A stretch of DNA of 64,000 nucleotides, from positions 2,527,339 to 2,591,338 of the forward strand of contig OX638329.1 of the NCBI GenBank assembly GCA_951812755.1, given 5' to 3'. Shown piece after piece: positions 1 through 64,000 of the stretch. Source of the stretch: an uncultured Latescibacterota bacterium. Lineage in GTDB: Bacteria; Latescibacterota; UBA2968. A program made the position numbers and the translations under genes. The stretch's first letter is position 1. The number at the start of each line of letters is the position of its first letter. Below the pieces are notes generated by a model. The model was given only the letters and a program-made list of their open reading frames with translations, made no database searches and was not told the origin of the DNA.

Positions 1-1
1 A

Positions 2-1780
2 CAATATGCTCACTTGATTGCGAATCGGATTCGCAGGTTGCGGGTTTATTCCGAAATTTTCCCACCGGATGTTGATCCTGCGGCATTGTGTGGCGTGTCG
101 GGCATGGTTTTTTCGGGTGGGCCATCCAGTGTGTATGATCCCGATCCGCCCGCGTTTAATCCCGGATTGCTGGATACTGATTTGCCCGTGCTCGGGCTGT
201 GTTATGGGCATCAGTTGTTGTGCATGCATTTGGGGGGTGAGGTGGTTGCAGGGGAGGTGCGAGAATACGGTTCTGCCAGATTGAATATTGCAGGTGGGTC
301 AGATTTGTTTGCCGGGCTTGGAGATTCCCAGGAGGTGTGGATGAGCCACGGCGATGTGGTTGCAATTTTGCCCGAGGGTTTTGAAATTTTGGGTACGACT
401 GAAGATTGTCCTTCGGCAGCGGTTGGCGATGTTAAACGCCGAATCTACGGCTTGCAATTTCATCCCGAGGTGGCACATACGCCGCGTGGATTAGATATTC
501 TCGATAATTTTTTGACGATATGCGATGCGCCTCGAACCTGGACAATGAGCAATTATGCCGAAGTGGTTATGGAGGAGATGCGAGAGAAGGTGGGGGACCG
601 CAATGTGTTTTTGCTGGTGTCGGGTGGAGTCGATTCTTCGGTGGCTTTTGTGCTGTTTAACAAAGCGCTGGGCGCAGACCGGGTGTTGGGGTTGCATATT
701 GACAATGGTTTTATGCGAAAAGGCGAGACGGCTGCGGTGGAGGTTTTTCTGAAAAAGGAGGGGTTTGACAATCTGATGGTCAAGGATGCCAGTGACGATT
801 TTTTGTTGGGTGTGGAGGGGCTGGTTGATCCAGAAGCAAAGCGCGAGGCGATTGGACACACATTTTTGGAGGTGAAGGACGAGGTGATGGCGCACTTGCA
901 TCTGGATGCAGACCAATGGGTGTTGGGACAGGGTACGCTTTATCCCGATACTATAGAATCGGGAGGAACAGAGCACGCCGCGTTGATTAAGACGCACCAC
1001 AATCGCATTGATTTGATCGATGAGTTGATTGCGCAGGGCAAGGTTGTCGAGCCTCTGGCACAGTTGTACAAGGATGAGGTGCGCGAGTTGGGGAGCGAGT
1101 TGGGGTTGCCCGATCATCTGGTGTGGCGACATCCGTTTCCCGGTCCTGGTCTGGCTGTGCGCTGTTTGTGCTCAGATGGTGAGGTGGAGGGGAGTGATAT
1201 TGCAGCGGCGGAGAGGGCCGCTTCTGAGATCGCTTCTGAGGCGGGTTTGCAATTGCGTGTTTTGCCTGTCAGAAGTGTGGGGGTTCAGGGTGATTTTCGC
1301 ACGTATTCGCATCCTGCGGTTGTTTCGGGTTTTACAGCCGAAAGTAATGGCGATTGGCGCGTGCTTGAAGATATGTCAACGCGGATTACCAATAGTGTGC
1401 CGGGTATTAATCGCGTGGTTTGTCTTATTGCGCCAGATGTGTTGCCCAGGTTGCGTCTTAAACGCGCATTTTTGACCTTTCAGAGGCTCGATGTTTTGCG
1501 GGAGGCCGATGCTATTGCCATGCGCGTGCTCGACCGTGCGGGTCTTATGTCCGCTGTGTCTCAGATGCCGACTGTTCTGGTGCCGTTGACGACAGATGGT
1601 CAAGATGAGATTGTGATTTTGCGTCCGATTACGACTCCGGATTTTATGACTGCGCGATTTGCCGAGTTGCCCCACAATCTGGTGCGCGATATGGCGGATG
1701 AGATACTGGGTCTGCCCGGTGTCGCTGCCGTGGGTTACGATATAACTCATAAACCGCCGGGGACTGTGGAATGGGAATGA
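2..1780 (+). CDS. guaA: GMP synthase (glutamine-hydrolysing), 5'-truncated by window edge
   Basis: Makes GMP from XMP, ATP and glutamine in the cytoplasm. The reading frame is open from base 2, and its first codons read QYAHLIANRIRRL, the conserved start of the amidotransferase domain, so the true start lies upstream of the window. The TTG at 14 is internal. The class-I amidotransferase domain shows GLCYGHQ (nucleophile Cys codon 200-202) and FHPEV near 461. The ATP-pyrophosphatase P-loop SGGVDS is at 620-637. The C-terminal dimerisation domain ends in the canonical KPPGTVEWE. The next gene starts at 1771, inside the last codons. The final 60 bases recur in diverged form at 2493-2552, which suggests an integration site. 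The identification is secure. Confidence 0.97.
   Translation, partial: QYAHLIANRIRRLRVYSEIFPPDVDPAALCGVSGMVFSGGPSSVYDPDPPAFNPGLLDTDLPVLGLCYGHQLLCMHLGGEVVAGEVREYGSARLNIAGGSDLFAGLGDSQEVWMSHGDVVAILPEGFEILGTTEDCPSAAVGDVKRRIYGLQFHPEVAHTPRGLDILDNFLTICDAPRTWTMSNYAEVVMEEMREKVGDRNVFLLVSGGVDSSVAFVLFNKALGADRVLGLHIDNGFMRKGETAAVEVFLKKEGFDNLMVKDASDDFLLGVEGLVDPEAKREAIGHTFLEVKDEVMAHLHLDADQWVLGQGTLYPDTIESGGTEHAALIKTHHNRIDLIDELIAQGKVVEPLAQLYKDEVRELGSELGLPDHLVWRHPFPGPGLAVRCLCSDGEVEGSDIAAAERAASEIASEAGLQLRVLPVRSVGVQGDFRTYSHPAVVSGFTAESNGDWRVLEDMSTRITNSVPGINRVVCLIAPDVLPRLRLKRAFLTFQRLDVLREADAIAMRVLDRAGLMSAVSQMPTVLVPLTTDGQDEIVILRPITTPDFMTARFAELPHNLVRDMADEILGLPGVAAVGYDITHKPPGTVEWE
1721..1780 (+). repeat. guaA 3'-end repeat, copy 1 (putative attachment site)
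   Basis: This is the last 60 bases of guaA, encoding VAAVGYDITHKPPGTVEWE and the stop. It pairs with 2493-2552 at 52 of 60 identical positions. The 3' end of guaA is a known integration target for genomic islands in many bacteria. Here the downstream DUF3267 gene has its ATG inside the repeat, at 1771. Confidence 0.7.
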
Positions 1781-2403
1781 AAGACAAAAACGGAGGTTCT
1801 GATCCGAGACCTCAAGGGGAATCCAATCACGACAAGGATCAGGAAATTCTTGAAATCCGCGTGGGTCAAATTTCTATGAACCTTCTTTCACTCCTTATGC
1901 TTTTTTTTGCGGCTAATATCGCCATTGTTGCCCAATTTCTATTTTCTTTTGAGATCGAGTTGCGTTTCCCCGGCATTGATAGCTGGAAGTTATTGGGGTC
2001 TTTTATTCCGCTTATTATTTTTCACGAGGTACTCCATGCTGTTGCCGCGCTACTGTGGGGGAGGATCCCTTGGCGTTCAGTACATTTCGGAGTCAAATGG
2101 CGACAGCTCATGTTTTATTGTCATTGTGATAGACCGCTAAAAGTGAATACGTATCGAATTTTTGCCCTTTTTCCTCTCCTTGTCACCACACCTATTGCAA
2201 GTCTTATCCTGTGGTTAGATCCATCTATCTGGTCGCTATTGTTCTTTAGTGTCACAATATCTGCCTGTGCCGGAGATGTCTTGCTGGTTTACAAGACCCG
2301 CCAGGTTGCAAATGACAAATGGATCCAGGATCACGAATCAGAACCTGGTTTCTGTATCCTACCAGAAGCTATCGCTGCATCCCCTGAAGAACACGACAGA
2401 TAA
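1771..2403 (+). CDS. DUF3267-type putative membrane zinc metalloprotease (copy A)
   Basis: A 210-residue membrane protein with an HExxH motif (H85, E86, H89 in HEVLHA) inside a hydrophobic stretch. It resembles DUF3267, a family of predicted membrane-embedded zinc proteases without an assigned substrate. Hydrophobic segments lie near residues 36-60, 74-92, 125-145 and 148-168. The C-terminal half has a conserved Cys/Asp pair (SACAGD). The start ATG overlaps the guaA stop region by 10 bases; an alternative ATG lies two codons later. The gene is a close paralogue of 2872-3723: both share NHDKDQ, DPSIWSLL and IQDHESEP. It lies between two guaA-tail repeats, so it may be cargo of an inserted segment. 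The function is not known. Confidence 0.75.
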   Translation: MGMKDKNGGSDPRPQGESNHDKDQEILEIRVGQISMNLLSLLMLFFAANIAIVAQFLFSFEIELRFPGIDSWKLLGSFIPLIIFHEVLHAVAALLWGRIPWRSVHFGVKWRQLMFYCHCDRPLKVNTYRIFALFPLLVTTPIASLILWLDPSIWSLLFFSVTISACAGDVLLVYKTRQVANDKWIQDHESEPGFCILPEAIAASPEEHDR

Positions 2404-2492
2404 TCTAAAATTCACACTAAAAAGTTGTTCTAAAACTCACACTGGAAGCGTGAGATGGCATATCCAAATTTGAAGCAGTCTATTTGGCTGCT

Positions 2493-2552
2493 GTCGCCGC
2501 CGTGTGGTACGATATTACTCACAAACCACCGGGGACTGTAGAATGGGAGTGA
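2493..2552 (+). repeat. Diverged guaA 3'-end relic, copy 2
   Basis: The 60 bases encode VAAVWYDITHKPPGTVEWE plus stop, matching the guaA C-terminus with 8 base differences. Six differences are synonymous third-position changes and two fall in one codon (Gly to Trp). That pattern suggests the copy evolved as part of a working guaA in another lineage before arriving here. In-frame similarity fades upstream of about 2472. No full second guaA is present. Confidence 0.75.
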
Positions 2553-2562
2553 TGATGGAGTG

Positions 2563-2796
2563 ATGAAAAATAAAAATTTAAAAAAAAGCCATTCTTTTAG
2601 TTACTGGCAATTGCTGTTCAATTTCATAATAGGGGGTTTTTTCGGCCCCATCTCCCTCACTGTGTTCTGGGGGGATCTTCATGATTTCATTTTCATATTG
2701 AGTAGCATTGCAGGTGGTTTTGCATTTAGTGGATTCTATTGGATGATTTATAAGCCAAAGAAATGCGAGACCCAACCCTCCAAAAAGAGGGACTGA
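2563..2796 (+). CDS. Small two-TM membrane protein, unknown
   Basis: A 77-residue protein starting at ATG 2563 (a GTG sits directly before it at 2560), 10 bases after the guaA-tail relic. It has a Lys-rich N-terminus, two hydrophobic segments (about residues 17-35 and 41-60) and a basic tail (KPKKCE, then KKRD). I do not recognise a family. Its position mirrors that of copy A, a small membrane protein beginning at a guaA-like end. It could be a minor cargo gene. Coding status is moderately supported by the amino-acid pattern typical of a membrane hairpin. Confidence 0.5.
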   Translation: MKNKNLKKSHSFSYWQLLFNFIIGGFFGPISLTVFWGDLHDFIFILSSIAGGFAFSGFYWMIYKPKKCETQPSKKRD

Positions 2797-2871
2797 TGAG
2801 TATTTTTATGGTGCCATCGGATTTTATGTGCAATATCTGAGCAAACACCTGCCATCTCAACAGAGGTTACA

Positions 2872-3723
2872 ATGAATTTCAAACCCACTCCCGAATATAC
2901 ATGGAAAGGACTAATTTGCGGTGTTGTCTTATATGTGCTCTTTTCTGTAGTTCCAACAATAATAATTCTGAGATATTTTTTAAATATCGATTATGGCTCC
3001 CTGATGGTTGGCTTGATTGTGTTTCTTATCTGCTTTGTAATAGGAAGAAAAACGTTTTGGGCTCAGGGGGATAGGGTGATGGCGGTGATGTTGAGTTTCT
3101 TTAGATCCAATGGCAAAAAAAATAATATAAGGAATTTCAATCACGACAAGGATCAGGACATTCTTGAAGTAAGTTTGGATACAGGTGATATGGGCATTCT
3201 TTATATGCTTATGTTTTTTTTCTCTCTTTATATCGCCATTGCCGTTCATTTTTTATTTTTTTGGGGGATCGAATTACGTTTTCCGGGCATTGATATATGG
3301 AAGTTTTTGGGATGTATTTGTATCATTATAATTCTTCACGAAGCACTCCATGCTTTTGTCGCGCTGCTGTGGGGGAAGGTCCCCTGGCATTCAATACATT
3401 TTGGATACAAATGGCGATTGGGAGGTTTTTACTTTTACTGTCATATTGATAAACCGCTAAAAGTGAATACTTTCCGAATTCTTGTCCTTTTTCCTCTCAT
3501 TATCACCACACCAATTGCGGGGCTTATTTGGTGGTTAGATCCATCTATCTGGTCGCTATTGCTCTTTAGTCTGACAATAGCTTTTTGTTCTGGAGATGTC
3601 TTGATGTTTTTTAAGGTCCGCCAGATTGAAAATGACCAATGGATTCAAGATCACGAATCAGAACCGAGTTTCTATATCCTATCAGAAGCTGTCGTTGAAT
3701 CCTCTGAAGAACATCATAGATAA
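2872..3723 (+). CDS. DUF3267-type putative membrane zinc metalloprotease (copy C)
   Basis: A 283-residue paralogue of the gene at 1771-2403. It carries an extra N-terminal block of about 75 residues with two hydrophobic segments (about 13-34 and 43-58). The HExxH is at H156, E157 and H160 (HEALHA). The shared core runs from NHDKDQ near residue 90 to the C-terminal ESSEEHHR. Similarity is roughly two-thirds identical residues by eye, with conserved DPSIWSLL and IQDHESEP, so the duplication is fairly recent. It starts at ATG 2872 after GAGG (2862-2865). The gene belongs to the putative inserted region after guaA. It is likely a membrane protease or related hydrolase; the substrate is unknown. 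Confidence 0.75.
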   Translation: MNFKPTPEYTWKGLICGVVLYVLFSVVPTIIILRYFLNIDYGSLMVGLIVFLICFVIGRKTFWAQGDRVMAVMLSFFRSNGKKNNIRNFNHDKDQDILEVSLDTGDMGILYMLMFFFSLYIAIAVHFLFFWGIELRFPGIDIWKFLGCICIIIILHEALHAFVALLWGKVPWHSIHFGYKWRLGGFYFYCHIDKPLKVNTFRILVLFPLIITTPIAGLIWWLDPSIWSLLLFSLTIAFCSGDVLMFFKVRQIENDQWIQDHESEPSFYILSEAVVESSEEHHR

Positions 3724-3763
3724 CTCAGATTCTACACCTGTAGGAATGGAGTAACTTACAAAA

Positions 3764-4282
3764 ATGGAAAAACATATAGCCTATTACGAGACCATAAGGC
3801 CCATAACGGTCTGGTCGGTAATCTTGTCTCTCATTATTGTTGCTTCCCCCTATATTTATTTTAACAGCCCGAAATTTATGATCTCTTTGGTTATAGCGGC
3901 TGCATATGTGATGTTTTGTGTTATATTTTTGCTTTACGGGCGTTATACAATTCAGATAGACGATACAGAAATCGCATTTGGTTATCGATTTACCGGTAAA
4001 GAAGAAGTTTTGTTGAATACAGTTGCGTATGCTGAGATTTTCATTTTTGATCCCAAAAATCCCATCAGACGCTTCGTCATTAATGCGCTTGGAAGGCCTC
4101 CCATTTGGATTTCGGGTACGTTGATCAGGTTGAGATTGAACGAAGAATACCTTACTCGATATAAACTCGGGCGGAAAAAGAAAGTGAGACAGTTGTTCCT
4201 GCTATCGAGAAAACCCGAATCGGTCTTGTCCGTGCTGTCAAAAAAAGGCGTTCCCGTTCAATCGCGATGGAGATCAAAATAA
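3764..4282 (+). CDS. Membrane protein with PH-like (YdbS/DUF304-type) domain, tentative
   Basis: A 172-residue protein with two N-terminal hydrophobic segments (about 17-35 and 39-60). A soluble beta-rich part follows, starting RYTIQIDDTEIAFGYR, a layout like bacterial PH-domain (DUF304-type) membrane proteins. The tail is basic (RKKKVRQ). The start ATG 3764 lies 40 bases after copy C, with a GGAG at about 3747-3750. The role is unknown. It closes the set of small membrane proteins between guaA and the glycosyltransferase cluster, and another guaA fragment follows it at 4291. Confidence 0.55.
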   Translation: MEKHIAYYETIRPITVWSVILSLIIVASPYIYFNSPKFMISLVIAAAYVMFCVIFLLYGRYTIQIDDTEIAFGYRFTGKEEVLLNTVAYAEIFIFDPKNPIRRFVINALGRPPIWISGTLIRLRLNEEYLTRYKLGRKKKVRQLFLLSRKPESVLSVLSKKGVPVQSRWRSK

Positions 4283-4290
4283 ATGGATAG

Positions 4291-4316
4291 AATGAGGTTG
4301 TGATTTTGCGTCCGAT
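4291..4316 (+). repeat. Third guaA fragment (internal C-terminal piece)
   Basis: Twenty-four of 26 bases match guaA 1604-1629, encoding (D/N)E(I/V)VILRPI. It is an isolated fragment in a non-coding gap, with no flanking guaA sequence I can detect. It supports repeated recombination at this locus. Confidence 0.55.
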
Positions 4317-4427
4317 AGGGCTGTTATTTTCACTTTTTTGAATTGCAATGGAACAAAATGTACAGCTTTTCTGTAAATAGTTAGCAAGCGTGGAGTTGCT
4401 AACGATAATTATATATCCTTGTTTTTT

Positions 4428-4461
4428 AGTGCCTTAGAATATTCTGAGGCACTTTTTTTTG
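4428..4461 (+). terminator. Rho-independent terminator
   Basis: A near-perfect 13-base inverted repeat (4428-4440 with 4441-4453, AGTGCC... and ...GGCACT) is followed by eight T residues and then a second T run. It separates the guaA-distal genes from the glycosyltransferase cluster. Confidence 0.8.
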
Positions 4462-4564
4462 GTTTTTTTTGAAAATGGCACGGCTTTTGCAGATATGCTG
4501 TGTGCAAATCGCGTGAAAGGGATTGAAGCGGATGAGATGTCCGCGATACCAGAGAGGTGAAGTT

Positions 4565-5812
4565 TTGAAAAATACTACAGTTGCATTTTACAGCCAGCAC
4601 CTCATTGGCGTTGGGCACCATTTTCGCAATCGACAGATTGTTAATGAACTGGTCAAAACATGCGATGTGTTTTTTATCGATGGCGGGCGCTCTGTTCCCG
4701 AAGCCGATCTCGATGAACGGGTGGTGCGTATTTCTCTGCCGCCCCTTCGCACGGGACCACAGGGCATTGAGTCTGTTGATACGGAAAGTGATTTGCAGGC
4801 TGTGATGCGCGAGCGTCAGGCCAGGCTTTCCAAAGCGATGGAACAGATTTGTCCGGATGTGTTTTGTGTTGAATTTTTTCCTTTTTCCCGGTGGTCGCTC
4901 AAGGGCGAAATCCTCAATACAATTGTCAGACTCAATGAAGTCAATCCCAACGCGAAGGTGCTGTGTTCACTGCGCGATATTCCAACGCGGGCAAAAAGCG
5001 ATGAGTTGCAACCGACTGCCGCGCTTGCTCAGAGACGCGATGGGGACGCGATGCGGTTTTGTTCCGTGCCTTTTGGCGGGATACATCACGAGTATTTGGC
5101 TTTTAATCGGCGGTATTACGAGGAGGTCGTACCCGTGTTGAATCAGTATTTCGATGCGGTGATGGTGCATGGCGATTCCCAACTATCGCGGTTGGAAGAT
5201 CACTTTCCCTGGGTAGATGATATCGGTATTCCCGTGGTTTATACGGGATTTGTTTCCGAGAAACTCAAGGACGCCTCTCGGCCTGATGGTGCGCCGAATC
5301 GGTATGTGTTGGTCAGTGCTGGCGGCGGGGTTGAGGGGCTTGCCCTTGTCGCGCCGTGTATTGAAGCGTGGAAACAATTGGAACGGGACGATGTGCACGA
5401 TGGACGCGAGATGGTGATTTTTACAGGTGCGTTTATCGATGAAACGCATTTTGATGCTTTGCGCCAGTTGTGCGGTGATGGTCCGTTTCGCATTGAACGC
5501 TTTACGTCCAATTTTTTGGCGTGGATGAAACACGCGGATTTGTCGATTAGCCGGGCGGGTTACAATACCTGTATGAATGTGCTTGAGACACAAGTTCCAT
5601 CGATTCTGGTGCCGAGTATTGCGATGGATGATCAGGAATTTCGCGCGCAGCAGTTGATGGCGTTGGGCATTGCACAGGTGATACATCCCGATCAATTATC
5701 CGTGGCAAAGATGGCAAAAGCCATTGCCGAAATACTCGAAAGTTCTGTGCCTGAACACCATCTATCCCTAGATGGTGCCGAGCAAACGCGAAAGTTTATA
5801 GAATCAGTCTAA
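4565..5812 (+). CDS. MurG-like GT-B glycosyltransferase (COG4671-like)
   Basis: A 415-residue predicted cytoplasmic glycosyltransferase. The N-terminal half opens FYSQHLIGVGHHFRN, resembling the predicted glycosyltransferases of COG4671. The C-terminal half has the MurG-like donor-binding segment (SISRAGYNTCMNVLE, then DDQEFRAQQL). I chose TTG 4565 because GAGGTGA (4554-4560) precedes it at good spacing; a longer frame from 4523 has no such site. The next glycosyltransferase starts 12 bases after its stop, so they are probably co-transcribed. With the peptide genes and exporter downstream, it may glycosylate a secreted peptide or make a sugar precursor. The substrate is not visible from sequence. 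Confidence 0.8.
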   Translation: MKNTTVAFYSQHLIGVGHHFRNRQIVNELVKTCDVFFIDGGRSVPEADLDERVVRISLPPLRTGPQGIESVDTESDLQAVMRERQARLSKAMEQICPDVFCVEFFPFSRWSLKGEILNTIVRLNEVNPNAKVLCSLRDIPTRAKSDELQPTAALAQRRDGDAMRFCSVPFGGIHHEYLAFNRRYYEEVVPVLNQYFDAVMVHGDSQLSRLEDHFPWVDDIGIPVVYTGFVSEKLKDASRPDGAPNRYVLVSAGGGVEGLALVAPCIEAWKQLERDDVHDGREMVIFTGAFIDETHFDALRQLCGDGPFRIERFTSNFLAWMKHADLSISRAGYNTCMNVLETQVPSILVPSIAMDDQEFRAQQLMALGIAQVIHPDQLSVAKMAKAIAEILESSVPEHHLSLDGAEQTRKFIESV

Positions 5813-5824
5813 AAGAGGTGAAAG

Positions 5825-7228
5825 ATGAAAATTTATGTGTCACATCCTTATCACGACTGCGAGAAAGTGATGGCGTCGAATATCGGAGCGGCCCTTTCGG
5901 GTTTTAACCATGTGCAGGCGTTATCGAAGTATTGCGAGGTGTATATGCCAGCGTCTGAAGCCGTGGATTATGGTCCGAATTTGCACGGTATTCGGCAAGC
6001 ATTTGAGACGATTGATTCGTCTCGACAATGGTTTGAGCGGCAGGGATATGACGGTGTGCTGATGTTTGAGCCTAAGGTAGATGATATAGCGTTTTTCCGC
6101 CATGTGTGTCCCGCGCCCATTGTGATTCGGCTGTCGTGTTCTTTTGGGAACAATCGCGATTTTATAGACAAGGTGCTGAATTGTTATTCGCTGTTGCGGC
6201 CTTATGATGCCCTGTCGCCCAAGTCGGCGTATGTCGCTGACGAAATCGGCAAGATAGTGTTTGACAAGTCGTATTTGCGCCCGATTACCAATGGGGTAGA
6301 TGCCGAGGTGTTTGTGCCGATAGATAAGTTGCAAGCGCGCAAAGAGGTCGCGGATAAGACGGGTGATCAACGTTTTTTAGAGATGCCAGTGGTGGGTTTT
6401 TGCGGGCGGTTTGAGCCGGGCAAGGGCGCGTATCCGTTTTTGCGAATGGCCGATCTGAATCCCAATGTGTTGTTTGCGGTGATTGGCAAGCAGTTTGCAC
6501 CTGTGACACATCCGCCCAATGTGATCTTTTTGGGGGCGCAACCTTATACGCAGATGCCGCTGTATTACAACATGCTGGATGTGTTGTGCGCGCTGTCGGT
6601 GTATTCGTATGAGTCATGTCCTTCAACTGTGATAGAGGGCATGGCGTGTGGCCTTCCGGTTGTGGCGACAAATTTTGCGGGTGCGCCAGAGTTGTTGGGC
6701 AGTTGTGGGCGATTGATTGAGATTGAGCGATTCGAAGATGAGCCATTGAATGTGACGGGGTATATCGCCCCTGAAGTAATTTCAGATGCTGTGCGCGATC
6801 TATTGAATAGCAAGACAGAGCGCAGGGAAATGGGAGAGGGTGCTCGCAAACGTGCGCTCGAATTTTCCTGGGATCATACGGCGCAGCAGCACATGGCATT
6901 ATTTGAAGATCTGCTGGCCAAACGCGATGCATCCGCCTGCCCGATACCAATAACCGTGAATTTTACACAGAGTTGTGATGCGTCTGGTAACCCGAAAAGT
7001 GTGTCCAAAGTATTTAACTATCTGGGAAGCAGACAAGGCCCATTGCCGCGTATCCCGTTTTTGGGACAGGATATGTCCCTTCTTGAGGGCATGGGCCTTC
7101 ATTTGATGCAACATTTACACCCAAACGAAGTCGAAGCCGCTTTGTTGGGCTTATGTGAGACGCGCGCTACAGCCTACAAAACGCTTCGCAAAATCCGACA
7201 CTTCAGCGATATGCTCACGGCTCCCTGA
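5825..7228 (+). CDS. GT4-family glycosyltransferase with C-terminal extension
   Basis: A 467-residue GT-B enzyme. The donor-binding half shows VVGFCGRFEPGKG (near residue 190) and the retaining-enzyme E-x7-E motif in ESCPSTVIEGMACGLP (near residue 265). About 90 residues beyond the usual GT4 end (from about 378) form an extra, unrecognised domain with a Cys near its start (QSCDASGN). The start ATG 5825 follows AGAGGTG. It sits 12 bases after the MurG-like gene and 53 bases before the first small peptide. I infer a modifying role for the peptides, as in glycocins, but a polysaccharide role cannot be excluded. Confidence 0.8.
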   Translation: MKIYVSHPYHDCEKVMASNIGAALSGFNHVQALSKYCEVYMPASEAVDYGPNLHGIRQAFETIDSSRQWFERQGYDGVLMFEPKVDDIAFFRHVCPAPIVIRLSCSFGNNRDFIDKVLNCYSLLRPYDALSPKSAYVADEIGKIVFDKSYLRPITNGVDAEVFVPIDKLQARKEVADKTGDQRFLEMPVVGFCGRFEPGKGAYPFLRMADLNPNVLFAVIGKQFAPVTHPPNVIFLGAQPYTQMPLYYNMLDVLCALSVYSYESCPSTVIEGMACGLPVVATNFAGAPELLGSCGRLIEIERFEDEPLNVTGYIAPEVISDAVRDLLNSKTERREMGEGARKRALEFSWDHTAQQHMALFEDLLAKRDASACPIPITVNFTQSCDASGNPKSVSKVFNYLGSRQGPLPRIPFLGQDMSLLEGMGLHLMQHLHPNEVEAALLGLCETRATAYKTLRKIRHFSDMLTAP

Positions 7229-7281
7229 TTGGCATAGGGATACGGCTTATGTTGAGGTGCTAAAGAAAGGAGGTGAGAGGA

Positions 7282-7485
7282 ATGACACGACGAATTATAT
7301 CAATGCCAGCACAAGTTTCTGTGACCTGTGTTCAACTCCCCGGTCAAGAAATAGAACTGGCGCGTAGTGAGATGGCGAATACATCAGGAGGGTGCATTTT
7401 GCCAGGAGAAGATCCATTGGAGCACCTTGAAGATATTATTGATGATATCTGCGATGCGGTGAGTGAATGGTGGGCTTCCTGGTAG
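7282..7485 (+). CDS. Double-glycine leader peptide, candidate exported peptide precursor 1
   Basis: A 67-residue peptide. ATG 7282 follows a near-perfect AAAGGAGGTGA at 7266-7276, stronger than the alternative GTG 7273. The leader ends in Gly36-Gly37 with L26 at -12, E30 at -8, M31 at -7 and T34 at -4, the positions used by C39 peptidases of bacteriocin exporters. The predicted core is 30 residues (C38 to W67), acidic, with two Cys (C38, C57) and an amphipathic stretch (LEHLEDIIDDICDAV) ending in three Trp. A block TC-x2-LP-x5-L-x3-EMA is shared with the next peptide. The C39 exporter lies downstream. The family is not one I recognise. Confidence 0.8.
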   Translation: MTRRIISMPAQVSVTCVQLPGQEIELARSEMANTSGGCILPGEDPLEHLEDIIDDICDAVSEWWASW

Positions 7486-7588
7486 CAATCGCCCTACACC
7501 CCATAAGACGCTATTTCTGTTATTCAGATACTGGACGAAAACCATCTTTTTTTGCTGAATCTTACAATTCATTTACCCGGAGGATGTT

Positions 7589-7996
7589 ATGTCCGCTGTC
7601 GCATTAAATAATCGCGTGACTTCAGATTCAAATTCAGACGCTGTTTTTGCCTCTTGCACGATACTGCCTATCCATCAAACAAGGCTCAATGCTGAAGAAA
7701 TGGCAGGTCTTGATGGTCTGGGAAGTTTGACAGATGCTATTGATAAGGCGGTAGATTATGTTTCTAATGTTGTTGATGAAGTGGGAGATTATGTTTCTGA
7801 TGCTGCTACTACTGCTTCGATAGCTATTTTCGGTGGGGCTGTTTATTCAGACTTAGATCCTGATCCATTTGCTTTCCCAACAGGACGTGATACACTGATT
7901 ATTATCACTCGGGAACCACATACATGCGATGGCCCGTACGTGTACACATCTTATGGGAATTGTCTGTGTCCGGAGATAATACGCAGAATCCCGTAG
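7589..7996 (+). CDS. Candidate exported peptide precursor 2
   Basis: A 135-residue protein starting at ATG 7589 after GGAGG (7580-7584). Residues 22-39 (SC-x2-LP-x5-L-x3-EMA) align without gaps to residues 15-32 of precursor 1, including L at -12, E at -8 and M at -7 of the presumed leader. The expected GG is replaced by G43-L44, followed by G45-S46. After this comes an acidic helical stretch (DAIDKAVDYVSNVVDEV), a small hydrophobic part with GG at 82-83, and a C-terminal region with three Cys (TCDG and NCLCP). It could be a second substrate, a partner peptide or an immunity protein. The shared leader favours a substrate. Confidence 0.7.
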   Translation: MSAVALNNRVTSDSNSDAVFASCTILPIHQTRLNAEEMAGLDGLGSLTDAIDKAVDYVSNVVDEVGDYVSDAATTASIAIFGGAVYSDLDPDPFAFPTGRDTLIIITREPHTCDGPYVYTSYGNCLCPEIIRRIP

Positions 7997-8013
7997 GTTC
8001 GCTGTGAATTAAC

Positions 8014-8126
8014 CCGTCATTCCCGCACGCGCACAATGTAGTCACACATATAAAAATGCCATTAATCCCGCTGCTCTTTTCGGAGTTGCTTGAGGCAAGT
8101 GCCTACGGCGTGTGCAGGGATGACGG
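8014..8126. repeat. Imperfect palindromic element (REP/MITE-like)
   Basis: The ends form an inverted repeat: CCGTCATTCCCGCAC at 8014-8028 opposes GTGCAGGGATGACGG at 8112-8126 with few mismatches, over a 113-base element. It lies between precursor 2 and the exporter gene. It has no ORF and looks like a dispersed intergenic palindrome. Confidence 0.6.
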
Positions 8127-8151
8127 CAATCTATATGAGGCATAATAAAAA

Positions 8152-11100
8152 ATGAATCTTTCGCTCTTTTTCGTCAAAAACTCAGTTCGGTCACAATCTG
8201 TTCGTTTTCCCTTTGGGAGTGTTGTTTTTCAACAGGGACAAGCGGGTGAGGCATTTTACATTGTGCAGTCTGGACGGTTGCGGGTGATTAAACAGGATGC
8301 GAATGGCAATTCGACCACTGTGGGCTATTTGTATGCGGGCGATCATTTTGGCGAAGGGGCATTATTGAGCGGGCAAGGGCATCGGGCAACGGTGCGAGCG
8401 GTTGAGGATGCGGATGTGTTGCAGGTGCCAAAGGATGAATTTTTTAAGGCTGTGAGAAAACATTCTGATGTACGAGCCTATCTTGAGGAGCAGGTCGCCT
8501 GTATTGCGTATCGGGATTTTACGCGATTTTTGAAAGGGGATGTTCCGAGTGATGTGATGCGGGTGTTGTTCGCAAGGTTGAAGCGCGAGGCGGTTGAGAA
8601 GGGTGTGACGGTTGTTGATCGCGGTCAGTTGGGACAGCGATTTTATTTGATTGGCAGTGGTCAATTGGAGGCTGTGTCAGAAAATGGGGACACGGTGATT
8701 TTGAGCCAGGGTGATTATTTTGGAGATGAAAGTTTATCAGGTGATAAAAAGGTGATTCGCAGTCGGTGTGATAGTGTGCTCTTTTATATCGATAAAAGCG
8801 ATTTTAATAAGCTAAAAGCTATGATGCCGGGATTTGAGGAGGCGTTGGAGAGCGGCCGCATATTGCGCGGAGATCAAGCATCGAATGGGTCATTGTTGCG
8901 ACAAGTGCGACAAGTACCTGAGCCACTTACTGCGCGATCTGATGAAAAACTGGCATCCAATACAGCATCCAATGTAGTTAATATCAGAATAGACGGTGTC
9001 AAACCATCCACATTGTTTCGCTTCCCATTTTTGAAGCAGCACGATCAATCGGATTGTGGCGCGGCGTGTTTGGGCATGATTTGTAAGTACTACAAGATGC
9101 CGATTGGATTGAACAGGTTGCGCGATATGTCCAATGTGTCGCGGTATGGCACGTCGATGGCGGCATTGGCCGAGGCTGCGGAGACACTGGGTTTTGTCAC
9201 GCGCGGCGTGCGCACGGGGTATGAAGCCCTGATGCGGACAGAATTGCCGGCCATTCTGTACTGGGAAGGCAACCACTTTGTGGTCTTGTATCAGATTACA
9301 AAAAAGGAGGTGAAGATAGCGGATCCCGGCGTGGGTATTCGCAAGCTGTCGCGGGCAGAGTTCGAGAAGGGCTGGACAAACAGGGCACTGTTGCTGGAAT
9401 ACACGGATCAGGTGGCAGAGAACGAACCGTCTCAGTCTTCTTTTAAGCGGTTTTTTCCGTTAATAAGACCTTACACAGGCATATTGATTGAGGTGCTTTT
9501 GGCGTCTCTGGTGCTCAGTTTATTTGGTCTGGCGTCGCCCATTTTTATGCAGACCATTGTCGATCAGGTCTTAGTGCATCACGATGAGGATTTGTTGAAT
9601 TTGATGCTGGTGGGCATGGTCGTTGTCGCGTTGTTCCAGATGGGTACATCGACCTTGCGTGTCTATTTAATTGGATATGTGAGTGCGCGGTTGAGCATTG
9701 CGATGTTGTCGCGTTTTTATCGGCATTTGCTGGCGCTGTCCATGCAGTTTTTTGCTCTCAGACGCACGGGCGATTTGACCACGCGGTTTCGAGAGAATGC
9801 GACGATTCGGCGGTTGTTGACGGGTGCGACGGTTTCTGCGGTTCTGGATTTTATCATGCTTTTTGTCTATCTGGGTCTGATGTTTTATTACAATGCCGAA
9901 CTGACGCTGGTCATGCTGATTTTTGTGCCGCTCTCTGTAGGGATCACACTGATTTATACGCCCATTTTGAAGGCTTTCAGCCAGCGTGCTTTTTTGGCGC
10001 GTGCCGAACAATCATCGGTTTTAATTGATTCGCTTCATGGCATTGATGTGGTCAAAGCCGCGGCGGTTGAGCGCGCGACGCGGTGGCATTGGGAAGGCAA
10101 GTTCACGAAGGAAATAGAGATTGGCTTTCAACGGTTAAAAATGCAGATGCTGTTTGGGGGGATCGGAAGCGTGATCAATTTGTTGAGCAGTACGGTGATT
10201 TTGTGGTATGGTGCTTCATTGGTGATTGCGGGGGACCTGTCGGTTGGACAGTTGATGGCGTTTAATGCGCTGATTGGCAATGTGATGGGACCGATTATGG
10301 GGTTGATTGGGATATGGCCGCAGGTGCAAGAAGCGCGTATTGCTCTGGATCGGCTGAATGATGTGTATGACACGCAGATGGAAGATGCGCGGCAACAGGG
10401 TCAGGGTTTGATCTTAAAGCATTTAGAAGGACGGGTGGTTTTTGAGGGGGTATTTTTTAGATATGGTGTTGGTTCTGACGAACCTTATGTGTTGAATAAT
10501 ATAGACCTGACGCTTGAGCCGGGTCAAAAAGTTGCGATTGTGGGACGCAGTGGTGCGGGTAAGACGACGTTGGTAAAGTTGGTGTCTCGTTTATTTGATC
10601 CGTCAGAAGGGCGGGTGATGATAGATGGGATGGATGTGCGAGATCTGGACCCCCATTGGTTGCGGCGACAGGTGGGTATGGTGATGCAGGAGCCGTTTTT
10701 GTTTTCTGGCACGATTGCAGAAAATATCGCTATTGGTCAGTCAGATGCGGACATGGATCGCATTTTGGAAGTGGCAAAGCTATCGTGTGTACACGATTTC
10801 GTAAGCGATATGCCTTTGGGGTATGAGACAAAGGTCGGTGAGCAGGGTGTGGGGTTATCTGGCGGACAGCGACAGCGGATTGCGATTGCGCGGGCACTGT
10901 ATTGCGATCCCAAGATTTTGATATTTGATGAGGCGACCAATGCCTTAGATACGGATTCAGAACAGGCGATTCAGGCGAATTTAGATATGTTTTTGGATGA
11001 TCGAACGGCGTTGATCATAGCCCATCGGTTGAGTACGGTGCGCGATGCGGATGCGATTGTGGTGCTGGATAAGGGACATATTGTGGAGATGGGCACACAC

Positions 11101-11166
11101 GATGAGTTGATGGTGCAACAGGGTTTGTACTATCACCTGTGTAGTCAACAGTTGCAGGTCGTGTGA
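8152..11166 (+). CDS. Peptidase-C39 ABC exporter with two cyclic-nucleotide-binding domains
   Basis: A 1004-residue inner-membrane exporter that would cleave a double-glycine leader and pump the peptide out. Domains in order: cyclic-nucleotide-binding domain 1 (about 17-100) with FGEGALLSGQGHRATV, close to the phosphate-binding cassette; domain 2 (about 135-225), more degenerate; C39 peptidase (about 287-415) with Q299, C302, H375 and D391 all present; six-helix transporter region (about 438-715); ATPase with Walker A GRSGAGKTT (K804), LSGGQ (902-906), Walker B ILIFDE (922-927) and H958. The gene follows two leader peptides and precedes an HlyD adaptor. Ligand-gated export through the N-terminal domains is inferred. 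A weak GAGG precedes ATG 8152. Confidence 0.93.
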   Translation: MNLSLFFVKNSVRSQSVRFPFGSVVFQQGQAGEAFYIVQSGRLRVIKQDANGNSTTVGYLYAGDHFGEGALLSGQGHRATVRAVEDADVLQVPKDEFFKAVRKHSDVRAYLEEQVACIAYRDFTRFLKGDVPSDVMRVLFARLKREAVEKGVTVVDRGQLGQRFYLIGSGQLEAVSENGDTVILSQGDYFGDESLSGDKKVIRSRCDSVLFYIDKSDFNKLKAMMPGFEEALESGRILRGDQASNGSLLRQVRQVPEPLTARSDEKLASNTASNVVNIRIDGVKPSTLFRFPFLKQHDQSDCGAACLGMICKYYKMPIGLNRLRDMSNVSRYGTSMAALAEAAETLGFVTRGVRTGYEALMRTELPAILYWEGNHFVVLYQITKKEVKIADPGVGIRKLSRAEFEKGWTNRALLLEYTDQVAENEPSQSSFKRFFPLIRPYTGILIEVLLASLVLSLFGLASPIFMQTIVDQVLVHHDEDLLNLMLVGMVVVALFQMGTSTLRVYLIGYVSARLSIAMLSRFYRHLLALSMQFFALRRTGDLTTRFRENATIRRLLTGATVSAVLDFIMLFVYLGLMFYYNAELTLVMLIFVPLSVGITLIYTPILKAFSQRAFLARAEQSSVLIDSLHGIDVVKAAAVERATRWHWEGKFTKEIEIGFQRLKMQMLFGGIGSVINLLSSTVILWYGASLVIAGDLSVGQLMAFNALIGNVMGPIMGLIGIWPQVQEARIALDRLNDVYDTQMEDARQQGQGLILKHLEGRVVFEGVFFRYGVGSDEPYVLNNIDLTLEPGQKVAIVGRSGAGKTTLVKLVSRLFDPSEGRVMIDGMDVRDLDPHWLRRQVGMVMQEPFLFSGTIAENIAIGQSDADMDRILEVAKLSCVHDFVSDMPLGYETKVGEQGVGLSGGQRQRIAIARALYCDPKILIFDEATNALDTDSEQAIQANLDMFLDDRTALIIAHRLSTVRDADAIVVLDKGHIVEMGTHDELMVQQGLYYHLCSQQLQVV

Positions 11167-11175
11167 TCCGCAGAA

Positions 11176-11202
11176 AAAAACGCGAGTAATTTGAGCGTTT
11201 TT
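11176..11202 (+). other. Hairpin between exporter and adaptor genes
   Basis: AAAAACGC (11176-11183) opposes GCGTTTTT (11195-11202) around an 11-base loop, just after the exporter stop. It may be a weak terminator or processing site. It is followed by the direct repeat GCAGATGAACGCAGATG, related to one at 49796-49820. Confidence 0.45.
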
Positions 11203-11311
11203 CGCAGATGAACGCAGATGAAAAAGAGGCTCTGGGGCTGGTGGCTGGTGGGCTGGGTGGTCATCTCATGTCTCACTTCTTACGTCTTACCGCTTTTAAG
11301 GGGGTTGCATA

Positions 11312-12688
11312 ATGGCAGAATCGCTTTTGGAGACATCGGCAGAGACAATGTCTCCAAAAATTGTCCAGGGACAAGATGAAGCGGCAGAAGAGGTGCATGC
11401 GTTTATGGGGTCTTTGAGACCCTTTTGGGGGCGTGCATTGCTCTATATTGTCCTGCTGTTTATAGGTATTGCCATTATATGGGCGTGGTGGAGTGAAGTA
11501 GATCTGGTAACGTCAGCCCCTTTTCAGTTGGTGCCTATGGGACAGGTGAAGACGATGCAGGCACGGCGAGGCGGTGAAATTGAGTTGATTGGTGTTAAAG
11601 AAGGGGATCATATTGAGAAAGGGCAGGTGGTATTTAAGCTCAAATCATGGGAGACCTGGGGCGATTTGCGGGAATGGGAACAGGCAAAGATGGCTTTTCA
11701 GAAGGCAGAGCACGATCTCAAAAGGGTGTTGCCACAAAGGGCAAAATTAAATCGAGAGACGATAGGCGCGCTGGAACAACGTCTTTCTGTTTTGCAGCAG
11801 TTTATGGTGGCACACCAGAATGCGCTGGAAGATTATCAAAGCGATGTGGGCGGTGTTGTGGAATCAAAAAACAAAACATCTGAGTTGCAAGCGCAGATTG
11901 GGTTTCGACAGGCTGAAATTGATCACTTAAAACAGGAGTTTTTGCAGCAAAAGACGCTATTTGAGCGAGAATTGATCAGCCGGGCGGATATGAATCGCGC
12001 GCGTGTGCAGTATTTGAGTGCTCTGTCTGCACTTCCGTCGCGTATGTCAGAGATATACAAGAATGAAATGGCTGTGCAGGATCTCAAGCGGCAAATCACA
12101 GAAGCGCGTATTGCACACGAGCGCGAAGCATCGCAAATGCGACACGCTTATGAAACTGCACGATTGCGATTGGAACAGGCGCGCAAACGCATTGATCGGA
12201 CTCTGGAAGCCGAGTCAGACCTGATTCTGGCACCTGAGTCGGGCATTGTAACACAGGTGATGGTGAATGCGATTGGACAGGTGATCAGCAAGGGGCAGGC
12301 TTTAATCGCGCTGGCACCGGCCTCCGCACCGATGGTTGCGGAACTGATGGTGTTGAATAAAGATGTGGGCTTGCTCAAGCCCGGGCAATTGGTCAAGCTG
12401 AAATACGATGCGTATGCATTTCAGGATTTTGGCATCAAACGCGGGTGGCTTACATACATCTCGCCCGATGCGGTGATTGATGAACGTATTGGACCGATAT
12501 TTAAGGGTGTTGTTGAATTAGAAGAACATACCATGCATGTGCAAGGATACGACAAACCACTGATGTTCGGGATGAAGGGCACGGCAGAGGTTATGACAGA
12601 TCGCCAATCGGTCTTAATGATGTTGCTGAGTCCCTTGCGACAGCTTTACGAGTCGGCAAGGTACGATGTTCAAGAGGGTGCGTTGTGA
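11312..12688 (+). CDS. HlyD-family membrane-fusion (adaptor) protein
   Basis: A 458-residue type I secretion adaptor linking the exporter to the outer membrane across the periplasm. It has a cytoplasmic N-terminus, one membrane helix (about 46-62), a lipoyl-like barrel-sandwich segment (about 85-110 and 305-325), and a long coiled coil (about 125-290, rich in Glu, Gln and Arg). A beta-barrel domain near the C-terminus holds LLKPGQLVKLKYDAYAFQ. Start ATG 11312 follows AAGGGGG. The next gene overlaps its stop (TGATG at 12686-12690), so the two are translationally coupled. An outer-membrane TolC-like partner is not in the window. Confidence 0.92.
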   Translation: MAESLLETSAETMSPKIVQGQDEAAEEVHAFMGSLRPFWGRALLYIVLLFIGIAIIWAWWSEVDLVTSAPFQLVPMGQVKTMQARRGGEIELIGVKEGDHIEKGQVVFKLKSWETWGDLREWEQAKMAFQKAEHDLKRVLPQRAKLNRETIGALEQRLSVLQQFMVAHQNALEDYQSDVGGVVESKNKTSELQAQIGFRQAEIDHLKQEFLQQKTLFERELISRADMNRARVQYLSALSALPSRMSEIYKNEMAVQDLKRQITEARIAHEREASQMRHAYETARLRLEQARKRIDRTLEAESDLILAPESGIVTQVMVNAIGQVISKGQALIALAPASAPMVAELMVLNKDVGLLKPGQLVKLKYDAYAFQDFGIKRGWLTYISPDAVIDERIGPIFKGVVELEEHTMHVQGYDKPLMFGMKGTAEVMTDRQSVLMMLLSPLRQLYESARYDVQEGAL

Positions 12689-13464
12689 TGTCAGAGGATG
12701 CTATACTGATTCAGGTTAATGGCGCTGAGGTGTCATTCAGCCATGTTGTGCGGCAGATGGGTGTTGCTGATAATCTGCGTTTTTTTGATGGGTTTGTGCG
12801 CAGGGAATTGATCCGACAACTCGCCCGGCGCGAGGGTGTTTGTGCGGCGCGTGAAGATATTCAGCGCAAGGTAGATGAATGGCGGTATCAACATCATTTG
12901 GAGCGGGTGGAAGATACAGAGGCATGGCTCGCACAACGGGGCATTACGCTTCAGGATGTGGCAGAAGATGCCGAGGTGAGGCAGCTGGAGTATTTGCTGT
13001 CTGAGAAGGTTGCCGAGGGACAGGTCGAATCCTATTTCACGCAACACACGCTGGCGTTTGATGAGGCGGAGATTTGCTGGATTTTTCACACGGATAAGGG
13101 CGTGATCGACGAGATTGATTTGCAGATACGAGAAGATGATGCGGACTTTTACGCGATGGCGCGTCGATTTTCTCAAGATGCACGCACGCGATCAGGTAGT
13201 GGCTTTTTGGGCAGGGTACGGCGCAAGCAATTGCCAAAGGGGATTGCTGCGCGTGTTTTTGCCGCTTCGCCGGGTGAAATTTTTGGTCCGGAAAAAGTAT
13301 CGAAAGGATTTGCGCTGTACCTGGTACAGCAACTCTACCCGGCAACGCTGGACGAGAGGATTAAAAAGGAAATTCGCAAGCTTCTGTTTAATCAGTGGTT
13401 GCAACGAGAGATGCAGCGGACAGATATACGGTATCCGATTTGGCAGATGGAAATTAAAAAATAG
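12688..13464 (+). CDS. Parvulin-type peptidyl-prolyl isomerase (SurA/PpiC-like) of the export cluster
   Basis: A 258-residue protein with a helical N-terminal chaperone-like part (about 1-140) and a C-terminal parvulin domain (about 150-225). The parvulin shows FSQDARTRSGSGFLGRV and the F-AASPGEIFGP segment typical of PpiC/SurA. No signal peptide or membrane segment is visible, so it probably acts in the cytoplasm, perhaps presenting substrate to the exporter. ATG 12688 overlaps the adaptor stop; a GTG at 12685 is an alternative. It is the last gene of the cluster. Similar isomerases next to C39 exporters and HlyD proteins occur in cyanobacteria, as I recall. Confidence 0.85.
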   Translation: MSEDAILIQVNGAEVSFSHVVRQMGVADNLRFFDGFVRRELIRQLARREGVCAAREDIQRKVDEWRYQHHLERVEDTEAWLAQRGITLQDVAEDAEVRQLEYLLSEKVAEGQVESYFTQHTLAFDEAEICWIFHTDKGVIDEIDLQIREDDADFYAMARRFSQDARTRSGSGFLGRVRRKQLPKGIAARVFAASPGEIFGPEKVSKGFALYLVQQLYPATLDERIKKEIRKLLFNQWLQREMQRTDIRYPIWQMEIKK

Positions 13465-13786
13465 ATTTTTAAAAAAAGTTAAAAAATCAAAAGGACAGGT
13501 ATGGGAAAGTTGTGGATGGACACACTCCGTATAGGCGCATAGTAGTCGGGAAATCCTTTTTTTGACCTTGCTAACATATACTTGAATAGTTACAAAAAAT
13601 TTGAGATATTGATCATGCTTTGATCACTGGAAAATTCCCACCTACAGGGATTTTTTTGTTCAAGTCTCGACCATCTCGGTTCGCAAAAGATTTGACACAC
13701 AACCTGCAAACGCCGATGTTTAAAATTATTGTATATATGTTTCCCAATGGATATGGAAATATAGTGCTTTCCAGAGAACACGGCTT
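13465..13786. other. AT-rich intergenic gap between export cluster and DUF488 module
   Basis: This 322-base AT-rich stretch contains a possible terminator at 13631-13657, a TGATCA repeat pair (13614-13626), and no ORF of note. The base composition changes at the start of the next gene, which uses more C in third positions. It may mark the border of an acquired module. Confidence 0.5.
13631..13657 (+). terminator. Possible terminator of the peptide-export cluster
   Basis: AAAATTCCC (13631-13639) pairs with GGGATTTTT (13647-13655) with one mismatch around a 7-base loop, followed by T residues. It lies 167 bases after the last cluster gene. Confidence 0.45.
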
Positions 13787-15016
13787 ATGATTGATACGAG
13801 TTTATCCCATCGCATCCAGCTCGGTGAGGATTCAACCTTGGAACTCAAGCGTGTCGTGATGGCTGGAAACCGCATCACCAGCCCGAGCCGACAGGATTTC
13901 GCTGACGAACTGGCGGCCTTTGCCAATAGCCGGGGTGGAACCCTCGTCTTGGGAGTGGATGACAAAACCCGGGAGATTCTCGGTATTCCACTGGAATGCT
14001 TGGACGCTGTCGAGAAATGGGTAAGTGAGATCTGCAATGATGCCATTAAGCCAGTGCTTGACGCCGGCGTTTATAAACTAGAGCTAAATTTAGCCGATGG
14101 TCGGGCTGTACCCGTCATTCGGGTGGACATACCGCGTAGCCTGTTCGTACATAAGAGCCCAGGTGGGTATTTCCGCAGGCTTGGAAGTTCGAAACGGGAG
14201 ATGCCTGTTGAGATTCTGGCACGGCTTATCCAGGAACGCAGCCAAAGCCGCATGATCCGTTTCGATGAATCGCTGGTGCCCAGCACTGGGTTGGGCGATC
14301 TGAACTACGCATTGACACGCCGATTTCTGCGGGAAAATGCCGTAGCGGAGGGCGTCACAGAGATGGCGGCGCGTAAGCTCGGTCTTGTGGTCAATGACGA
14401 GGATAGCACCCCGCGGCTCACGCTTGCGGGTGTTCTGCTATGCACACAAAAACCACAACAGTGGCTGCCCTACGCATACATACAGGCAGTCAGTTATGCT
14501 GGTGATCGCACGGATGTCGATTACCAGACCGATGCACGCGATATAGAGGGGCCACTCGACGAGCAAGTTGCAGAAGCACTGCACTTTGTGCGCCGAAATA
14601 TGCGTGTGCGAGCGACCAAGACGACAGCCCGGAGCGATTACCAGCAGTTCAGCGAGCGTGCCGTATTCGAGGCACTTGTAAATGCGGTCGCCCACCGGGA
14701 CTACTCAATGGCAGGGATGCGGATTCGTCTGCATCTGTTTGGAGACCGCCTTGAACTGTACGTCCCCGGTGCCTTAGCAAACATGCTCACCACAGACAGC
14801 CTACATCTGCGGCAAGCTAGCCGGAATGAACTGATCGTATCGCTTCTCGCACGTTGTCCCGCGCCGGCTGACCTCGGACGTATGAACCTGATGGACCGGC
14901 GGGGAGATGGGGTGCCGATTATCCTAGGGGAAAGCCGCAGGCTGTCGGGACACTCTCCCGAGTACACGCTGATCGACGAAAGCGAACTTCGTCTCGTGAT
15001 CTGGGCGAAAAAATAA
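13787..15016 (+). CDS. AlbA_2 (Schlafen-type) domain and GHKL-like ATPase protein
   Basis: A 409-residue protein of the COG2865 type, annotated in databases as a putative transcriptional regulator or ATP-binding protein. The N-terminal AlbA_2 domain (about 11-135) shows LELKR near residue 18 and AFANSRGGTLVLGVDD (45-60). The C-terminal half carries a HATPase_c_4-like N-box, EALVNAVAHRDY, with N299. The product is cytoplasmic and the start is ATG 13787. It opens a four-gene plus-strand cassette with small gaps or overlaps, so it probably works with the dual-OB and DUF488 proteins. Homologues often sit in accessory or defence islands. Its exact activity is unknown. Confidence 0.85.
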   Translation: MIDTSLSHRIQLGEDSTLELKRVVMAGNRITSPSRQDFADELAAFANSRGGTLVLGVDDKTREILGIPLECLDAVEKWVSEICNDAIKPVLDAGVYKLELNLADGRAVPVIRVDIPRSLFVHKSPGGYFRRLGSSKREMPVEILARLIQERSQSRMIRFDESLVPSTGLGDLNYALTRRFLRENAVAEGVTEMAARKLGLVVNDEDSTPRLTLAGVLLCTQKPQQWLPYAYIQAVSYAGDRTDVDYQTDARDIEGPLDEQVAEALHFVRRNMRVRATKTTARSDYQQFSERAVFEALVNAVAHRDYSMAGMRIRLHLFGDRLELYVPGALANMLTTDSLHLRQASRNELIVSLLARCPAPADLGRMNLMDRRGDGVPIILGESRRLSGHSPEYTLIDESELRLVIWAKK

Positions 15017-15048
15017 ACGCCGGACAGAGCGAGAAAAGGTCACTGACA

Positions 15049-15729
15049 ATGCATGACGTGAAGCGTATCATCTGCCTTGCAAATTCCAGGAAACTTCACG
15101 GACGGTGCATCGCCGGCCGTGAATGGATGGAAGGACAAGCCGGGCCCTGGATTCGACTCGTGAGCGCACGCGAGAACCAGGAGGTGTCCGAGTATGAGCG
15201 CCAGTACGAAGATGGCAGTGATCCTCGGGTGCTCGACATTATCGATATTCCTGTTTTGGAGCCACAGCCGAAGGACTATCAGACCGAGAATTGGTTGCTT
15301 GATCCCAGGTACTATTGGGTGAAAGTGGGAAGGGCATCTTCGTTCGATCTGCCGGCGGTCACGGATCCCGTCGCTTCGCTCTGGATCAATGGCTATAGCA
15401 CATATTACGGGCGGAATGACAAGATCCCACTCGATTCAGACAGTTTGCCCACGAGTTCGTTGAGGTTGCTCCATGCCATCAACCTTAAGCTCGCTGTATT
15501 CAGGCCCGGCGAAGCCTTTGGCAACTCGAAGCGGCGTGTACAGGGACAATTCACTCATTTGGGGACGCAATATGCACTCTGGGTCACCGATCCGGCATAC
15601 GAACGAGCCTATCTCGCGAAGCTGGACGGCACCTATGATATTGGCGAGTGCTACCTCACGATTAGTATTGGAGAACCATACAAAGGCGCGTGTTACAAAC
15701 TGATCGCTGCGATCATTCAAGCAGAGTAA
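15049..15729 (+). CDS. Dual-OB-domain protein (tentative)
   Basis: A 226-residue soluble protein opening KRIICLANSRKLHGRCIAG, with WIRLVSAR soon after, matching my memory of 'dual OB domain-containing' proteins often encoded next to DUF488 genes. The rest is beta-rich with a C-terminal CYLTISIGEPYKGACYKLI segment. OB folds suggest nucleic-acid binding, but this is inference. It starts 32 bases after the AlbA_2 gene, and the first DUF488 gene begins 4 bases after its stop. It is most likely the sensor or binding partner of the DUF488 pair. Confidence 0.65.
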   Translation: MHDVKRIICLANSRKLHGRCIAGREWMEGQAGPWIRLVSARENQEVSEYERQYEDGSDPRVLDIIDIPVLEPQPKDYQTENWLLDPRYYWVKVGRASSFDLPAVTDPVASLWINGYSTYYGRNDKIPLDSDSLPTSSLRLLHAINLKLAVFRPGEAFGNSKRRVQGQFTHLGTQYALWVTDPAYERAYLAKLDGTYDIGECYLTISIGEPYKGACYKLIAAIIQAE

Positions 15730-15733
15730 TACC

Positions 15734-16357
15734 ATGAATACGACCGACAACCTCGTTCTCACTATCGGCCATTCCACACACGCTCTGGATGAGTTCGTCG
15801 CATTGTTACAGCAGCATCGCGTGACTGCGGTGGGAGATGTCCGATCCGCGCCGTACAGCCGCTTCAATCCCCAATTCAATCACGATGTGCTACCGAGTAG
15901 CCTCAAGGTATTCGGAATTGAGTATGTATATCTCGGTCACGCACTTGGCGGACGTTCCGACGATCCCGCTTGCTATGAGAAAGGGCGCATCTGCTATGAC
16001 CGCGTTGCCAAAACGGATCACTTTCGACGTGGTCTCAATCGCGTCGTTTATGGCGCAGGGAATCATCGCATCGCGCTCATGTGCGCGGAAAAAGAGCCCC
16101 TCGAATGTCATCGCACACTTCTCGTCTCTCAGGCACTCGACGATCAGGGCGTCGAAGTCGCACACATCCACGCCGACGGAGGAATAGAACGCCATGCCGA
16201 TGCAATGGATCGTTTGCTCGACCTCCAGAAGTTGCCGCGCGAGGACCTCTTCCAAACACGTAAGGAATTGATTGTCGAAGCCATCGCGCGTCAGGAGGAG
16301 CGAGTGGCTTTTGTCGATGAGAACATATCCACAACTTCCGAGGGATCAACCCTATGA
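15734..16357 (+). CDS. DUF488 family protein 1
   Basis: A 207-residue soluble protein with the DUF488 hallmarks: LTIGHSTH near the N-terminus, VGDVRSAPYSRFNPQFN, and ALMCAEKEPLECHR with the conserved Cys and His residues (about 115-128). The biochemical function of DUF488 is not established. The Cys/His motif suggests a catalytic or metal site. The tail from about 175 is a charged extension. It overlaps the second DUF488 gene by ATGA (16354-16357), showing translational coupling. Confidence 0.88.
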   Translation: MNTTDNLVLTIGHSTHALDEFVALLQQHRVTAVGDVRSAPYSRFNPQFNHDVLPSSLKVFGIEYVYLGHALGGRSDDPACYEKGRICYDRVAKTDHFRRGLNRVVYGAGNHRIALMCAEKEPLECHRTLLVSQALDDQGVEVAHIHADGGIERHADAMDRLLDLQKLPREDLFQTRKELIVEAIARQEERVAFVDENISTTSEGSTL

Positions 16358-16791
16358 AACTTTTGACCATCGGTTTCACAAAAAAGCCGGCTCGCCGTTT
16401 CTTTGAGTTGTTGTGCGAGTCGGGTACCAAACGCGTTATTGATGTGCGCCTCAATAACTGGTCGCAACTCGCCGGTTTCGCGAAGTGGAACGATCTCGCG
16501 TACTTTCTCGAGCTTCATGGAATGGACTATATCTACCTACCCCAAGAACTCGCACCCACGAAGGACATGTTGGACGATTACAGGAAGGGACGCAGCAATT
16601 GGAAAACCTATGAGGACCGTTTCATCAAGCTGATGTACGAGCGGCGGATTGAAGAAAAGGTACCCAAAGAGATCATCGCGGATGGCTGTCTGCTATGCAG
16701 CGAGGACAAACCGCACTATTGCCACCGTCGGCTTGTTGCTGAGTACCTTAAACAACACTGGGGCGATGTAGATATCGCCCATCTAGGATAA
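16354..16791 (+). CDS. DUF488 family protein 2
   Basis: A 145-residue protein starting at ATG 16354 in a 4-base overlap with DUF488 protein 1. It keeps LTIGFT, VIDVRLNN and CLLCSEDKPHYCHRRLVAEY, so the Cys/His site is intact. It is shorter than protein 1 and lacks the charged tail. Two different DUF488 proteins in one operon suggest a heteromer. A minus-strand PhyH gene ends 28 bases downstream, closing the cassette. Confidence 0.88.
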   Translation: MKLLTIGFTKKPARRFFELLCESGTKRVIDVRLNNWSQLAGFAKWNDLAYFLELHGMDYIYLPQELAPTKDMLDDYRKGRSNWKTYEDRFIKLMYERRIEEKVPKEIIADGCLLCSEDKPHYCHRRLVAEYLKQHWGDVDIAHLG

Positions 16792-16819
16792 TGCAATCCT
16801 TGAAGCCCTTCCTATGATG

Positions 16820-17671
16820 CTATGGCATGACCGCTTCTTCGCCCTGATATTTTTGGATCCAACTTTTCAAAGGAACATCTCCTTCTGTTGGCGATGTGTA
16901 GCCGTGAATGCCCGAAGGGGAATATCGACACATCTGCTTTCGGATTGGACTTAGTTGATCCCAGAAATTTTCTACATTGCATTCGCCGCGCGCTTGAAGC
17001 CAGCGATAAGCGTATCCGTAGAAGAGCACCTTTCGGGGTTGCGTCCAATAATTGGCACTCGCCGAATGCCACAACCGGCGGTCAAAGATAACGGCTGATC
17101 CCCGGGGAGCGAGGATGGGTACGGCGCCTTTTACCATCTGATTGCGATTTCCGTTCGGCCAAGTCATCTTATTTTTTACCTGACTTCCCGGTATAACGTG
17201 AAAGTTGCCGCGTCCGGGTTCGCTTGTATCCGATAAGAAGTAGGCCACTTTGACCGATAAGCGCGGCCTTGGGCTTGTCTCCATCTCTTGATTCACGCGC
17301 CCGGTATCTTGATGCCAGCCGATCCCCAAACCTCGTTTGCTATCTGGTGGTTCGGGAGGCGTCACGTTCAGGTGTGCCAGATAGATTTGAATGTTCCAGC
17401 CCAAAATCCCCCAAACTTTTGGAAATGTCGTGTAGTGATCTATCAGGTCAATAAATGCACGATCCCGCCCCAGAAAGTCGCGTTCGTGAACCCGTTTATG
17501 TGGTTCGATTTTTTGCTTTTCGCGTTCTTCGGCATTGACGCGATCAACTGCTTTGGTCAGTAGTCTTCTTTTGGCGTCGCTCAGTGCGTTTTCAATGATC
17601 AGATAACCCCGATCCTCAAATTCGAGCCGTTCGTCTTCGGTCAGGCAATGGTGTAGCCAGCGTCTGTTCAT
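16820..17671 (-). CDS. Phytanoyl-CoA dioxygenase family (PhyH-like) oxygenase 1
   Basis: A 283-residue predicted Fe(II)/2-oxoglutarate dioxygenase. The first two Fe ligands are visible as HQD in GWHQDTGR (about residue 132). The distal His is in RLWHSASANYW, followed by RKVLFYGY, whose Arg would bind 2-oxoglutarate. I chose ATG 17671 because AAAGGAG precedes it; a longer frame starts inside the upstream gene. A small membrane-protein gene ends 14 bases upstream on the same strand. The family hydroxylates diverse metabolites, so the substrate is unknown. Confidence 0.85.
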   Translation of the reverse strand: MNRRWLHHCLTEDERLEFEDRGYLIIENALSDAKRRLLTKAVDRVNAEEREKQKIEPHKRVHERDFLGRDRAFIDLIDHYTTFPKVWGILGWNIQIYLAHLNVTPPEPPDSKRGLGIGWHQDTGRVNQEMETSPRPRLSVKVAYFLSDTSEPGRGNFHVIPGSQVKNKMTWPNGNRNQMVKGAVPILAPRGSAVIFDRRLWHSASANYWTQPRKVLFYGYAYRWLQARGECNVENFWDQLSPIRKQMCRYSPSGIHGYTSPTEGDVPLKSWIQKYQGEEAVMP

Positions 17672-17685
17672 AGCGCATTCTCCTT

Positions 17686-18153
17686 TCATGAAAAGAGGTT
17701 GGCCCTCCTTTTTTTTCGATCCAGAATATAGAATTTGATAAGCCCTATCCCGCCGATCAGACCACAGGGTATCACAATGAAGCGGTACATTGAGACCTCG
17801 TCATATCGAAGCGATGCTCCGGTCGCACCCATTGTCACGACCACAAATGATATGTGAATGAGTTTTTGAGATAGGTCTTTATTGACAAAGGTAGAGATCA
17901 GAATTAGCGCGAGCGCCGTGTGAAAAATGATAAATCCCGCATAACCGTTTCGCACGGCCAGATCAAATTGCCAATCATAGCGATAAAGCCATACCATGAA
18001 CACATGTGTCAGAATGATAAGTGCTATAGCGCGCCACAGCGCGATCGGGTGTTGTTCTCGCAGGGTGAGCACGACTACAGTGGTCAATCCCACATATCCT
18101 GTGATCGCTAATAAAAAAGTGATGAAAATTTCCGTTGTTCCTGTCTCTACCAT
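17686..18153 (-). CDS. Small polytopic membrane protein, unknown
   Basis: A 155-residue protein with four or five hydrophobic helices (about 7-29, 41-58, 68-88, 97-115 and 122-142) and a basic C-terminus (DRKKRRAN). No family is recognised. ATG 18153 is preceded by AGGGAGA at good spacing; a TTG one codon upstream is the alternative. It is followed closely by the PhyH gene and may share its transcript. Confidence 0.6.
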   Translation of the reverse strand: MVETGTTEIFITFLLAITGYVGLTTVVVLTLREQHPIALWRAIALIILTHVFMVWLYRYDWQFDLAVRNGYAGFIIFHTALALILISTFVNKDLSQKLIHISFVVVTMGATGASLRYDEVSMYRFIVIPCGLIGGIGLIKFYILDRKKRRANLFS

Positions 18154-18269
18154 CAAAACGATTCTCCCTGCTTATGTGTCGCGTTTGATATGCAATATAT
18201 GGCATGATATTCTGAGAACAAGAGTGTTTCACAGGTGCTGACATGTAGTAGGCGATTCGGTACATGCAA

Positions 18270-18300
18270 AACGGGTTACGACGTATTGTCATAACCCGTT
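18270..18300. terminator. Hairpin downstream of tRNA-Thr (bidirectional terminator)
   Basis: AACGGGTTA (18270-18278) pairs with TAACCCGTT (18292-18300) around a 13-base loop. T residues follow on both strands (TTTT on the minus strand, GTTTTTT on the plus). It lies just after the 3' end of the minus-strand tRNA. Confidence 0.7.
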
Positions 18301-18308
18301 GTTTTTTG

Positions 18309-18384
18309 TGGAGCCGCCCAGCGGACTCGAACCGCTGACCGCCTGATTACAAATCAGGTGCTCTACCAGCTGAGCTAGGGCGGC
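18309..18384 (-). tRNA. tRNA-Thr (TGT anticodon)
   Basis: The minus strand folds into a complete 76-base tRNA: acceptor GCCGCCC/GGGCGGC, D-arm GCTC/GAGC, anticodon stem CCTGA/TCAGG with loop TTTGTAA (anticodon TGT), T-arm AGCGG/CCGCT with TTCGAGT, and encoded TCCA at the 3' end. It reads ACA and related Thr codons. It stands alone between ddl and a membrane-protein gene. Confidence 0.97.
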
Positions 18385-18463
18385 TTGTCGGTCAAAGATA
18401 TAAAAGTGGGCGATTTTTGGCAACCTCAAACCTGCTGGAAGAGCGGATAGGCTAAGCCGATGG

Positions 18464-19546
18464 CTAAAAAAACGATGTTTTGTGTTTTAGCTCGCGTTCG
18501 TAGCGTTCAATGCCCAGTTGAATGAGGCGATCAATCAATTCCGGATAAGAAATTCCACTGGCCTCCCACAGCTTGGGATACATACTGATCCGCGTAAAGC
18601 CGGGAATTGTATTGATTTCATTTACCACAAAGGTGCCGTCATTTTTGAGAAAGAAATCCGCGCGTGCCATACCCTCACAGCACAGGACTTGAAATGTGTG
18701 AATGGCAAGGGCCTGTACCTGTTTTACAGCTTCTTCCGATAAATCAGCAGGGATGTGCAATACCGCGCCTTTTTCATCCAGATATTTCGCTTCATAAGAA
18801 TAAAACTCGTGCTGCGGCAAGATCTCACCGGGTACTGAGACAATGGGCGTTTCATTGCCCAATACCGAACATTCGATTTCTCGACCCTCGACGAAAGCCT
18901 CGATTAGTACCTTCTTGTCGTAGCGAAATGCTTCTTTCAATGCGGGGATTAGTGCACTTTTGTCGTGTACTTTACTCACGCCGACTGATGAACCCAAATT
19001 TGCTGGCTTTACAAATAGGGGCAATCCCAGTTCTGAAATCACATCATCTATATCCAGATTGTCCAACTGGAACTGAAATACTGTTCGCCACGCGGCAACG
19101 GGAATATTGGCATCGCGCAGCAAGCGTTTCATCACGTCTTTGTCCATTCCCACAGCCGAGCCGAGTACATCTGCGCCTACATAGGGGACATCGGCCAATC
19201 TCAAGAATCCCTGTACTGTGCCGTCTTCTCCCAGTGGTCCGTGCAAGACGGGAAAAACCACATCGACCGAATCGGACGCAGACTGCCCCACGAGTTCACC
19301 GCGCCCTTCTGGCATCAATGTAACCAGCGCATTTTGATCTGCGTCAGAGAGGCCCTCTGTATTTGCTTCTGGCAATAGTTGTTCGGCTTCGTTTAAGAAC
19401 CATTGACCCGATTTGTCGATTCCTATTGGCACGACTTCGTATTTGGTCTTGTCAATGGCGTCAATGATGTTGCGCGCAGATTGCAATGACACTTCGTGCT
19501 CTGCCGATTTTCCACCAAATAGTATTCCCACGCGGGTCTTTTTCAT
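18464..19546 (-). CDS. ddl: D-alanine--D-alanine ligase
   Basis: A 360-residue ATP-grasp enzyme making the D-Ala-D-Ala dipeptide for peptidoglycan in the cytoplasm. Motifs: GGKSAEHEVSLQSA at the N-terminus, VLHGPLGEDGTVQG, FVKPANLGSSVGVSK (ATP grasp), and the metal site VNEINTIPGFT near the C-terminus. ATG 19546 overlaps the DedA stop (ATGA), which fixes the start; a longer frame to 19579 lies inside the upstream gene. Translational coupling to DedA is likely. Length and motifs are typical. Confidence 0.96.
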   Translation of the reverse strand: MKKTRVGILFGGKSAEHEVSLQSARNIIDAIDKTKYEVVPIGIDKSGQWFLNEAEQLLPEANTEGLSDADQNALVTLMPEGRGELVGQSASDSVDVVFPVLHGPLGEDGTVQGFLRLADVPYVGADVLGSAVGMDKDVMKRLLRDANIPVAAWRTVFQFQLDNLDIDDVISELGLPLFVKPANLGSSVGVSKVHDKSALIPALKEAFRYDKKVLIEAFVEGREIECSVLGNETPIVSVPGEILPQHEFYSYEAKYLDEKGAVLHIPADLSEEAVKQVQALAIHTFQVLCCEGMARADFFLKNDGTFVVNEINTIPGFTRISMYPKLWEASGISYPELIDRLIQLGIERYERELKHKTSFF

Positions 19547-20235
19547 TTTTCTCTCTGCTTTTTTTTTCGTCGCCACCACCAGAATCCGAGTATCCCCACA
19601 ACCATTAAAATTGCCAGTACGCGGTTATAAGTTTTTAGTACAGCGACTACGATTTCCCAGTTTTCGCCGACCATCAGCCCAAAGTAGATCAGCAGACTAT
19701 TCCACAGCAGTGTGCCAAATACCACGTAAAGCGTCATGCGTAGCGGATGCATCTGGCTGATGCCAGCCACAATGCCGACAAATACCCGCACGGCGGGCAA
19801 AAATCGATTGAAAATAACGACTTTGTCGCCATAGCGATTGAACCATGTTTCGGTGCGGTGCAGATTTTCTTCATTTAAAAACTTTATATTGAACCGCAAG
19901 AAGAACGACCGTCCCTTTACAAAAGCTATGGCATAAAGGAGCAAACAGCCTACTGCACTGCCTATCCACATGGCAAAATACGCAGGCCAGACGGCGATTA
20001 CCCCAATGCCGGCCAAATACGCGCCGAATACAATCAGAGTATCACCGGGAATGATAGGGACTACGTTTTCTAAAAAAGCACCCAGAAATAAAAAAAAGTA
20101 AATCCACCCTGGCGGTTGGCCTCTCAAATAGGCGAGAAAAGAATCCCAGAGTTCAGTAAAGTAAGCGAGAAAAGAATCCCAGAGTTCAGTAAAGTAAGCG
20201 AGAAAAGAATCCAGGAATTCAGTAAAGTACTCCAA
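19543..20235 (-). CDS. DedA/SNARE-associated family membrane protein with N-terminal tandem repeat
   Basis: A 230-residue member of the DedA family, inner-membrane proteins implicated in lipid transport and membrane homeostasis. The core has FLENVVPIIPGDTLIVFGA (from about residue 54) and RFLPAVRVFVGIVAG, both family signatures, with several helices and a basic tail (WWRRKKKQREK). The N-terminus is unusual: three 11-residue units (YFTE-LDSFLA type, about residues 3-35) come from a 33-base tandem repeat. The gene is upstream of ddl and its stop overlaps the ddl start. Confidence 0.9.
   Translation of the reverse strand: MEYFTEFLDSFLAYFTELWDSFLAYFTELWDSFLAYLRGQPPGWIYFFLFLGAFLENVVPIIPGDTLIVFGAYLAGIGVIAVWPAYFAMWIGSAVGCLLLYAIAFVKGRSFFLRFNIKFLNEENLHRTETWFNRYGDKVVIFNRFLPAVRVFVGIVAGISQMHPLRMTLYVVFGTLLWNSLLIYFGLMVGENWEIVVAVLKTYNRVLAILMVVGILGFWWWRRKKKQREK
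20131..20229 (-). repeat. Three 33-bp tandem repeats inside the DedA gene
   Basis: Units lie at 20131-20163, 20164-20196 and 20197-20229. They are nearly identical, and the outermost one differs at a few bases. Each adds 11 codons in frame, so copy number could change without disrupting the gene. The repeat extends the cytoplasmic or membrane-surface N-terminus. Confidence 0.92.
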
Positions 20236-20297
20236 TTGTGTATCCTTTAGATGTGATACCCGAGGCGGTTAGATTTTTGAATAAACTGCGCAATAAG

Positions 20298-21464
20298 TCA
20301 ACAACTTTTTATTAACGCGACCGCCTGTGCTGCTATGCCTTCTTCGCGTCCGACAAAACCCAGGTGTTCGGTTGTCGTTGCTTTTACCGATATAAGATCA
20401 ACCGGCACATCCAATGCGCGCGCCATATTTTCGCGCATTTGTTCAATATACGGCGATAGCTTTGGGCGTTGCGCCATCACGGTTGCATCCACATTGAGTA
20501 CTTGTGCGTGCGATTCTTTCAGAATGCGGGCCACGCGCGCCAGTAATGTGAGACTTGATATATCTTTGTACGCGGCGTCTGTATCGGGAAAGAGCCGACC
20601 AATGTCGCCGGCACCCAGCGCGCCCAATAGGGCATCGATGATGACGTGGATTAATACATCTGCATCTGAGTGGCCCAGGAGTCCTTTCTCGTGGGGAATG
20701 TGTACGCCGCCCAAGATCAGCGCACGGTTTTCCACGAGTTGATGCGCGTCATAGCCTTGGCCAATACGCAATGCCGGTGTCACGTCACCTCGCTTTTCTA
20801 AAATGTACAATCCCCTGTCGAGGTCTTCTGGCGATGTGATTTTGATATTGTCCGCTCGCCCGGGCACAATAGTTACAGCCTCGCCCAAACGCTCCACCAG
20901 AGCCGTATCATCTGTTCCGAGATATCCCGATTCGCGTGCGGCACGATGGGCGCGAAAGATTACTTCGCGACGAAATGCCTGAGGCGTTTGTACGGCTCGC
21001 AATGCCGCTCTGTCCAGGGTTTCAATGATTTGATCGTCCTGTACGCGCTTTACCGTATCTGTTACAGGTATGCCCAAAACAGCGGCACCGCGTTCGGCTG
21101 CTGCCAGAACTACGGCATTGATGTCCTTGGGCGTTATATAAGCCCGCGCGCCGTCATGGACGGCAACTACGTCGGCATTTTGCGGTATCACCTGTAGTCC
21201 ACATGCCACCGAGTCCTGCCGTTCTGCACCGCCGCCGACCACATCGACAACTTTGGAAAATTTTTTATTTCCAAATTGTTCTCGGCAAGTATCGATGTCC
21301 TCCTGCCCCACGACCAGTACAACGCGGTCAATGTGGTCTGCGCGTTCAAATGCAGTCAATGTCCAGGCCAATACGGGACGCCCGGCAAGGTCGAGAAATT
21401 GCTTTGGGATATGCGTTCCCATTCGCTTTCCCGACCCGGCAGCGAGGACGATGGCGTAGTTCAT
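20298..21464 (-). CDS. ispDF: Bifunctional IspD/IspF, MEP isoprenoid pathway
   Basis: A 388-residue fusion of two MEP-pathway enzymes. IspD (about 1-230) makes CDP-ME from MEP and CTP: LAAGSGKRMG at the N-terminus, VHDGARAYI, and TDTVKRV. IspF (about 232-388) makes the cyclic diphosphate: RIGQGYDAH with metal-binding Asp and His, LLGHSDADVLIH, FPDTDAAYKD and ATTTEHLGFVGREEGI. The intermediate enzyme IspE is not adjacent. ATG 21464 is the first codon of MNYAIVLAAGSGKRMG. Such fusions are known in several bacterial groups. Confidence 0.96.
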   Translation of the reverse strand: MNYAIVLAAGSGKRMGTHIPKQFLDLAGRPVLAWTLTAFERADHIDRVVLVVGQEDIDTCREQFGNKKFSKVVDVVGGGAERQDSVACGLQVIPQNADVVAVHDGARAYITPKDINAVVLAAAERGAAVLGIPVTDTVKRVQDDQIIETLDRAALRAVQTPQAFRREVIFRAHRAARESGYLGTDDTALVERLGEAVTIVPGRADNIKITSPEDLDRGLYILEKRGDVTPALRIGQGYDAHQLVENRALILGGVHIPHEKGLLGHSDADVLIHVIIDALLGALGAGDIGRLFPDTDAAYKDISSLTLLARVARILKESHAQVLNVDATVMAQRPKLSPYIEQMRENMARALDVPVDLISVKATTTEHLGFVGREEGIAAQAVALIKSC

Positions 21465-21556
21465 GGTAAGTGGATAGTTGTTGGTTGTCAGTTGTCAGTT
21501 CACCCAGCCCCAGCCCCTTTTTTATCTTTGTTCTTCGGTGGTAGCTTTTAATTCCT

Positions 21557-21764
21557 AACTGATGTTACGCATAGGCAGAATATAATGCGCCTGTCATTCT
21601 GAGCCTTTCGACTTCGCTCAAGATAAACTCTGCGCAGCGGAGCCGAAGGAGCGGGGTACAACTGCGTAGCAGTTCATCTCCTACTAACGCAGGTGGAACA
21701 GATGCTTCGGCTCCGTTTCACTCCGCTCAGCATGACAAAACGCCTGACCTGCGTAACATCAGTT
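21557..21764. mobile_element. MITE-like palindromic element with 15-bp terminal inverted repeats
   Basis: AACTGATGTTACGCA at 21557-21571 is the exact reverse complement of 21750-21764. A second inner inverted pair (TGTCATTCTGAGC at 21592-21604 with 21725-21737) differs at one base. CCT flanks both ends (21554-21556 and 21765-21767) and may be a 3-base target duplication. It has no coding capacity. It lies in the ispDF/enolase-superfamily gap, next to CCTAATT heptamer repeats (21765-21792). The rest of the 21465-21793 gap shows only short TTGTCAG-type repeats. Confidence 0.7.
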
Positions 21765-21792
21765 CCTAATTCCTAATTCCTAATTCCTAATT
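21765..21792. repeat. CCTAATT heptamer tandem repeat
   Basis: About four tandem copies of CCTAATT lie directly beside the MITE-like element and before the minus-strand enolase-superfamily stop. This is simple-sequence DNA without other features. Confidence 0.8.
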
Positions 21793-21793
21793 T

Positions 21794-22975
21794 TTAATTC
21801 CCATACTGGTCCTGTTCCCGTTTGGCCCAGTCGGCGTTGACAAACATGTTCAGGCCGGGATCGGCGTATATGCCGTCTATTCTTTCGCCGTCGTGCTGTC
21901 GCAAGAAATCGATGTCCATCTCTACGCCCCAGCCCGGGCCACCGGGCAATTCGAAATGACCATCTACGACTTCGGGGTACGGCGTTCCCGCGCGTTTGAC
22001 GTGTTCATCTGCAAAATCATTAAAATGTTCGAGCACTTTGCCATTGCGGAGGGTTGCCATCAGGTGAAGGGTCGCAACGGTGGTGATAATTCCGCCCACA
22101 TTGTGCGGCGCGACCATCACGTTGTAGGTTTCGGCTGTTGAGGCTATTTTTTTTGTTTCCAGCAAGCCGCCACACTGGTTCAAATCCGGCTGGATGATAT
22201 CTACAACTCGCATGGGGAACAGGTCTCTAAATTCCGCGGCTTTGTAAAGCCGTTCTCCGGTTGCAATTGGAATAGACGTGTGTTGTGCCACTTTGGTCAA
22301 TGTGCCCAAATCCTCCGGACGCGTCGGTTCTTCAATCCATCCCGGGCGCAAGCGTTCAATTGCTTTGGCGATTTCGATGGCCTGATGCGCTGCAAACCGA
22401 CCGTGCATTTCCACAAAAATTTGTACGCGATCACCCACGACGGAATGCACGGCTTCGATCAATTCAATGGATTTGAAAAATTCGTCTCGCGTCAGTTCCA
22501 GATTGCCATTGCCAAATGGATCGAATTTTAGACCGATATATCCGCGATCGATCACTTTTTGAGCTGCTCTGGCATATTCTTCTGGCGACCGCTCCACTGT
22601 GTACCAACCATTTGCATAAGCGGGCACTCGTTCAATGGTTTTGCCGCCGATCAGATTGTACACGGGCTGATTGGTCAATTTGCCAATGCAATCCCAACAC
22701 GCCATCTCTACAAGTGCCAGTCCGGTCATCACAACTTCACCCGGCACACCGAAATCGTGGAGTGTAAATCGGCAGTACAGGTCTTCAATATCGTACACAC
22801 TATGCCCGATGAAATGACGCCTGGTATCTTTCAAAAATTCCAGCACAGTATGTGTTTTGCTCAGGACACGCGCTTCACCAACCCCGCGCGTACCGTCTTC
22901 CAATTCGATAAATACATACGTCAAATTGCGCCAGGGCGTTCCCAGCACATAAGTTTCGTAATTTTTGATTTTCAA
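21794..22975 (-). CDS. Mandelate racemase/muconate lactonizing enzyme family (enolase superfamily)
   Basis: A 393-residue enolase-superfamily enzyme, probably a sugar-acid dehydratase. The barrel shows the catalytic-base strand GLKFDPFG and metal ligands in FVEMHGRF, WIEEPTRP and ATGERL. The later HNVGG segment supplies a catalytic His. TTG 22975 follows AAAGGAG at a good distance, whereas an upstream frame reaching 23218 lies inside queA and gives no family-like residues. It follows queA by 17 bases on the same strand. Dehydration of galactonate- or gluconate-type acids is a guess from the FDPFG and HG motifs. Confidence 0.88.
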   Translation of the reverse strand: MKIKNYETYVLGTPWRNLTYVFIELEDGTRGVGEARVLSKTHTVLEFLKDTRRHFIGHSVYDIEDLYCRFTLHDFGVPGEVVMTGLALVEMACWDCIGKLTNQPVYNLIGGKTIERVPAYANGWYTVERSPEEYARAAQKVIDRGYIGLKFDPFGNGNLELTRDEFFKSIELIEAVHSVVGDRVQIFVEMHGRFAAHQAIEIAKAIERLRPGWIEEPTRPEDLGTLTKVAQHTSIPIATGERLYKAAEFRDLFPMRVVDIIQPDLNQCGGLLETKKIASTAETYNVMVAPHNVGGIITTVATLHLMATLRNGKVLEHFNDFADEHVKRAGTPYPEVVDGHFELPGGPGWGVEMDIDFLRQHDGERIDGIYADPGLNMFVNADWAKREQDQYGN

Positions 22976-22992
22976 GGGATACTCCTTTTTTG

Positions 22993-24030
22993 CTATAAGA
23001 CCATCATTGCATCGCCATAACTGTAAAACCGATAGGCTTCGCGCACGGCTTCTCGGTATGCTCGCATCGCAAAATTGCGCCCCATAAATGCCGCGACGAG
23101 CATGAGCAAGGTGGATTCTGGCAGGTGGAAATTGGTGATCAGACCATCTACCAATCGAAAGTCGTAGGGCGGATAGATAAAGATATGGGTCCAGCCGGAA
23201 CCGGATTTTAGTTGCCAATTCGATCCGATTTTTATTGCTGCGGACTCAAGTGTGCGCACCGATGTCGTTCCCACTGCGATGACGCGCCCGCCATTTGCGC
23301 GACATTGATTGACAGTTTCCGCCGCGTCTTCATCGATTTTCCAAAATTCCGCATCCATTTTGTGATCGCGCACATCGTCTGCTTTCACGGGTTGAAATGT
23401 ACCCGGCCCTACATGAAGCAAAATTCGCGCCAATCTCACGCCCAATGCTTCAATTTTTGCCAATAAATCGGGTGTGAAATGAAGCCCTGCAGTGGGAGCT
23501 GCGACCGATCCGCGCACGCGCGCATAGACCGTCTGATACCGCTCTTTGTCAGAGGCGCGATCTTCTCGGCGAATATAGGGCGGCAATGGCACATGACCAT
23601 GCGTTTTTAGCAGTTCGTCCAGTGATCCTTTGCCCTCAAACCGCACGCGACGGTTGCCCGAATCCAGTATATCTTCGACAATGGCAATCAGGTCTGATCC
23701 TTCAAAGGCAATTTCAGCCCCAATTTGCAATCGCCGCCCGGGCCGTGCCATTATTTCCCAGCTATCGCCATTGGGACGCAGGAGCAAAAGTTCTACCGCG
23801 CCTCGGGTGATTGGTCGATATCCTTTTAATCGCGCGGGAAATACCCGCGTTTCGTTCAATACCAGACAATCGCCTGCGCGCAAAAAGTTGGGCAGTTCTC
23901 GAAATGTTCGATGTGCAATTTCGCGGCGCGTGCGATTTCCGACCATCAAACGCGACCCATCGCGCCTGGCTGTAGGGTATTGTGCGATCAGGTGATTGGG
24001 CAATTCGTAATAAAAATCAGAGCGCTTCAC
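22993..24030 (-). CDS. queA: S-adenosylmethionine:tRNA ribosyltransferase-isomerase
   Basis: A 345-residue enzyme of queuosine biosynthesis that transfers the ribosyl part of SAM to preQ1-modified tRNA. Typical segments are DFYYELPNHLIAQYP at the N-terminus, LVLNETRVFPARLKG, SVAAPTAGLHFT, LHVGPGTFQPVK, and TNFHLPESTLLMLVAAF near the C-terminus. It starts at GTG 24030. It is full length and intact. The unrelated enolase-superfamily gene follows closely, probably by transcriptional convenience. Confidence 0.96.
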   Translation of the reverse strand: MKRSDFYYELPNHLIAQYPTARRDGSRLMVGNRTRREIAHRTFRELPNFLRAGDCLVLNETRVFPARLKGYRPITRGAVELLLLRPNGDSWEIMARPGRRLQIGAEIAFEGSDLIAIVEDILDSGNRRVRFEGKGSLDELLKTHGHVPLPPYIRREDRASDKERYQTVYARVRGSVAAPTAGLHFTPDLLAKIEALGVRLARILLHVGPGTFQPVKADDVRDHKMDAEFWKIDEDAAETVNQCRANGGRVIAVGTTSVRTLESAAIKIGSNWQLKSGSGWTHIFIYPPYDFRLVDGLITNFHLPESTLLMLVAAFMGRNFAMRAYREAVREAYRFYSYGDAMMVL

Positions 24031-24074
24031 AGGATGAGTTTATAAACAAGTGAGAGTGTGCATACAGCGTCATT

Positions 24075-24854
24075 TCATTCAAAGAGCGATGGGAAGTGGC
24101 GATGGGGTTCTGCTGGCTCTCTGAAGAGAATCTGCTGGCGCGGTGTCAGTTCTGTGCTGGTCGGCGGTTGTACGCGATTGGGTCTCCAGGCTGTGTGCGC
24201 TACGCAGTATTTATAGAGCAAGGAGCGGCGTTCGTGCTCGCCGTACCAGGCTGATGTCCCGTGCGTTAGAGCTTCGGTAAATAAAATAACGGAGCCAGCG
24301 GGTGCATGTGGAATGATTATAAGGGGCGATTTTTCGGGGGCATCGAATATTTTTTTGGGCAATCGGTAGTTGCTTTTGTGACTGCCGGGAATGCAACAGA
24401 ATCCCCCGTGGTCTGGTCCCGCGTCTGTGAGGCTCCACGCAACAACCATGAATCCGTCGGTTATTTCGTGCTCTGGAAAATGAAAGTATTTGCCCGGCAC
24501 CGATCCCGAAATGGGCGACATGGCACCGTAGTCGGCGTGCAGACGCCCTCTTCCCATGCCCGCTTTCATATACATGCCATAAAGGCGATCAAGGCGAAAG
24601 CAGTCGCCCAATCGGAAGCGCAATATGGGCATAATTTGACGGTGATCGAGAAGGTCGCAAAAGGGTTTTCCCCATTGCAGAAAACCGGGACCTTCTGGCG
24701 CGCTGCCAAATCGCTGCGTTTTGCCAGGTGGGGGCAGTTTTTGTTGGTCAAATAGCTCATTGAGTGTTGCTACTTCATCTGCGTTTAAAACATTTTCAAC
24801 GACGAGATAGCCCTGCAAGTCGAACAGGTACTGTTGTATTTCAAGGTCTTCCAT
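24075..24854 (-). CDS. Phytanoyl-CoA dioxygenase family (PhyH-like) oxygenase 2
   Basis: A 259-residue predicted Fe(II)/2-oxoglutarate dioxygenase. HxD is visible in GRLHADYG (about residue 101), the distal His in ALTHGTSAWY, and the 2-oxoglutarate Arg in ERRSLLYKYC. The middle has GGFCCIPGSHKSNY, typical of PhyH. The start ATG 24854 follows GGAGAAC. Sequence similarity to the PhyH at 16820 is limited to the fold motifs, so the substrates probably differ. It stands alone, with queA downstream. Confidence 0.87.
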   Translation of the reverse strand: MEDLEIQQYLFDLQGYLVVENVLNADEVATLNELFDQQKLPPPGKTQRFGSAPEGPGFLQWGKPFCDLLDHRQIMPILRFRLGDCFRLDRLYGMYMKAGMGRGRLHADYGAMSPISGSVPGKYFHFPEHEITDGFMVVAWSLTDAGPDHGGFCCIPGSHKSNYRLPKKIFDAPEKSPLIIIPHAPAGSVILFTEALTHGTSAWYGEHERRSLLYKYCVAHTAWRPNRVQPPTSTELTPRQQILFREPAEPHRHFPSLFE

Positions 24855-25092
24855 AATGTTCTCCTGTTTTTTTAGATGCTGTGGTGTATTAAAATCCCGA
24901 TTGTGGATTGGTCCTCATATTATTTGATTGGACTATATTAGATTTCGACTTTGGACGCAAGGAGAAACACCAGCAAATGGTCAGTTGCAAAATCAGGTGG
25001 AACGCATTATATTTTTTTCGCTTTATTATTTTACGCAAAGGAAACGGTGTATATCGCGCCGTTTCTTTTTTTCCAAATAACAGGAGTGTGCT
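24855..25092. other. Leader region of the Gfo/Idh gene
   Basis: A 238-base divergent gap between the PhyH and Gfo/Idh genes. It contains the terminator-like hairpin at 25041-25072 directly before the Gfo/Idh ribosome-binding site. No clear promoter pair was found. Confidence 0.5.
25041..25072 (+). terminator. Terminator-like hairpin in a 5' leader (possible attenuator)
   Basis: GAAACGG (25041-25047) pairs with CCGTTTC (25059-25065) around an 11-base loop, followed by seven T residues. It ends only 20 bases before the ATG at 25093, upstream of AACAGGAG. In this position it would stop transcription before the gene unless bypassed, so regulation by attenuation is possible. Confidence 0.6.
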
Positions 25093-26133
25093 ATGGCAGT
25101 TAAAACATGTCTTATGGTGGGCGGCGGTGGTATGGCAGGGGGTTGGATCAATCGCATGACGCAAAAATTTGGAGATCGCATCAAAATTATAGGTCTGGTT
25201 GATGTCAATCAGGACGTGCTGGACCGTCAGGCGCAGGCACTTGGCCTGTCTAAAGATCAACTTTTTACCTCATACAAAGATGCTATGTCCGCTGTCAAAG
25301 CCGATTTTTGTGGTGTGGCAACACCGCCGCCGTTTCACGCGCCGGCAACGGTTGCCGCGCTTGAGGCGGGCATGCCTGTGATATCTGAGAAGCCGATTGC
25401 AGATACTCTCGATGCAGCCAAAGACATGGTTCGCGCTGCCCAAAAGACGGACTTGCCCTGCGCTATTATTCAAAATTATCGCTATGCCCGAAACAAACAG
25501 GAACTCGTTCGCATTCGCAATGAGGGGCGTCTCGGTCGGCTGCAGCATATTGTTGGGCGCTATGCCTGCGATTACCGGGAATTTGAATCCTGGGGCAAAG
25601 CCTGGCGGCATACGATGGAATTTGGTCTTCTCTTTGAAGGCTCGGTGCATCATTTTGATATGCTGCGCTTTCTTTCGGGCGGCGATCCCGATACGCTTAT
25701 GGGATTTGGCTGGAATCCAGAATGGTCGAGTTTTGATCACCATTCAAGCGGGATGTATCTCGTGAATATGGACAATGGTACGCATACGTTTTATGAAGGG
25801 AATAGCTCAGCGGCTGGTATTACCAACTGCTGGCATCGGGAACACTATCGCACTGAATTTGAAGAAGGTACGGTTGAAATCGCCGAAGGTGCTACCGTGA
25901 CTATTCACCGTGCTGGGGAAGAGCCAGAAGTCTATGAAGCGCCTGAAATTGAATGGGAAGGTCACGATCATCTCTTCGATGAGTTTCTCAATTGGCTCGA
26001 CGGGGGACCGCCTTCAGAGACGCGCATTGAAAAAAATATTATCTCGTATGCTATGGTTATCGCCGCGATGGAGACGACGCTGGATGGGCAGCCGAAGAAA
26101 ATCGCAGATTATGTTTCGGATCTCGATTTGTAG
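25093..26133 (+). CDS. Gfo/Idh/MocA-family NAD(P)-dependent oxidoreductase 1
   Basis: A 346-residue dehydrogenase. The Rossmann fold starts LMVGGGGMAGGWINRM, with a family-typical EKPIADTLDAAK near residue 100 (the Lys is catalytic) and a C-terminal beta-sheet domain including EFGLLFEGSVHHFDML with the usual His. Members act on sugars, inositols or their derivatives; the substrate is not deducible. The start ATG 25093 follows CAGGAG. It may be controlled by the leader hairpin at 25041. A Uma2 gene follows after 25 bases. Confidence 0.88.
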   Translation: MAVKTCLMVGGGGMAGGWINRMTQKFGDRIKIIGLVDVNQDVLDRQAQALGLSKDQLFTSYKDAMSAVKADFCGVATPPPFHAPATVAALEAGMPVISEKPIADTLDAAKDMVRAAQKTDLPCAIIQNYRYARNKQELVRIRNEGRLGRLQHIVGRYACDYREFESWGKAWRHTMEFGLLFEGSVHHFDMLRFLSGGDPDTLMGFGWNPEWSSFDHHSSGMYLVNMDNGTHTFYEGNSSAAGITNCWHREHYRTEFEEGTVEIAEGATVTIHRAGEEPEVYEAPEIEWEGHDHLFDEFLNWLDGGPPSETRIEKNIISYAMVIAAMETTLDGQPKKIADYVSDLDL

Positions 26134-26158
26134 CCCTAAAATAAAAGGAGATAGACAA

Positions 26159-26710
26159 ATGGATGCCAAAACTGAGGCTCTGATTGACGCACTTTACCGC
26201 GTCCCGGAAGATGGCAAAGCCGAGATTGTCGATGGCGCATTAGCTGTGATGGAACCGACAGGTGCTATCCCAAGCCGAACCGGGGGTGATATTTACAGTA
26301 GCTTGCGGGATTATGAACGGAAAACGGGACTTGGCTACGCCTTTCCCGACAATGCGGGTTTTATCGTCAACTTGCCAAACCGCAAATCGTTTAGTCCAGA
26401 CGCTGCGTTTTTCACAGGTGAGTTGCAAGGGGGAAAGTTTCTCGATGGTGCGCCCATTTTTGCGGCAGAAGTGCGAAGTGAAAGCGATTATGGCCTTGCG
26501 GCAGAGCGGAAAATGGCAGCCAAACGCGCTGACTATTTTGCGGCGGGTACTCAGGTTGTATGGGATGTTGATGTGTTACAAGAAAAAGTCGTCCGCGTTT
26601 ACAGAGCCAGTGCGCCCGACGATCCCACTATTTATCACGTAGGCGAGGTTGCCGAAGCTGAACCCGCCCTGCCCGGATGGTCAATGCCTGTTGCAGATAT
26701 TTTTTCATGA
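26159..26710 (+). CDS. Uma2 family putative endonuclease 1
   Basis: A 183-residue Uma2 (formerly DUF820) protein with a PD-(D/E)xK-like nuclease fold. Motifs: EIVDGALAVMEPTG at the N-terminus, FSPDAAFFTG with the acidic residue, IFAAEVRSESD, and RADYFAAGTQVVWDVD. ATG 26159 follows AAAGGAG; the longer frame starting at 25910 overlaps the dehydrogenase and is not supported. Uma2 genes are often multi-copy in environmental bacteria and of unclear role. A second copy is at 49998. Confidence 0.88.
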   Translation: MDAKTEALIDALYRVPEDGKAEIVDGALAVMEPTGAIPSRTGGDIYSSLRDYERKTGLGYAFPDNAGFIVNLPNRKSFSPDAAFFTGELQGGKFLDGAPIFAAEVRSESDYGLAAERKMAAKRADYFAAGTQVVWDVDVLQEKVVRVYRASAPDDPTIYHVGEVAEAEPALPGWSMPVADIFS

Positions 26711-26739
26711 GATTCTACAGATAGAACCGTGAGAACCCC

Positions 26740-26770
26740 AAAACCCCCGTAGCACTGTTGCGGGGGTTTT
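26740..26770. terminator. Bidirectional rho-independent terminator
   Basis: AAAACCCCCG (26740-26749) pairs perfectly with CGGGGGTTTT (26761-26770) around an 11-base loop. It lies between the convergent Uma2 and sugar-isomerase genes and can serve both strands. Confidence 0.88.
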
Positions 26771-26807
26771 GAATAAGAGAATGATGAATTGGTCGTTTTT
26801 CTTGCCA

Positions 26808-27608
26808 TTAGATTCCCGATAAGATTCCCTTGATATATCCCAGCGTGAATGCGAGGTCGCGGTCTATGCCCTCAGGTGTGTTAGAGCCGACGCATTCTAC
26901 GTAGAGGGGACCTGTAAATCCCCCGCCGATTAGTCCGGATAAGATGCGGTGAAAATCGACTTCACCATCTCCTGCTGTGGTCTGTACATTGGGATTGTTT
27001 TCGGAATCCAGCGCGCAATCTTTTACTATGGCAGTTGAGGTGTATTTGGCAATATCATCCACTTCCTGTTCTGGGCGCACTTCGCCGCGCGTATAGTGAA
27101 TGATGTTGCCCGGGTCGTAGCTTACCGCAAATGCCGGGCGGTTGATCTGGTGGTACAGATCGATCAATTCTTTCGCGGTCAGGCTGATGCCCCCGTGTGG
27201 CTTGAGGGAGATGCCCAGGTCTAAGGTTTCCGCGTGTTCGGCTGCACGGCGCATGACTTCGGGATATATGCCGTAATATTCTTTTCTTCCCGTTCCCAAT
27301 TCCAATATCCACTTTGCACCGAGTTCGGCTGCGTTATCCAACAATTGTTTATACGCATCTACCGCGCCATCTACGCCGCGTTCCAACATTGCTCTGCCGA
27401 GCAACATGGATGGATTGACGCCTGCTTGGGTAGCGGCCTTTTTGGTAGCTGCGACCTGATCTACACTGCTTTCTGTACTTACGGGTATAACCCCGTCGTG
27501 TGCAAATACAGCTACGTCTGTATATCCCGCGCTTGCGATGTGTTCACATGCCTCTGCAAATGACAGGGCATTAAGAGGCCGCGTTGTGCTGCCTATGACC
27601 AGTTCCAT
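26808..27608 (-). CDS. Sugar phosphate isomerase/epimerase-like TIM-barrel protein 1
   Basis: A 266-residue AP-endonuclease-2-type TIM barrel. Metal ligands fit WILELGTG (Glu), the SYDPGNI Asp/Asn strand, and LYVECVGS (Glu) near the C-terminus, with a middle GISLKPHGG (His). These resemble xylose-isomerase-like enzymes acting on sugars or inositols. Start ATG 27608 follows AAAGGAG. It is the only gene in its short transcript, downstream of a K+ channel gene on the same strand. Confidence 0.85.
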   Translation of the reverse strand: MELVIGSTTRPLNALSFAEACEHIASAGYTDVAVFAHDGVIPVSTESSVDQVAATKKAATQAGVNPSMLLGRAMLERGVDGAVDAYKQLLDNAAELGAKWILELGTGRKEYYGIYPEVMRRAAEHAETLDLGISLKPHGGISLTAKELIDLYHQINRPAFAVSYDPGNIIHYTRGEVRPEQEVDDIAKYTSTAIVKDCALDSENNPNVQTTAGDGEVDFHRILSGLIGGGFTGPLYVECVGSNTPEGIDRDLAFTLGYIKGILSGI

Positions 27609-27632
27609 TATTTACTCCTTTGCGTATTGTGT

Positions 27633-28433
27633 TCACCCGTGGGTACTAATATCTTTCCCGCAATGCGGGCATTTATCGCCGCGATGAGATTCCTGCATGG
27701 CTTCGACAAATCCAGAACTCAAAATGCCAGCGGGTAAGGCAAACATCCCAACGCCGAGCACGGCAATTAATGCCCCGAAGAATTTGCCCAATGGGGTTAT
27801 GGGAAAGACATCGCCGTAGCCCACGGTTGTCAGTGTTACAATTCCCCACCACATGGTTGTTGGAATGCTCGAAAATGCCTCGGGTTGTGCATGGTGTTCG
27901 ACAAAATACATCAGGCTCGATACAATGACCAATAAGAGCGTCAATGCAAATGCCACGATATAAAGCTCATGGCGTTTTTGCCATATTACCCGGCCAAACA
28001 TTTGCATCGAATGCGAATAGCGGCCCACTTTGAGCAGGCGAAACAACCGCAACAAGCGCAGGGGCAGCGTGTAATTGGGCGGTACTGTTGTTAGCAAGAA
28101 AACGTAATAGGGAAAAATGGCAATGAGATCAATCAGTGCCAGAGGCGTTAGCATAAATGCCAACCGCCCCTTCAGGGGATGCGCGAATTTTGTGTCTGTC
28201 GTGCAACACCAGATGCGCAGCAGGTATTCAACGGTGAAGATCAGCACGCATACAGTTTCAAATAGCTCGATAAATTCGCCATAAACCTCATTAATTCCCT
28301 CGACGGTTTCGAGTATGACCATTGTCACATTCAGGACGATGAGGGTGATGATAAAAAGATCAACTGTGCGGCTCAGCAGATCCCCTTCTTCGGCTTTTTC
28401 CAGGATTGCATACAAGTGTGTCTTTGCGGTCAT
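27633..28433 (-). CDS. Voltage-gated-type potassium channel protein
   Basis: A 266-residue ion-transport protein. Six hydrophobic segments, an Arg-rich fourth segment (LRLLRLFRLLKVGR), and the K+ selectivity filter TTVGYGD support a voltage-sensing K+ channel. The C-terminal tail contains CPHCGKDIS, a small Cys pair that may bind zinc. Start ATG 28433 follows GGGAGGT; a longer frame exists but lacks a site. It faces the divergent NhaC antiporter gene across 122 bases, which may reflect a shared ion-homeostasis role. Confidence 0.9.
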   Translation of the reverse strand: MTAKTHLYAILEKAEEGDLLSRTVDLFIITLIVLNVTMVILETVEGINEVYGEFIELFETVCVLIFTVEYLLRIWCCTTDTKFAHPLKGRLAFMLTPLALIDLIAIFPYYVFLLTTVPPNYTLPLRLLRLFRLLKVGRYSHSMQMFGRVIWQKRHELYIVAFALTLLLVIVSSLMYFVEHHAQPEAFSSIPTTMWWGIVTLTTVGYGDVFPITPLGKFFGALIAVLGVGMFALPAGILSSGFVEAMQESHRGDKCPHCGKDISTHG

Positions 28434-28555
28434 CGCGTTTACCTCCCGCTCCAAAATAGAATTGTTTTGCGATCTTTACAAGTGAATATTAAGCGGTGAG
28501 ACGTAAGAGGTAGTGATGCTTCTCTTATAAGTGTATTTGTTCAAAGGAGGTTTAT

Positions 28556-30499
28556 TTGTCTGATCTGTTAAAGAATTCAATTGTCCGAATTCTTTTTGCG
28601 ATTATTCTTGCGGTGGTTCTGGTGGGCGTTTTGCCGGGGAACCGGGAGCGCGTTTTACACGAGCAACTGTTGACTGCGATTCCCAAACTGGCGGAGCAGT
28701 TCGGCGATTATCCGTGGGTGCTTTCGCCAGATGCGGATCGCATGTTGCAAAATGCCTTTGCCGAAGCGCAGAGTCGCCAGCCTGATACGGCTTCTGAGGG
28801 CGAAGGGATTGTATTTCGCGGCACGGTAACTTCCGCGGGTTATCACCTCGTTGCTGTGCGGGGTTCTGATGAACGTGGAGAAGTCCTGGCACCCGTTACG
28901 GCGTGGAGTCTTTTTCCACCTGTTGCTGCGATTCTGGTGGCTATTATCAGCGGTCGTCTCATTCTGGGGCTTTCGCTATCTATTCTCGCGGGGGGATTTC
29001 TCGCGTCGCTGGGTGAACCTTTTTATTATTTGCCGATTATTGCGCTGCAAAAATCTCTGGTTGACTATGTCTGGGCGCCTTTGGAAAGTTCGTTTCAACT
29101 CTATATTCTCGCGTTTACCGCAGGGCTTATCGGTATGGTGCGCGTTACCACGCTTTCGGGTGGCAATCGCGGCATTGCCGATGTTCTCTCCCGACGTGCC
29201 GAGGGCGCGCGCTCAACGCGGTTGGCGGCATTTTTTATGGGTCTTGCCATTTTTTTTGACGACTATGCCAATTCTATTGTGGTTGGTTCTACGTTGCGCC
29301 CGATAGCCGATCGGTTCAGGGTGTCGCGAGAAAAGCTCGCGTATATTGTCGATTCGACCGCCGCTCCTATTGCGGGTATTGCGATTATCAGTACGTGGAT
29401 TGGATACGAAGTCAGCCTTTTTCAGGATTTGATGACGGATCTCAAGACTGGACTATCGGGATATCAGCTTTTTTTTAATGCCCTGCCTTTGCGTTTTTAT
29501 TGTTTGCTTACGCTCACTTTTGTTCTGCTTTCGGCTTATCTTCGCCGTGATTACGGGCCTATGCTCGCCGCAGAACGCCGCGCACAAACAACGGGTCAGG
29601 TGATGCGCCCTGGCGCGATGCCAATGACCGGGCGCGCACAGGATGAAATTGGTCCTGTTGAGGGGGTCCATCCCGTGTGGTGGGCGGCTGTTTTGCCCGT
29701 GATTCTCGTTATTGTGTGCGTTATTGGAGGGATGGCTTTTGATACGTGGGATCACGAGAAGGTTTTGGCTGCACGGCGGGATTATGGTTTGATGAGTAGC
29801 GCGTTTTGGAGTGCGTGTTTTTCAAATGCCAATACCGCACAGGTGCTTTTTGTGGCGGCGATGCTCGGTTCCGCGCTCGCGATTGCAATAGCTATTACGC
29901 GCAGGCATGGTGAAACGGGTGCGCGAATTATTTCTGTGGGGGATGCTGTCTCGACATGGGCGCGCGGTATTGTCGGCGTGTGGTATGCGATTGTTATTCT
30001 GATTCTCGCCTGGGCGATCAAAGAGGTCTGCGCGGATGCGGGTACGTCAACTTATCTTACCGCGGCACTTTCTCCACTTATTTCCCCAGGTCTGCTGCCG
30101 CTGCTAATTTTTCTTCTCGCTGCGCTTGTTGCCTTTTCAATTGGCACGTCCTGGACGACTATGGCGATTCTCATTCCTACGGTTGTTCCACTCGCACATG
30201 CGTTAGGGGGGCTACCACTGACCATTCTGGCGGCCGCGGCGGTGCTCGATGGGGCGATTTTTGGTGACCATTGCTCGCCTATTAGCGATACTACGGTGAT
30301 GGCGAGTATTGCGTCGTCTTGTGACCACATGGATCACGTTAAAACACAACTTCCCTACGCGCTTACGACGATGAGTATCGCGGGCATTTTTGGCTATCTG
30401 GGGACGGCACTGATTTATCCGGGTTGGGTTGGGCTTATCCTGGGTCTGATTACTATTCCAATAATTCTTCTCGCTATAGGTAAAGATCCGGATGGATAG
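28556..30499 (+). CDS. NhaC-family Na+/H+ antiporter
   Basis: A 647-residue polytopic inner-membrane antiporter with a large loop near the N-terminus (about 30-115). The core contains FFDDYANSIVVGSTLRPI, FSIGTSWTTMAILIP and DGAIFGDHCSPISDTTVMAS, all NhaC/ArsB-superfamily motifs. It starts at TTG 28556 after AAAGGAGG. It would exchange Na+ and H+ across the membrane; direction and partner ion are inferred. It is a single gene, divergent from the K+ channel gene. Confidence 0.9.
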   Translation: MSDLLKNSIVRILFAIILAVVLVGVLPGNRERVLHEQLLTAIPKLAEQFGDYPWVLSPDADRMLQNAFAEAQSRQPDTASEGEGIVFRGTVTSAGYHLVAVRGSDERGEVLAPVTAWSLFPPVAAILVAIISGRLILGLSLSILAGGFLASLGEPFYYLPIIALQKSLVDYVWAPLESSFQLYILAFTAGLIGMVRVTTLSGGNRGIADVLSRRAEGARSTRLAAFFMGLAIFFDDYANSIVVGSTLRPIADRFRVSREKLAYIVDSTAAPIAGIAIISTWIGYEVSLFQDLMTDLKTGLSGYQLFFNALPLRFYCLLTLTFVLLSAYLRRDYGPMLAAERRAQTTGQVMRPGAMPMTGRAQDEIGPVEGVHPVWWAAVLPVILVIVCVIGGMAFDTWDHEKVLAARRDYGLMSSAFWSACFSNANTAQVLFVAAMLGSALAIAIAITRRHGETGARIISVGDAVSTWARGIVGVWYAIVILILAWAIKEVCADAGTSTYLTAALSPLISPGLLPLLIFLLAALVAFSIGTSWTTMAILIPTVVPLAHALGGLPLTILAAAAVLDGAIFGDHCSPISDTTVMASIASSCDHMDHVKTQLPYALTTMSIAGIFGYLGTALIYPGWVGLILGLITIPIILLAIGKDPDG

Positions 30500-30629
30500 T
30501 GGTTAGCTCGTCCAGACTCTGCCGGTTTTATCTTTGCGCTCTATAGTTTTCTTGACTTCTATTGGTAAGTGATTCATATATGCTCTGTCGTCTGTTTTTT
30601 ATGGATTTGAGATTTTGAAGGAGTTTGCT

Positions 30630-31580
30630 ATGACTATTCAGGAGCAGTTGCACTACGAGCAGGTGAATGATGAATCGCTGAGTTTTTTCAAAGCGATTGG
30701 CGTTGACTATCTGACGATCAATCCGTCGATGGACATGCGCGATGGCAAAGACCGCCGCGCGTATTGGGAAGAGATGCGGGATAGGGCTGCTGATCACGGC
30801 CTGATTTTGCGGAACGCCGCCAGCTATGGTTGGGATGAATTTACTCTGGGTTTGGAAGATCGAGATGAAAAAATAGATGCCTGGTGTATGTTTATCCGCA
30901 ATTTGGGAGAAGCGGGCATACCTACTTTGGGATACAATTTTAAGCCGATTGGCAATTTTCGCACAGAATCGGCGACGGGGCGTGGCGGCGTTAAATACAG
31001 CACGTTTGATTATGACGAATGGGCGCGCGAGCGCGTGTATGTTCCCGATAAAGTAATCTCGGAAGCTGGCATGTGGGAAAATATCGAATACTTTTTGAAG
31101 CGCGTAGTGCCCGTGGCCGAAGAATACGGCGTGAGGATGGCATTGCATCCGGATGATCCGCCCATTCCCGAACCGATGGGGGGAGCCGCTCGCATTGTAT
31201 CGACGTTGGAACAATATCACCACATCTTTGACCTCGTCCCCAGTTCGTGCAATGCTATGTTATTTTGCCAGGGTTGCGTGGCTGAAATGGGCGAAGATGT
31301 TTGCGAAGCGATTCGCGATATTGGTGGTCGGAACAAAATTGTGTACGTGCATTTTCGAGATATTCAGGGTACGCCGAGAAGTTTTCGAGAGGTGTTTATC
31401 GATGAGGGACAAAACGATATGCACAAGGCGATGCAAACCTACAAGGAGGTGGGTTTTAATGGCCCGTTTATGATGGACCACACCCCCAGGTTCTGGCAAT
31501 CGGGTACTGAGTGGGCAGGGCGCGCGTTTGCCGTGGGGTACATGCGCGCGGTGATTCAGGCGGTTTATCAGGAAAGGTGA
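30630..31580 (+). CDS. Mannonate dehydratase-like TIM-barrel enzyme
   Basis: A 316-residue protein resembling UxuA-type mannonate dehydratases: MALHPDDPPIPEPMGGAARI, NAMLFCQGCVAEMG and VHFRDIQGT with FREVFIDEGQNDM. The metal-binding His and acidic residues are in place. ATG 30630 follows GAAGGAG; the frame also opens at TTG 30615. A Gfo/Idh gene starts 12 bases later, probably in one operon. It would dehydrate D-mannonate in uronate catabolism, but a related sugar acid is equally possible. Confidence 0.82.
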   Translation: MTIQEQLHYEQVNDESLSFFKAIGVDYLTINPSMDMRDGKDRRAYWEEMRDRAADHGLILRNAASYGWDEFTLGLEDRDEKIDAWCMFIRNLGEAGIPTLGYNFKPIGNFRTESATGRGGVKYSTFDYDEWARERVYVPDKVISEAGMWENIEYFLKRVVPVAEEYGVRMALHPDDPPIPEPMGGAARIVSTLEQYHHIFDLVPSSCNAMLFCQGCVAEMGEDVCEAIRDIGGRNKIVYVHFRDIQGTPRSFREVFIDEGQNDMHKAMQTYKEVGFNGPFMMDHTPRFWQSGTEWAGRAFAVGYMRAVIQAVYQER

Positions 31581-31592
31581 AAGGAGAGGAAT

Positions 31593-32585
31593 ATGAAAAA
31601 GAAGACGGCAAGTTCTCAGAAGATCGTCAAGGTTGCCATGATCGGTGCGGGGGGGCGGTCGCGCAGTGTACACTATCCCTCGCTGAACGATATGGACGAT
31701 GTCAAAATGGTGGCCGTATGCGAGTTGAATGAAGTGCGTATGATCGAGGTGGCGGGGGAGTACGATATTCCCGCGCGATACACCAATTATGTGACGATGA
31801 TTGAACGGGAAAAACCCGATGTGGTTTATGCGATTATGCCACCGCATCACATATACGATCTGGCAGCAAATATTATGGATATGGGCGTTAATATAATCAT
31901 TGAAAAACCACCTTCAGTAACGACCGAACAGGCCAAACAGATGGCGTTATTGGCAAAAAAGAACAATGTGATTACGGGTGTGACATTCCAGAGGCGGTTT
32001 GCACCGGTGATCCGCACGGGAAAAGAAATATGCCAGAAAAATGGGCCAGTTCACAGCGCAGCGTCATATTTTTATAAAAACGAAGTGGGTGGGCGACCCA
32101 TTTACAAGGGTGCGATGGAAAAACTGACCTGCGATGGTATTCACGCGGTGGATACGCTGCGATATTTGTGCGGTGGAGAAGTAGAAGCCGTAGCGAGCGA
32201 TGTGCGGCGATTGGATGCCACGTTTAGAAATATGCACACAGCCCTGGTGAAGTTTTCGTCTGGCGCGACAGGTGTGCTACAAAATTGTTATATGATGGGA
32301 CGTCGGATGTTCACGGTGGAAGTGCATTCGACGGGTATTTCGATGTTTGGCGATCCCGAAGAAGGAGGGCAGGTATTTGCCGATGGCAAAGTCGAACCCG
32401 TGCACGCGCTCGATCCATGGACTTTGAGCGAAAGCGAGAAGCCACATGTCGCTTTTGGGGCTTATGCCATTAATCGCCATTTTATCGATTGTGTAAAAAC
32501 AGGCCAACAACCCGAAACAAATTTTGAAGATGCGGCAAAATCTATGGAATTGGTCGATGCGATTTACGATTCGCAAATCGGATGA
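31593..32585 (+). CDS. Gfo/Idh/MocA-family oxidoreductase 2
   Basis: A 330-residue NAD(P) dehydrogenase. The Rossmann start is VAMIGAGGRSRSVHYPSL, with the family EKPPSVTTEQAKQM near residue 105, and KLTCDGIHAVDTLR with Asp and His in the substrate half. It follows the mannonate dehydratase-like gene by 12 bases with AAAGGAGAGG before ATG 31593. It probably handles the same sugar-acid pathway. It is intact. Substrate unknown. Confidence 0.86.
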   Translation: MKKKTASSQKIVKVAMIGAGGRSRSVHYPSLNDMDDVKMVAVCELNEVRMIEVAGEYDIPARYTNYVTMIEREKPDVVYAIMPPHHIYDLAANIMDMGVNIIIEKPPSVTTEQAKQMALLAKKNNVITGVTFQRRFAPVIRTGKEICQKNGPVHSAASYFYKNEVGGRPIYKGAMEKLTCDGIHAVDTLRYLCGGEVEAVASDVRRLDATFRNMHTALVKFSSGATGVLQNCYMMGRRMFTVEVHSTGISMFGDPEEGGQVFADGKVEPVHALDPWTLSESEKPHVAFGAYAINRHFIDCVKTGQQPETNFEDAAKSMELVDAIYDSQIG

Positions 32586-32613
32586 GACAGACGGTGGTCG
32601 GCAGGAATGAGAA

Positions 32614-32645
32614 AAGGCGGGATATGATAGATCCCGCCTTTTTGT
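32614..32645. terminator. Rho-independent terminator
   Basis: AAGGCGGGAT (32614-32623) pairs with ATCCCGCCTT (32631-32640) around a 7-base loop, with T residues after it. It lies between the convergent Gfo/Idh and HD-domain genes. Confidence 0.88.
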
Positions 32646-32676
32646 TTTAAAAGCCGATATTTGTCTGTGCGATTTC

Positions 32677-33234
32677 TCAAAGCCCTAAGTCATCGGAAAT
32701 ATCATTCATCGCATCGCGTACAAAAGCGATATGGTCGTCTAACTCTATGCCGAGTTCTTCGGCGCCGATTAGAATGTCTTCCCGCGAGACATTTCGGGCA
32801 AAGCCTTTTTGTTTTATTTTTTTTCGCACTGAAGAGACTTTGAGATCTGCGAGTTTTTTGGTGGGTTGCATCAGAGTGACTGCTACGATAAATCCAGTCA
32901 ATTCATCTACTGCAAAGAGGGCTTTATCGAGCAGGCTTTCTCTGGGCACACCCAAATAGGGCGCGTGTGCTTTAATCGCATGGATCATTGCTTCTGGATA
33001 TCCCTTTTCCTCGAGTATTGCCACGCCAAACATGGGGTGTTCTTCGGGCGTCGGATGTTTTTCATAGTCAAAATCGTGTAGCAATCCGGTGATGCCCCAC
33101 AAGTTCTCATCTTCACCAAATTTTCGCGCATAAGCACGCATCGCGGCTTCTACTGCGAGCATGTGTTTGATGAGATTGATGTTTTCCGTATGCTCGGTCA
33201 GCAATGTAAAGGCATCATCGCGGTTGAGTGACAT
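32677..33234 (-). CDS. HD-domain phosphohydrolase-like protein
   Basis: A 185-residue soluble protein with the HD metal-binding pattern: KHMLAVEAAMRAYA, GLLHDFDYEKH (HD pair), HPMFGVAI, and a later AVDELTGFI aspartate. It resembles small HD hydrolases acting on nucleotides or phosphate esters. The start is ATG 33234. It lies downstream of the Lon-N-like gene on the same strand. The substrate is unknown. Confidence 0.82.
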   Translation of the reverse strand: MSLNRDDAFTLLTEHTENINLIKHMLAVEAAMRAYARKFGEDENLWGITGLLHDFDYEKHPTPEEHPMFGVAILEEKGYPEAMIHAIKAHAPYLGVPRESLLDKALFAVDELTGFIVAVTLMQPTKKLADLKVSSVRKKIKQKGFARNVSREDILIGAEELGIELDDHIAFVRDAMNDISDDLGL

Positions 33235-33255
33235 GAGAATTTCCCGGTAATAGTT

Positions 33256-33855
33256 TTACAACAGGTGTCCATTTCCGCGCGTTCGACGTTTTACTTCGCG
33301 CAGGGTGACGAGTGATTTTTCGAGTGCATTGGACACGGTTTTGAGGCGTTCGTTGGGTGAGATATTTTCCAGAAGTGCTTGCTGTTCGTCGAGGGATAAG
33401 GTGAGATTTGCTGCGAGGATGTATGAGAGTACACCGAGTTCCATGGTGGGTATTGGGGGTGATATCCAGCCGGATGAGAGCTTCAGGGCTTCGGAATAGA
33501 GTTTTTTTGCGCGGTTCCCCAAAGCAATATCAAAGGCTTCGTCATCGTCTTCTACGTCTTCTACAAAGCCCGATATATACGGATGGATATCGTATTGCTG
33601 AAGAACGCGAAAGCGTCGCGTTCCTTCGATCAAGATGTTCATGCGGCCATCGGGAAATCGATTGAGCAGGCCGACAACACGCGCCGCGCATCCGATGTCA
33701 TTAAAGTTGTCGTCTGTACCCCATACAAGACCAAATTCGGTGTCGCTATCAAGACATTCACCGATCATTTGCTTGTATCTCTCTTCGAAGATGTGCAGGG
33801 GAACACGCCGGTGTGGCAGCAGCACCATGTCGAGGGGAAAGAGGGGAAGTTCCAT
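33256..33855 (-). CDS. Lon N-terminal (LAN/LON) substrate-binding-domain protein
   Basis: A 199-residue stand-alone LON-substrate-binding domain: LPLFPLDMVLLPHRRVPLHI at the start, FEERYKQMIGECLD, and the GCAARVVGLLNRFPDGRMNI segment. No ATPase or protease domain is present. Stand-alone versions are common in bacteria, role uncertain. ATG 33855 is the start. It sits between a LysR-type regulator gene and an HD protein gene in one minus-strand group. Confidence 0.85.
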   Translation of the reverse strand: MELPLFPLDMVLLPHRRVPLHIFEERYKQMIGECLDSDTEFGLVWGTDDNFNDIGCAARVVGLLNRFPDGRMNILIEGTRRFRVLQQYDIHPYISGFVEDVEDDDEAFDIALGNRAKKLYSEALKLSSGWISPPIPTMELGVLSYILAANLTLSLDEQQALLENISPNERLKTVSNALEKSLVTLREVKRRTRGNGHLL

Positions 33856-33868
33856 AGAAGAAATGAGA

Positions 33869-34768
33869 TCAGGCGGCAGGTTTTTGAATGCTGTTTATGA
33901 GAATATCGAGCAGTTTTTGGGTGGCGATTGACAAACTGCGTCCTTTGCGAAAGAGGATGCCCAGTGGTCGCTCAAAATCTCGATCTACAAAGTGCAGATA
34001 CGCAAGGGTTTTGCGAGCGAGTTCTTGCTCAACGGAATTGAGTGGCAAAATAGAGATGCCAATATCGACTTCTACGGCGTGTTTGATAGTGGCTATATGG
34101 TCGAGTTCCATGACGATATTGGGGCGTATTTTGTATTTTTTTAAGAACTGATCAATGGCACGCCGCGTTGGAGTTTCGGGGGTGAAGAGAACCAGCGGAA
34201 ATTTGTTGAGTTCTTGTGGTAAGAATGCGTTGCGAGAAGCCAGTTCATGCTCGGGATGCATGGCTATGACCATCTTGTCTTGTGTAAAGGGCATCACATC
34301 TACATTGCGTTGGGTGCGGGGATACGGCACAATGCCCAAATCGACTTCGCCATTGGCAACGTCGTCATAAATTTTATTTACCTGATCGTATTGGAGACGG
34401 AAATTGACCCGGGGATAGGCTTTGAGGTAGGTTTTGAGAAAGGGCGTGAGTTCGAGCATTCCCACGCTGTAAATAGATGCCAGACGAACAGTTCCCGAAA
34501 CCACCCCGCCCAGAGCCTGGATGCGATGTTCCATTTCTTCGTAACGCCGGACAATTTCTCGGGCATAAGAGTAAAAAATTTCGCCTTCTGCAGTGAGTGT
34601 CAGCCGTCTTTTTTCAACCCGTTCGATGAGTTGTTTTCCCTGACGTTTTTCAATGCTTTTGAGTTGTTGGCTTACCGCGGATTGGGTAACGGAATTAAGG
34701 ATAGCTGTTTTGGAAAAACTTTGCGTTTCAATGAGGTCACAGAAAACTTTCAAACTTGTAATCAGCAA
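33869..34768 (-). CDS. LysR-type transcriptional regulator
   Basis: A 299-residue LysR regulator. The N-terminal winged-helix DNA-binding part holds SFSKTAILNSVTQSAVSQQL, followed by an effector-binding domain from about residue 90 (VRLASIYSVGMLELTPFLK). The start is TTG 34768 after GGAGAAA. It is divergent from accD (35036) across 267 bases, so it may autoregulate, but a link to accD is not shown. The effector is unknown. Confidence 0.9.
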   Translation of the reverse strand: MLITSLKVFCDLIETQSFSKTAILNSVTQSAVSQQLKSIEKRQGKQLIERVEKRRLTLTAEGEIFYSYAREIVRRYEEMEHRIQALGGVVSGTVRLASIYSVGMLELTPFLKTYLKAYPRVNFRLQYDQVNKIYDDVANGEVDLGIVPYPRTQRNVDVMPFTQDKMVIAMHPEHELASRNAFLPQELNKFPLVLFTPETPTRRAIDQFLKKYKIRPNIVMELDHIATIKHAVEVDIGISILPLNSVEQELARKTLAYLHFVDRDFERPLGILFRKGRSLSIATQKLLDILINSIQKPAA

Positions 34769-35035
34769 GGGGCTTTCTCCGTTGTTAAAATTATAAGAGG
34801 ATATGAAATTGTAAGAGGGGGTAAATTAGGACGGCAAATCTATAAGAAAATCGAAACTATGTCAATAGAAAAACTGGTTATGACAAATTATGCCCATTTT
34901 GATACAGCCTGGAGAAACAATCGGAGTAAGATTTTGATAAAGCTGATTGCCAAAACGCCAATTTTGGATTTGCTCTTGTAAAAAACTCCAGAACATCTTA
35001 TACTTCAATTCGTTATCGCTATATGGAGATCGCTT
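34769..35035. other. Divergent intergenic region, LysR regulator to accD
   Basis: A 267-base AT-rich gap. It should hold promoters for both genes. I did not find a defensible operator or promoter sequence in it. Confidence 0.4.
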
Positions 35036-35905
35036 ATGAACTGGTTTAACAAGCTTAAATCTGGCATTCAGACGCTTGTGCGAAAACGTATGCCCGAAAA
35101 TATTTGGGTCAAGTGCGAGCGGTGTGAGCAAATAGTTTACCGAAAGAAACTCGAGCAAAATACAGGTATTTGCCCGCATTGCAAACATCACTTTCGCATA
35201 TCCAGTGCCGAGTATATCGCCGCTGTGCTCGATAAAGATTCGTTTGAAGAAATAGGTCAGGAGGTCAAATCGACCGATCCGCTTTCATTTATCGATCTAC
35301 AGCCCTACCCCGATCGAATCAAGGAATATCGCAAACGCACCAATATGGATGCCGCTGTGCTGGCCGGTTTAGGTAAGATTGATGGTGCATCTGTAGGCAT
35401 TGCCGTGCATGAGTTTGGTTTTATGGGCGGGTCGCTCGGTTCGGCTGAAGGAGAGCGAATATGTCGGGTGATTGACCGATGTATGCGCGATCAATTGCCG
35501 TTGATTATTGTGTGCCGGTCTGGCGGCGCGCGCATGCAAGAGAGCATTTTTTCGCTGATGCAAATGGCGAAAGTCAATGCCAGGTTGTCGCAATTTTCAG
35601 ATGCGGGACTTCTGTTTATTTCTGTTCTGATAGATCCCACAACAGCCGGTGTAAACGCCAGTTATGCGTCGATTGGCGATATCAATATCGCCGAGCCAAA
35701 TGCGCTGATCGGATTTACGGGATCGCGTATTACAGGGTCTTCTGTGAGTGCCTCTGAGATGGAAGCCCTGCGCCAGGCACAGCGTGCGGAGCAAGTACTC
35801 GAACACGGTTTTGTCGATATGATTGTTTCTCGAGATAAAATGAGAGCCACCCTGTCTCAGTTGATTGAGATGTTGAGTAAAAAACCCCCCGAGGTTAATT
35901 CATGA
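35036..35905 (+). CDS. accD: Acetyl-CoA carboxylase carboxyltransferase subunit beta
   Basis: A 289-residue subunit of the fatty-acid biosynthesis carboxyltransferase. The N-terminal zinc ribbon has two Cys pairs (CERC and CPHC). The carboxyltransferase core shows GKIDGASVGIAVHEFGFMGG, PLIIVCRSGGARMQESIFSL, and LIGFTGSRI. The start is ATG 35036 after GGAG. The accA partner is elsewhere. aroQ begins inside its last codon (ATGA overlap at 35902-35905), so the two are translated together. Confidence 0.95.
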   Translation: MNWFNKLKSGIQTLVRKRMPENIWVKCERCEQIVYRKKLEQNTGICPHCKHHFRISSAEYIAAVLDKDSFEEIGQEVKSTDPLSFIDLQPYPDRIKEYRKRTNMDAAVLAGLGKIDGASVGIAVHEFGFMGGSLGSAEGERICRVIDRCMRDQLPLIIVCRSGGARMQESIFSLMQMAKVNARLSQFSDAGLLFISVLIDPTTAGVNASYASIGDINIAEPNALIGFTGSRITGSSVSASEMEALRQAQRAEQVLEHGFVDMIVSRDKMRATLSQLIEMLSKKPPEVNS

Positions 35906-36351
35906 AGATTCTCGTTTTACAAGGTCCCAATATCAACATGCTGGGGCGGCGCAAAGCAGAGCACTACGGTACTGTGACAATGGACGAGATTCATGCGCAT
36001 CTCGAACAAAAGGCAGATGAACTGGATTGCGAAATTGCGTGTTTTCATTCGAATTACGAGGGGGCACTCGTTGAAAAGGTGCAGGAGATGCGCGATTCTG
36101 TAGATGGTATTCTTATGAATCCCGCAGGGCTGACGACAACAAGCGTATCGTTGCGGGACGCGCTTGAAGATGCGGGTTTACCACTGGTCGAAATTCATCT
36201 GTCCAATATCCACGCGCGAGAAACATGGCGGCGGCATTCTCTGTTTTCAGAAATTGCAGTGGGTATTATTGCCGGGTTCAGATGGCGCGGCTATGTGTCG
36301 GCGCTTGAGATGCTGGTGGGTATGCTGAGAGAAGTAAGAAGTGAGAAGTAG
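35902..36351 (+). CDS. aroQ: 3-Dehydroquinate dehydratase, type II
   Basis: A 149-residue type II enzyme of the shikimate pathway converting 3-dehydroquinate to 3-dehydroshikimate. Motifs: LQGPNINMLGRRKAEHYG with the catalytic Tyr, CFHSNYEGALVEKV, NPAGLTTTSVSLRDAL, and VEIHLSNIHARETWR with the catalytic His. The length is normal. It overlaps accD by 4 bases. It differs from the usual motif in details (RKAEHYG for REPxxYG) but keeps the key residues. Confidence 0.92.
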   Translation: MKILVLQGPNINMLGRRKAEHYGTVTMDEIHAHLEQKADELDCEIACFHSNYEGALVEKVQEMRDSVDGILMNPAGLTTTSVSLRDALEDAGLPLVEIHLSNIHARETWRRHSLFSEIAVGIIAGFRWRGYVSALEMLVGMLREVRSEK

Positions 36352-36432
36352 TCCACCCCGCTCCACCCAAAAATTGGTATATCATCCTACCTTTTGCTTC
36401 ATCTTCACCGTTCCTACTTCACCCTACCTACT

Positions 36433-37149
36433 TCATTTGTAAAGGCCAAATGTTTCAATAAATTGGGCAATTGTTTCTGGCACGAGGTCTGTGATGGGAT
36501 CTCCTGCGCGGATGCGCTTGCGTGCCTCAGTAGAGGAGATGTTGCCAAAGGATGGGGGTAGTTGAAGAGGGTGTACGCGGTTTGCAAAAGGCGCGCATTC
36601 GGGGCGTGACATAAATCTGTGGAAGACTTCCTGCGAAGGGTTTTCGCGATTGGCAGATACAATGTGGCAAAGTGAAAATAGCACTTTGAGTTCGGCGGGC
36701 ATGTCGATGTAATAGCGGGGATCGAAGATGCGTATCAGGGTGTCGTGGCCGACGAGAAAGTAGATCTGGGTGTCGGGTGAAAAAAGTGCGTGTGCTTTGT
36801 CAATAAAGCGGGCATGGCTACATCCCGCAATTGACAGATGAGTGCCCAATTGGGTATTAGAATCCGCGTAATTGACCATCATGGCGAGGCGCTGGCCCAG
36901 GTCTGCACCAAAGAGGGCTTTATCGACATTGGTTTTGGCGAGGAGGAGGACGATCTCGTCAAAGTTAAAAGTATCTTGTGCATGGTGTACAAGTGCCTCG
37001 TGGGCAAGGGTGAATGGATTGAAGGATGCGTCGAGTACTCCGATATGTTTTGGTTGCTGGGATGCAGCCCGATGTGCAAATTGTACCACAGGGGGACTTT
37101 GAGGGTCGAGGCTATCCATGAGGATGCGGTAGTTTTCGAGGGTGTTCAT
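36433..37149 (-). CDS. NadD-like nicotinate-nucleotide adenylyltransferase family protein
   Basis: A 238-residue nucleotidyltransferase-fold protein. The GVLDASFNPFTLAHEALV region is the ATP-binding (GxFNPxHxxH-like) motif, and ISSTEARKRIRAG near the C-terminus is the SSTxxR motif. The residues between have low similarity to classical NadD, so the substrate could be nicotinate mononucleotide or a related one. ATG 37149 is the start. It is divergent from the Lol-like operon. Confidence 0.75.
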   Translation of the reverse strand: MNTLENYRILMDSLDPQSPPVVQFAHRAASQQPKHIGVLDASFNPFTLAHEALVHHAQDTFNFDEIVLLLAKTNVDKALFGADLGQRLAMMVNYADSNTQLGTHLSIAGCSHARFIDKAHALFSPDTQIYFLVGHDTLIRIFDPRYYIDMPAELKVLFSLCHIVSANRENPSQEVFHRFMSRPECAPFANRVHPLQLPPSFGNISSTEARKRIRAGDPITDLVPETIAQFIETFGLYK

Positions 37150-37244
37150 GGTGAGAGAAATTTATGTTAGAGACAGGTGCTGGGCAAGGAGAAATAACGA
37201 TTAGTCCAGACGACCTATCGCCGGAGCACGCGAGGATATTACAA

Positions 37245-37997
37245 ATGATTTACCGAATGGTTTTGATGGCACTTATGATCCTGTTTGCCAATTCCGTTGT
37301 ACTATTGGCATCCGAGGAGAGTGTAGATACTATTGTAAAAAAAATTGATGCGCTCTACCGCAGCGCGACCAGCATGGCGGATATGGAGATGCAGATTGTT
37401 ACGCCGCACTGGGAACGCACGCTATCGATGAGGGTGTGGACAAAGGGGATGGATAAGACTTTTATCCGCATTGACGCACCCAAAAAGGAGAAGGGCGTTA
37501 CAACGCTGCGCATCGGCAACGAGATGTGGAACTATCTTCCAAAGACCAACAAGGTGATAAAGGTACCGCCATCGATGATGATGGGGTCGTGGATGGGGTC
37601 GGATTTTACAAATGATGACCTTGTCAAAGAGTCTTCAATGCTCAATGATTATACCTATGAAAAGATTGTGCCTGATGACGCGAAACCGGGGCATCTGTAC
37701 ATCCAGTTCATTCCAAAGGAAGATTCTCCAATTGTTTGGGGTAAGCTCATTACGGCTGTGCAGGCAGATGATCTGATTCCGGTGTGGCAACATTTCTACG
37801 ACGAGAAGGGCAATTTGATGCGGGTCTTGAATTTCAAGGAGATTGTGTCATTTGGCGGCAAGACGATTCCATCTGTGATGGAGATGGTGCCACAGAACAA
37901 GGATAGACACAAAACCGTTATGCGTTATCTCAAGGCCGAGTTTGATATGCCGATAGATGACAATGTGTTTACGCGGCGCAATCTTCAGAGGAAATGA
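37245..37997 (+). CDS. LolA-like outer-membrane lipoprotein-sorting protein
   Basis: A 250-residue periplasmic protein of the outer-membrane lipoprotein-sorting (DUF/LolA-like) type. It has a signal peptide (MIYRMVLMALMILFANSVVL, then ASEES) and a beta-rich body including RIGNEMWNYLPKTNKVIKVP. I chose ATG 37245 because it gives the signal peptide; an upstream frame from 37164 is hydrophilic and unlikely. The next gene starts in an ATGA overlap at 37994. It is the first gene of a five-gene envelope exporter operon. Confidence 0.83.
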   Translation: MIYRMVLMALMILFANSVVLLASEESVDTIVKKIDALYRSATSMADMEMQIVTPHWERTLSMRVWTKGMDKTFIRIDAPKKEKGVTTLRIGNEMWNYLPKTNKVIKVPPSMMMGSWMGSDFTNDDLVKESSMLNDYTYEKIVPDDAKPGHLYIQFIPKEDSPIVWGKLITAVQADDLIPVWQHFYDEKGNLMRVLNFKEIVSFGGKTIPSVMEMVPQNKDRHKTVMRYLKAEFDMPIDDNVFTRRNLQRK

Positions 37998-39211
37998 CGA
38001 TGATCAAGATAGCTTTTCGCAATATCTTTCGCCAAAAGCGTCGCACCGTGTTGACTGCACTTGCAATGATCGTGGGGTTCACGCTTTCGTCGGTTTTTAT
38101 TGGCTGGTCAGATGGCGCGTATTCGGATATTATTTCAATGTTCACGCGGAATCGCATCGGGCATATTCAGGTGCATCACACGGGCTACCTCGACAAGCCA
38201 TCGCTTTACGATGTGATCGATAGTTATGAATCCATTGGCGAGAAGATTGCCGGGGTTGAGGGCGTTGAGGCGTGGACGCCGCGCATCTATTCGGCGGGGC
38301 TCGGTTCGGTGGGCGATAAGACGATGGGGGTGCAAATCATCGGCGTCGATGTGGGGCGCGAGGTGAGAGCCACGCGGTTTGATCAGAAGATCACCAGTGG
38401 GGCGATATTTTCAGAGACTGCCGCGCGCGAAGCGATTCTCGGTGTTGGGTTGGCGCGCATTCTGAAGGCGGATGTTGGCGGTAAAATTGTGCTCGTCACA
38501 CAGGGCACGGATGGTGCTATCGCCAATGATTTGTACACGATTATCGGCATTGCAGAAAGCGGCGACAAAGCGACTGATCGGATGGCGTGCTATCTCCATA
38601 TCGATGACGCGCAGGATTTGCTCGTGCTCGACGGGCGCGTTCATGAAATCGCCGTGCTCGTCGAAGTATTGGATCGGGTTCCCTCAATCACCGCGGAAAT
38701 TGAGGCGCGACTCAACGATGTAACGCTCGAGGTGTCGCCGTGGCAGGTCGTCGCCAAATCATTTTATCGCGCGATGCAGGCCGATAGACAGGGCGATCTC
38801 ATCGGACGTATGATTATTATGCTGATTGTCGCTATTGGCGTGTTGAACACGGTTCTGATGTCGGTGCTGGAGCGCACGCGAGAGTACGGCGTGTTGAAAG
38901 CGATGGGGACAAAACCGAGGCAGATCTTCGGGGTGGTGGTGATTGAGGTGGCGTTCATCGCGCTTGGGAGTATTGTCATTGGCGCGCTGTTCGGCGCGAG
39001 TCTCAACCATTTGCTGTCTATCTATGGTATTTCACTGCCTCAAGAGTTCTCCTATGGCGGTATTGTGTTTCAGACGATGTACGCCGCAGTCACTGTGCGA
39101 AGCCTTGTAATTCCCGCAGTTACGGTTCTTGTCTCTGCAATTTTGGTCAGCCTGTTTCCCGCGATAAGAGCGGCGCGAATTGCCCCGGCCGCGGCGATGA
39201 GAGCGCATTAG
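37994..39211 (+). CDS. ABC transporter permease, FtsX/LolE type 1
   Basis: A 405-residue permease with one N-terminal helix (KRRTVLTALAMIVGF, near residue 15), a periplasmic domain, and three C-terminal helices (from about 265, starting with IIMLIVAIGVLNTVLMSVLE). The ERTREYGVLKAMG loop couples to the ATPase. This is the FtsX/MacB topology. ATG 37994 overlaps the preceding stop. It pairs with the second permease, starting 8 bases after its stop. Confidence 0.9.
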   Translation: MTMIKIAFRNIFRQKRRTVLTALAMIVGFTLSSVFIGWSDGAYSDIISMFTRNRIGHIQVHHTGYLDKPSLYDVIDSYESIGEKIAGVEGVEAWTPRIYSAGLGSVGDKTMGVQIIGVDVGREVRATRFDQKITSGAIFSETAAREAILGVGLARILKADVGGKIVLVTQGTDGAIANDLYTIIGIAESGDKATDRMACYLHIDDAQDLLVLDGRVHEIAVLVEVLDRVPSITAEIEARLNDVTLEVSPWQVVAKSFYRAMQADRQGDLIGRMIIMLIVAIGVLNTVLMSVLERTREYGVLKAMGTKPRQIFGVVVIEVAFIALGSIVIGALFGASLNHLLSIYGISLPQEFSYGGIVFQTMYAAVTVRSLVIPAVTVLVSAILVSLFPAIRAARIAPAAAMRAH

Positions 39212-39219
39212 GAATTGTT

Positions 39220-40449
39220 ATGTCCTGGATACTGATAAAGCTCGCGTGGAAGAATCTCTTGCGGCATAAACGCCGCTCCATCATTGCTGCGACAGCTATG
39301 GGAATTGGACTTGCGGCTCTTATCTTTGCCGATGCACTCTGGTTGGGGATGGAGCGGAACATGGTCAAAACGGCGACGGCGTTATTTCTTGGAGATGGGC
39401 AGATTCATCGAGAGGGATTTTCCGATGAGCAAGCAGTCGAGTTGACGATTAATCAGCTCGATGCGGTGGTTGCCAATCTTCGACGAGAAGATATCGTGGC
39501 GCACTTCACTTTGCGGACGTTCGCCTTTGGTATGATAACTTCACCTGCAACTGTTGTGGCGGTCAATCTCGTGGGCGTCGAACCATCTACCGAGCGGTAT
39601 TTGTCTCAAATTGACGATGCGATTATTGAAGGCGCGTATTTTGAGGGATCAAATTCGCGGGACATTGTCATCGGCGAGGAACTTGTGGAACGCCTTGAGG
39701 TGGGGTTAAACGGCAGGGTTATCGTGACGGTGGCTCAAGTCGGGAGTGGCGATCTCTCGCAGGAGATGTTTCGCGTTTCTGGTATTTATCGTTTTGCCGA
39801 CGAGGGGATGAACAGCGGCATGGCGTTCATTCGATTGGGGAAGGCACAGCAGATGCTCGCACTCGGCGCAGAGGCGCACGAGATCGCGCTGCAGTTCATC
39901 GATTCGACATTAGCTGAGAATCAGAACCTGCCATTTTGGAAAACTTATTCGCAAGGGGGGAACAAAGCGCGCAGTTGGATAGAGGTTTTGCCAGAGGTGC
40001 AGGCGATGTTCGAGATGTCGAAGTTCAGCAAGTACATTATGGGTGTGGTGCTGTTTGGCGTGGTTGTTTTTGGCATTGTCAATACGCTGTTTATGTCGCT
40101 TTACGAACGGATGTTTGAATTTGGCGTGTTGCGTGCAATTGGCACGCGTCCGTTTGGCATGGCGCGGCTGATTCTGTTTGAGGCAGGGGCATTGGCAGTT
40201 CTGGGTATCATTTTGGGTACGGTTTTTGGGTTCTGTGTCATTTTAATTTTTTCAACAAGTGGCATTGACTATACGGGGATAGAGATGATGGGCATCACTA
40301 TGCAGGAGTTGATCTATCCGGAGATGCGTATCCAGCCGTTCATTTTTTATTCGATCTGGATATTTGTCTTCACGCTTATCGCGGGGCTGTATCCGGCGCG
40401 GTATGCGGCGAAGATGTCTGTGGCAACGGCGATGCGAAAGAGTTTCTGA
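39220..40449 (+). CDS. ABC transporter permease, FtsX/LolE type 2
   Basis: A 409-residue permease of the same topology. N-terminal helix follows LLRHKRRSIIAATAMGIG, periplasmic domain, and C-terminal helices including YIMGVVLFGVVVFGIVNTLF and the coupling loop ERMFEFGVLRAIGTRPFG. It differs enough from the first permease to suggest a heterodimer. The ATPase gene starts 11 bases after its stop. Confidence 0.9.
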   Translation: MSWILIKLAWKNLLRHKRRSIIAATAMGIGLAALIFADALWLGMERNMVKTATALFLGDGQIHREGFSDEQAVELTINQLDAVVANLRREDIVAHFTLRTFAFGMITSPATVVAVNLVGVEPSTERYLSQIDDAIIEGAYFEGSNSRDIVIGEELVERLEVGLNGRVIVTVAQVGSGDLSQEMFRVSGIYRFADEGMNSGMAFIRLGKAQQMLALGAEAHEIALQFIDSTLAENQNLPFWKTYSQGGNKARSWIEVLPEVQAMFEMSKFSKYIMGVVLFGVVVFGIVNTLFMSLYERMFEFGVLRAIGTRPFGMARLILFEAGALAVLGIILGTVFGFCVILIFSTSGIDYTGIEMMGITMQELIYPEMRIQPFIFYSIWIFVFTLIAGLYPARYAAKMSVATAMRKSF

Positions 40450-40460
40450 GGGGAATAGCC

Positions 40461-41153
40461 GTGGCACCTGTAATTGCGACAGAAGAGGTGACGAAAGTTT
40501 ATTCGGGTGATGGCGTGCCCGTTCACGCCTTGCGCGGAATTGATCTGATCATTGAACGCGGCGAGTTTACGGCGTTGGTTGGACCATCTGGGTCTGGAAA
40601 AACGACTTTTCTCAATATCATCTCCGGGCTGGATACACCAACAGATGGAAAGGTATGGCTCAATGGCAAATTTTTGTCGCGCATGAGCGGTAACGCACTT
40701 TCGGATTTTCGGCGGGATAATATCGGATTTGTTTTTCAAGCGTACAATTTGATTCCGGTACTGACCGTTGAAGAAAATATCGAATACATTATGCTCTTGC
40801 AAAAGGTGCCCAAATCTGAGCGGCACGAGCGCGTGCTGGCGATACTGGAAGAGGTGGGTCTGAGCGGGATGGCGAGTCGCAATCCGCCGCAACTTTCGGG
40901 CGGGCAACAACAGCGGGTCGCGATTGCACGGGCTATGGTGTCTCAGCCAGCAATTATTCTGGCGGATGAACCGACAGCGAATCTCGATTCAAAGATCGGT
41001 GCAGAGTTGCTCGATATGATGTATCAGCTCAATACGCAGACCGGGATGACATTTATTTTTTCGACACACGACCCGATGGTGATGTCGCGCGCAAGGCGGC
41101 TGATTATGTTGAAGGATGGACAGATTGAGCGCGATGAGGTGAGGTCGCCATGA
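40461..41153 (+). CDS. ABC transporter ATPase, LolD/MacB type
   Basis: A 230-residue ATPase energising the two FtsX permeases. Walker A GPSGSGKTT, signature LSGGQQQR, Walker B IILADEPT and the H-loop STHD are all present, in a LolD-like order. The start is GTG 40461. Its stop overlaps the next gene (ATGA at 41150-41153). It probably drives transport between inner and outer membrane; the cargo is inferred from the neighbours. Confidence 0.93.
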   Translation: MAPVIATEEVTKVYSGDGVPVHALRGIDLIIERGEFTALVGPSGSGKTTFLNIISGLDTPTDGKVWLNGKFLSRMSGNALSDFRRDNIGFVFQAYNLIPVLTVEENIEYIMLLQKVPKSERHERVLAILEEVGLSGMASRNPPQLSGGQQQRVAIARAMVSQPAIILADEPTANLDSKIGAELLDMMYQLNTQTGMTFIFSTHDPMVMSRARRLIMLKDGQIERDEVRSP

Positions 41154-42334
41154 GATGGCTCGTTGGGCCAATGATTGTGCTTTTGCCACATGTCGGTATG
41201 GCTGCACAACTGAGCGGGTTTTACAAGAGTTTCTCTGTTGCCTTTGATTCGCCGCAGGCGAACGATTCCGTGACTGGTATGATGAGTAATCGGCTACGGC
41301 TCAATCTCGCCGATTCGTTCAGTGAGTATATGTCGTTTGACTTTGCCTATGACATCGTCCTGCGTATTCAGGATCCATCGCTGTTTGAGAATCAGGCAGA
41401 GGTCTTTACCATTGATCCGCTCGATTATCGCGTTGCCGATCTGGACTCACCTATTTATCCCGGCGACAATGACCCTATCGGCAGCGTCGGCGTGTTTCAA
41501 AATTTCGACCGAGCCAATGTGACAGCGCGTTTGTCATTTGCAGATGTGATTGTCGGTCGTCAGGCGGTTGCGTGGGGAAGTGCGCGGGTTATCAATCCGA
41601 CAGATGTAATCGCGCCGTTTACTTATAGCGAATTGGATACGGAAGACCGCACCGGTGTCGATGCCGTGCGCGTGCGCGTCCCGATTGGCGCACTGGGCGA
41701 ATTCGATGCGGGATATGTGTTTGGCAGAGACTTTGCGGCTGATCGGAGCGCGTTTTTTGCCCGTGGTCAATTCAATATGACGGAAACCGATGTGTCGCCG
41801 CTGCTCATCCGATTCCGCGAGCAGTTGCTCGTTGGTATTGATGTCGCGCGTGGCATTGGGAGTATCGGTGCGTGGATAGAGGGTGCTCGCGTTTTCACGA
41901 TGGGGCGTGCCGAGATTAGCGACTATTTTCGCGTATCTACGGGTATGGATTACAGTTTTGGCGGCGAGACTTATGGATTTATCGAATACCACTTCAACGG
42001 AGCGGGGGTGCGCGGTCCAGAGGATTATGTCTCCAACTTAGATCGTCCGGCATATCGCGATGCTGCCGTCTATCTCATGGGCACCCACTACTTCGCGCTC
42101 GGCACCACCCATCTACTCACGCCGCTGGTCGCGTTGAACGGACAGTTTCTCGCGAATGTTGCTGATCCATCGTTCTTTTTTGCGTCTGCTATCGAATACA
42201 ATATCGCGCAGGATATCTACCTTTCTGCGGGCGCGTTTATCGGCATTGGCGATCGCCCGAAAGGAGAGCATTTTCAATCTGAGTTCGGAGGGTATTCCAA
42301 TATCCTGTTTTTTTCGTTCCGAATTTATTACTGA
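41150..42334 (+). CDS. Predicted outer-membrane beta-barrel protein of the exporter operon
   Basis: A 394-residue protein with a short signal peptide (GPMIVLLPHVGMAAQ) and alternating-hydrophobicity strands throughout, ending in aromatic FRIYY as outer-membrane barrels do. It has no recognisable enzyme motif. It follows the ATPase with a 4-base overlap, so it belongs to the same operon as the LolA-like protein. An outer-membrane end of the export path is a reasonable inference. Confidence 0.7.
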   Translation: MRWLVGPMIVLLPHVGMAAQLSGFYKSFSVAFDSPQANDSVTGMMSNRLRLNLADSFSEYMSFDFAYDIVLRIQDPSLFENQAEVFTIDPLDYRVADLDSPIYPGDNDPIGSVGVFQNFDRANVTARLSFADVIVGRQAVAWGSARVINPTDVIAPFTYSELDTEDRTGVDAVRVRVPIGALGEFDAGYVFGRDFAADRSAFFARGQFNMTETDVSPLLIRFREQLLVGIDVARGIGSIGAWIEGARVFTMGRAEISDYFRVSTGMDYSFGGETYGFIEYHFNGAGVRGPEDYVSNLDRPAYRDAAVYLMGTHYFALGTTHLLTPLVALNGQFLANVADPSFFFASAIEYNIAQDIYLSAGAFIGIGDRPKGEHFQSEFGGYSNILFFSFRIYY

Positions 42335-42437
42335 CGCGATTCAGACTTTGATCATTTTTCTTGACTTCACCTTCACAACGCGTTTTCATATCAGCGCAGC
42401 CGAGACAATAGATAACATTTTTCAGGAGGTAATTACA

Positions 42438-43301
42438 ATGCATGTGGGTATGCGAATCCCGCCGATGGGTCGGGAAATGGGTTTGGAAGGCATTATTCAA
42501 TGGGCATCAAAAAACGGTTTGGGATCGATTGATTTGCCCCAAGTAGATGCCGAAATTCGCAAGATGTGTGATAGTGCTGAGATTGGGATTGGCACTGTGG
42601 ATTGGGGAGCAGGTGGTGGGTTGTTGAGCAAAGATGATGGTGCTCGAGAAGAAGCTGTGTCCGCGATGAAAGCGCGCATTCAGGCGGTTGGAGAATACGG
42701 TTCAGGGGTGATTTTTTTGTGTTTGGCTCCCGATGACCGATTGCAGGCGCGGGCTGAGACATTTGAGGTGTTCAAGCAGGTCTATCCAGAGATTGTGGAA
42801 GATGCAGAAGCGCACGAGGTTTTTCTCGCCATTGAACCCTGGCCTGGCCCAGCACCAGCATACCCAAATTTGGGTTGTACGCCCGAGACTTTGCGGGCAG
42901 TTTTTGATGTTGTTCCGTCACCCAATTTGGGTATTTGTTACGATCCGTCACATTTTGCGCGCATCGGCGTTGATTACAAACGGGTGCTGATGGAGTTTGG
43001 CAGTCGGGTGCGGCATGTGCATGCAAAGGATACCGAGTTATTGGCGGATGGACTGTACGAGTTTGGTTGTTTGGGGCAATCGTTTGGCCAGCGCTACGGT
43101 TATGGTGAGGGATGGTGGCGTTATTGCATTCCCGGATGGGGCGTGGTGGATTGGAAATGGGTGATTGCGCGTCTGGAAGAATTGGGCTATGATGGGCCGC
43201 TGGCTATTGAATTGGAAGACCACCGCTACAGCGGTAGTGCCGAAAAGAATGCGGCGGGTATTTTGGCTGCGAAGAGCTATCTGGAAGATATTTTGGGATA
43301 A
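42438..43301 (+). CDS. Sugar phosphate isomerase/epimerase-like TIM-barrel protein 2
   Basis: A 287-residue TIM barrel. Ligand strands fit FLAIEPWPG (Glu), LGICYDPSHFARIG (Asp/His), VRHVHAKDTE (His), and LAIELEDHRY (Glu). ATG 42438 follows AGGAGGT; a longer frame beginning inside the barrel gene (42156) gives no family-like sequence. It is a single gene followed by a terminator. Substrate unknown, probably a sugar or inositol derivative. Confidence 0.87.
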   Translation: MHVGMRIPPMGREMGLEGIIQWASKNGLGSIDLPQVDAEIRKMCDSAEIGIGTVDWGAGGGLLSKDDGAREEAVSAMKARIQAVGEYGSGVIFLCLAPDDRLQARAETFEVFKQVYPEIVEDAEAHEVFLAIEPWPGPAPAYPNLGCTPETLRAVFDVVPSPNLGICYDPSHFARIGVDYKRVLMEFGSRVRHVHAKDTELLADGLYEFGCLGQSFGQRYGYGEGWWRYCIPGWGVVDWKWVIARLEELGYDGPLAIELEDHRYSGSAEKNAAGILAAKSYLEDILG

Positions 43302-43334
43302 ATTGATCGTGTTTATACCAATACCGAGCAAGGC

Positions 43335-43366
43335 AAAGCCCCCACAAGCGCGGGGGCTTTTTGCTT
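43335..43366. terminator. Bidirectional terminator
   Basis: AAAGCCCCC (43335-43343) pairs with GGGGGCTTT (43352-43360) around an 8-base loop, with T runs after it. It lies between the convergent TIM-barrel and sucD genes. Confidence 0.85.
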
Positions 43367-43368
43367 TT

Positions 43369-44253
43369 TTAAGTTAGGGCACGTTTCATTGTTGTGCCCA
43401 TTTCGGCTGGGCTTTCGCACACGAGAATACCCGCATCTTGAAGCGCGGCCATTTTGTCGGCGGCGGTGCCCTGTCCGCCAGAGATAATTGCGCCTGCATG
43501 CCCCATGCGCCGGCCCGGGGGCGCTGTTTGACCCGCGATAAAACTGACCACGGGTTTGTCGAAGTGCGATTTGACATAAGCGGCGGCTTCTTCTTCAGCG
43601 GTGCCGCCTATTTCCCCGATCATGATGACGGCGTCTGTATCGGGGTCGTCCTTGAAGAGCGCGAGGCAATCTGTAAAGGTTGTGCCAATGATGGGATCGC
43701 CACCAATGCCCACACACGACGATTGACCGAAACCGCTATCGGTGAGTTGTGAGACCGCTTCATAGGTGAGTGTACCGCTGCGCGAAATGACGCCGATGCG
43801 ACCTTCGCGGTGAATAGCGCCTGGCATAATGCCGATTTTGCACTTGCCCGGAGAAATCAGACCCGGACAATTGGGGCCGATCAAGCGCGTGTTTTTATCG
43901 GCCAGATAGTGTTTGGCTTTTAGCATGTCGAGGACGGGGATATTTTCGGAGATGCAAACGACCAGGGGCAGACCCGCATCGGCTGCTTCCATGATGGTGT
44001 CGGCTGCAAAGGGCGCGGGAACAAAATTGGCCGATGCCGTGGCTCCTGTTTGTTCTACGGCATCGGATACGGTGTCAAAAACCGGTATGCCATCAACGCG
44101 CTCGCCACTTTTGCCCGCGTTGACCACGCCGACGACACGAGTGCCGTATTCGACCATTTGCTGCAGATGAAATCGCGCTTCGCCACCCATTGCTCTGCTG
44201 CTGGAAAAGCTTTGGACGATTACGCGGGTGTTGTTGTCAATGAGGATGCTCAT
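43369..44253 (-). CDS. sucD: Succinate--CoA ligase subunit alpha
   Basis: A 294-residue TCA-cycle subunit carrying the CoA-binding Rossmann part ([14 protein letters not shown] near the N-terminus) and the active-site His in [34 protein letters not shown] and [13 protein letters not shown] are typical. The beta subunit sucC, often adjacent, is not in the window. rpiA is upstream on the same strand, 18 bases away. Confidence 0.93.
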
Positions 44254-44271
44254 AAAATCTCCAGTGTTTAT

Positions 44272-44952
44272 TCACTCAAGGGTTCGTTCTTCGATTGTGC
44301 CATCTGTTTTACCGATGATGATGTGATCTGTTAGTCGAATAAAAAGGCCGCATTCGACGACGCCGCACAAGGCGTTGATTTTTTTTTCGAGTGTGGGCGG
44401 GTCGTCAATGCGACCAAAGTCGCAATCGATGATGTAATTGCCGTTGTCTGTGACAAAAGGCGTCTTGTCCTGTGCGTTGCGAAGTGTGGGGTGACAGCCC
44501 AGGTCTGCGAGCTGGCGTTGTATGGCTTGCCAGCCAAATGGGATGACCTCAACGGGCAGGGGAAAAGCTCCCAGGTGCGCCACCGGTTTGGATTCGTCGG
44601 CGACAATGATTTCCCTGTTGGATAGTGACGCGACGATTTTTTCTCGCAAAAGCGCGCCACCACCGCCTTTTATGAGGTTAAAATACGGGTCAAATTCATC
44701 TGCGCCGTCAATGGTTAAGTCTATGCGGGTGACTTTGTCGAAGTCGATGAGGGGAATATTTTCCGATTCCGCCTGAATGCGCGATTGCTCTGAGGTGGGT
44801 ATGCCACATATATCGAGTCCTTCAGCGATGCGCTGGCCGAGTTTTTGGATTGCAAAAAAGGCCGTTGATCCCGTGCCCAGACCGACGACCATGCCGTCTT
44901 CGACATATGCCGCAGCTCGTTCTCCTGCCAATTTTTTAGGATGAATTGTCAT
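44272..44952 (-). CDS. rpiA: Ribose-5-phosphate isomerase A
   Basis: A 226-residue pentose-phosphate isomerase converting ribose-5-P and ribulose-5-P. Motifs: VGLGTGSTAFFAI, TIDGADEFDPYFNLIKGGGG with the catalytic acids, and ADESKPVAHLG with the conserved Lys. ATG 44952 follows GGGAGA; the frame extends upstream to 45015, but with unrelated residues. It precedes sucD. Confidence 0.94.
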   Translation of the reverse strand: MTIHPKKLAGERAAAYVEDGMVVGLGTGSTAFFAIQKLGQRIAEGLDICGIPTSEQSRIQAESENIPLIDFDKVTRIDLTIDGADEFDPYFNLIKGGGGALLREKIVASLSNREIIVADESKPVAHLGAFPLPVEVIPFGWQAIQRQLADLGCHPTLRNAQDKTPFVTDNGNYIIDCDFGRIDDPPTLEKKINALCGVVECGLFIRLTDHIIIGKTDGTIEERTLE

Positions 44953-45124
44953 GGCTCTCCCATTTCGAATGATGAAAACAAGCGAAAAGATAAATGTAAG
45001 ACAATGATTTGGCAATGATTTTGACCCAGAGAGACAGGCACGGTATTTTTTTATTTATTTTTTTTAAAAATTGTCATACTCTATCAAACAGATAGGACAA
45101 ATATAATTAAATTCGGAGAAAAAT

Positions 45125-45961
45125 ATGGCTTATCGCACACTGGAAGATTTTTTTGGTGATATTGTGGGGAAAGCGCGTCGGGGACAGGGGATTTCGGAAT
45201 CGGAGTTGGCGCAACAGGTGGGGCTAAGTGTTCGACAAATTGAGCAAATAGAATCGTACGATCTGACACCTGATGATCAGGCCATTTATCGACTTGCAGA
45301 CGCGCTGCATCTCGATGGCGAAAAATTGGCGGAAGTGGCGCGTGGATGGGTGCCAGCGCAGGGCAATGCGGTGTTTGAAGACGAGGCCATGCGGGTTGAC
45401 CGATTGATTCTCGATGCGGGTATGACGGTGAATTGTTACGTGCTTATATGCAAGGTATCGGGCAAAGGGGCTGTGATTGATCCCGGCGGGCAGGCGCAGT
45501 TGATTTTGGATGCTATTGTCGATATACAGGTAACGCACATTTTGCTCACACATGGACACGGCGATCACGTTGGGGCACTCGAAGTAGTTGCCGATGCGAC
45601 ACAGGCGCAGGTATGCGGTTGCGAGCGCGATTTTGCGTTGATGGGCAGGCGCAGCCAGCGGGTGACTGAGCGCGTGGATGAGGGGTGGCAAACAGCGATT
45701 GGAGAACTCGGTATTGATACGGTGAGTTTGCCCGGGCACACGGGTGGTGGCATTGGGTATTATACTGCACCCGTATTTTTTTCGGGCGATGCGCTATTTG
45801 CGGGTTCTTTGGGAGGGGCGAGGGGAGATGCCTACCGCGGGCAAATTCAGGCCGTGCATGCAAAGGTACTTTCTCTGCCAAGGGAAACGACTATTTTCCC
45901 CGGTCATGGTCCGATTACGTCTGTAGCACAGGAGTTGGCGCACAATCCCTATTTTGTTTGA
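45125..45961 (+). CDS. HTH-domain and metallo-beta-lactamase-fold fusion
   Basis: A 278-residue fusion. N-terminal Cro/C1-type helix-turn-helix (about 24-72, SESELAQQVGLSVRQIEQIE) is joined to a metallo-beta-lactamase (glyoxalase II-like) hydrolase: LLTHGHGDHVGAL, the later LPGHTGGG, FFSGDALF and IFPGHGP ligands. It is likely a cytoplasmic hydrolase coupled to DNA or protein recognition; this combination is uncommon. ATG 45125 follows GGAG. The substrate is unknown. Confidence 0.85.
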   Translation: MAYRTLEDFFGDIVGKARRGQGISESELAQQVGLSVRQIEQIESYDLTPDDQAIYRLADALHLDGEKLAEVARGWVPAQGNAVFEDEAMRVDRLILDAGMTVNCYVLICKVSGKGAVIDPGGQAQLILDAIVDIQVTHILLTHGHGDHVGALEVVADATQAQVCGCERDFALMGRRSQRVTERVDEGWQTAIGELGIDTVSLPGHTGGGIGYYTAPVFFSGDALFAGSLGGARGDAYRGQIQAVHAKVLSLPRETTIFPGHGPITSVAQELAHNPYFV

Positions 45962-45979
45962 GATGGATCCGAGACCTTT

Positions 45980-46177
45980 TTATTCTTTTTCGGATGCCTG
46001 GGTTTCAACCCATTGTCCAATGGCCTGACGAATGGATTCGACTGCGGCTTTTTTGCGCTCAAGGCGGTCAATATGCGCGCGTAGCTGATCGATTTGGGCG
46101 TTGAGGTCCTGAAGTTCTCCACTTGCTGCTTCAAGTGCTTGTTGATACAGAGGTTCGCTATGGGTTGGTTCTGCCAT
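45980..46177 (-). CDS. Small coiled-coil protein
   Basis: A 65-residue hydrophilic protein with heptad-like spacing (LNAQIDQLRAHIDRLERKKA), so a short coiled coil is likely. No family is recognised. ATG 46177 follows AAGGAGC (46182-46188), which supports translation. It stands alone, convergent with the HTH-metallo-beta-lactamase gene. Confidence 0.65.
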   Translation of the reverse strand: MAEPTHSEPLYQQALEAASGELQDLNAQIDQLRAHIDRLERKKAAVESIRQAIGQWVETQASEKE

Positions 46178-46524
46178 GAATTAGGCTCCTTGTAATAAAA
46201 AATGAAATATGCGATCCATCTAAACATAACCTGTGTGGCCTTGCGCCGTCAAGCGCGAAAAAGTCCGCTCGCGGTTGATTCGACAAAGTGGTGTATATTT
46301 TTTTTAATCCGTTACAATTTATTACAATTTTCATGGGAACGAAGTGGCCCAGCCGGTTGTTTAATGCTATAAGTTACAGATTCTTAGAGATATGCAACTT
46401 TCTTTTTATTCGCGCATTAAAAAAGAAGACAGTAAATTCTAATGCATAGCAAGAGTTAGGTGTATGTCAACGCTGTCTCACAATAATATTTCTCACTGTT
46501 GATTTCGTTGCAAAGGAGCTAAAC
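46178..46524. other. Intergenic gap upstream of the PD40 barrel gene
   Basis: A 347-base AT-rich gap containing the promoter region of the next gene and that of the small coiled-coil gene. I see no hairpin, repeat or convincing -35/-10 pair. Confidence 0.4.
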
Positions 46525-49500
46525 ATGGCTCGGTGGTGTTTTTTCACGCGAAGCGCAATATTCGTCCTCATTTTGGGGGTTTCAGCCTCTGCGTTCGGAC
46601 AGGAATATTTTGGTAAAAATAAGGTCAATTACAGCCAGTATGGGTGGCATTATATCGACAGTGAACATTTCACGATTTATTTTGACAAGGGTTCGCTGGG
46701 TCTGGCCGAGTTTGTTGCCAAAGAAGCCGAAAGATCTTTGGTACACATTGAAAAAACCCTGAAATATACGCTGAAGGATCGCTATCCCATTGTTATTTAC
46801 AATTCTCACAATGGATTTTCAGTGTCCAATATTACCAGTGGGGAACAGTCTGAGTTTACGGGTGGGTTTACCGAGTTCGCACAGGGGCGCGTAGTGATTC
46901 CCTTTACGGGGTCTTATGGGGATTTGCAGCACGTCATTCATCACGAGTTGGTTCACGCCGTTACGATTGAGTTGTGGACCGGTGGTGGCTGGTTGGGATC
47001 TCTGGTTTCGCAAACCTCGACATTGCCTCCGCTGTGGATTGCCGAGGGCATTGCCGAGTACGTGTCTCGATATGGCTGGCACAAAGAGCACGACAATTTT
47101 ATGCGCGATGCAACCATTACCGGATATGTGCCGACTATCGAAATGATGTCTATGAGTTATTTTGCCTATCCCGGGGGCAACTCGGTTTTTTATATGATCG
47201 AACAGGAATACGGGAAGGACAAGGTGGCGTCCTTTATCTCCTCTTTCCGCACGGCCAAAAATCCCGATAAGGCACTCAAAGCATCTCTGGGATTTGGGAT
47301 GAAGGAATTGGAAGAAAAATATCAATTGTGGCTCAAGCGACAATACTGGAATGAGATTAATTTGCGCCATACGCCCAAAGAGATGGCAACAAATTTGACG
47401 GAGCGCGAAGATAGGCGTTCGGCGTATAATTTAGCTGCTGCGTTATCACCACAAGGCGACAAGGTCGCGTATTTGACCGACCGAAATGGCACGTTTGATA
47501 TTTATTTAATGTCGGCGATTGACGGCAAAGACCTGGGGCGTTTGGTCGAGGGACAAAAGTCATCTGATTTTGAGTCGATGTTTGTTTTGCGGCCCGGATT
47601 TACCTGGTCACCAGATGGCCGGCATATTGCATTTGCCGCCAAATCAAATAATAAGAACACCCTGTATATCCTCGATGTTAAAAAGAAGCAGATTCGCAAG
47701 CGATTTAAGTTTGATCTCGACGGGCTGTTTGAACCCACTTGGTCGCCCGATGGAGAAAAAATTGCCATCGCGGGTATTAAAGATGGCTGGTCCGATATCT
47801 ATGTGGTCGATTTGAACGACGAGTCGCTTACGCGGCTTACAAATGATCCCTATGACGAGCGGCATCTGGATTGGTCGCCCGATGGCACGTGGATCGCCGT
47901 GAGTTCTGATCGTCCCGATACCCATTTGAAGTTTAGCGGCGGGAAGGATTTTGCTTTCGGTCAGTACGATATTTTTCTTGTGCGTGCAGATGGCTCTGAG
48001 ATGCGCCGCATTGTTGCGTCTGAAGACGCCGAAGATTCGCATCCCGTGTGGGGTGCCGATAGCAAACACATTGCCTTTGTTTCCGACCGCACGGGTGTAG
48101 GCAATATCTATATTGCCAATGTTGACAGTACGCAGGAGATATATCCCATTACCAATTTGCTATCGGGAGCGCAATATATCGATTGGTCAGCCGATGGCAA
48201 AAAGATCGTGTTCAATGCGTTTCACAAGGGTGCCCTGGATATATTTGTGATGCGAGATCCACTCGTACAGCGAAAAGAAATGGCGGATTTGCCGCGTACC
48301 CGGTTTGTCAAGCGCCTTGCCGGCGAAGATGAAAAGATGTTTGTCGAGTTGCAAAAAGAAAAATATGAGAGCCGCAAGATAGCCAAAGTAGAAGCCGACA
48401 GCACCGCGGTCGATTCAACAGCAGAAAAAACAGAGAAAAAAGTGGCGCAGTGGATTTCCGATCAGGAAGCACTTGCAGCAGCAGAGAGTGCGCCTGCCGA
48501 TAGCACGGCTGAGATCGATACCACACATCCGGTCGCAGGTAGTCCAGAAATGGTCGATACAGGTAAACAAGGGGTGAAAAATTGGGGTGAAAAGGAATTT
48601 CAGGTTAAAAAGTACAAGCTGAAATTCAAACCCGAACTGTTTGGTGCTCAGGCGGGATTTGATACGTTCTATGGTGTGAGCAGCTCTATCGTATTGTCTA
48701 TGAGTGATGTGATGGGCGATCACCGCGCCACATTGGTGACGAGTTTGAATTTTTCGCTTAAAGACAGCGATTTTCTGCTCGCTTATGCCTATTTGAAGAA
48801 TCGCACGAATTACGGTTCACAGCTTTTTCACACGCGGTTCTTCTTTTTTGATAATACAGGTCGTTTGACTGCGGATCGATATTACGGGCTTGCCGGGATG
48901 CTCGAGCGACCGTTTAATCGGTTTGCCCGTTTAGAGCTCAGTACGCGTTTTGTATCTATTGATCGCGAAGAGGTGATTACTGATATTAATAACAATTATT
49001 TGTACCAGCCGGGCTTTCGCGGTGTTGGGCGGTTTACGAGCCAATTTATCGACCGTCGTCGGGCGGCTATCGGCGAAGTGGCTCTGGTGGGCGATAGCGC
49101 GCTGTACAGTTTGTTTGGCGCGGTAGATGGGCATCGCTATCGGTTGAATTTTGAAGGTTCTGGTGTGGGCATGAAATTTGCCACATTTACGCTGGATTAT
49201 CGCAAATATATGCGGTTGTTAAACGAATATACCTTTGCCATCCGAATGTCTGGCGGGACGAGTTATGGCCCCAACAGAACCGTATTTTTCGTGGGCGGTG
49301 TGAACAATCCAGTTAATCCGACATTTTCAACCATTGCCAGTGTGGATCAGAGTCGCGTGTTTTTCTCCTCTTATGTCTGGCCCCTGCGCGGTGCGAGATT
49401 GCTCGAAATGGCGGGTGATTCTTATGTGCTGGCCAATGTCGCATTCCGGTTCCCGCTCATTCGACAATTGGCCATGGGCTGGCCCTTGCCATTTTTCTTC

Positions 49501-49791
49501 CAGAATGTACAGGGTGAATTGTTCTTTGACATCGGGGGAGCGTTTGACCGCGTTAATTGGAGAGATGGATGGGTCTCTCGAGATGGAGGGTTTGAGCTCA
49601 ATACGCCGCAAAACTATAATACGGCGGAAATCCGGAAAACAAAACCGCAGATAGCCGCTGGGTATGGGTTTGGCGTGCGGGTAAATTTGGGCTATTTCCT
49701 GTTCCGATACGATCTGGCATGGCCCACGGATCTCGCCGAAACATACCATCCACACCAGTATTTCTCAATTGATTTTACGGGCTTGTTCTAA
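46525..49791 (+). CDS. Surface protein: peptidase-MA-like domain, PD40 propeller and outer-membrane barrel
   Basis: A 1088-residue protein. After a signal peptide (IFVLILGVSASAFGQ) comes a peptidase-MA-like domain with HHELVHAVTIE (HExxH, about residue 139) and IAEGIAEYVS as the third ligand. A TolB-type PD40 propeller follows (about 290-590, repeats like TWSPDGRHIAFAA and DWSPDGTWIAVSS). A charged linker leads to a C-terminal barrel ending IDFTGLF, like BamA/TamA-type outer-membrane proteins. ATG 46525 follows AAAGGAG. It may process or bind proteins at the cell surface. This layout is known in FCB-group genomes; the function is not settled. Confidence 0.85.
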   Translation: MARWCFFTRSAIFVLILGVSASAFGQEYFGKNKVNYSQYGWHYIDSEHFTIYFDKGSLGLAEFVAKEAERSLVHIEKTLKYTLKDRYPIVIYNSHNGFSVSNITSGEQSEFTGGFTEFAQGRVVIPFTGSYGDLQHVIHHELVHAVTIELWTGGGWLGSLVSQTSTLPPLWIAEGIAEYVSRYGWHKEHDNFMRDATITGYVPTIEMMSMSYFAYPGGNSVFYMIEQEYGKDKVASFISSFRTAKNPDKALKASLGFGMKELEEKYQLWLKRQYWNEINLRHTPKEMATNLTEREDRRSAYNLAAALSPQGDKVAYLTDRNGTFDIYLMSAIDGKDLGRLVEGQKSSDFESMFVLRPGFTWSPDGRHIAFAAKSNNKNTLYILDVKKKQIRKRFKFDLDGLFEPTWSPDGEKIAIAGIKDGWSDIYVVDLNDESLTRLTNDPYDERHLDWSPDGTWIAVSSDRPDTHLKFSGGKDFAFGQYDIFLVRADGSEMRRIVASEDAEDSHPVWGADSKHIAFVSDRTGVGNIYIANVDSTQEIYPITNLLSGAQYIDWSADGKKIVFNAFHKGALDIFVMRDPLVQRKEMADLPRTRFVKRLAGEDEKMFVELQKEKYESRKIAKVEADSTAVDSTAEKTEKKVAQWISDQEALAAAESAPADSTAEIDTTHPVAGSPEMVDTGKQGVKNWGEKEFQVKKYKLKFKPELFGAQAGFDTFYGVSSSIVLSMSDVMGDHRATLVTSLNFSLKDSDFLLAYAYLKNRTNYGSQLFHTRFFFFDNTGRLTADRYYGLAGMLERPFNRFARLELSTRFVSIDREEVITDINNNYLYQPGFRGVGRFTSQFIDRRRAAIGEVALVGDSALYSLFGAVDGHRYRLNFEGSGVGMKFATFTLDYRKYMRLLNEYTFAIRMSGGTSYGPNRTVFFVGGVNNPVNPTFSTIASVDQSRVFFSSYVWPLRGARLLEMAGDSYVLANVAFRFPLIRQLAMGWPLPFFFQNVQGELFFDIGGAFDRVNWRDGWVSRDGGFELNTPQNYNTAEIRKTKPQIAAGYGFGVRVNLGYFLFRYDLAWPTDLAETYHPHQYFSIDFTGLF

Positions 49792-49795
49792 TCCG

Positions 49796-49820
49796 CAGAT
49801 GGACGCAGATGGACGCAGAT
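49796..49820. repeat. GCAGATGGAC-type short direct repeats
   Basis: GCAGATG-GAC units are repeated two and a half times just after the barrel gene stop. A related GCAGATGAAC pair lies at 11204-11221. Such dispersed 10-base-unit repeats are common intergenic elements. Confidence 0.6.
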
Positions 49821-49997
49821 AAAACGCGAGATTAAGTGTAGGGGCGGTGGGGTGCCAGCGACCATCCATTGAAAACTAATGAGGAGAGGCGTGATGTACG
49901 TCTCTCCTTTTTTTATCAGGTTGCTGGATGGTGATTTTTTGTGTATTATTGAAGGGGTCAAAACGCGAGTTAAAATTTGAACAAAATGAGGTGCATC

Positions 49998-50573
49998 ATG
50001 GCAGTTGAAATCCAACGAACAGTTGAAACTCGGCACTGGCAATTTACGGTTGCGGATTTTATGCGTATGGGAGAGGCCGGGATTCTTTCTGAAGACGATC
50101 GGGTTGAACTTATTGATGGGGAGGTGCGTGCGATGAGTCCTGTTGGACCAACACATGGGTCTGTTATCAATCGACTGACTGCATTTTTTGTGCCGATGTT
50201 TATTGAAAAAGCCATTGTCAGTATTCAAAATCCCGTTCAGTTGAACGACTTTACCGAACCCTTGCCCGATGTCACTGTTTTGCGCTATCAGAAAGATTTT
50301 TACGCCATAGATCATCCAGGTCCAGGCGATGTGTTGTTGTTGATTGAAGTTGCAGACTCTTCGTTGCGTTATGGTCGCGGTGAAAAGCAGTGGCGTTACG
50401 CACAGGCGGGCATTCCCGAATACTGGGTGGTCGATATTGTTGGAAGGCGTGTATTTCAATATGTCGATCCCGAAGATACCGGCTATCGCACCGAAAGGGT
50501 TTTTGGTGAGGACGATGTTATTGACTGTGCTTTCGCTCCTGATGTATCGCTTCTCGTGAGTGAGATTTTTTGA
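49998..50573 (+). CDS. Uma2 family putative endonuclease 2
   Basis: A 191-residue Uma2 protein: DRVELIDGEVRAMSPVGPTH, PLPDVTVLRYQ with the acidic residue, LLLIEVADSS and KQWRYAQAGIPEYWVVDI. It is a more canonical Uma2 than the copy at 26159, and the two are only distantly alike. ATG 49998 follows GAGGTG; a longer frame adds seven residues. Role unknown. Confidence 0.9.
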   Translation: MAVEIQRTVETRHWQFTVADFMRMGEAGILSEDDRVELIDGEVRAMSPVGPTHGSVINRLTAFFVPMFIEKAIVSIQNPVQLNDFTEPLPDVTVLRYQKDFYAIDHPGPGDVLLLIEVADSSLRYGRGEKQWRYAQAGIPEYWVVDIVGRRVFQYVDPEDTGYRTERVFGEDDVIDCAFAPDVSLLVSEIF

Positions 50574-50665
50574 TCTCTGCCTTAATCCGCGAAATCCTTT
50601 AATCCGTTGAACTGGCTTGGGAGACAGCCAGTTGTACACCATTGCATCCGTGATCGGGGTTTGTT

Positions 50666-50980
50666 ATGGCAGCAAAAGAATATTACATGGCGGGGTTGGG
50701 TAAGTTGGGAACTGGAGATATGGAAGGCGCGATTGTCGAATTTGAAAAGGCTGTATCCGACGATGCTTCGTTTTACATGGCGCATCTGGGATGGGCACAG
50801 GCACTGGATCGACAGGGGAAGATTGACGAGGCGATTGAACAGGTCAATCTCGCTTTGCAAATTGTTCCCGATGAGGCACTGGCACATACGAGTCTGTCGC
50901 GCTTGTATCAGCAGAAAGGGATGATTGAAGAGGCTGAAGAGGAAATGGCTATTTCTCAAAAACTCTCTCAAAATATTTAA
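50666..50980 (+). CDS. Small TPR-repeat protein
   Basis: A 104-residue protein with about two to three tetratricopeptide repeats (GDMEGAIVEFEKAVSDDASF, then LGWAQALDRQGKIDEAI and similar). It lacks a signal peptide. It begins at ATG 50666 and ends 3 bases before the GWxTD gene frame, so it probably co-transcribes with it. It likely mediates protein contacts. Confidence 0.8.
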   Translation: MAAKEYYMAGLGKLGTGDMEGAIVEFEKAVSDDASFYMAHLGWAQALDRQGKIDEAIEQVNLALQIVPDEALAHTSLSRLYQQKGMIEEAEEEMAISQKLSQNI

Positions 50981-51001
50981 AAAATGGTGCATGTACTGGA
51001 A

Positions 51002-53008
51002 ATGAGGACGTCCTGTTTGGGCGTCCTTTCTGTTTTTGTGTTGATGGCGTGTGTGACGGCAAATGCAAATTCGGTTGATTCGTTGCTCGCACGCGCACAA
51101 AGCGATACGTTGAAACCGCTTGATTACCGCATTGGTTTGCTTCGAAAAGCACTCAGGGTGGATGGTGATCGCGCAGATGTCTGTGCGGCATTGGGGGCGT
51201 TGTTTATGCAAAAGAACACGCCTGCGAGCAGGTTGCGTGCAGACCGCTATATTTATCGCGCGATTGTATTGGATCCTGAGAATATAGATTATCATCTATC
51301 CTACGCGACTCTGCAGCGCAAGAAGGGTTTTCGGTACAATGCCAGGCGATATTTTGAAAAGGTGCTCAGCATAGATTCAACACAGGTTGATGCAGCCTGT
51401 GAAGTGGGCGATTATTATTTGCAGGATATGTTGAAATACGTCGATGCGCGACGTTTTGACGGAGGTGGGAGTATGCGATCTTTTGCAATGGAGAGCGTGC
51501 AAAGGGCCGCGGATTACTACCACTACGCGCTTGCACATGATCCCTATTGCAGGCGTGCGTATTACGGGTTGGGTATGCTGAGTATAGAGGGTGGGTATAA
51601 AGAGGATTTGATTGTTATTGCACAGGCACTTTTAGACCGATGGCCGCAGGATCGAGACGGACTTTTGTTTTTGGGATTGGGATATTATGCGACCGAAAAG
51701 TTTGAGGCAGCAGGCAAAGCATTTGATCGCGCGTACGCGCAGATGGATTCGATTGGGCAGGCTGCAATGACTTCAATAAAATTGTTGGGTGGCGAGGATG
51801 AAACGCACGCGCTTTTTTGGCGAAAGCGCGATCCTTTGTTTCTCACGTCTGTGAACGAAAGAAAGCTGGCACATCGCGGGCGGGTTGCTTATGCAAATTT
51901 GAGATTTGGTCTGCCCGATGAGAGGATTGCTGGTTGGGAAACGGATATGGGCAAGGTCTGGATTCGCTATGGTCGCTATGTCAATCGCGTGAGAACGCTT
52001 ATTCCGCATCGGGAGATCTGGACATACGAAGATTTTTCAATGGATTTTTTTTCTTACGATTCCGTGCATTGGAAATTGGAATCGATGAAGGATGAGCGAT
52101 GGGCACTTGTTCCAGGCGGATGGGGCAGAAGTCAGATTCTGTCGCCCAATTTTTATTTGCCCGAGCGCTATGTCGATCCATATCGAGATCAGAAATATGG
52201 ATTGCCCGTGCAGGTGGGATTTTTTAAGGCGAGAGAAGGACAGGTCAAAGTGGCTCTTTCGTGGGGCATCCCCAAGCGTCAGTTGCAGTATCTCAAGCTC
52301 TATGAGACCTATCAGGTCGATTTAGATGCAGGTATTTTTGTACACAGAAGGAACGGGCAAGAGGTAACAAATGTCAGGTGGGAACCAGAAGTATTTCGGG
52401 ATGTTTGGACCGATTCATTAAAGGAACGGTATTTGTTGGGGCAACGCGATTTGGTTTTGGCACCAGATCAACAAGATGTCGATTCACTTGCGTTGTCTTT
52501 AGAAATTAGAGATGTGGGAAAGAATACAGTGGGCGTATTCCGCGATACCGTTTTTGTACAGGCATTTCCCGATGATGTGGTTTCGATGAGTTCTGTGTTG
52601 TTAGCTTCACATGCGGAGGAGGGCGAAGAGGGAATTGAGGTGATACCCAATCCGTTGAGAACTTTTGAAGCGGACGAGTTGTTGTATATCTATTTTGAGA
52701 TCTACAATTTAGTAAGCGATGAGTTTGGACAGACCGATTTTTCTGTGACGTACAGAGTAGGACCACCAGATTTGCGGCGTTTTTCTGATAAACGAGACCG
52801 AAAGGCGATTGCGCAATTGGGCATAAGTGATGATAGGTGGCGTATTTCCGTTAGTACAGATTATCGAGGTAGGGATATGCAGGAGACGATTTATTTATCT
52901 GTTGATTTGAGTGAGTTGGGGCCTGGGGTGCATCTGCTATCTATAGTTGTCACTGACCGTCAGACGGGTTTACAGACCTGGCGAGAAACCCTGTTTCGCA
53001 TTTTGTGA
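51002..53008 (+). CDS. GWxTD-domain lipoprotein with TPR region
   Basis: A 668-residue envelope protein. Residues 1-22 form a lipoprotein-type signal (VLSVFVLMAC). TPR-like helices follow (about 40-250), then the GWxTD domain: FWRKRDPLFLTSVNE, the literal GWETD, GKVWIRYG, and the FSMDFF stretch. This domain is typical of FCB-group bacteria, role unknown. ATG 51002 gives a good signal peptide; ATG 50984 is an alternative. It is downstream of the small TPR gene. Confidence 0.88.
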   Translation: MRTSCLGVLSVFVLMACVTANANSVDSLLARAQSDTLKPLDYRIGLLRKALRVDGDRADVCAALGALFMQKNTPASRLRADRYIYRAIVLDPENIDYHLSYATLQRKKGFRYNARRYFEKVLSIDSTQVDAACEVGDYYLQDMLKYVDARRFDGGGSMRSFAMESVQRAADYYHYALAHDPYCRRAYYGLGMLSIEGGYKEDLIVIAQALLDRWPQDRDGLLFLGLGYYATEKFEAAGKAFDRAYAQMDSIGQAAMTSIKLLGGEDETHALFWRKRDPLFLTSVNERKLAHRGRVAYANLRFGLPDERIAGWETDMGKVWIRYGRYVNRVRTLIPHREIWTYEDFSMDFFSYDSVHWKLESMKDERWALVPGGWGRSQILSPNFYLPERYVDPYRDQKYGLPVQVGFFKAREGQVKVALSWGIPKRQLQYLKLYETYQVDLDAGIFVHRRNGQEVTNVRWEPEVFRDVWTDSLKERYLLGQRDLVLAPDQQDVDSLALSLEIRDVGKNTVGVFRDTVFVQAFPDDVVSMSSVLLASHAEEGEEGIEVIPNPLRTFEADELLYIYFEIYNLVSDEFGQTDFSVTYRVGPPDLRRFSDKRDRKAIAQLGISDDRWRISVSTDYRGRDMQETIYLSVDLSELGPGVHLLSIVVTDRQTGLQTWRETLFRIL

Positions 53009-53021
53009 TGTCAGGGGACCT

Positions 53022-54014
53022 CTATTTTTTTGCTTTTTTGTGCCATAGGAGCTTGATCAGTGGCGGGCCGCCAAATAAGATAAAGCCGAAGATTGCGACT
53101 GCGTGTACAGACGTGGCAAATGCCAATGCGATTTCTGCTGGCACATGATAGAAATGGTGGAGGGTTTGAGCGCAAAAAAAATGGTAAGAGCCTATACCGC
53201 CCGGCGCGGGAAGAACAAATCCGATCGTGGCGATGGTCATCACAACCATAGCTTCAAACAAGCCGAGGTTGTACTTATGTGATAGATCAAAACTGTAGAA
53301 GGGCAAGTACATGGCGAACAAATAAAGACTATTGAGAATTAAGGTTGATACCAGAATCCCTGCGTAGCCTTCCACAGTGTGGATGGCTTTCATGCCTTGT
53401 AAAAAAGAACGCAAAATATGGGTTGCACCATCGGCCAGTCTGGGAGAGAGGCGCGCCAGCAGGCGGTGGCAAAAGGACAGGCCGCGTTCTTCGCGGGCGG
53501 AGAGCAGTCCTAAAAATACGAAAGCAAACAGAATGATGGGCAATGTCAGCAAGGCGACTGGTTCAAGGATGGGAAATACTGCGCCGATCTGCTCTCTGGC
53601 AAAAAATAAAACCACGCCAAAGATGATCCAGAGGGTGAGTATATCGAGCAGGCGTTCTACAATCACTGTCGCCAGGATTGCACTGATGCCGGTGGGATGA
53701 TCCTTTTCGAGTGCGAGGGCACGAGCAACTTCACCAGCGCGTGGGAATACGACATTGCCCGCATAGGCGACCATGACAGCCCAAAATGCCGAGCGAATGG
53801 AAATATTTGAGGCAACGGGTAATAGCAAAATGCGCCAGCGCCAGGCTCGGGGCAAGCCCGAAGCGATGATGATGATGGCCGATAAGAGCAACCAAAAAGG
53901 ATTGGCTGTTTGCAGGGCTTCTATGAGGAGTGTTCCATTGACATCTCTAAACGCTGCCCAGAGAAAGCCTCCCATTAACACGAGACTGGCTGCGAGTTTG
54001 AGAAAGTTTTTCAT
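53022..54014 (-). CDS. Flippase-like membrane protein (LPG synthase TM-region/UPF0104 type)
   Basis: A 330-residue protein with about eight hydrophobic helices and the UPF0104/LPG-synthase transmembrane signature (SAFWAVMVAYAGNVVFPRAG, then VVERLLDILTLWII and LPAPGGIGSYHFF). It resembles flippase-like proteins implicated in lipid handling. ATG 54014 overlaps the era stop. It is minus-strand, in an operon with era. Confidence 0.88.
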   Translation of the reverse strand: MKNFLKLAASLVLMGGFLWAAFRDVNGTLLIEALQTANPFWLLLSAIIIIASGLPRAWRWRILLLPVASNISIRSAFWAVMVAYAGNVVFPRAGEVARALALEKDHPTGISAILATVIVERLLDILTLWIIFGVVLFFAREQIGAVFPILEPVALLTLPIILFAFVFLGLLSAREERGLSFCHRLLARLSPRLADGATHILRSFLQGMKAIHTVEGYAGILVSTLILNSLYLFAMYLPFYSFDLSHKYNLGLFEAMVVMTIATIGFVLPAPGGIGSYHFFCAQTLHHFYHVPAEIALAFATSVHAVAIFGFILFGGPPLIKLLWHKKAKK

Positions 54015-54898
54015 GATAGGCCATATCCCAGTCTGCGAAGGGCGGTGTCTTTTTTTCGCCAGTTCTCATAGACTTTAACGTGCAGGTCGAGATAAATTGG
54101 GCGTTCCAAAAATGCCTCGATTTTTTTCCTCGCCCGATGTCCAATGGTTTTGAGGGTTTTTCCTCCCCGTCCAATGACAATGCCTTTTTGAGAATTGCGT
54201 TCGACAATGATATTGGCTTGAATATAGACTTTTGGGCGGTTTTCTTCAAAAGCCTCAATGCCGATTGCCGTTGCATAAGGCAATTCCTGACGGAGATGGT
54301 GGAATACTTCCTCTCGAATGAGTTCCGCAACAAAAAATCTTTCGGGCTGTTCGGTGAGCATATCCTCCGGGTAGTATTGTGGGCCTCCTGGCAATGCATG
54401 GCGCAAGGCTGCGTGAAGGGCTTGTATGCCCTGTCCGTTGATGGCCGCTACAGATAAGACGGTCCGCGTAGAGAGTGAGGCACGAATCTGTTGTTCACAG
54501 TGTTGGGCTTGTGCAGGCGAGATGAGGTCGGTCTTGTTTATGGCGATGATTTTGGGAATATCCCATTGCCCAAAGATTTGTCTTACTTCGGTGTCATAAG
54601 ATGTGTCAAATTTTGAGCCATCGACAATACCCAAAAGCACATCGGCGCTTTGATATGCACGCCCAATTTGTCGGTTCATAAATTCGTGAAGGCGATAGCG
54701 CGCAGACAAGATACCGGGGGTGTCGAAAAATATCATTTGTGTCTGTTTATCTGTCACAATCCCCAGAATATTATTGCGGGTTGTTTGTGGTTTGGGCGAA
54801 ATAATAGATAGACGCTCCCCCACGAGGGCATTAAAAAGTGTAGATTTGCCGACATTGGTGCGTCCCGCGATTATGACATATCCAGATTTGAAAGCCAT
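54011..54898 (-). CDS. era: GTPase Era
   Basis: A 295-residue GTPase that binds 16S rRNA and assists small-subunit assembly. Walker-type G1 GRTNVGKST, G3 DTPG, G4 NKTD, and a C-terminal KH domain (QKGIVIGRGGKTLKTIG) are all present. ATG 54898 is preferred over GTG 54901. The stop overlaps the flippase-like start. The porV/porQ-type gene lies 10 bases upstream. Confidence 0.95.
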   Translation of the reverse strand: MAFKSGYVIIAGRTNVGKSTLFNALVGERLSIISPKPQTTRNNILGIVTDKQTQMIFFDTPGILSARYRLHEFMNRQIGRAYQSADVLLGIVDGSKFDTSYDTEVRQIFGQWDIPKIIAINKTDLISPAQAQHCEQQIRASLSTRTVLSVAAINGQGIQALHAALRHALPGGPQYYPEDMLTEQPERFFVAELIREEVFHHLRQELPYATAIGIEAFEENRPKVYIQANIIVERNSQKGIVIGRGGKTLKTIGHRARKKIEAFLERPIYLDLHVKVYENWRKKDTALRRLGYGLS

Positions 54899-54908
54899 CA
54901 CTGTCCAA

Positions 54909-55892
54909 TCAAAAAAATAAAGTGGCCGAAATGCGGTACGTGTTGTCGAGTTGGTCGTGTTCCATGAAGGCGAGATCTACGCCAAACCGACGAAGTTGCA
55001 GGCCAGTGCCCGCTGTAAAGTGCCCGTCCTTGTATCCGAGGCGAAATGCAAGGCGGTGTTGCAGGCGGTATTCTATCCCCAGTTGTATGCTGCGTGTTTT
55101 TTCTCGTGTCGATTTTTTGTCATTCAGGTGCGTACTAAAACCGGCTGTCATATCGCCGCCGGGCACCCTGCGTTGAAGGGCAGAGCCAATGAGAAGCGAT
55201 GGCGAGATGTGATCTGAAATGCCGTCGGGAAATGCAATGCGCGTCTTTGTGAGATCGCGTATTGTCGCGCCAATGCGAAACGTCGATGTGGGCAGATAGA
55301 GCAGACCGATGTCCAGCCCAAAGCCGCTTCCAATGCCTACGCTGAGATCGCGTCTGATCATTTTCATACCTGCCCCAAGACGCAATTTATCTGTGATATG
55401 CCGCCCATAAGCGATTCGAAAGACGTAATCCGCCGTGCCGATTTTATCGATTATTACGGGTCGATTGTCTGGACCAATTGGACGATCTGGATCTTCTAGG
55501 CCCGTCAGGGCAATCCCATCAACGCCAGCGCGAACAATGCCCAGACCAATGCCGCCTTTTCTCAGGGGCAAACGCAGTGCAAAAATATCTTGATTCACAC
55601 TGCCGCCAAATTGCTCCGCATGTTGTAAGTGAATTTCACGTTTTGGCAGCGATGAACGGCTGTCGAAGTCTGTCCTGGAGCGTGTTGGAGACGCCTCAGG
55701 GGTAAGCCCTGCGGGATTCCAATAGATCGCCGTTGCATCAAAACTGAGCGCGACATAAGCACTGCCCATGCCCAGGGCGCGGGCACCGGCACCCAATAAG
55801 AGTGGATCACCTGTATAATGGGATGTCTGCGCATGTATTGGGCTTGTAAGCGCGCATGTGCAATATAATGCCAGAATTGCAAAGCGTTTCAA
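54909..55892 (-). CDS. PorV/PorQ family outer-membrane protein
   Basis: A 327-residue outer-membrane barrel. Signal peptide (FAILALYCTCALTSPIHAQ), then GAGARALGMGSAYVALSFDA, TAIYWNPAGL, and beta strands ending ISATLFF. This family is typical of the FCB group (type IX secretion-associated PorV/PorQ or related UPF0164 proteins). It sits between the degenerate L,D-transpeptidase-like gene and era. Whether it belongs to a type IX system is not shown here. Confidence 0.85.
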   Translation of the reverse strand: MKRFAILALYCTCALTSPIHAQTSHYTGDPLLLGAGARALGMGSAYVALSFDATAIYWNPAGLTPEASPTRSRTDFDSRSSLPKREIHLQHAEQFGGSVNQDIFALRLPLRKGGIGLGIVRAGVDGIALTGLEDPDRPIGPDNRPVIIDKIGTADYVFRIAYGRHITDKLRLGAGMKMIRRDLSVGIGSGFGLDIGLLYLPTSTFRIGATIRDLTKTRIAFPDGISDHISPSLLIGSALQRRVPGGDMTAGFSTHLNDKKSTREKTRSIQLGIEYRLQHRLAFRLGYKDGHFTAGTGLQLRRFGVDLAFMEHDQLDNTYRISATLFF

Positions 55893-56401
55893 TGATTGGC
55901 CTCTGCATGGGGGATGAAAATGGCGATATTGCCGGGACGCAATGCCGATCCCAGGGCTTTGATATCGAGGGGAGATAAAGTGATGTGCGGCGTGGTACCT
56001 GTTGAAATTCCGTCTGCTCGAATGACGAGGTTTGGTGTAAAATAGAGACGGGAATGGTGGCGAGGCCCTTCTATCAGTCGTCCGGAAAAGTCGAGGGGGA
56101 AAAGCCGCCCACGCAGTCGCAGATTTGCATTGCCGGGTTCAACAGAGATGGGGTCAATTCTGTTTACAAAGCTGTAGTTCTGAGTGTGGCGTTCCTCTAT
56201 AGGCGACAAGTTGAGAATGGGGCACATTCTCAACATATTGCCCTGTGATTTGAGGTGAATTTGCTTTGATGGGAGGTCGATGATAAGGTAGAAATCGTCC
56301 GGTGATGTTTTGACTTGATCGAGTTCGAGAACGAGGGCTTCGCGGTAGTTTTGGAGAACGATTCTGTTTTGACCAAATACAGGGGTTCCCACAAAAAGCA
56401 A
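55889..56401 (-). CDS. Catalytically dead paralogue of the L,D-transpeptidase (start uncertain)
   Basis: The frame encodes a protein related to the next gene: FYLIIDLPSKQIHLKSQGN matches TYIVIDTVHNRLQVWHNNQ, and LSPLDIKALGSALRPGNIAI matches LNDEDLAFVYRSLQVGDRVY. The catalytic HGC is absent; TTPHITLSPLD replaces THGCIRLNDED. So the fold is kept but the active-site Cys is lost. It probably binds peptidoglycan or serves structurally. A TTG at 56401 is the best start I can offer; no good ribosome site is visible, and initiation inside the upstream gene is possible. It overlaps the PorV/PorQ start by 4 bases. Confidence 0.6.
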   Translation of the reverse strand: MLFVGTPVFGQNRIVLQNYREALVLELDQVKTSPDDFYLIIDLPSKQIHLKSQGNMLRMCPILNLSPIEERHTQNYSFVNRIDPISVEPGNANLRLRGRLFPLDFSGRLIEGPRHHSRLYFTPNLVIRADGISTGTTPHITLSPLDIKALGSALRPGNIAIFIPHAEANH

Positions 56402-56406
56402 ACAAA

Positions 56407-56991
56407 TTAGTAGATATAGACCCGGTCGCCAACTTGCAGTGAGCGATACACAAAGGCCAGGTCTTCGTCGTTGAGGCGAATACATCCGTGCGTGATATGC
56501 CGTCCGAGCAATGTGGGATAAAGGGTGCCGTGAATTTCGTACCCATCGCCTAATTTAAGAGCGAAGGCACCTAAGGTTGTCCGGTCGAGACGCCGAAACT
56601 CCCAGGGCAAGACAGTGGGTTCTTCTCCATTTTCGACAAAGGCCCACAGGGGTTTGGCCCAGATGGGGTCTGTCACTTTGTGCAAAATAGCTCTGGTCCC
56701 CAATGGGGTGTAAAATTGCCAGCGTGCCGAAGCACCCGGATGGAGCAATACTTTGCCGCTGCCTGTCGCACACGTCGCTTCTCGTATCATCTGGTTGTTG
56801 TGCCAAACTTGAAGGCGGTTGTGAACAGTATCAATAACGATGTAGGTTTCTGCAGCGTGCCGTTTCAATGCTTCCCGGAGCGATGCGATGTCAGTTTTGA
56901 GTTGTTCGCTCTCCGTTTCTCGTGCGGATAGATGCAGGCAAAAACTGAAGACCATATAGAGAGCGAGCAATATGGTGTGAAAGCTGTGCAT
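56407..56991 (-). CDS. L,D-transpeptidase (YkuD family)
   Basis: A 194-residue exported enzyme that cross-links or modifies peptidoglycan. It has a signal peptide (TILLALYMVFSFCLHLSA), then the YkuD core with DGYEIHGTL and the catalytic HITHGCIRLND (nucleophile Cys). The start is ATG 56991, with a TTG six codons upstream as the alternative. It is followed by its dead paralogue on the same strand. A lipoprotein gene lies upstream. Confidence 0.92.
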   Translation of the reverse strand: MHSFHTILLALYMVFSFCLHLSARETESEQLKTDIASLREALKRHAAETYIVIDTVHNRLQVWHNNQMIREATCATGSGKVLLHPGASARWQFYTPLGTRAILHKVTDPIWAKPLWAFVENGEEPTVLPWEFRRLDRTTLGAFALKLGDGYEIHGTLYPTLLGRHITHGCIRLNDEDLAFVYRSLQVGDRVYIY

Positions 56992-57007
56992 ATGACTCAG
57001 AAATTGC

Positions 57008-57047
57008 AAAACCGAGGTGCTTTTTGCGCGCCTCGGTTTTGTCTTTT
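57008..57047. terminator. Rho-independent terminator
   Basis: AAAACCGAGG (57008-57017) pairs with CCTCGGTTTT (57031-57040) around a 13-base loop. It lies between the lipoprotein gene and the L,D-transpeptidase gene on the minus strand, with T residues on both sides. Confidence 0.85.
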
Positions 57048-57068
57048 TTAGAAGATATTGGGATGGTA

Positions 57069-57695
57069 CTACAGGCGGAAATACCAGGGTTTATGTCGTT
57101 CTTTCCAGTCTTCAATTTTCTGGAACGCGACCGAAACAGCACCCTGAACCTCGGCGAGTTTGTTATCTGCATCCTGAGCTCGGGCGAGCGCATCTCTGTA
57201 TTGTCCGTTGTCGAGGCTGCTGCGTGCATCGCTTATGTTGGTCTCGGCCTGATTCAGGTCGGCGTTGAGCTGATCGATATCATCATCCGCGCCTTTTCCC
57301 CGAGGTGTCTCGCTCAAACTGACTCTGGTTTCTGAAATGCCGGGTATTACGCGTTCGATAATTGCCTGGGTATCGGCCTCCAGTTGCCTATTGGTGTCAG
57401 CTTCTGATTTGGCGCTATTGGCCAACTCCTGAGCCTCTACATAAAGAGGCTCGGCTTCATCAAATTTATTAAAGAAGAAGAACTTTTTTTCTTCAAACTT
57501 CTTGGCGGCACTGTCTATGGCAGCAGTTGCTATGCGATATGCTTCGGGCGCATAAGCCTCGGCCTGTGCCGCCTGTGCTGCGGCATAAGCGGCCTCAGTA
57601 TCAGCTTTCAATTTTACCAATTCTTCGGAAGGCCCACAACCCGTTATGGCAAGTGCCAAAACCAGAACAGTGCAAAGGCTTAAAATGGGTCGCAT
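57069..57695 (-). CDS. Ala-rich coiled-coil lipoprotein, unknown
   Basis: A 208-residue predicted lipoprotein: signal with LALAITGC lipobox, then an Ala/Glu-rich helical part (AAYAAAQAAQAEAYAPEAYR) and a charged coiled-coil tail ending KPWYFRL. The pattern resembles DUF4398-type small outer-membrane lipoproteins, but I do not claim the family. ATG 57695 follows AAGGAG. It is upstream of the L,D-transpeptidase across a terminator. Confidence 0.75.
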   Translation of the reverse strand: MRPILSLCTVLVLALAITGCGPSEELVKLKADTEAAYAAAQAAQAEAYAPEAYRIATAAIDSAAKKFEEKKFFFFNKFDEAEPLYVEAQELANSAKSEADTNRQLEADTQAIIERVIPGISETRVSLSETPRGKGADDDIDQLNADLNQAETNISDARSSLDNGQYRDALARAQDADNKLAEVQGAVSVAFQKIEDWKERHKPWYFRL

Positions 57696-57837
57696 TCTCA
57701 AACTCCTTAGTTTATCGTCAATGAGGGCTTTACGCATTAGTTCTCTTTGCGGAAGATAAAACACAAATTTCAGCTTGTCAACACCAATTTTGGGATATGG
57801 GAAATGGCGTTGGGCTGTCTTTGAAGATGTATTTTAT

Positions 57838-58689
57838 TTATCGCCGTTCGCTTTTTTTGTAAAAGAGTTTGTTCAGTGGACTTTTGGGAGCCGTAAGGTA
57901 TTTGGCTTCATCGGGCGTCAGGGCTTTGTCAAATACGGCGATTTCGTCGATTTGTCCGGGGTATTTGTAATGATTAAATCGCATCGCGAGGGTTTCTATA
58001 TCCCAGGTCACATTCTGCTGAAGTGGACCTTTGCGCCCTGCTTCCACGCCATCTATATACAGCACCCATTCTGCATCGGCCTTGCCGCTGTTAAAGTTGG
58101 ACCAGGTAATCGCGATGTGATGCCAGTCACTCGCTTGCCAGTTGACGGGAATAGAAATCACGTATTTAGCGACCTCATTATCGCCAATTTCCTGTTTTTT
58201 GTCGGGATAACATCCAAACCTGAGTGTGCCGTCGGCTTTTTTGAAATCGACGAATGCAACTGCATCATCCCACGGGTATTTTTCGCCGTCTTTTTTTCCA
58301 ATATGAAAAGGTTCGGGATAGTTGGATTCAAAGCTGGCGATGTCGGTTTGAAGCCAGAATGCAATGCTGCCAGACCACGCGCTGTTTGCACTGTAGGCGA
58401 GGTTATTTTTACCGCTGTAATTGAGTGCGCCCGCATTTGGGTTAAAAGCCAAATATCCGTCGGGATTGCCGCCCTGCTTAATGTGGTTGGTGTTGGCAGT
58501 GTCAAAGGTGGCCAACGGATCGCCAAGACTGTCGAGGGCATCCACGCCTTTTTCAAAGTTAGCAAAAAAAAGTATGTGTGCTCGCAAGCTCTCTTCTATA
58601 GCCTTTTCGGGACCACCACAAGCTGTTGTGATCGTCAAAAATATGACGGTTAGAGTGCCGCGAGATAGATGGGGAAGATGGAACGCCAT
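57838..58689 (-). CDS. LamG-like (concanavalin A-type) lipoprotein
   Basis: A 283-residue lipoprotein (signal with TITTAC lipobox) with a LamG/concanavalin A-like beta sandwich: FFANFEKGVDAL, SAWSGSIAFWLQTD, ADWHHIAITW-type strand, VLYIDGVEAGRKG and GQIDEIAVFDKALTPDEA. These strands mark LamG domains that bind glycans. ATG 58689 follows AGGAGA. It ends before the divergent large fusion gene. Ligand unknown. Confidence 0.85.
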   Translation of the reverse strand: MAFHLPHLSRGTLTVIFLTITTACGGPEKAIEESLRAHILFFANFEKGVDALDSLGDPLATFDTANTNHIKQGGNPDGYLAFNPNAGALNYSGKNNLAYSANSAWSGSIAFWLQTDIASFESNYPEPFHIGKKDGEKYPWDDAVAFVDFKKADGTLRFGCYPDKKQEIGDNEVAKYVISIPVNWQASDWHHIAITWSNFNSGKADAEWVLYIDGVEAGRKGPLQQNVTWDIETLAMRFNHYKYPGQIDEIAVFDKALTPDEAKYLTAPKSPLNKLFYKKSERR

Positions 58690-58925
58690 GTGTAAGGTCT
58701 CCTGAAAAAGAAGTTCAGCGTATTGTGAAGTTGAATACTTAAGTTGATATACTCCCAAAACGCGGGTATGTCAATACTAAAATAACGAGATTGCAAAGAT
58801 AGCTTAAATGCTCGAAAAATCAATAGTGTGTGTCTCGGAAATTGTCTTGACATCTCAAAAGTTATTTATTAGCATAAAAATCCAATTTTCCCAATACGTT
58901 CGGCATTTTAACAGGAGCCTCCTCG

Positions 58926-61900
58926 ATGCGTAAAATCGGCACAGGTATTCTCTGGGTTATCACGATTTTGATGTTGTCTTCGGTGACCATTTTTAATCCG
59001 GGACAGGTGACGGACTTTTTTGTAACGCTTTTTAATATTAAACCGAGTATCCCCGAACTCAAACCCATTGAAATTTCAGAACGCGATCGAGAAATTCGAT
59101 CCATTGCAGAGTCCATTACACAAGACGATGTGCATCAAATCATTGCCGACCTGTCGGGGATGGGGTCTCGGGTGCCCGGCTATGCGGGGCATCGGCGGGC
59201 TTTTGAATATGTCAAACAGCATTTTGAGCAAATTGGTCTCGAAGACATTGAGGTCGAAGAGCACACGGTAACGGTTCCCATTGACAAAGGTGCTTCACTT
59301 ATTTTGGCGGATACGGGCGAAGAGATTGCAATTTACGGTTTTTGGCCGAACCATGTCCAAACGCCCTCTGTTCCCAGTGCTGGGATTTCGGGGGCGCTTA
59401 TTTATGGGGGCAAGGGGGCATTTTCAGAACTGAATGGCAAAAAGGTCGAAGGCAGCATTGTCATAATGGATTTCGACTGTGACCAGAGCTATTTAAGCCC
59501 GCGTATGCTGGGGGCACAGGCTATTTTATTTTATGACAATGGGCGGGTTACACGGGGCCAGGCAATGGATAAGTTTTTGCCCGTGCCCGTTGATGTGCCC
59601 CGGTTCTGGGTCGGAAAAGACGATGCTTTGCGCTTGCTCGAATTGGCCCAAACGCAATCTCCCGAAGTGCGTTTAACGTCAAAGATGGATTGGGAAGAGG
59701 TGCCGGCCTGGAATATTTTTGCAACCCTCCCCGGATCCGAAGACTATATTACAGAGCGCGAAGAGCGCAAGTGGAAAGACCAGCAGATTGTGCTGAGTGC
59801 TTTTTACGATGCCATTTCCGTTGTACCCGCTCTCGCGCCGGGTGCTGAAAATGCGTCGGGGATAGCTGCCCTTTTGCATACTGCTCGCGTTTTGAAACAG
59901 CATCCGCCAAAATATTCAGTGACCTTTTTGGCAACTGGCTCTCATTTTCAGGGCCTATCGGGTATCAATGATTTTGTATATCGCCATTCGCGCGAAAGCG
60001 ATCATTTCCGCGATAAGATTCCCGATAGTGTGTCGGTTGCCGGTGCGTATCTCGATGGCGAACTTATTCCGCGCGACAGCGAAGAGTTTGAAGAACTTAT
60101 TCCCGACAGCTATAAAATTGATTTCCGGTTATTCATCGGCTTAGATCTGTCGAGTGAATCCGATGAGTTGGCGAGCTTTTCACACGGCACCTTTAACAAC
60201 CCAAATTGGCAGACCGACAATTATCTGAATAATCTGTTGGCACCTTATGCGGACAAATTCGATAAATATATGGCCAAAGTATTTCCGGGCGAAGAAGTGC
60301 GCCATGTCGATGCGATTGCACCGCCAAAACGCACATGGAAAAATTTTATGCCCATTCGCATGGGATTTGACAGCGAGGCCGTTACTTTTGTTGGAAAAGA
60401 AGGCATTACTCTGGCGACGCCATCAACTGTGCGGCGTTTTGTCGATACGCCCATTGATCGCGTTGAGAATGTCAATATGGACAATTTGACGCGCCAGATC
60501 CAAACGGCGATAGCTGCCATGATGAAAGCGGGTGAAGATCCCGAGTTTTTCAGGGTGTCCAAACTCAAATTGCAAGATCGCGGACACAGTTTGAGAGGAC
60601 AGGTATTGTGGTTTGATCGCAATGTCGATTTCGCGTTGCCTCGCGTGCCCGTGCCCGGTGGGGTTGCGACGTATCGACAGCCGGGCAATGTTCACAGTTG
60701 TGCAGGGGTGAGGACGCTGATTATTGACAAGACGACAGAAGGTCCCATTTACGATATCGAAAAATTGGCAGACGATCAGACAGCAGAAGACGCAGACGCA
60801 AACTTGTTTGGCGATAAAGATAAGGTAAAGGAAACCGGATGGTTTTTCTTCAATATTATGCGAAATCGGTTTACCAATCGCATTTTGGCTTATGATATTG
60901 ACGAAGAGGGAAATATTACGTCGGCACCCGACATGGGGACTGAGGGCGATAAGAAATTCCCGCTGACACAGCGATATGGCTGGTGGGAAAATGAAATGCT
61001 GACGGTTCTGTTCAGGTGCCGCTCCATCAGTGTTTTTGAAATTATCGATTCGAGCTATTTGTCCGCGCTTGATTTTATGACGGTGCTCAATGACAACGAT
61101 ACGCAGCCCCTGGAATTTGGCTATACGTATTTGCCGGGGCAAAGCACCAAAGAGGGCGACGTGACGCGCGCTGCCGTGACGTTTGCGCGCGTGGATGAAT
61201 ACACAGGGGAAGCCGAGCGGTTGAAAGTTTTGATGAGTACAGGATTATTTGGTGTTAAGTATTTGTTGATCAATGCGCCCCAGAAGTTTTTGGATAATCC
61301 GGTTGATAAACGCGCGGTGAATCCCGATCTTCTGGAAGAAGCCCGAGGTGTAGGGTATGAACCCGGCGTCATTTTCACGCCCTCGTATCAGGCCGCCAAA
61401 GATATGTGGGTGATTGACGATGTGCGGATGAAACAGTTGGCGCAATTTGGTATTGAAAACAATCGCCTGACTCTGCTGCACAACAGCGCGCGCGAGGCAC
61501 TGATCGAAGCGCGTCAGCACCTTGAAAATTTTGATTACGAAGGGTTTATGGCCGCATCTCGGCGGGCATGGGGGCTGGAGGCACGGGGGTATCCCGAAGT
61601 GATGGCTACTGCCAATGATACTGTGCGGGGGATTATTTTTTACTTCATTTTGTTGTTGCCGTTTTCATTTTTCTGCGAGCGATTGTTGATTGGCGCGTCG
61701 AGTATTACCGCGCGCTTGAGTTGGTTTGCCGCGTTTTTTGTGTTTTTCTTTATCGTTCTGCGCTTTGTCCATCCGGCTTTTCAGTTGAGCAATTCTCCCT
61801 ATATTATTTTTCTCGCATTTGTGATTATGGCCCTCGGCGGCGTGGCGATGGTTATTGTGGTGTCTAAGTTTGGTGATGAAGTTCGCAAAATGAAACAGGC

Positions 61901-63782
61901 TTCTGCCGGAACTTATGAAGCCGATGTTGGGCGCATTAGCGCGACATCGGCCGCGGTTGTGCTGGGCATTTCAAATCTGCGCAAGCGCCCTATGCGCACG
62001 GGGTTGACGGCGATTACCTTGACCTTATTGACGTTTACGACCTTGTCTTTTACCTCGGTGCAGACTTCGTTGAAGTTTTACAAATTGCCCCGCGACAATG
62101 AGCCATCTTATCAGGGGGCACTCGTGCGCGACCGATCCTGGCGGGGGATGCAGGAATCCGTGCTCAATTATCTCAATAGCGCTTTTGAAGGCCGCGCCGA
62201 TATTGTGCCGCGATCGTGGTATTTGTCACAGGTTCGGGGCGAGCGCGCTTATGTGAATTTTTCTCGTGTAACAGAGGCCACCGCCGATATGGGTCCCAAG
62301 GAGATTTATGTCGATTTTGATGTGGGCATTACCACGGGGAAAGACAGTTTTGTCAATGCGTTGTTGGGGCTTACGCCGGACGAACCCAAAATTACCGGGG
62401 TTGATCGCTATTTGATGAGCGGGCGGTGGTTTGAGCCCGGAGAAGAATTCGTTTGCCTGGTACCCAATGATCTGGCCGAGCTTGTCGGTATTTTTCCCGA
62501 GGATGCAGGAACGGCTAAAATTGAAATGCAGGGACAGGTTTTTACGGTGATTGGCATTCTCGATTCTGAAATGTTTAACAAGTTCAAAGATCTGGACGAT
62601 GAAAAACTGACCCCTGTTGATACAGTGAAAGAAAAAGACGATTTGGCAGATGCGCAGGATCAGGACCCGCGGGTCGTCGCGGCTGCGCCTATTGAGACCT
62701 TTACCCATTTGGAATCGACCAATGTGCTCGTCGTGCCCTATGAGTATATTCGGGATATTGGGGGTGTGTTGGCTTCGGTGGCGATTGCGAATTTCAAAGA
62801 TGAGAGCGGGCAGCCCAAGTTGAATTTTGTCCCCGACATCGAGGAGTTTATGGCGCGCGTGTCTTTGACGATGTTTGTGGGCAAGGATGATGGTGTAACC
62901 GTTTATAGTTCGATTGGTTCAACGTCGCTTTCTGGATTGGGCAATTTGTTTATTCCGATCTTAATTGCGGCGCTTATTGTGCTCAATACTATGATGGGTG
63001 CTGTGTATGAGCGTTTCCGGGAGATCAGTATTTATTCTTCGGTGGGATTGGCCCCCAATCATATTGCCGCACTTTTCCTCGCGGAGGCCGGCGTATTTGC
63101 CACACTCGGGGCAGTTATGGGATATTTGATTGGACAGGTTCTGGTGCTCATACTTTACAATGAGGGATTGTTGGGTGGCCTGGAATTAAATTATTCGTCC
63201 CTGTCTGCAATTTCCGCCACGTTGATTGTGATGGCAACGGTATTTCTTTCCGCGCTTTATCCAGCGAAGAAAGCTGCGGATATGGCCGTGCCCGATGTGA
63301 CTCGCAAATGGGAATTTCCCGATCCGGATGGTGACAAGTGGGTATTTGATTTTCCCTTTACCGTAGGCGGTGCCGAGGTATTGGGCATGTATTCTTATTT
63401 GACCCGGGTTTTTGAATCTTATGGCGAGGGGTCGGTGGGTGATTTTGTTGCAGACCATGTGAAATTCTGGTCTGAGGATCACGAGGGAGAACCGCAATAC
63501 AATATTGACCTGACAGCCTGGTTGGCACCTTATGATCTGGGGATTAGCCAGGAGGTGCAGTTAAAAGCCATTCCAACAGGTGAGCACAATATTTATAAAA
63601 TTGAAGTGGTGATCAATCGCTTGAGTGGCGATGTGGCGTCCTGGAAACGGATCAATCGCGGGTTTTTGAATGTGTTGCGAAAGCGATTCCTGGTCTGGCG
63701 TACAATTCCGGGCGACATGAAGTTCAATTATGCAGAAGACGGACGCCGGGTTTTGTCTGGCGAAGTCGCGGCAATAGCATAA
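58926..63782 (+). CDS. Giant fusion: degenerate M28-peptidase-like ectodomain and FtsX-type permease
   Basis: A 1618-residue inner-membrane protein. After one N-terminal helix (about 7-25) comes a PA-like domain (about 110-250), then an M28-peptidase-like domain (about 255-560). There the usual zinc ligands look lost: LSAFYDAIS replaces HYDS, APGAENASG replaces GADDN, and ATGSHFQGLSG lacks EE. Further on are several helices (about 905-1010), then an FtsX-like pair (NLRKRPMRTGLTAITLTLL, later NLFIPILIAALIVLN and AEAGVFATLGAVMGYLIG), and a C-terminal extracytoplasmic tail. It probably needs an ABC ATPase not seen here. ATG 58926 follows AGGAGCC. Confidence 0.8.
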   Translation: MRKIGTGILWVITILMLSSVTIFNPGQVTDFFVTLFNIKPSIPELKPIEISERDREIRSIAESITQDDVHQIIADLSGMGSRVPGYAGHRRAFEYVKQHFEQIGLEDIEVEEHTVTVPIDKGASLILADTGEEIAIYGFWPNHVQTPSVPSAGISGALIYGGKGAFSELNGKKVEGSIVIMDFDCDQSYLSPRMLGAQAILFYDNGRVTRGQAMDKFLPVPVDVPRFWVGKDDALRLLELAQTQSPEVRLTSKMDWEEVPAWNIFATLPGSEDYITEREERKWKDQQIVLSAFYDAISVVPALAPGAENASGIAALLHTARVLKQHPPKYSVTFLATGSHFQGLSGINDFVYRHSRESDHFRDKIPDSVSVAGAYLDGELIPRDSEEFEELIPDSYKIDFRLFIGLDLSSESDELASFSHGTFNNPNWQTDNYLNNLLAPYADKFDKYMAKVFPGEEVRHVDAIAPPKRTWKNFMPIRMGFDSEAVTFVGKEGITLATPSTVRRFVDTPIDRVENVNMDNLTRQIQTAIAAMMKAGEDPEFFRVSKLKLQDRGHSLRGQVLWFDRNVDFALPRVPVPGGVATYRQPGNVHSCAGVRTLIIDKTTEGPIYDIEKLADDQTAEDADANLFGDKDKVKETGWFFFNIMRNRFTNRILAYDIDEEGNITSAPDMGTEGDKKFPLTQRYGWWENEMLTVLFRCRSISVFEIIDSSYLSALDFMTVLNDNDTQPLEFGYTYLPGQSTKEGDVTRAAVTFARVDEYTGEAERLKVLMSTGLFGVKYLLINAPQKFLDNPVDKRAVNPDLLEEARGVGYEPGVIFTPSYQAAKDMWVIDDVRMKQLAQFGIENNRLTLLHNSAREALIEARQHLENFDYEGFMAASRRAWGLEARGYPEVMATANDTVRGIIFYFILLLPFSFFCERLLIGASSITARLSWFAAFFVFFFIVLRFVHPAFQLSNSPYIIFLAFVIMALGGVAMVIVVSKFGDEVRKMKQASAGTYEADVGRISATSAAVVLGISNLRKRPMRTGLTAITLTLLTFTTLSFTSVQTSLKFYKLPRDNEPSYQGALVRDRSWRGMQESVLNYLNSAFEGRADIVPRSWYLSQVRGERAYVNFSRVTEATADMGPKEIYVDFDVGITTGKDSFVNALLGLTPDEPKITGVDRYLMSGRWFEPGEEFVCLVPNDLAELVGIFPEDAGTAKIEMQGQVFTVIGILDSEMFNKFKDLDDEKLTPVDTVKEKDDLADAQDQDPRVVAAAPIETFTHLESTNVLVVPYEYIRDIGGVLASVAIANFKDESGQPKLNFVPDIEEFMARVSLTMFVGKDDGVTVYSSIGSTSLSGLGNLFIPILIAALIVLNTMMGAVYERFREISIYSSVGLAPNHIAALFLAEAGVFATLGAVMGYLIGQVLVLILYNEGLLGGLELNYSSLSAISATLIVMATVFLSALYPAKKAADMAVPDVTRKWEFPDPDGDKWVFDFPFTVGGAEVLGMYSYLTRVFESYGEGSVGDFVADHVKFWSEDHEGEPQYNIDLTAWLAPYDLGISQEVQLKAIPTGEHNIYKIEVVINRLSGDVASWKRINRGFLNVLRKRFLVWRTIPGDMKFNYAEDGRRVLSGEVAAIA

Positions 63783-63819
63783 CGCGCAGATTTTGTGAAT
63801 TTCCTTCTGGGAGGCAATT

Positions 63820-64000
63820 TTGGCAACCGAACCACGAGATACAGAAGAAACAAAAGAGGATCTGACAGAATTCGAACAGATTATGCCAGAGGACGCGCCT
63901 TTTGAGGATGGCTTTGGCTGGAAGACGATATGGGCGACGGCGTTCGTTGGGATTGTTATGTTACCCGGGGCGATTTATTTGGGCCTGGTGACCGGGCAGA
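63820..64000 (+). CDS. Membrane protein, 3'-truncated by window edge
   Basis: Only the first 60 codons are in the window. TTG 63820 follows GGGAGG at good spacing. The N-terminus is acidic and soluble (ATEPRDTEETKEDLTEF), then a hydrophobic segment starts (TIWATAFVGIVMLPGAIYLG). This could be an OPT-like or other polytopic transporter, but that is a weak guess. It follows the giant permease fusion by 37 bases on the same strand. Confidence 0.6.
   Translation, partial: MATEPRDTEETKEDLTEFEQIMPEDAPFEDGFGWKTIWATAFVGIVMLPGAIYLGLVTGQ

What the first reader, a model, noticed from the sequence alone, without database searches (positions are those of the whole stretch)
7282..7996. Two dissimilar precursors share a leader block
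Precursor 1 residues 15-32 and precursor 2 residues 22-39 align without gaps over (S/T)C-x2-LP-x5-L-x3-EMA. In precursor 1 the block ends exactly at the double-glycine positions L-12, E-8, M-7, T-4, G-2 and G-1. The cores after the block are unrelated in length and Cys pattern. A shared leader with divergent cores is the expected signature of one export system serving two substrates.
Basis: partly seen in the sequence, partly recalled or inferred. Interest (0 to 1): 0.85.

Follow-up and report, generated by a model that had tools for sequence, protein, structure and literature searches.

The report
Shared export tag, swapped peptide cargos
Two small neighbouring genes in an uncultured Latescibacterota bacterium make peptides that start with the same export tag but carry different cargo, next to a peptide-cutting export pump; the tag recurs on dozens of different, mostly bacteriocin-like cargos across related bacteria and almost nowhere else.

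Summary
Precursor 1 (P1, window 7282-7485) and precursor 2 (P2, 7589-7996) align without gaps over (S/T)C-x2-LP-x5-L-x3-EMA. As a single pair the match is only modest (shuffle P=0.013 over whole proteins, 0.0024 over the leaders), but a profile built without any P1- or P2-type sequence finds both (7e-12 and 8e-5). In the 6.5 Mb genome the leader profile hits three places: P1, P2 and a third precursor (P3), all beside the genome's only two C39 transporters. Across 64 genomes of the phylum it occurs only in the 16 with this transporter, plus one whose contig ends just after the precursor. At least 39 precursors share the block; in the P2 family leaders are 72% identical and cores 29%. So one cNMP-C39-ABC/HlyD/PpiC exporter probably serves several substrates, most likely microcin- or bacteriocin-like. 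Corrections: P2-type leaders mostly end in Gly-Leu, not Gly-Gly; P1 and P2 cores share an acidic helix and are probably paralogous; loci carry up to four precursors. The machinery matches cyanobacterial bacteriocin groups I/II/VI. The leader family matches no curated model and adds a conserved C(-22)xxL(-19)P(-18) motif. Cleavage and activity are untested.

The parts
7282..7485 (+). Precursor P1 (67 aa): leader 1-37 ending Gly36-Gly37, core CILPGEDPLEHLEDIIDDICDAVSEWWASW (30 aa, net charge -9)
   Evidence: ORF with SD; orthologues in 10 genomes of the genus, dN/dS 0.34 leader, 0.48 core; leader HMM 1.9e-16 in own genome (profile includes this sequence), 7e-12 when P1/P2 rows are left out
7324..7377 (+). 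P1 leader block residues 15-32 (T-23 to A-6)
7589..7996 (+). Precursor P2 (135 aa): leader to about residue 43/44 (EEMAGLDG-L), core about 91 aa with acidic amphipathic helix and C-terminal Cys cluster
   Evidence: ORF with SD; leader HMM 6.2e-15, 8e-5 without P1/P2 rows; family alignment A3
7652..7705 (+). P2 leader block residues 22-39
8152..11166 (+). Peptidase-containing ABC transporter (PCAT) with two N-terminal cNMP-binding domains, C39 peptidase, ABC membrane and ATPase domains
   Evidence: Pfam cNMP_binding 6.7e-34, Peptidase_C39 1.4e-39, ABC_membrane, ABC_tran
9022..9402 (+). C39 peptidase domain (aa 291-417); catalytic Cys302, His375, Asp391
   Evidence: Pfam; invariant in A1; aligned to PCAT1 4ry2/6v9z catalytic Cys/His
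11312..12688 (+). HlyD-family membrane fusion protein
   Evidence: Pfam HlyD_3 2.8e-12
12685..13464 (+). PpiC/SurA-type rotamase, TIGR04500-like (sub-threshold)
   Evidence: Pfam Rotamase 1.2e-12; TIGR04500 5.6e-28, 98 bits v. cut-off 180
5825..7228 (+). Glycosyltransferase (467 aa) ending 54 bp before P1; same length and position upstream of precursors in most loci of the genus
   Evidence: Pfam Glycos_transf_1 8.7e-19; synteny
4523..5812 (+). Glycosyltransferase with GT28 C-terminal domain
   Evidence: Pfam 1.4e-14; synteny
3764..4282 (+). 172-aa small membrane protein, also at the paralogous locus; possible accessory or immunity role (inference)
   Evidence: no Pfam family; cluster c17
1771..2403 (+). 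DUF3267 putative membrane zincin; candidate immunity or accessory protease
   Evidence: Pfam 9.6e-17
2872..3723 (+). DUF3267 putative membrane zincin, second copy
   Evidence: Pfam 2.5e-16

Best explanation
P1 and P2 are two substrates of one exporter. Their common leader docks on the C39 domain of the cNMP-C39-ABC transporter through L(-12) and M(-7). C39 cuts after the glycine site, at least for P1. The ABC part, with the HlyD protein and an outer-membrane channel not found here, moves the core out, and the PpiC/SurA-like rotamase probably assists or chaperones it. The distal C(-22)xxL(-19)P(-18) element probably adds selectivity for this transporter. The cores are diversified cargos, most likely microcin- or class II bacteriocin-like, with variable membrane proteases (CPBP, DUF3267) as candidate immunity proteins. 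Shown here: shared leader, genome-wide restriction to transporter loci, intact catalytic residues, conserved leader with swapped cores. Inferred: cleavage, export, role of the distal motif, antagonistic function. The confidence given is for the shared-exporter claim; the antibacterial role alone I put at about 0.55.
For: Leader HMM hits exactly three places in the 6.5 Mb genome, P1, P2 and P3, all beside the only two C39 genes; next hit E=0.83. In the order, 16/16 genomes with the transporter have leader-bearing precursors and 4/5 without have none; the fifth (G013) has one on a contig that ends 0.4 kb after it, where the transporter would be expected. None of the other genomes of the phylum has a hit. 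Leader 72% v. core 29% identity in the P2 family. Register L-12/E-8/M-7/G-2/G-1 equals the PCAT1 consensus L(-12)XXXE(-8)L(-7)XXXXG(-2)G(-1) (PMC6959990); C39 residues C302/H375/D391 conserved. Cargo looks bacteriocin-like by several weak hits: Bacteriocin_IIc 9.4e-5, cerein 7B family 0.0074, microcin V 0.083, and up to 10 GxxxG motifs. CPBP or DUF3267 membrane proteases lie in most complete loci.
Against: P2-type leaders have Leu (11 of 13) or Gln at -1, whereas known C39 sites are GG, GA or GS, so P2 may not be cut the same way. Bacteriocin family hits are all below curated cut-offs. Cores are mostly strongly acidic (P1 -9, P2 -9), unlike most cationic bacteriocins. One cargo (L058) is collagen-like with no protease/immunity neighbour. 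No cleavage, secretion or activity data.
Confidence: 0.82

Rival explanations
1. Same export system, but the cargos are not antibacterial: they are secreted matrix, biofilm or signalling peptides, like the GG proteins of Synechococcus elongatus biofilms or the unknown substrate of HetC.
For: Cores mostly acidic; one collagen-like cargo (L058); glycosyltransferases adjacent in most loci and a wecB-like gene beside L012; cNMP-C39 transporter HetC drives heterocyst differentiation with substrate unknown (PMC10986499); small GG proteins act in biofilm formation of Synechococcus (PMC4997328, abstract).
Against: CPBP proteases of the kind linked to bacteriocin self-immunity in most complete loci; glycine-zipper cores and sub-threshold hits to three bacteriocin families; fast core turnover in the P2 family fits antagonism.
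Confidence: 0.35
2. P2 is not processed by the C39 domain at the Gly-Leu site: it is exported with its leader, or cut by another protease (DUF3267 or CPBP membrane protease), so only P1-type peptides are true double-glycine substrates.
For: -1 Leu in 11 of 13 P2-type leaders while Gly-2 is invariant; published C39 sites are GG, GA or GS (PMC7018657, PMC10986499).
Against: Docking positions L-12, E-8, M-7 and G-2 all conserved in P2; one orthologue (L047) has GG at this site; no protease of one kind accompanies every P2 gene.
Confidence: 0.35
3. The leader block is a chance or compositional match between two unrelated small ORFs.
For: P1-P2 pair alone is weak (whole-protein shuffle P=0.013; no BLASTP hit); P1-only and P2-only HMMs do not find each other.
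Against: HMM without any P1/P2 rows finds both; hhalign of the two families E=6e-6; BLASTP E=8e-5 in genome G006; dN/dS below 1 and in-frame indels.
Confidence: 0.01
4. The glycosyltransferases upstream modify the peptides, so this is a glycosylated RiPP pathway rather than an unmodified peptide system.
For: 467-aa glycosyltransferase ends 54 bp before P1 and keeps this position in most loci of the genus plus G013 and G019.
Against: Genus g6 loci of family f2 (L054-L057) carry the same leaders and exporter without these genes; no GT2 (SunS-like) domain in the Pfam results; no lanthionine, radical-SAM, YcaO or ATP-grasp domain among the neighbouring proteins scanned.
Confidence: 0.15

Closest known systems
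Cyanobacterial bacteriocin gene cluster groups I, II and VI (long C39 ABC transporter with N-terminal nucleotide-binding domain + HlyD + SurA rotamase; PMC3140520, PMC4558948)
   Same: Same three-gene export cassette with double-glycine precursors nearby
   Different: Precursors are not NHLP or N11P; different phylum; membrane proteases and glycosyltransferases in place of the cyanobacterial modification genes
PCAT1-CtA / class II double-glycine peptides (PMC6959990)
   Same: C39 catalytic residues and leader spacing L-12, E-8, L/M-7, G-2, G-1
   Different: Extra cNMP domains; M at -7; extra C-22 L-19 P-18 element; Gly-Leu in most P2 leaders
Pneumococcal RtgAB system (PMC7018657)
   Same: Several GG peptides with highly conserved leaders and one transporter; selectivity motif at -22 to -18 including Pro-18, the very region conserved here
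   Different: Gram-positive, no cNMP domains; role of the motif here only inferred
HetC of Nostoc PCC 7120 (PMC10986499)
   Same: cNMP-binding domain fused to a C39 ABC exporter
   Different: HetC has no known substrate gene nearby; here substrates are adjacent

Membership tests
C39/PCAT double-glycine peptides | Leader with L-12, acidic -8, hydrophobic -7 | tested here: met
   36/39 L-12, 29/39 E-8, 36/39 M-7
C39/PCAT double-glycine peptides | GG, GA or GS at the cleavage site | tested here: inconclusive
   Met for P1 and P3; P2 has Gly-Leu
C39/PCAT double-glycine peptides | Cognate transporter with intact C39 catalytic residues nearby | tested here: met
C39/PCAT double-glycine peptides | Cleavage after the glycine site and export | not testable with these tools
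   needs purified protein or secretion assay
Cyanobacterial groups I/II/VI bacteriocin clusters | Long C39 transporter with nucleotide-binding domain, plus HlyD, plus SurA-like rotamase | tested here: met
   definitions from PMC3140520 and PMC4558948
Cyanobacterial groups I/II/VI bacteriocin clusters | NHLP or N11P precursors (a large part of those known) | tested here: not met
   no NCBIfam match for window P1, P2 or P3 up to E=1
Class II bacteriocins (Pfam Bacteriocin_IIc) | Score over curated cut-off | tested here: not met
   window P1/P2 no hit; relative L048 E=9.4e-5, 22.8 bits v. 27.1
Class II bacteriocins / microcins | Antibacterial activity with dedicated immunity protein | not testable with these tools
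   CPBP and DUF3267 neighbours are candidates only
TIGR04500 peptide maturation rotamase | Score over curated cut-off | tested here: not met
   98.2 bits v. 180, E=5.6e-28
RtgAB-type distal leader motif | Conserved motif at -22 to -18 in the substrates of the transporter | tested here: met
   C-22 and L-19 in all 39 (partly by the selection pattern), P-18 in 34/39; P0-type leaders keep LP but not Cys
RtgAB-type distal leader motif | Motif directs selective export | not testable with these tools
   needs leader swaps

The most novel reading that the evidence does not exclude
The leader carries a second recognition element, C(-22)xxL(-19)P(-18), that routes a swappable set of cargos to one transporter, and this transporter also handles substrates with Gly-Leu in place of Gly-Gly, either through an altered C39 site or by export without normal cleavage.
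Probability: 0.35. Interest if true: 0.65.

Novelty: new variant of a known kind. Interest (0 to 1): 0.52.

Why it matters
It defines a leader family, apparently undescribed, with many cargos in an uncultured phylum, and gives a profile that finds the cargos genome-wide. It offers a natural test of how C39 exporters choose substrates: the distal motif sits at the same positions (-22 to -18) that set selectivity in pneumococcal RtgAB, which its authors reported as unique as far as they knew. The Gly-Leu site in P2-type leaders challenges the Gly-Gly rule. It would also give candidate substrates to the cNMP-C39 transporter type, whose best-studied member (HetC) has none known.

Tried and rejected
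P1 hits at 4.61 Mb are antisense to a sulfatase gene: noise. AlphaFold2 of P2 with 12 relatives gave pLDDT 46: uninformative apart from a possible core helix at 47-81, so no fold search was made. Plasmid search with P2: none. cNMP-C39 loci from Deltaproteobacteria, Planctomycetota, Nostoc, Tolypothrix and Leptolyngbya show no such leader; Burkholderia L136 has a looser DLPESVDLDRQAMAAITGG leader, LP one residue closer to the cut. Promoter and terminator scans: nothing. The first regex was off by one; redone. Chance origin rejected. The P3 dN/dS run failed for lack of synonymous differences.

Full report
WHAT IS THERE. The window is G000:C1:2527339-2591338 of a 6.53 Mb single-contig genome. Relatives of its transporter at 84-87% identity lie in MAGs named Candidatus Latescibacterota (one filed as Gemmatimonadota). 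From 1.8 to 13.5 kb, all on the + strand: two DUF3267 membrane zincins, a 172-aa membrane protein, two glycosyltransferases, P1 (7282-7485), P2 (7589-7996), a transporter with two cNMP-binding domains, C39 peptidase, ABC membrane and ATPase domains (8152-11166), HlyD (11312-12688) and a PpiC rotamase (12685-13464). P1 and P2 match no Pfam or NCBIfam model.

IS THE BLOCK REAL. The coordinates and residues are as stated. Judged on the two sequences alone it is modest: score 30 over 18 columns, P=0.013 for whole proteins and 0.0024 for leaders alone; BLASTP finds nothing; HMMs from P1-type only and from P2-type only do not find each other. Relatives settle it. An HMM from 16 leaders with no P1 or P2 rows scores window P1 at 7e-12 and P2 at 8e-5 for a 70,000-ORF search. 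hhalign of the two families gives E=6e-6. In genome G006 the two orthologues match by BLASTP at 8e-5. dN/dS is 0.34 (leader) and 0.48 (core) in ten P1 orthologues, so P1 is a real gene.

WHERE THE LEADER OCCURS. The genome has two C39 genes. The leader profile A2 hits three places: P1, P2 and a third precursor P3 at L012:15793-16191(-), beside the second C39 gene. Next hit: E=0.83. A2 contains P1, P2 and P3, so their E-values there are not independent; the absence of orphans is. In the order, all 16 genomes with the transporter have such precursors and four of five without have none. The fifth, G013, has one on a contig that ends 0.4 kb after it, behind the same two glycosyltransferases (L130). 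No other genome of the 64 in the phylum has a hit. Regex and HMM searches gave 39 block-bearing precursors, up to three per locus, plus a related type P0 that keeps LP but lacks the Cys (TNLPIKTSDLNRIEIAQISGA). A more distant locus (L062, 47% identical transporter) has four precursors with TCKPLAILSETISPQEMS..RGG and pairs of M16 peptidases.

LEADER VERSUS CORE. In 13 P2-type precursors leader identity averages 0.72 and core 0.29, leader above core in 78/78 pairs. P2 cores include a Cys-tailed type and a glycine-zipper type with 7-10 GxxxG. In a subset with alignable cores dN/dS is 0.50 for leader and 0.88 for core. P1-type cores are more stable (0.74 v. leader 0.81). The cores are not all unrelated: P1 and many P2 share an acidic amphipathic segment (AVDYIGDTV / AVDYISDVV in G006), best explained by paralogy.

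HOW IT WORKS. PCAT1 binds leaders of form L(-12)XXXE(-8)L(-7)XXXXG(-2)G(-1), with a hydrophobic knot at -7 and -12 (PMC6959990). The block has L-12 in 36/39, E-8 in 29/39 and M-7 in 36/39. C302, H375 and D391 are invariant in the C39 alignment and the Cys and His align with PCAT1. Upstream, C-22 and L-19 (both partly imposed by the search pattern) and P-18 (34/39) form a distal motif. In RtgAB the -22 to -18 region, including P-18, directs selectivity (PMC7018657). I infer the same kind of role here. P2-type leaders have invariant Gly-2 but Leu or Gln at -1, except one with Gly (L047). C39 sites are usually GG, GA or GS (PMC7018657), so P2 cleavage is an open question.

CARGO. Relatives give sub-threshold hits to Bacteriocin_IIc (9.4e-5) and cerein 7B (0.0074), and P3 to microcin V (0.083). 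CPBP (Rce1-like) and DUF3267 proteins lie in most complete loci; CAAX/CPBP proteins are linked to bacteriocin production and self-immunity in Gram-positives (papers listed, e.g. PMC9298176). That DUF3267 proteins could do the same is my inference. Against: strongly acidic cores and one collagen-like cargo (L058). I put antagonism at about 0.55 and matrix or signal roles at about 0.35.

KNOWN OR NEW. The cassette equals the long-type transporter + HlyD + SurA of cyanobacterial groups I/II/VI (PMC3140520, PMC4558948). HetC is the best-studied transporter of this type, substrate unknown (PMC10986499). A search of the held literature for Latescibacter with bacteriocin gave no paper on such a leader by title or abstract. 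Hence a new variant of a known kind.

Noticed in passing
L012:16240-16300 (minus strand; G000 second C39 locus): A decayed P0-type precursor start: conserved SD and MTR, then an in-frame stop, followed by codons for VVSNPEK, matching the P0 leader of relatives.
   Followed up: partly
L062:2120-7443: Four precursors with near-identical leaders (TCKPLAILSETISPxEMS..RGG), different cores, and pairs of M16 peptidases beside a 47% identical transporter.
   Followed up: partly
L058:7248-7700: Leader block attached to a collagen-like GGK/GTT repeat core, with no candidate immunity gene between precursor and transporter.
   Followed up: partly
L060 and L064 (G008): Both cNMP-C39 transporters of this single-contig genome are interrupted by stops or frame changes, though precursors remain at L060.
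   Followed up: no
L063 (G018:C89): A family f2 genome carries a second locus whose C39 part is 88% identical to the window's and whose precursor is P2-type, unlike its own locus: likely horizontal transfer.
   Followed up: no
L045:6631-12958: Locus with a P4 precursor, a protein kinase-AAA protein, an S41 peptidase and a dockerin/EF-hand protein before the transporter.
   Followed up: partly
window 1771-3723: Two tandem DUF3267 membrane zincins; in the paralogous locus L012 two CPBP (Rce1-like) proteases are found instead.
   Followed up: partly
L136:14779-15165 (Burkholderia stagnalis): Small ORF with leader DLPESVDLDRQAMAAITGG a few kb from a cNMP-C39 transporter gene; P3-type leaders (ALSINHEDLDRQAMTEVSGG) resemble it, hinting that the block is a variant of a wider leader class.
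   Followed up: partly
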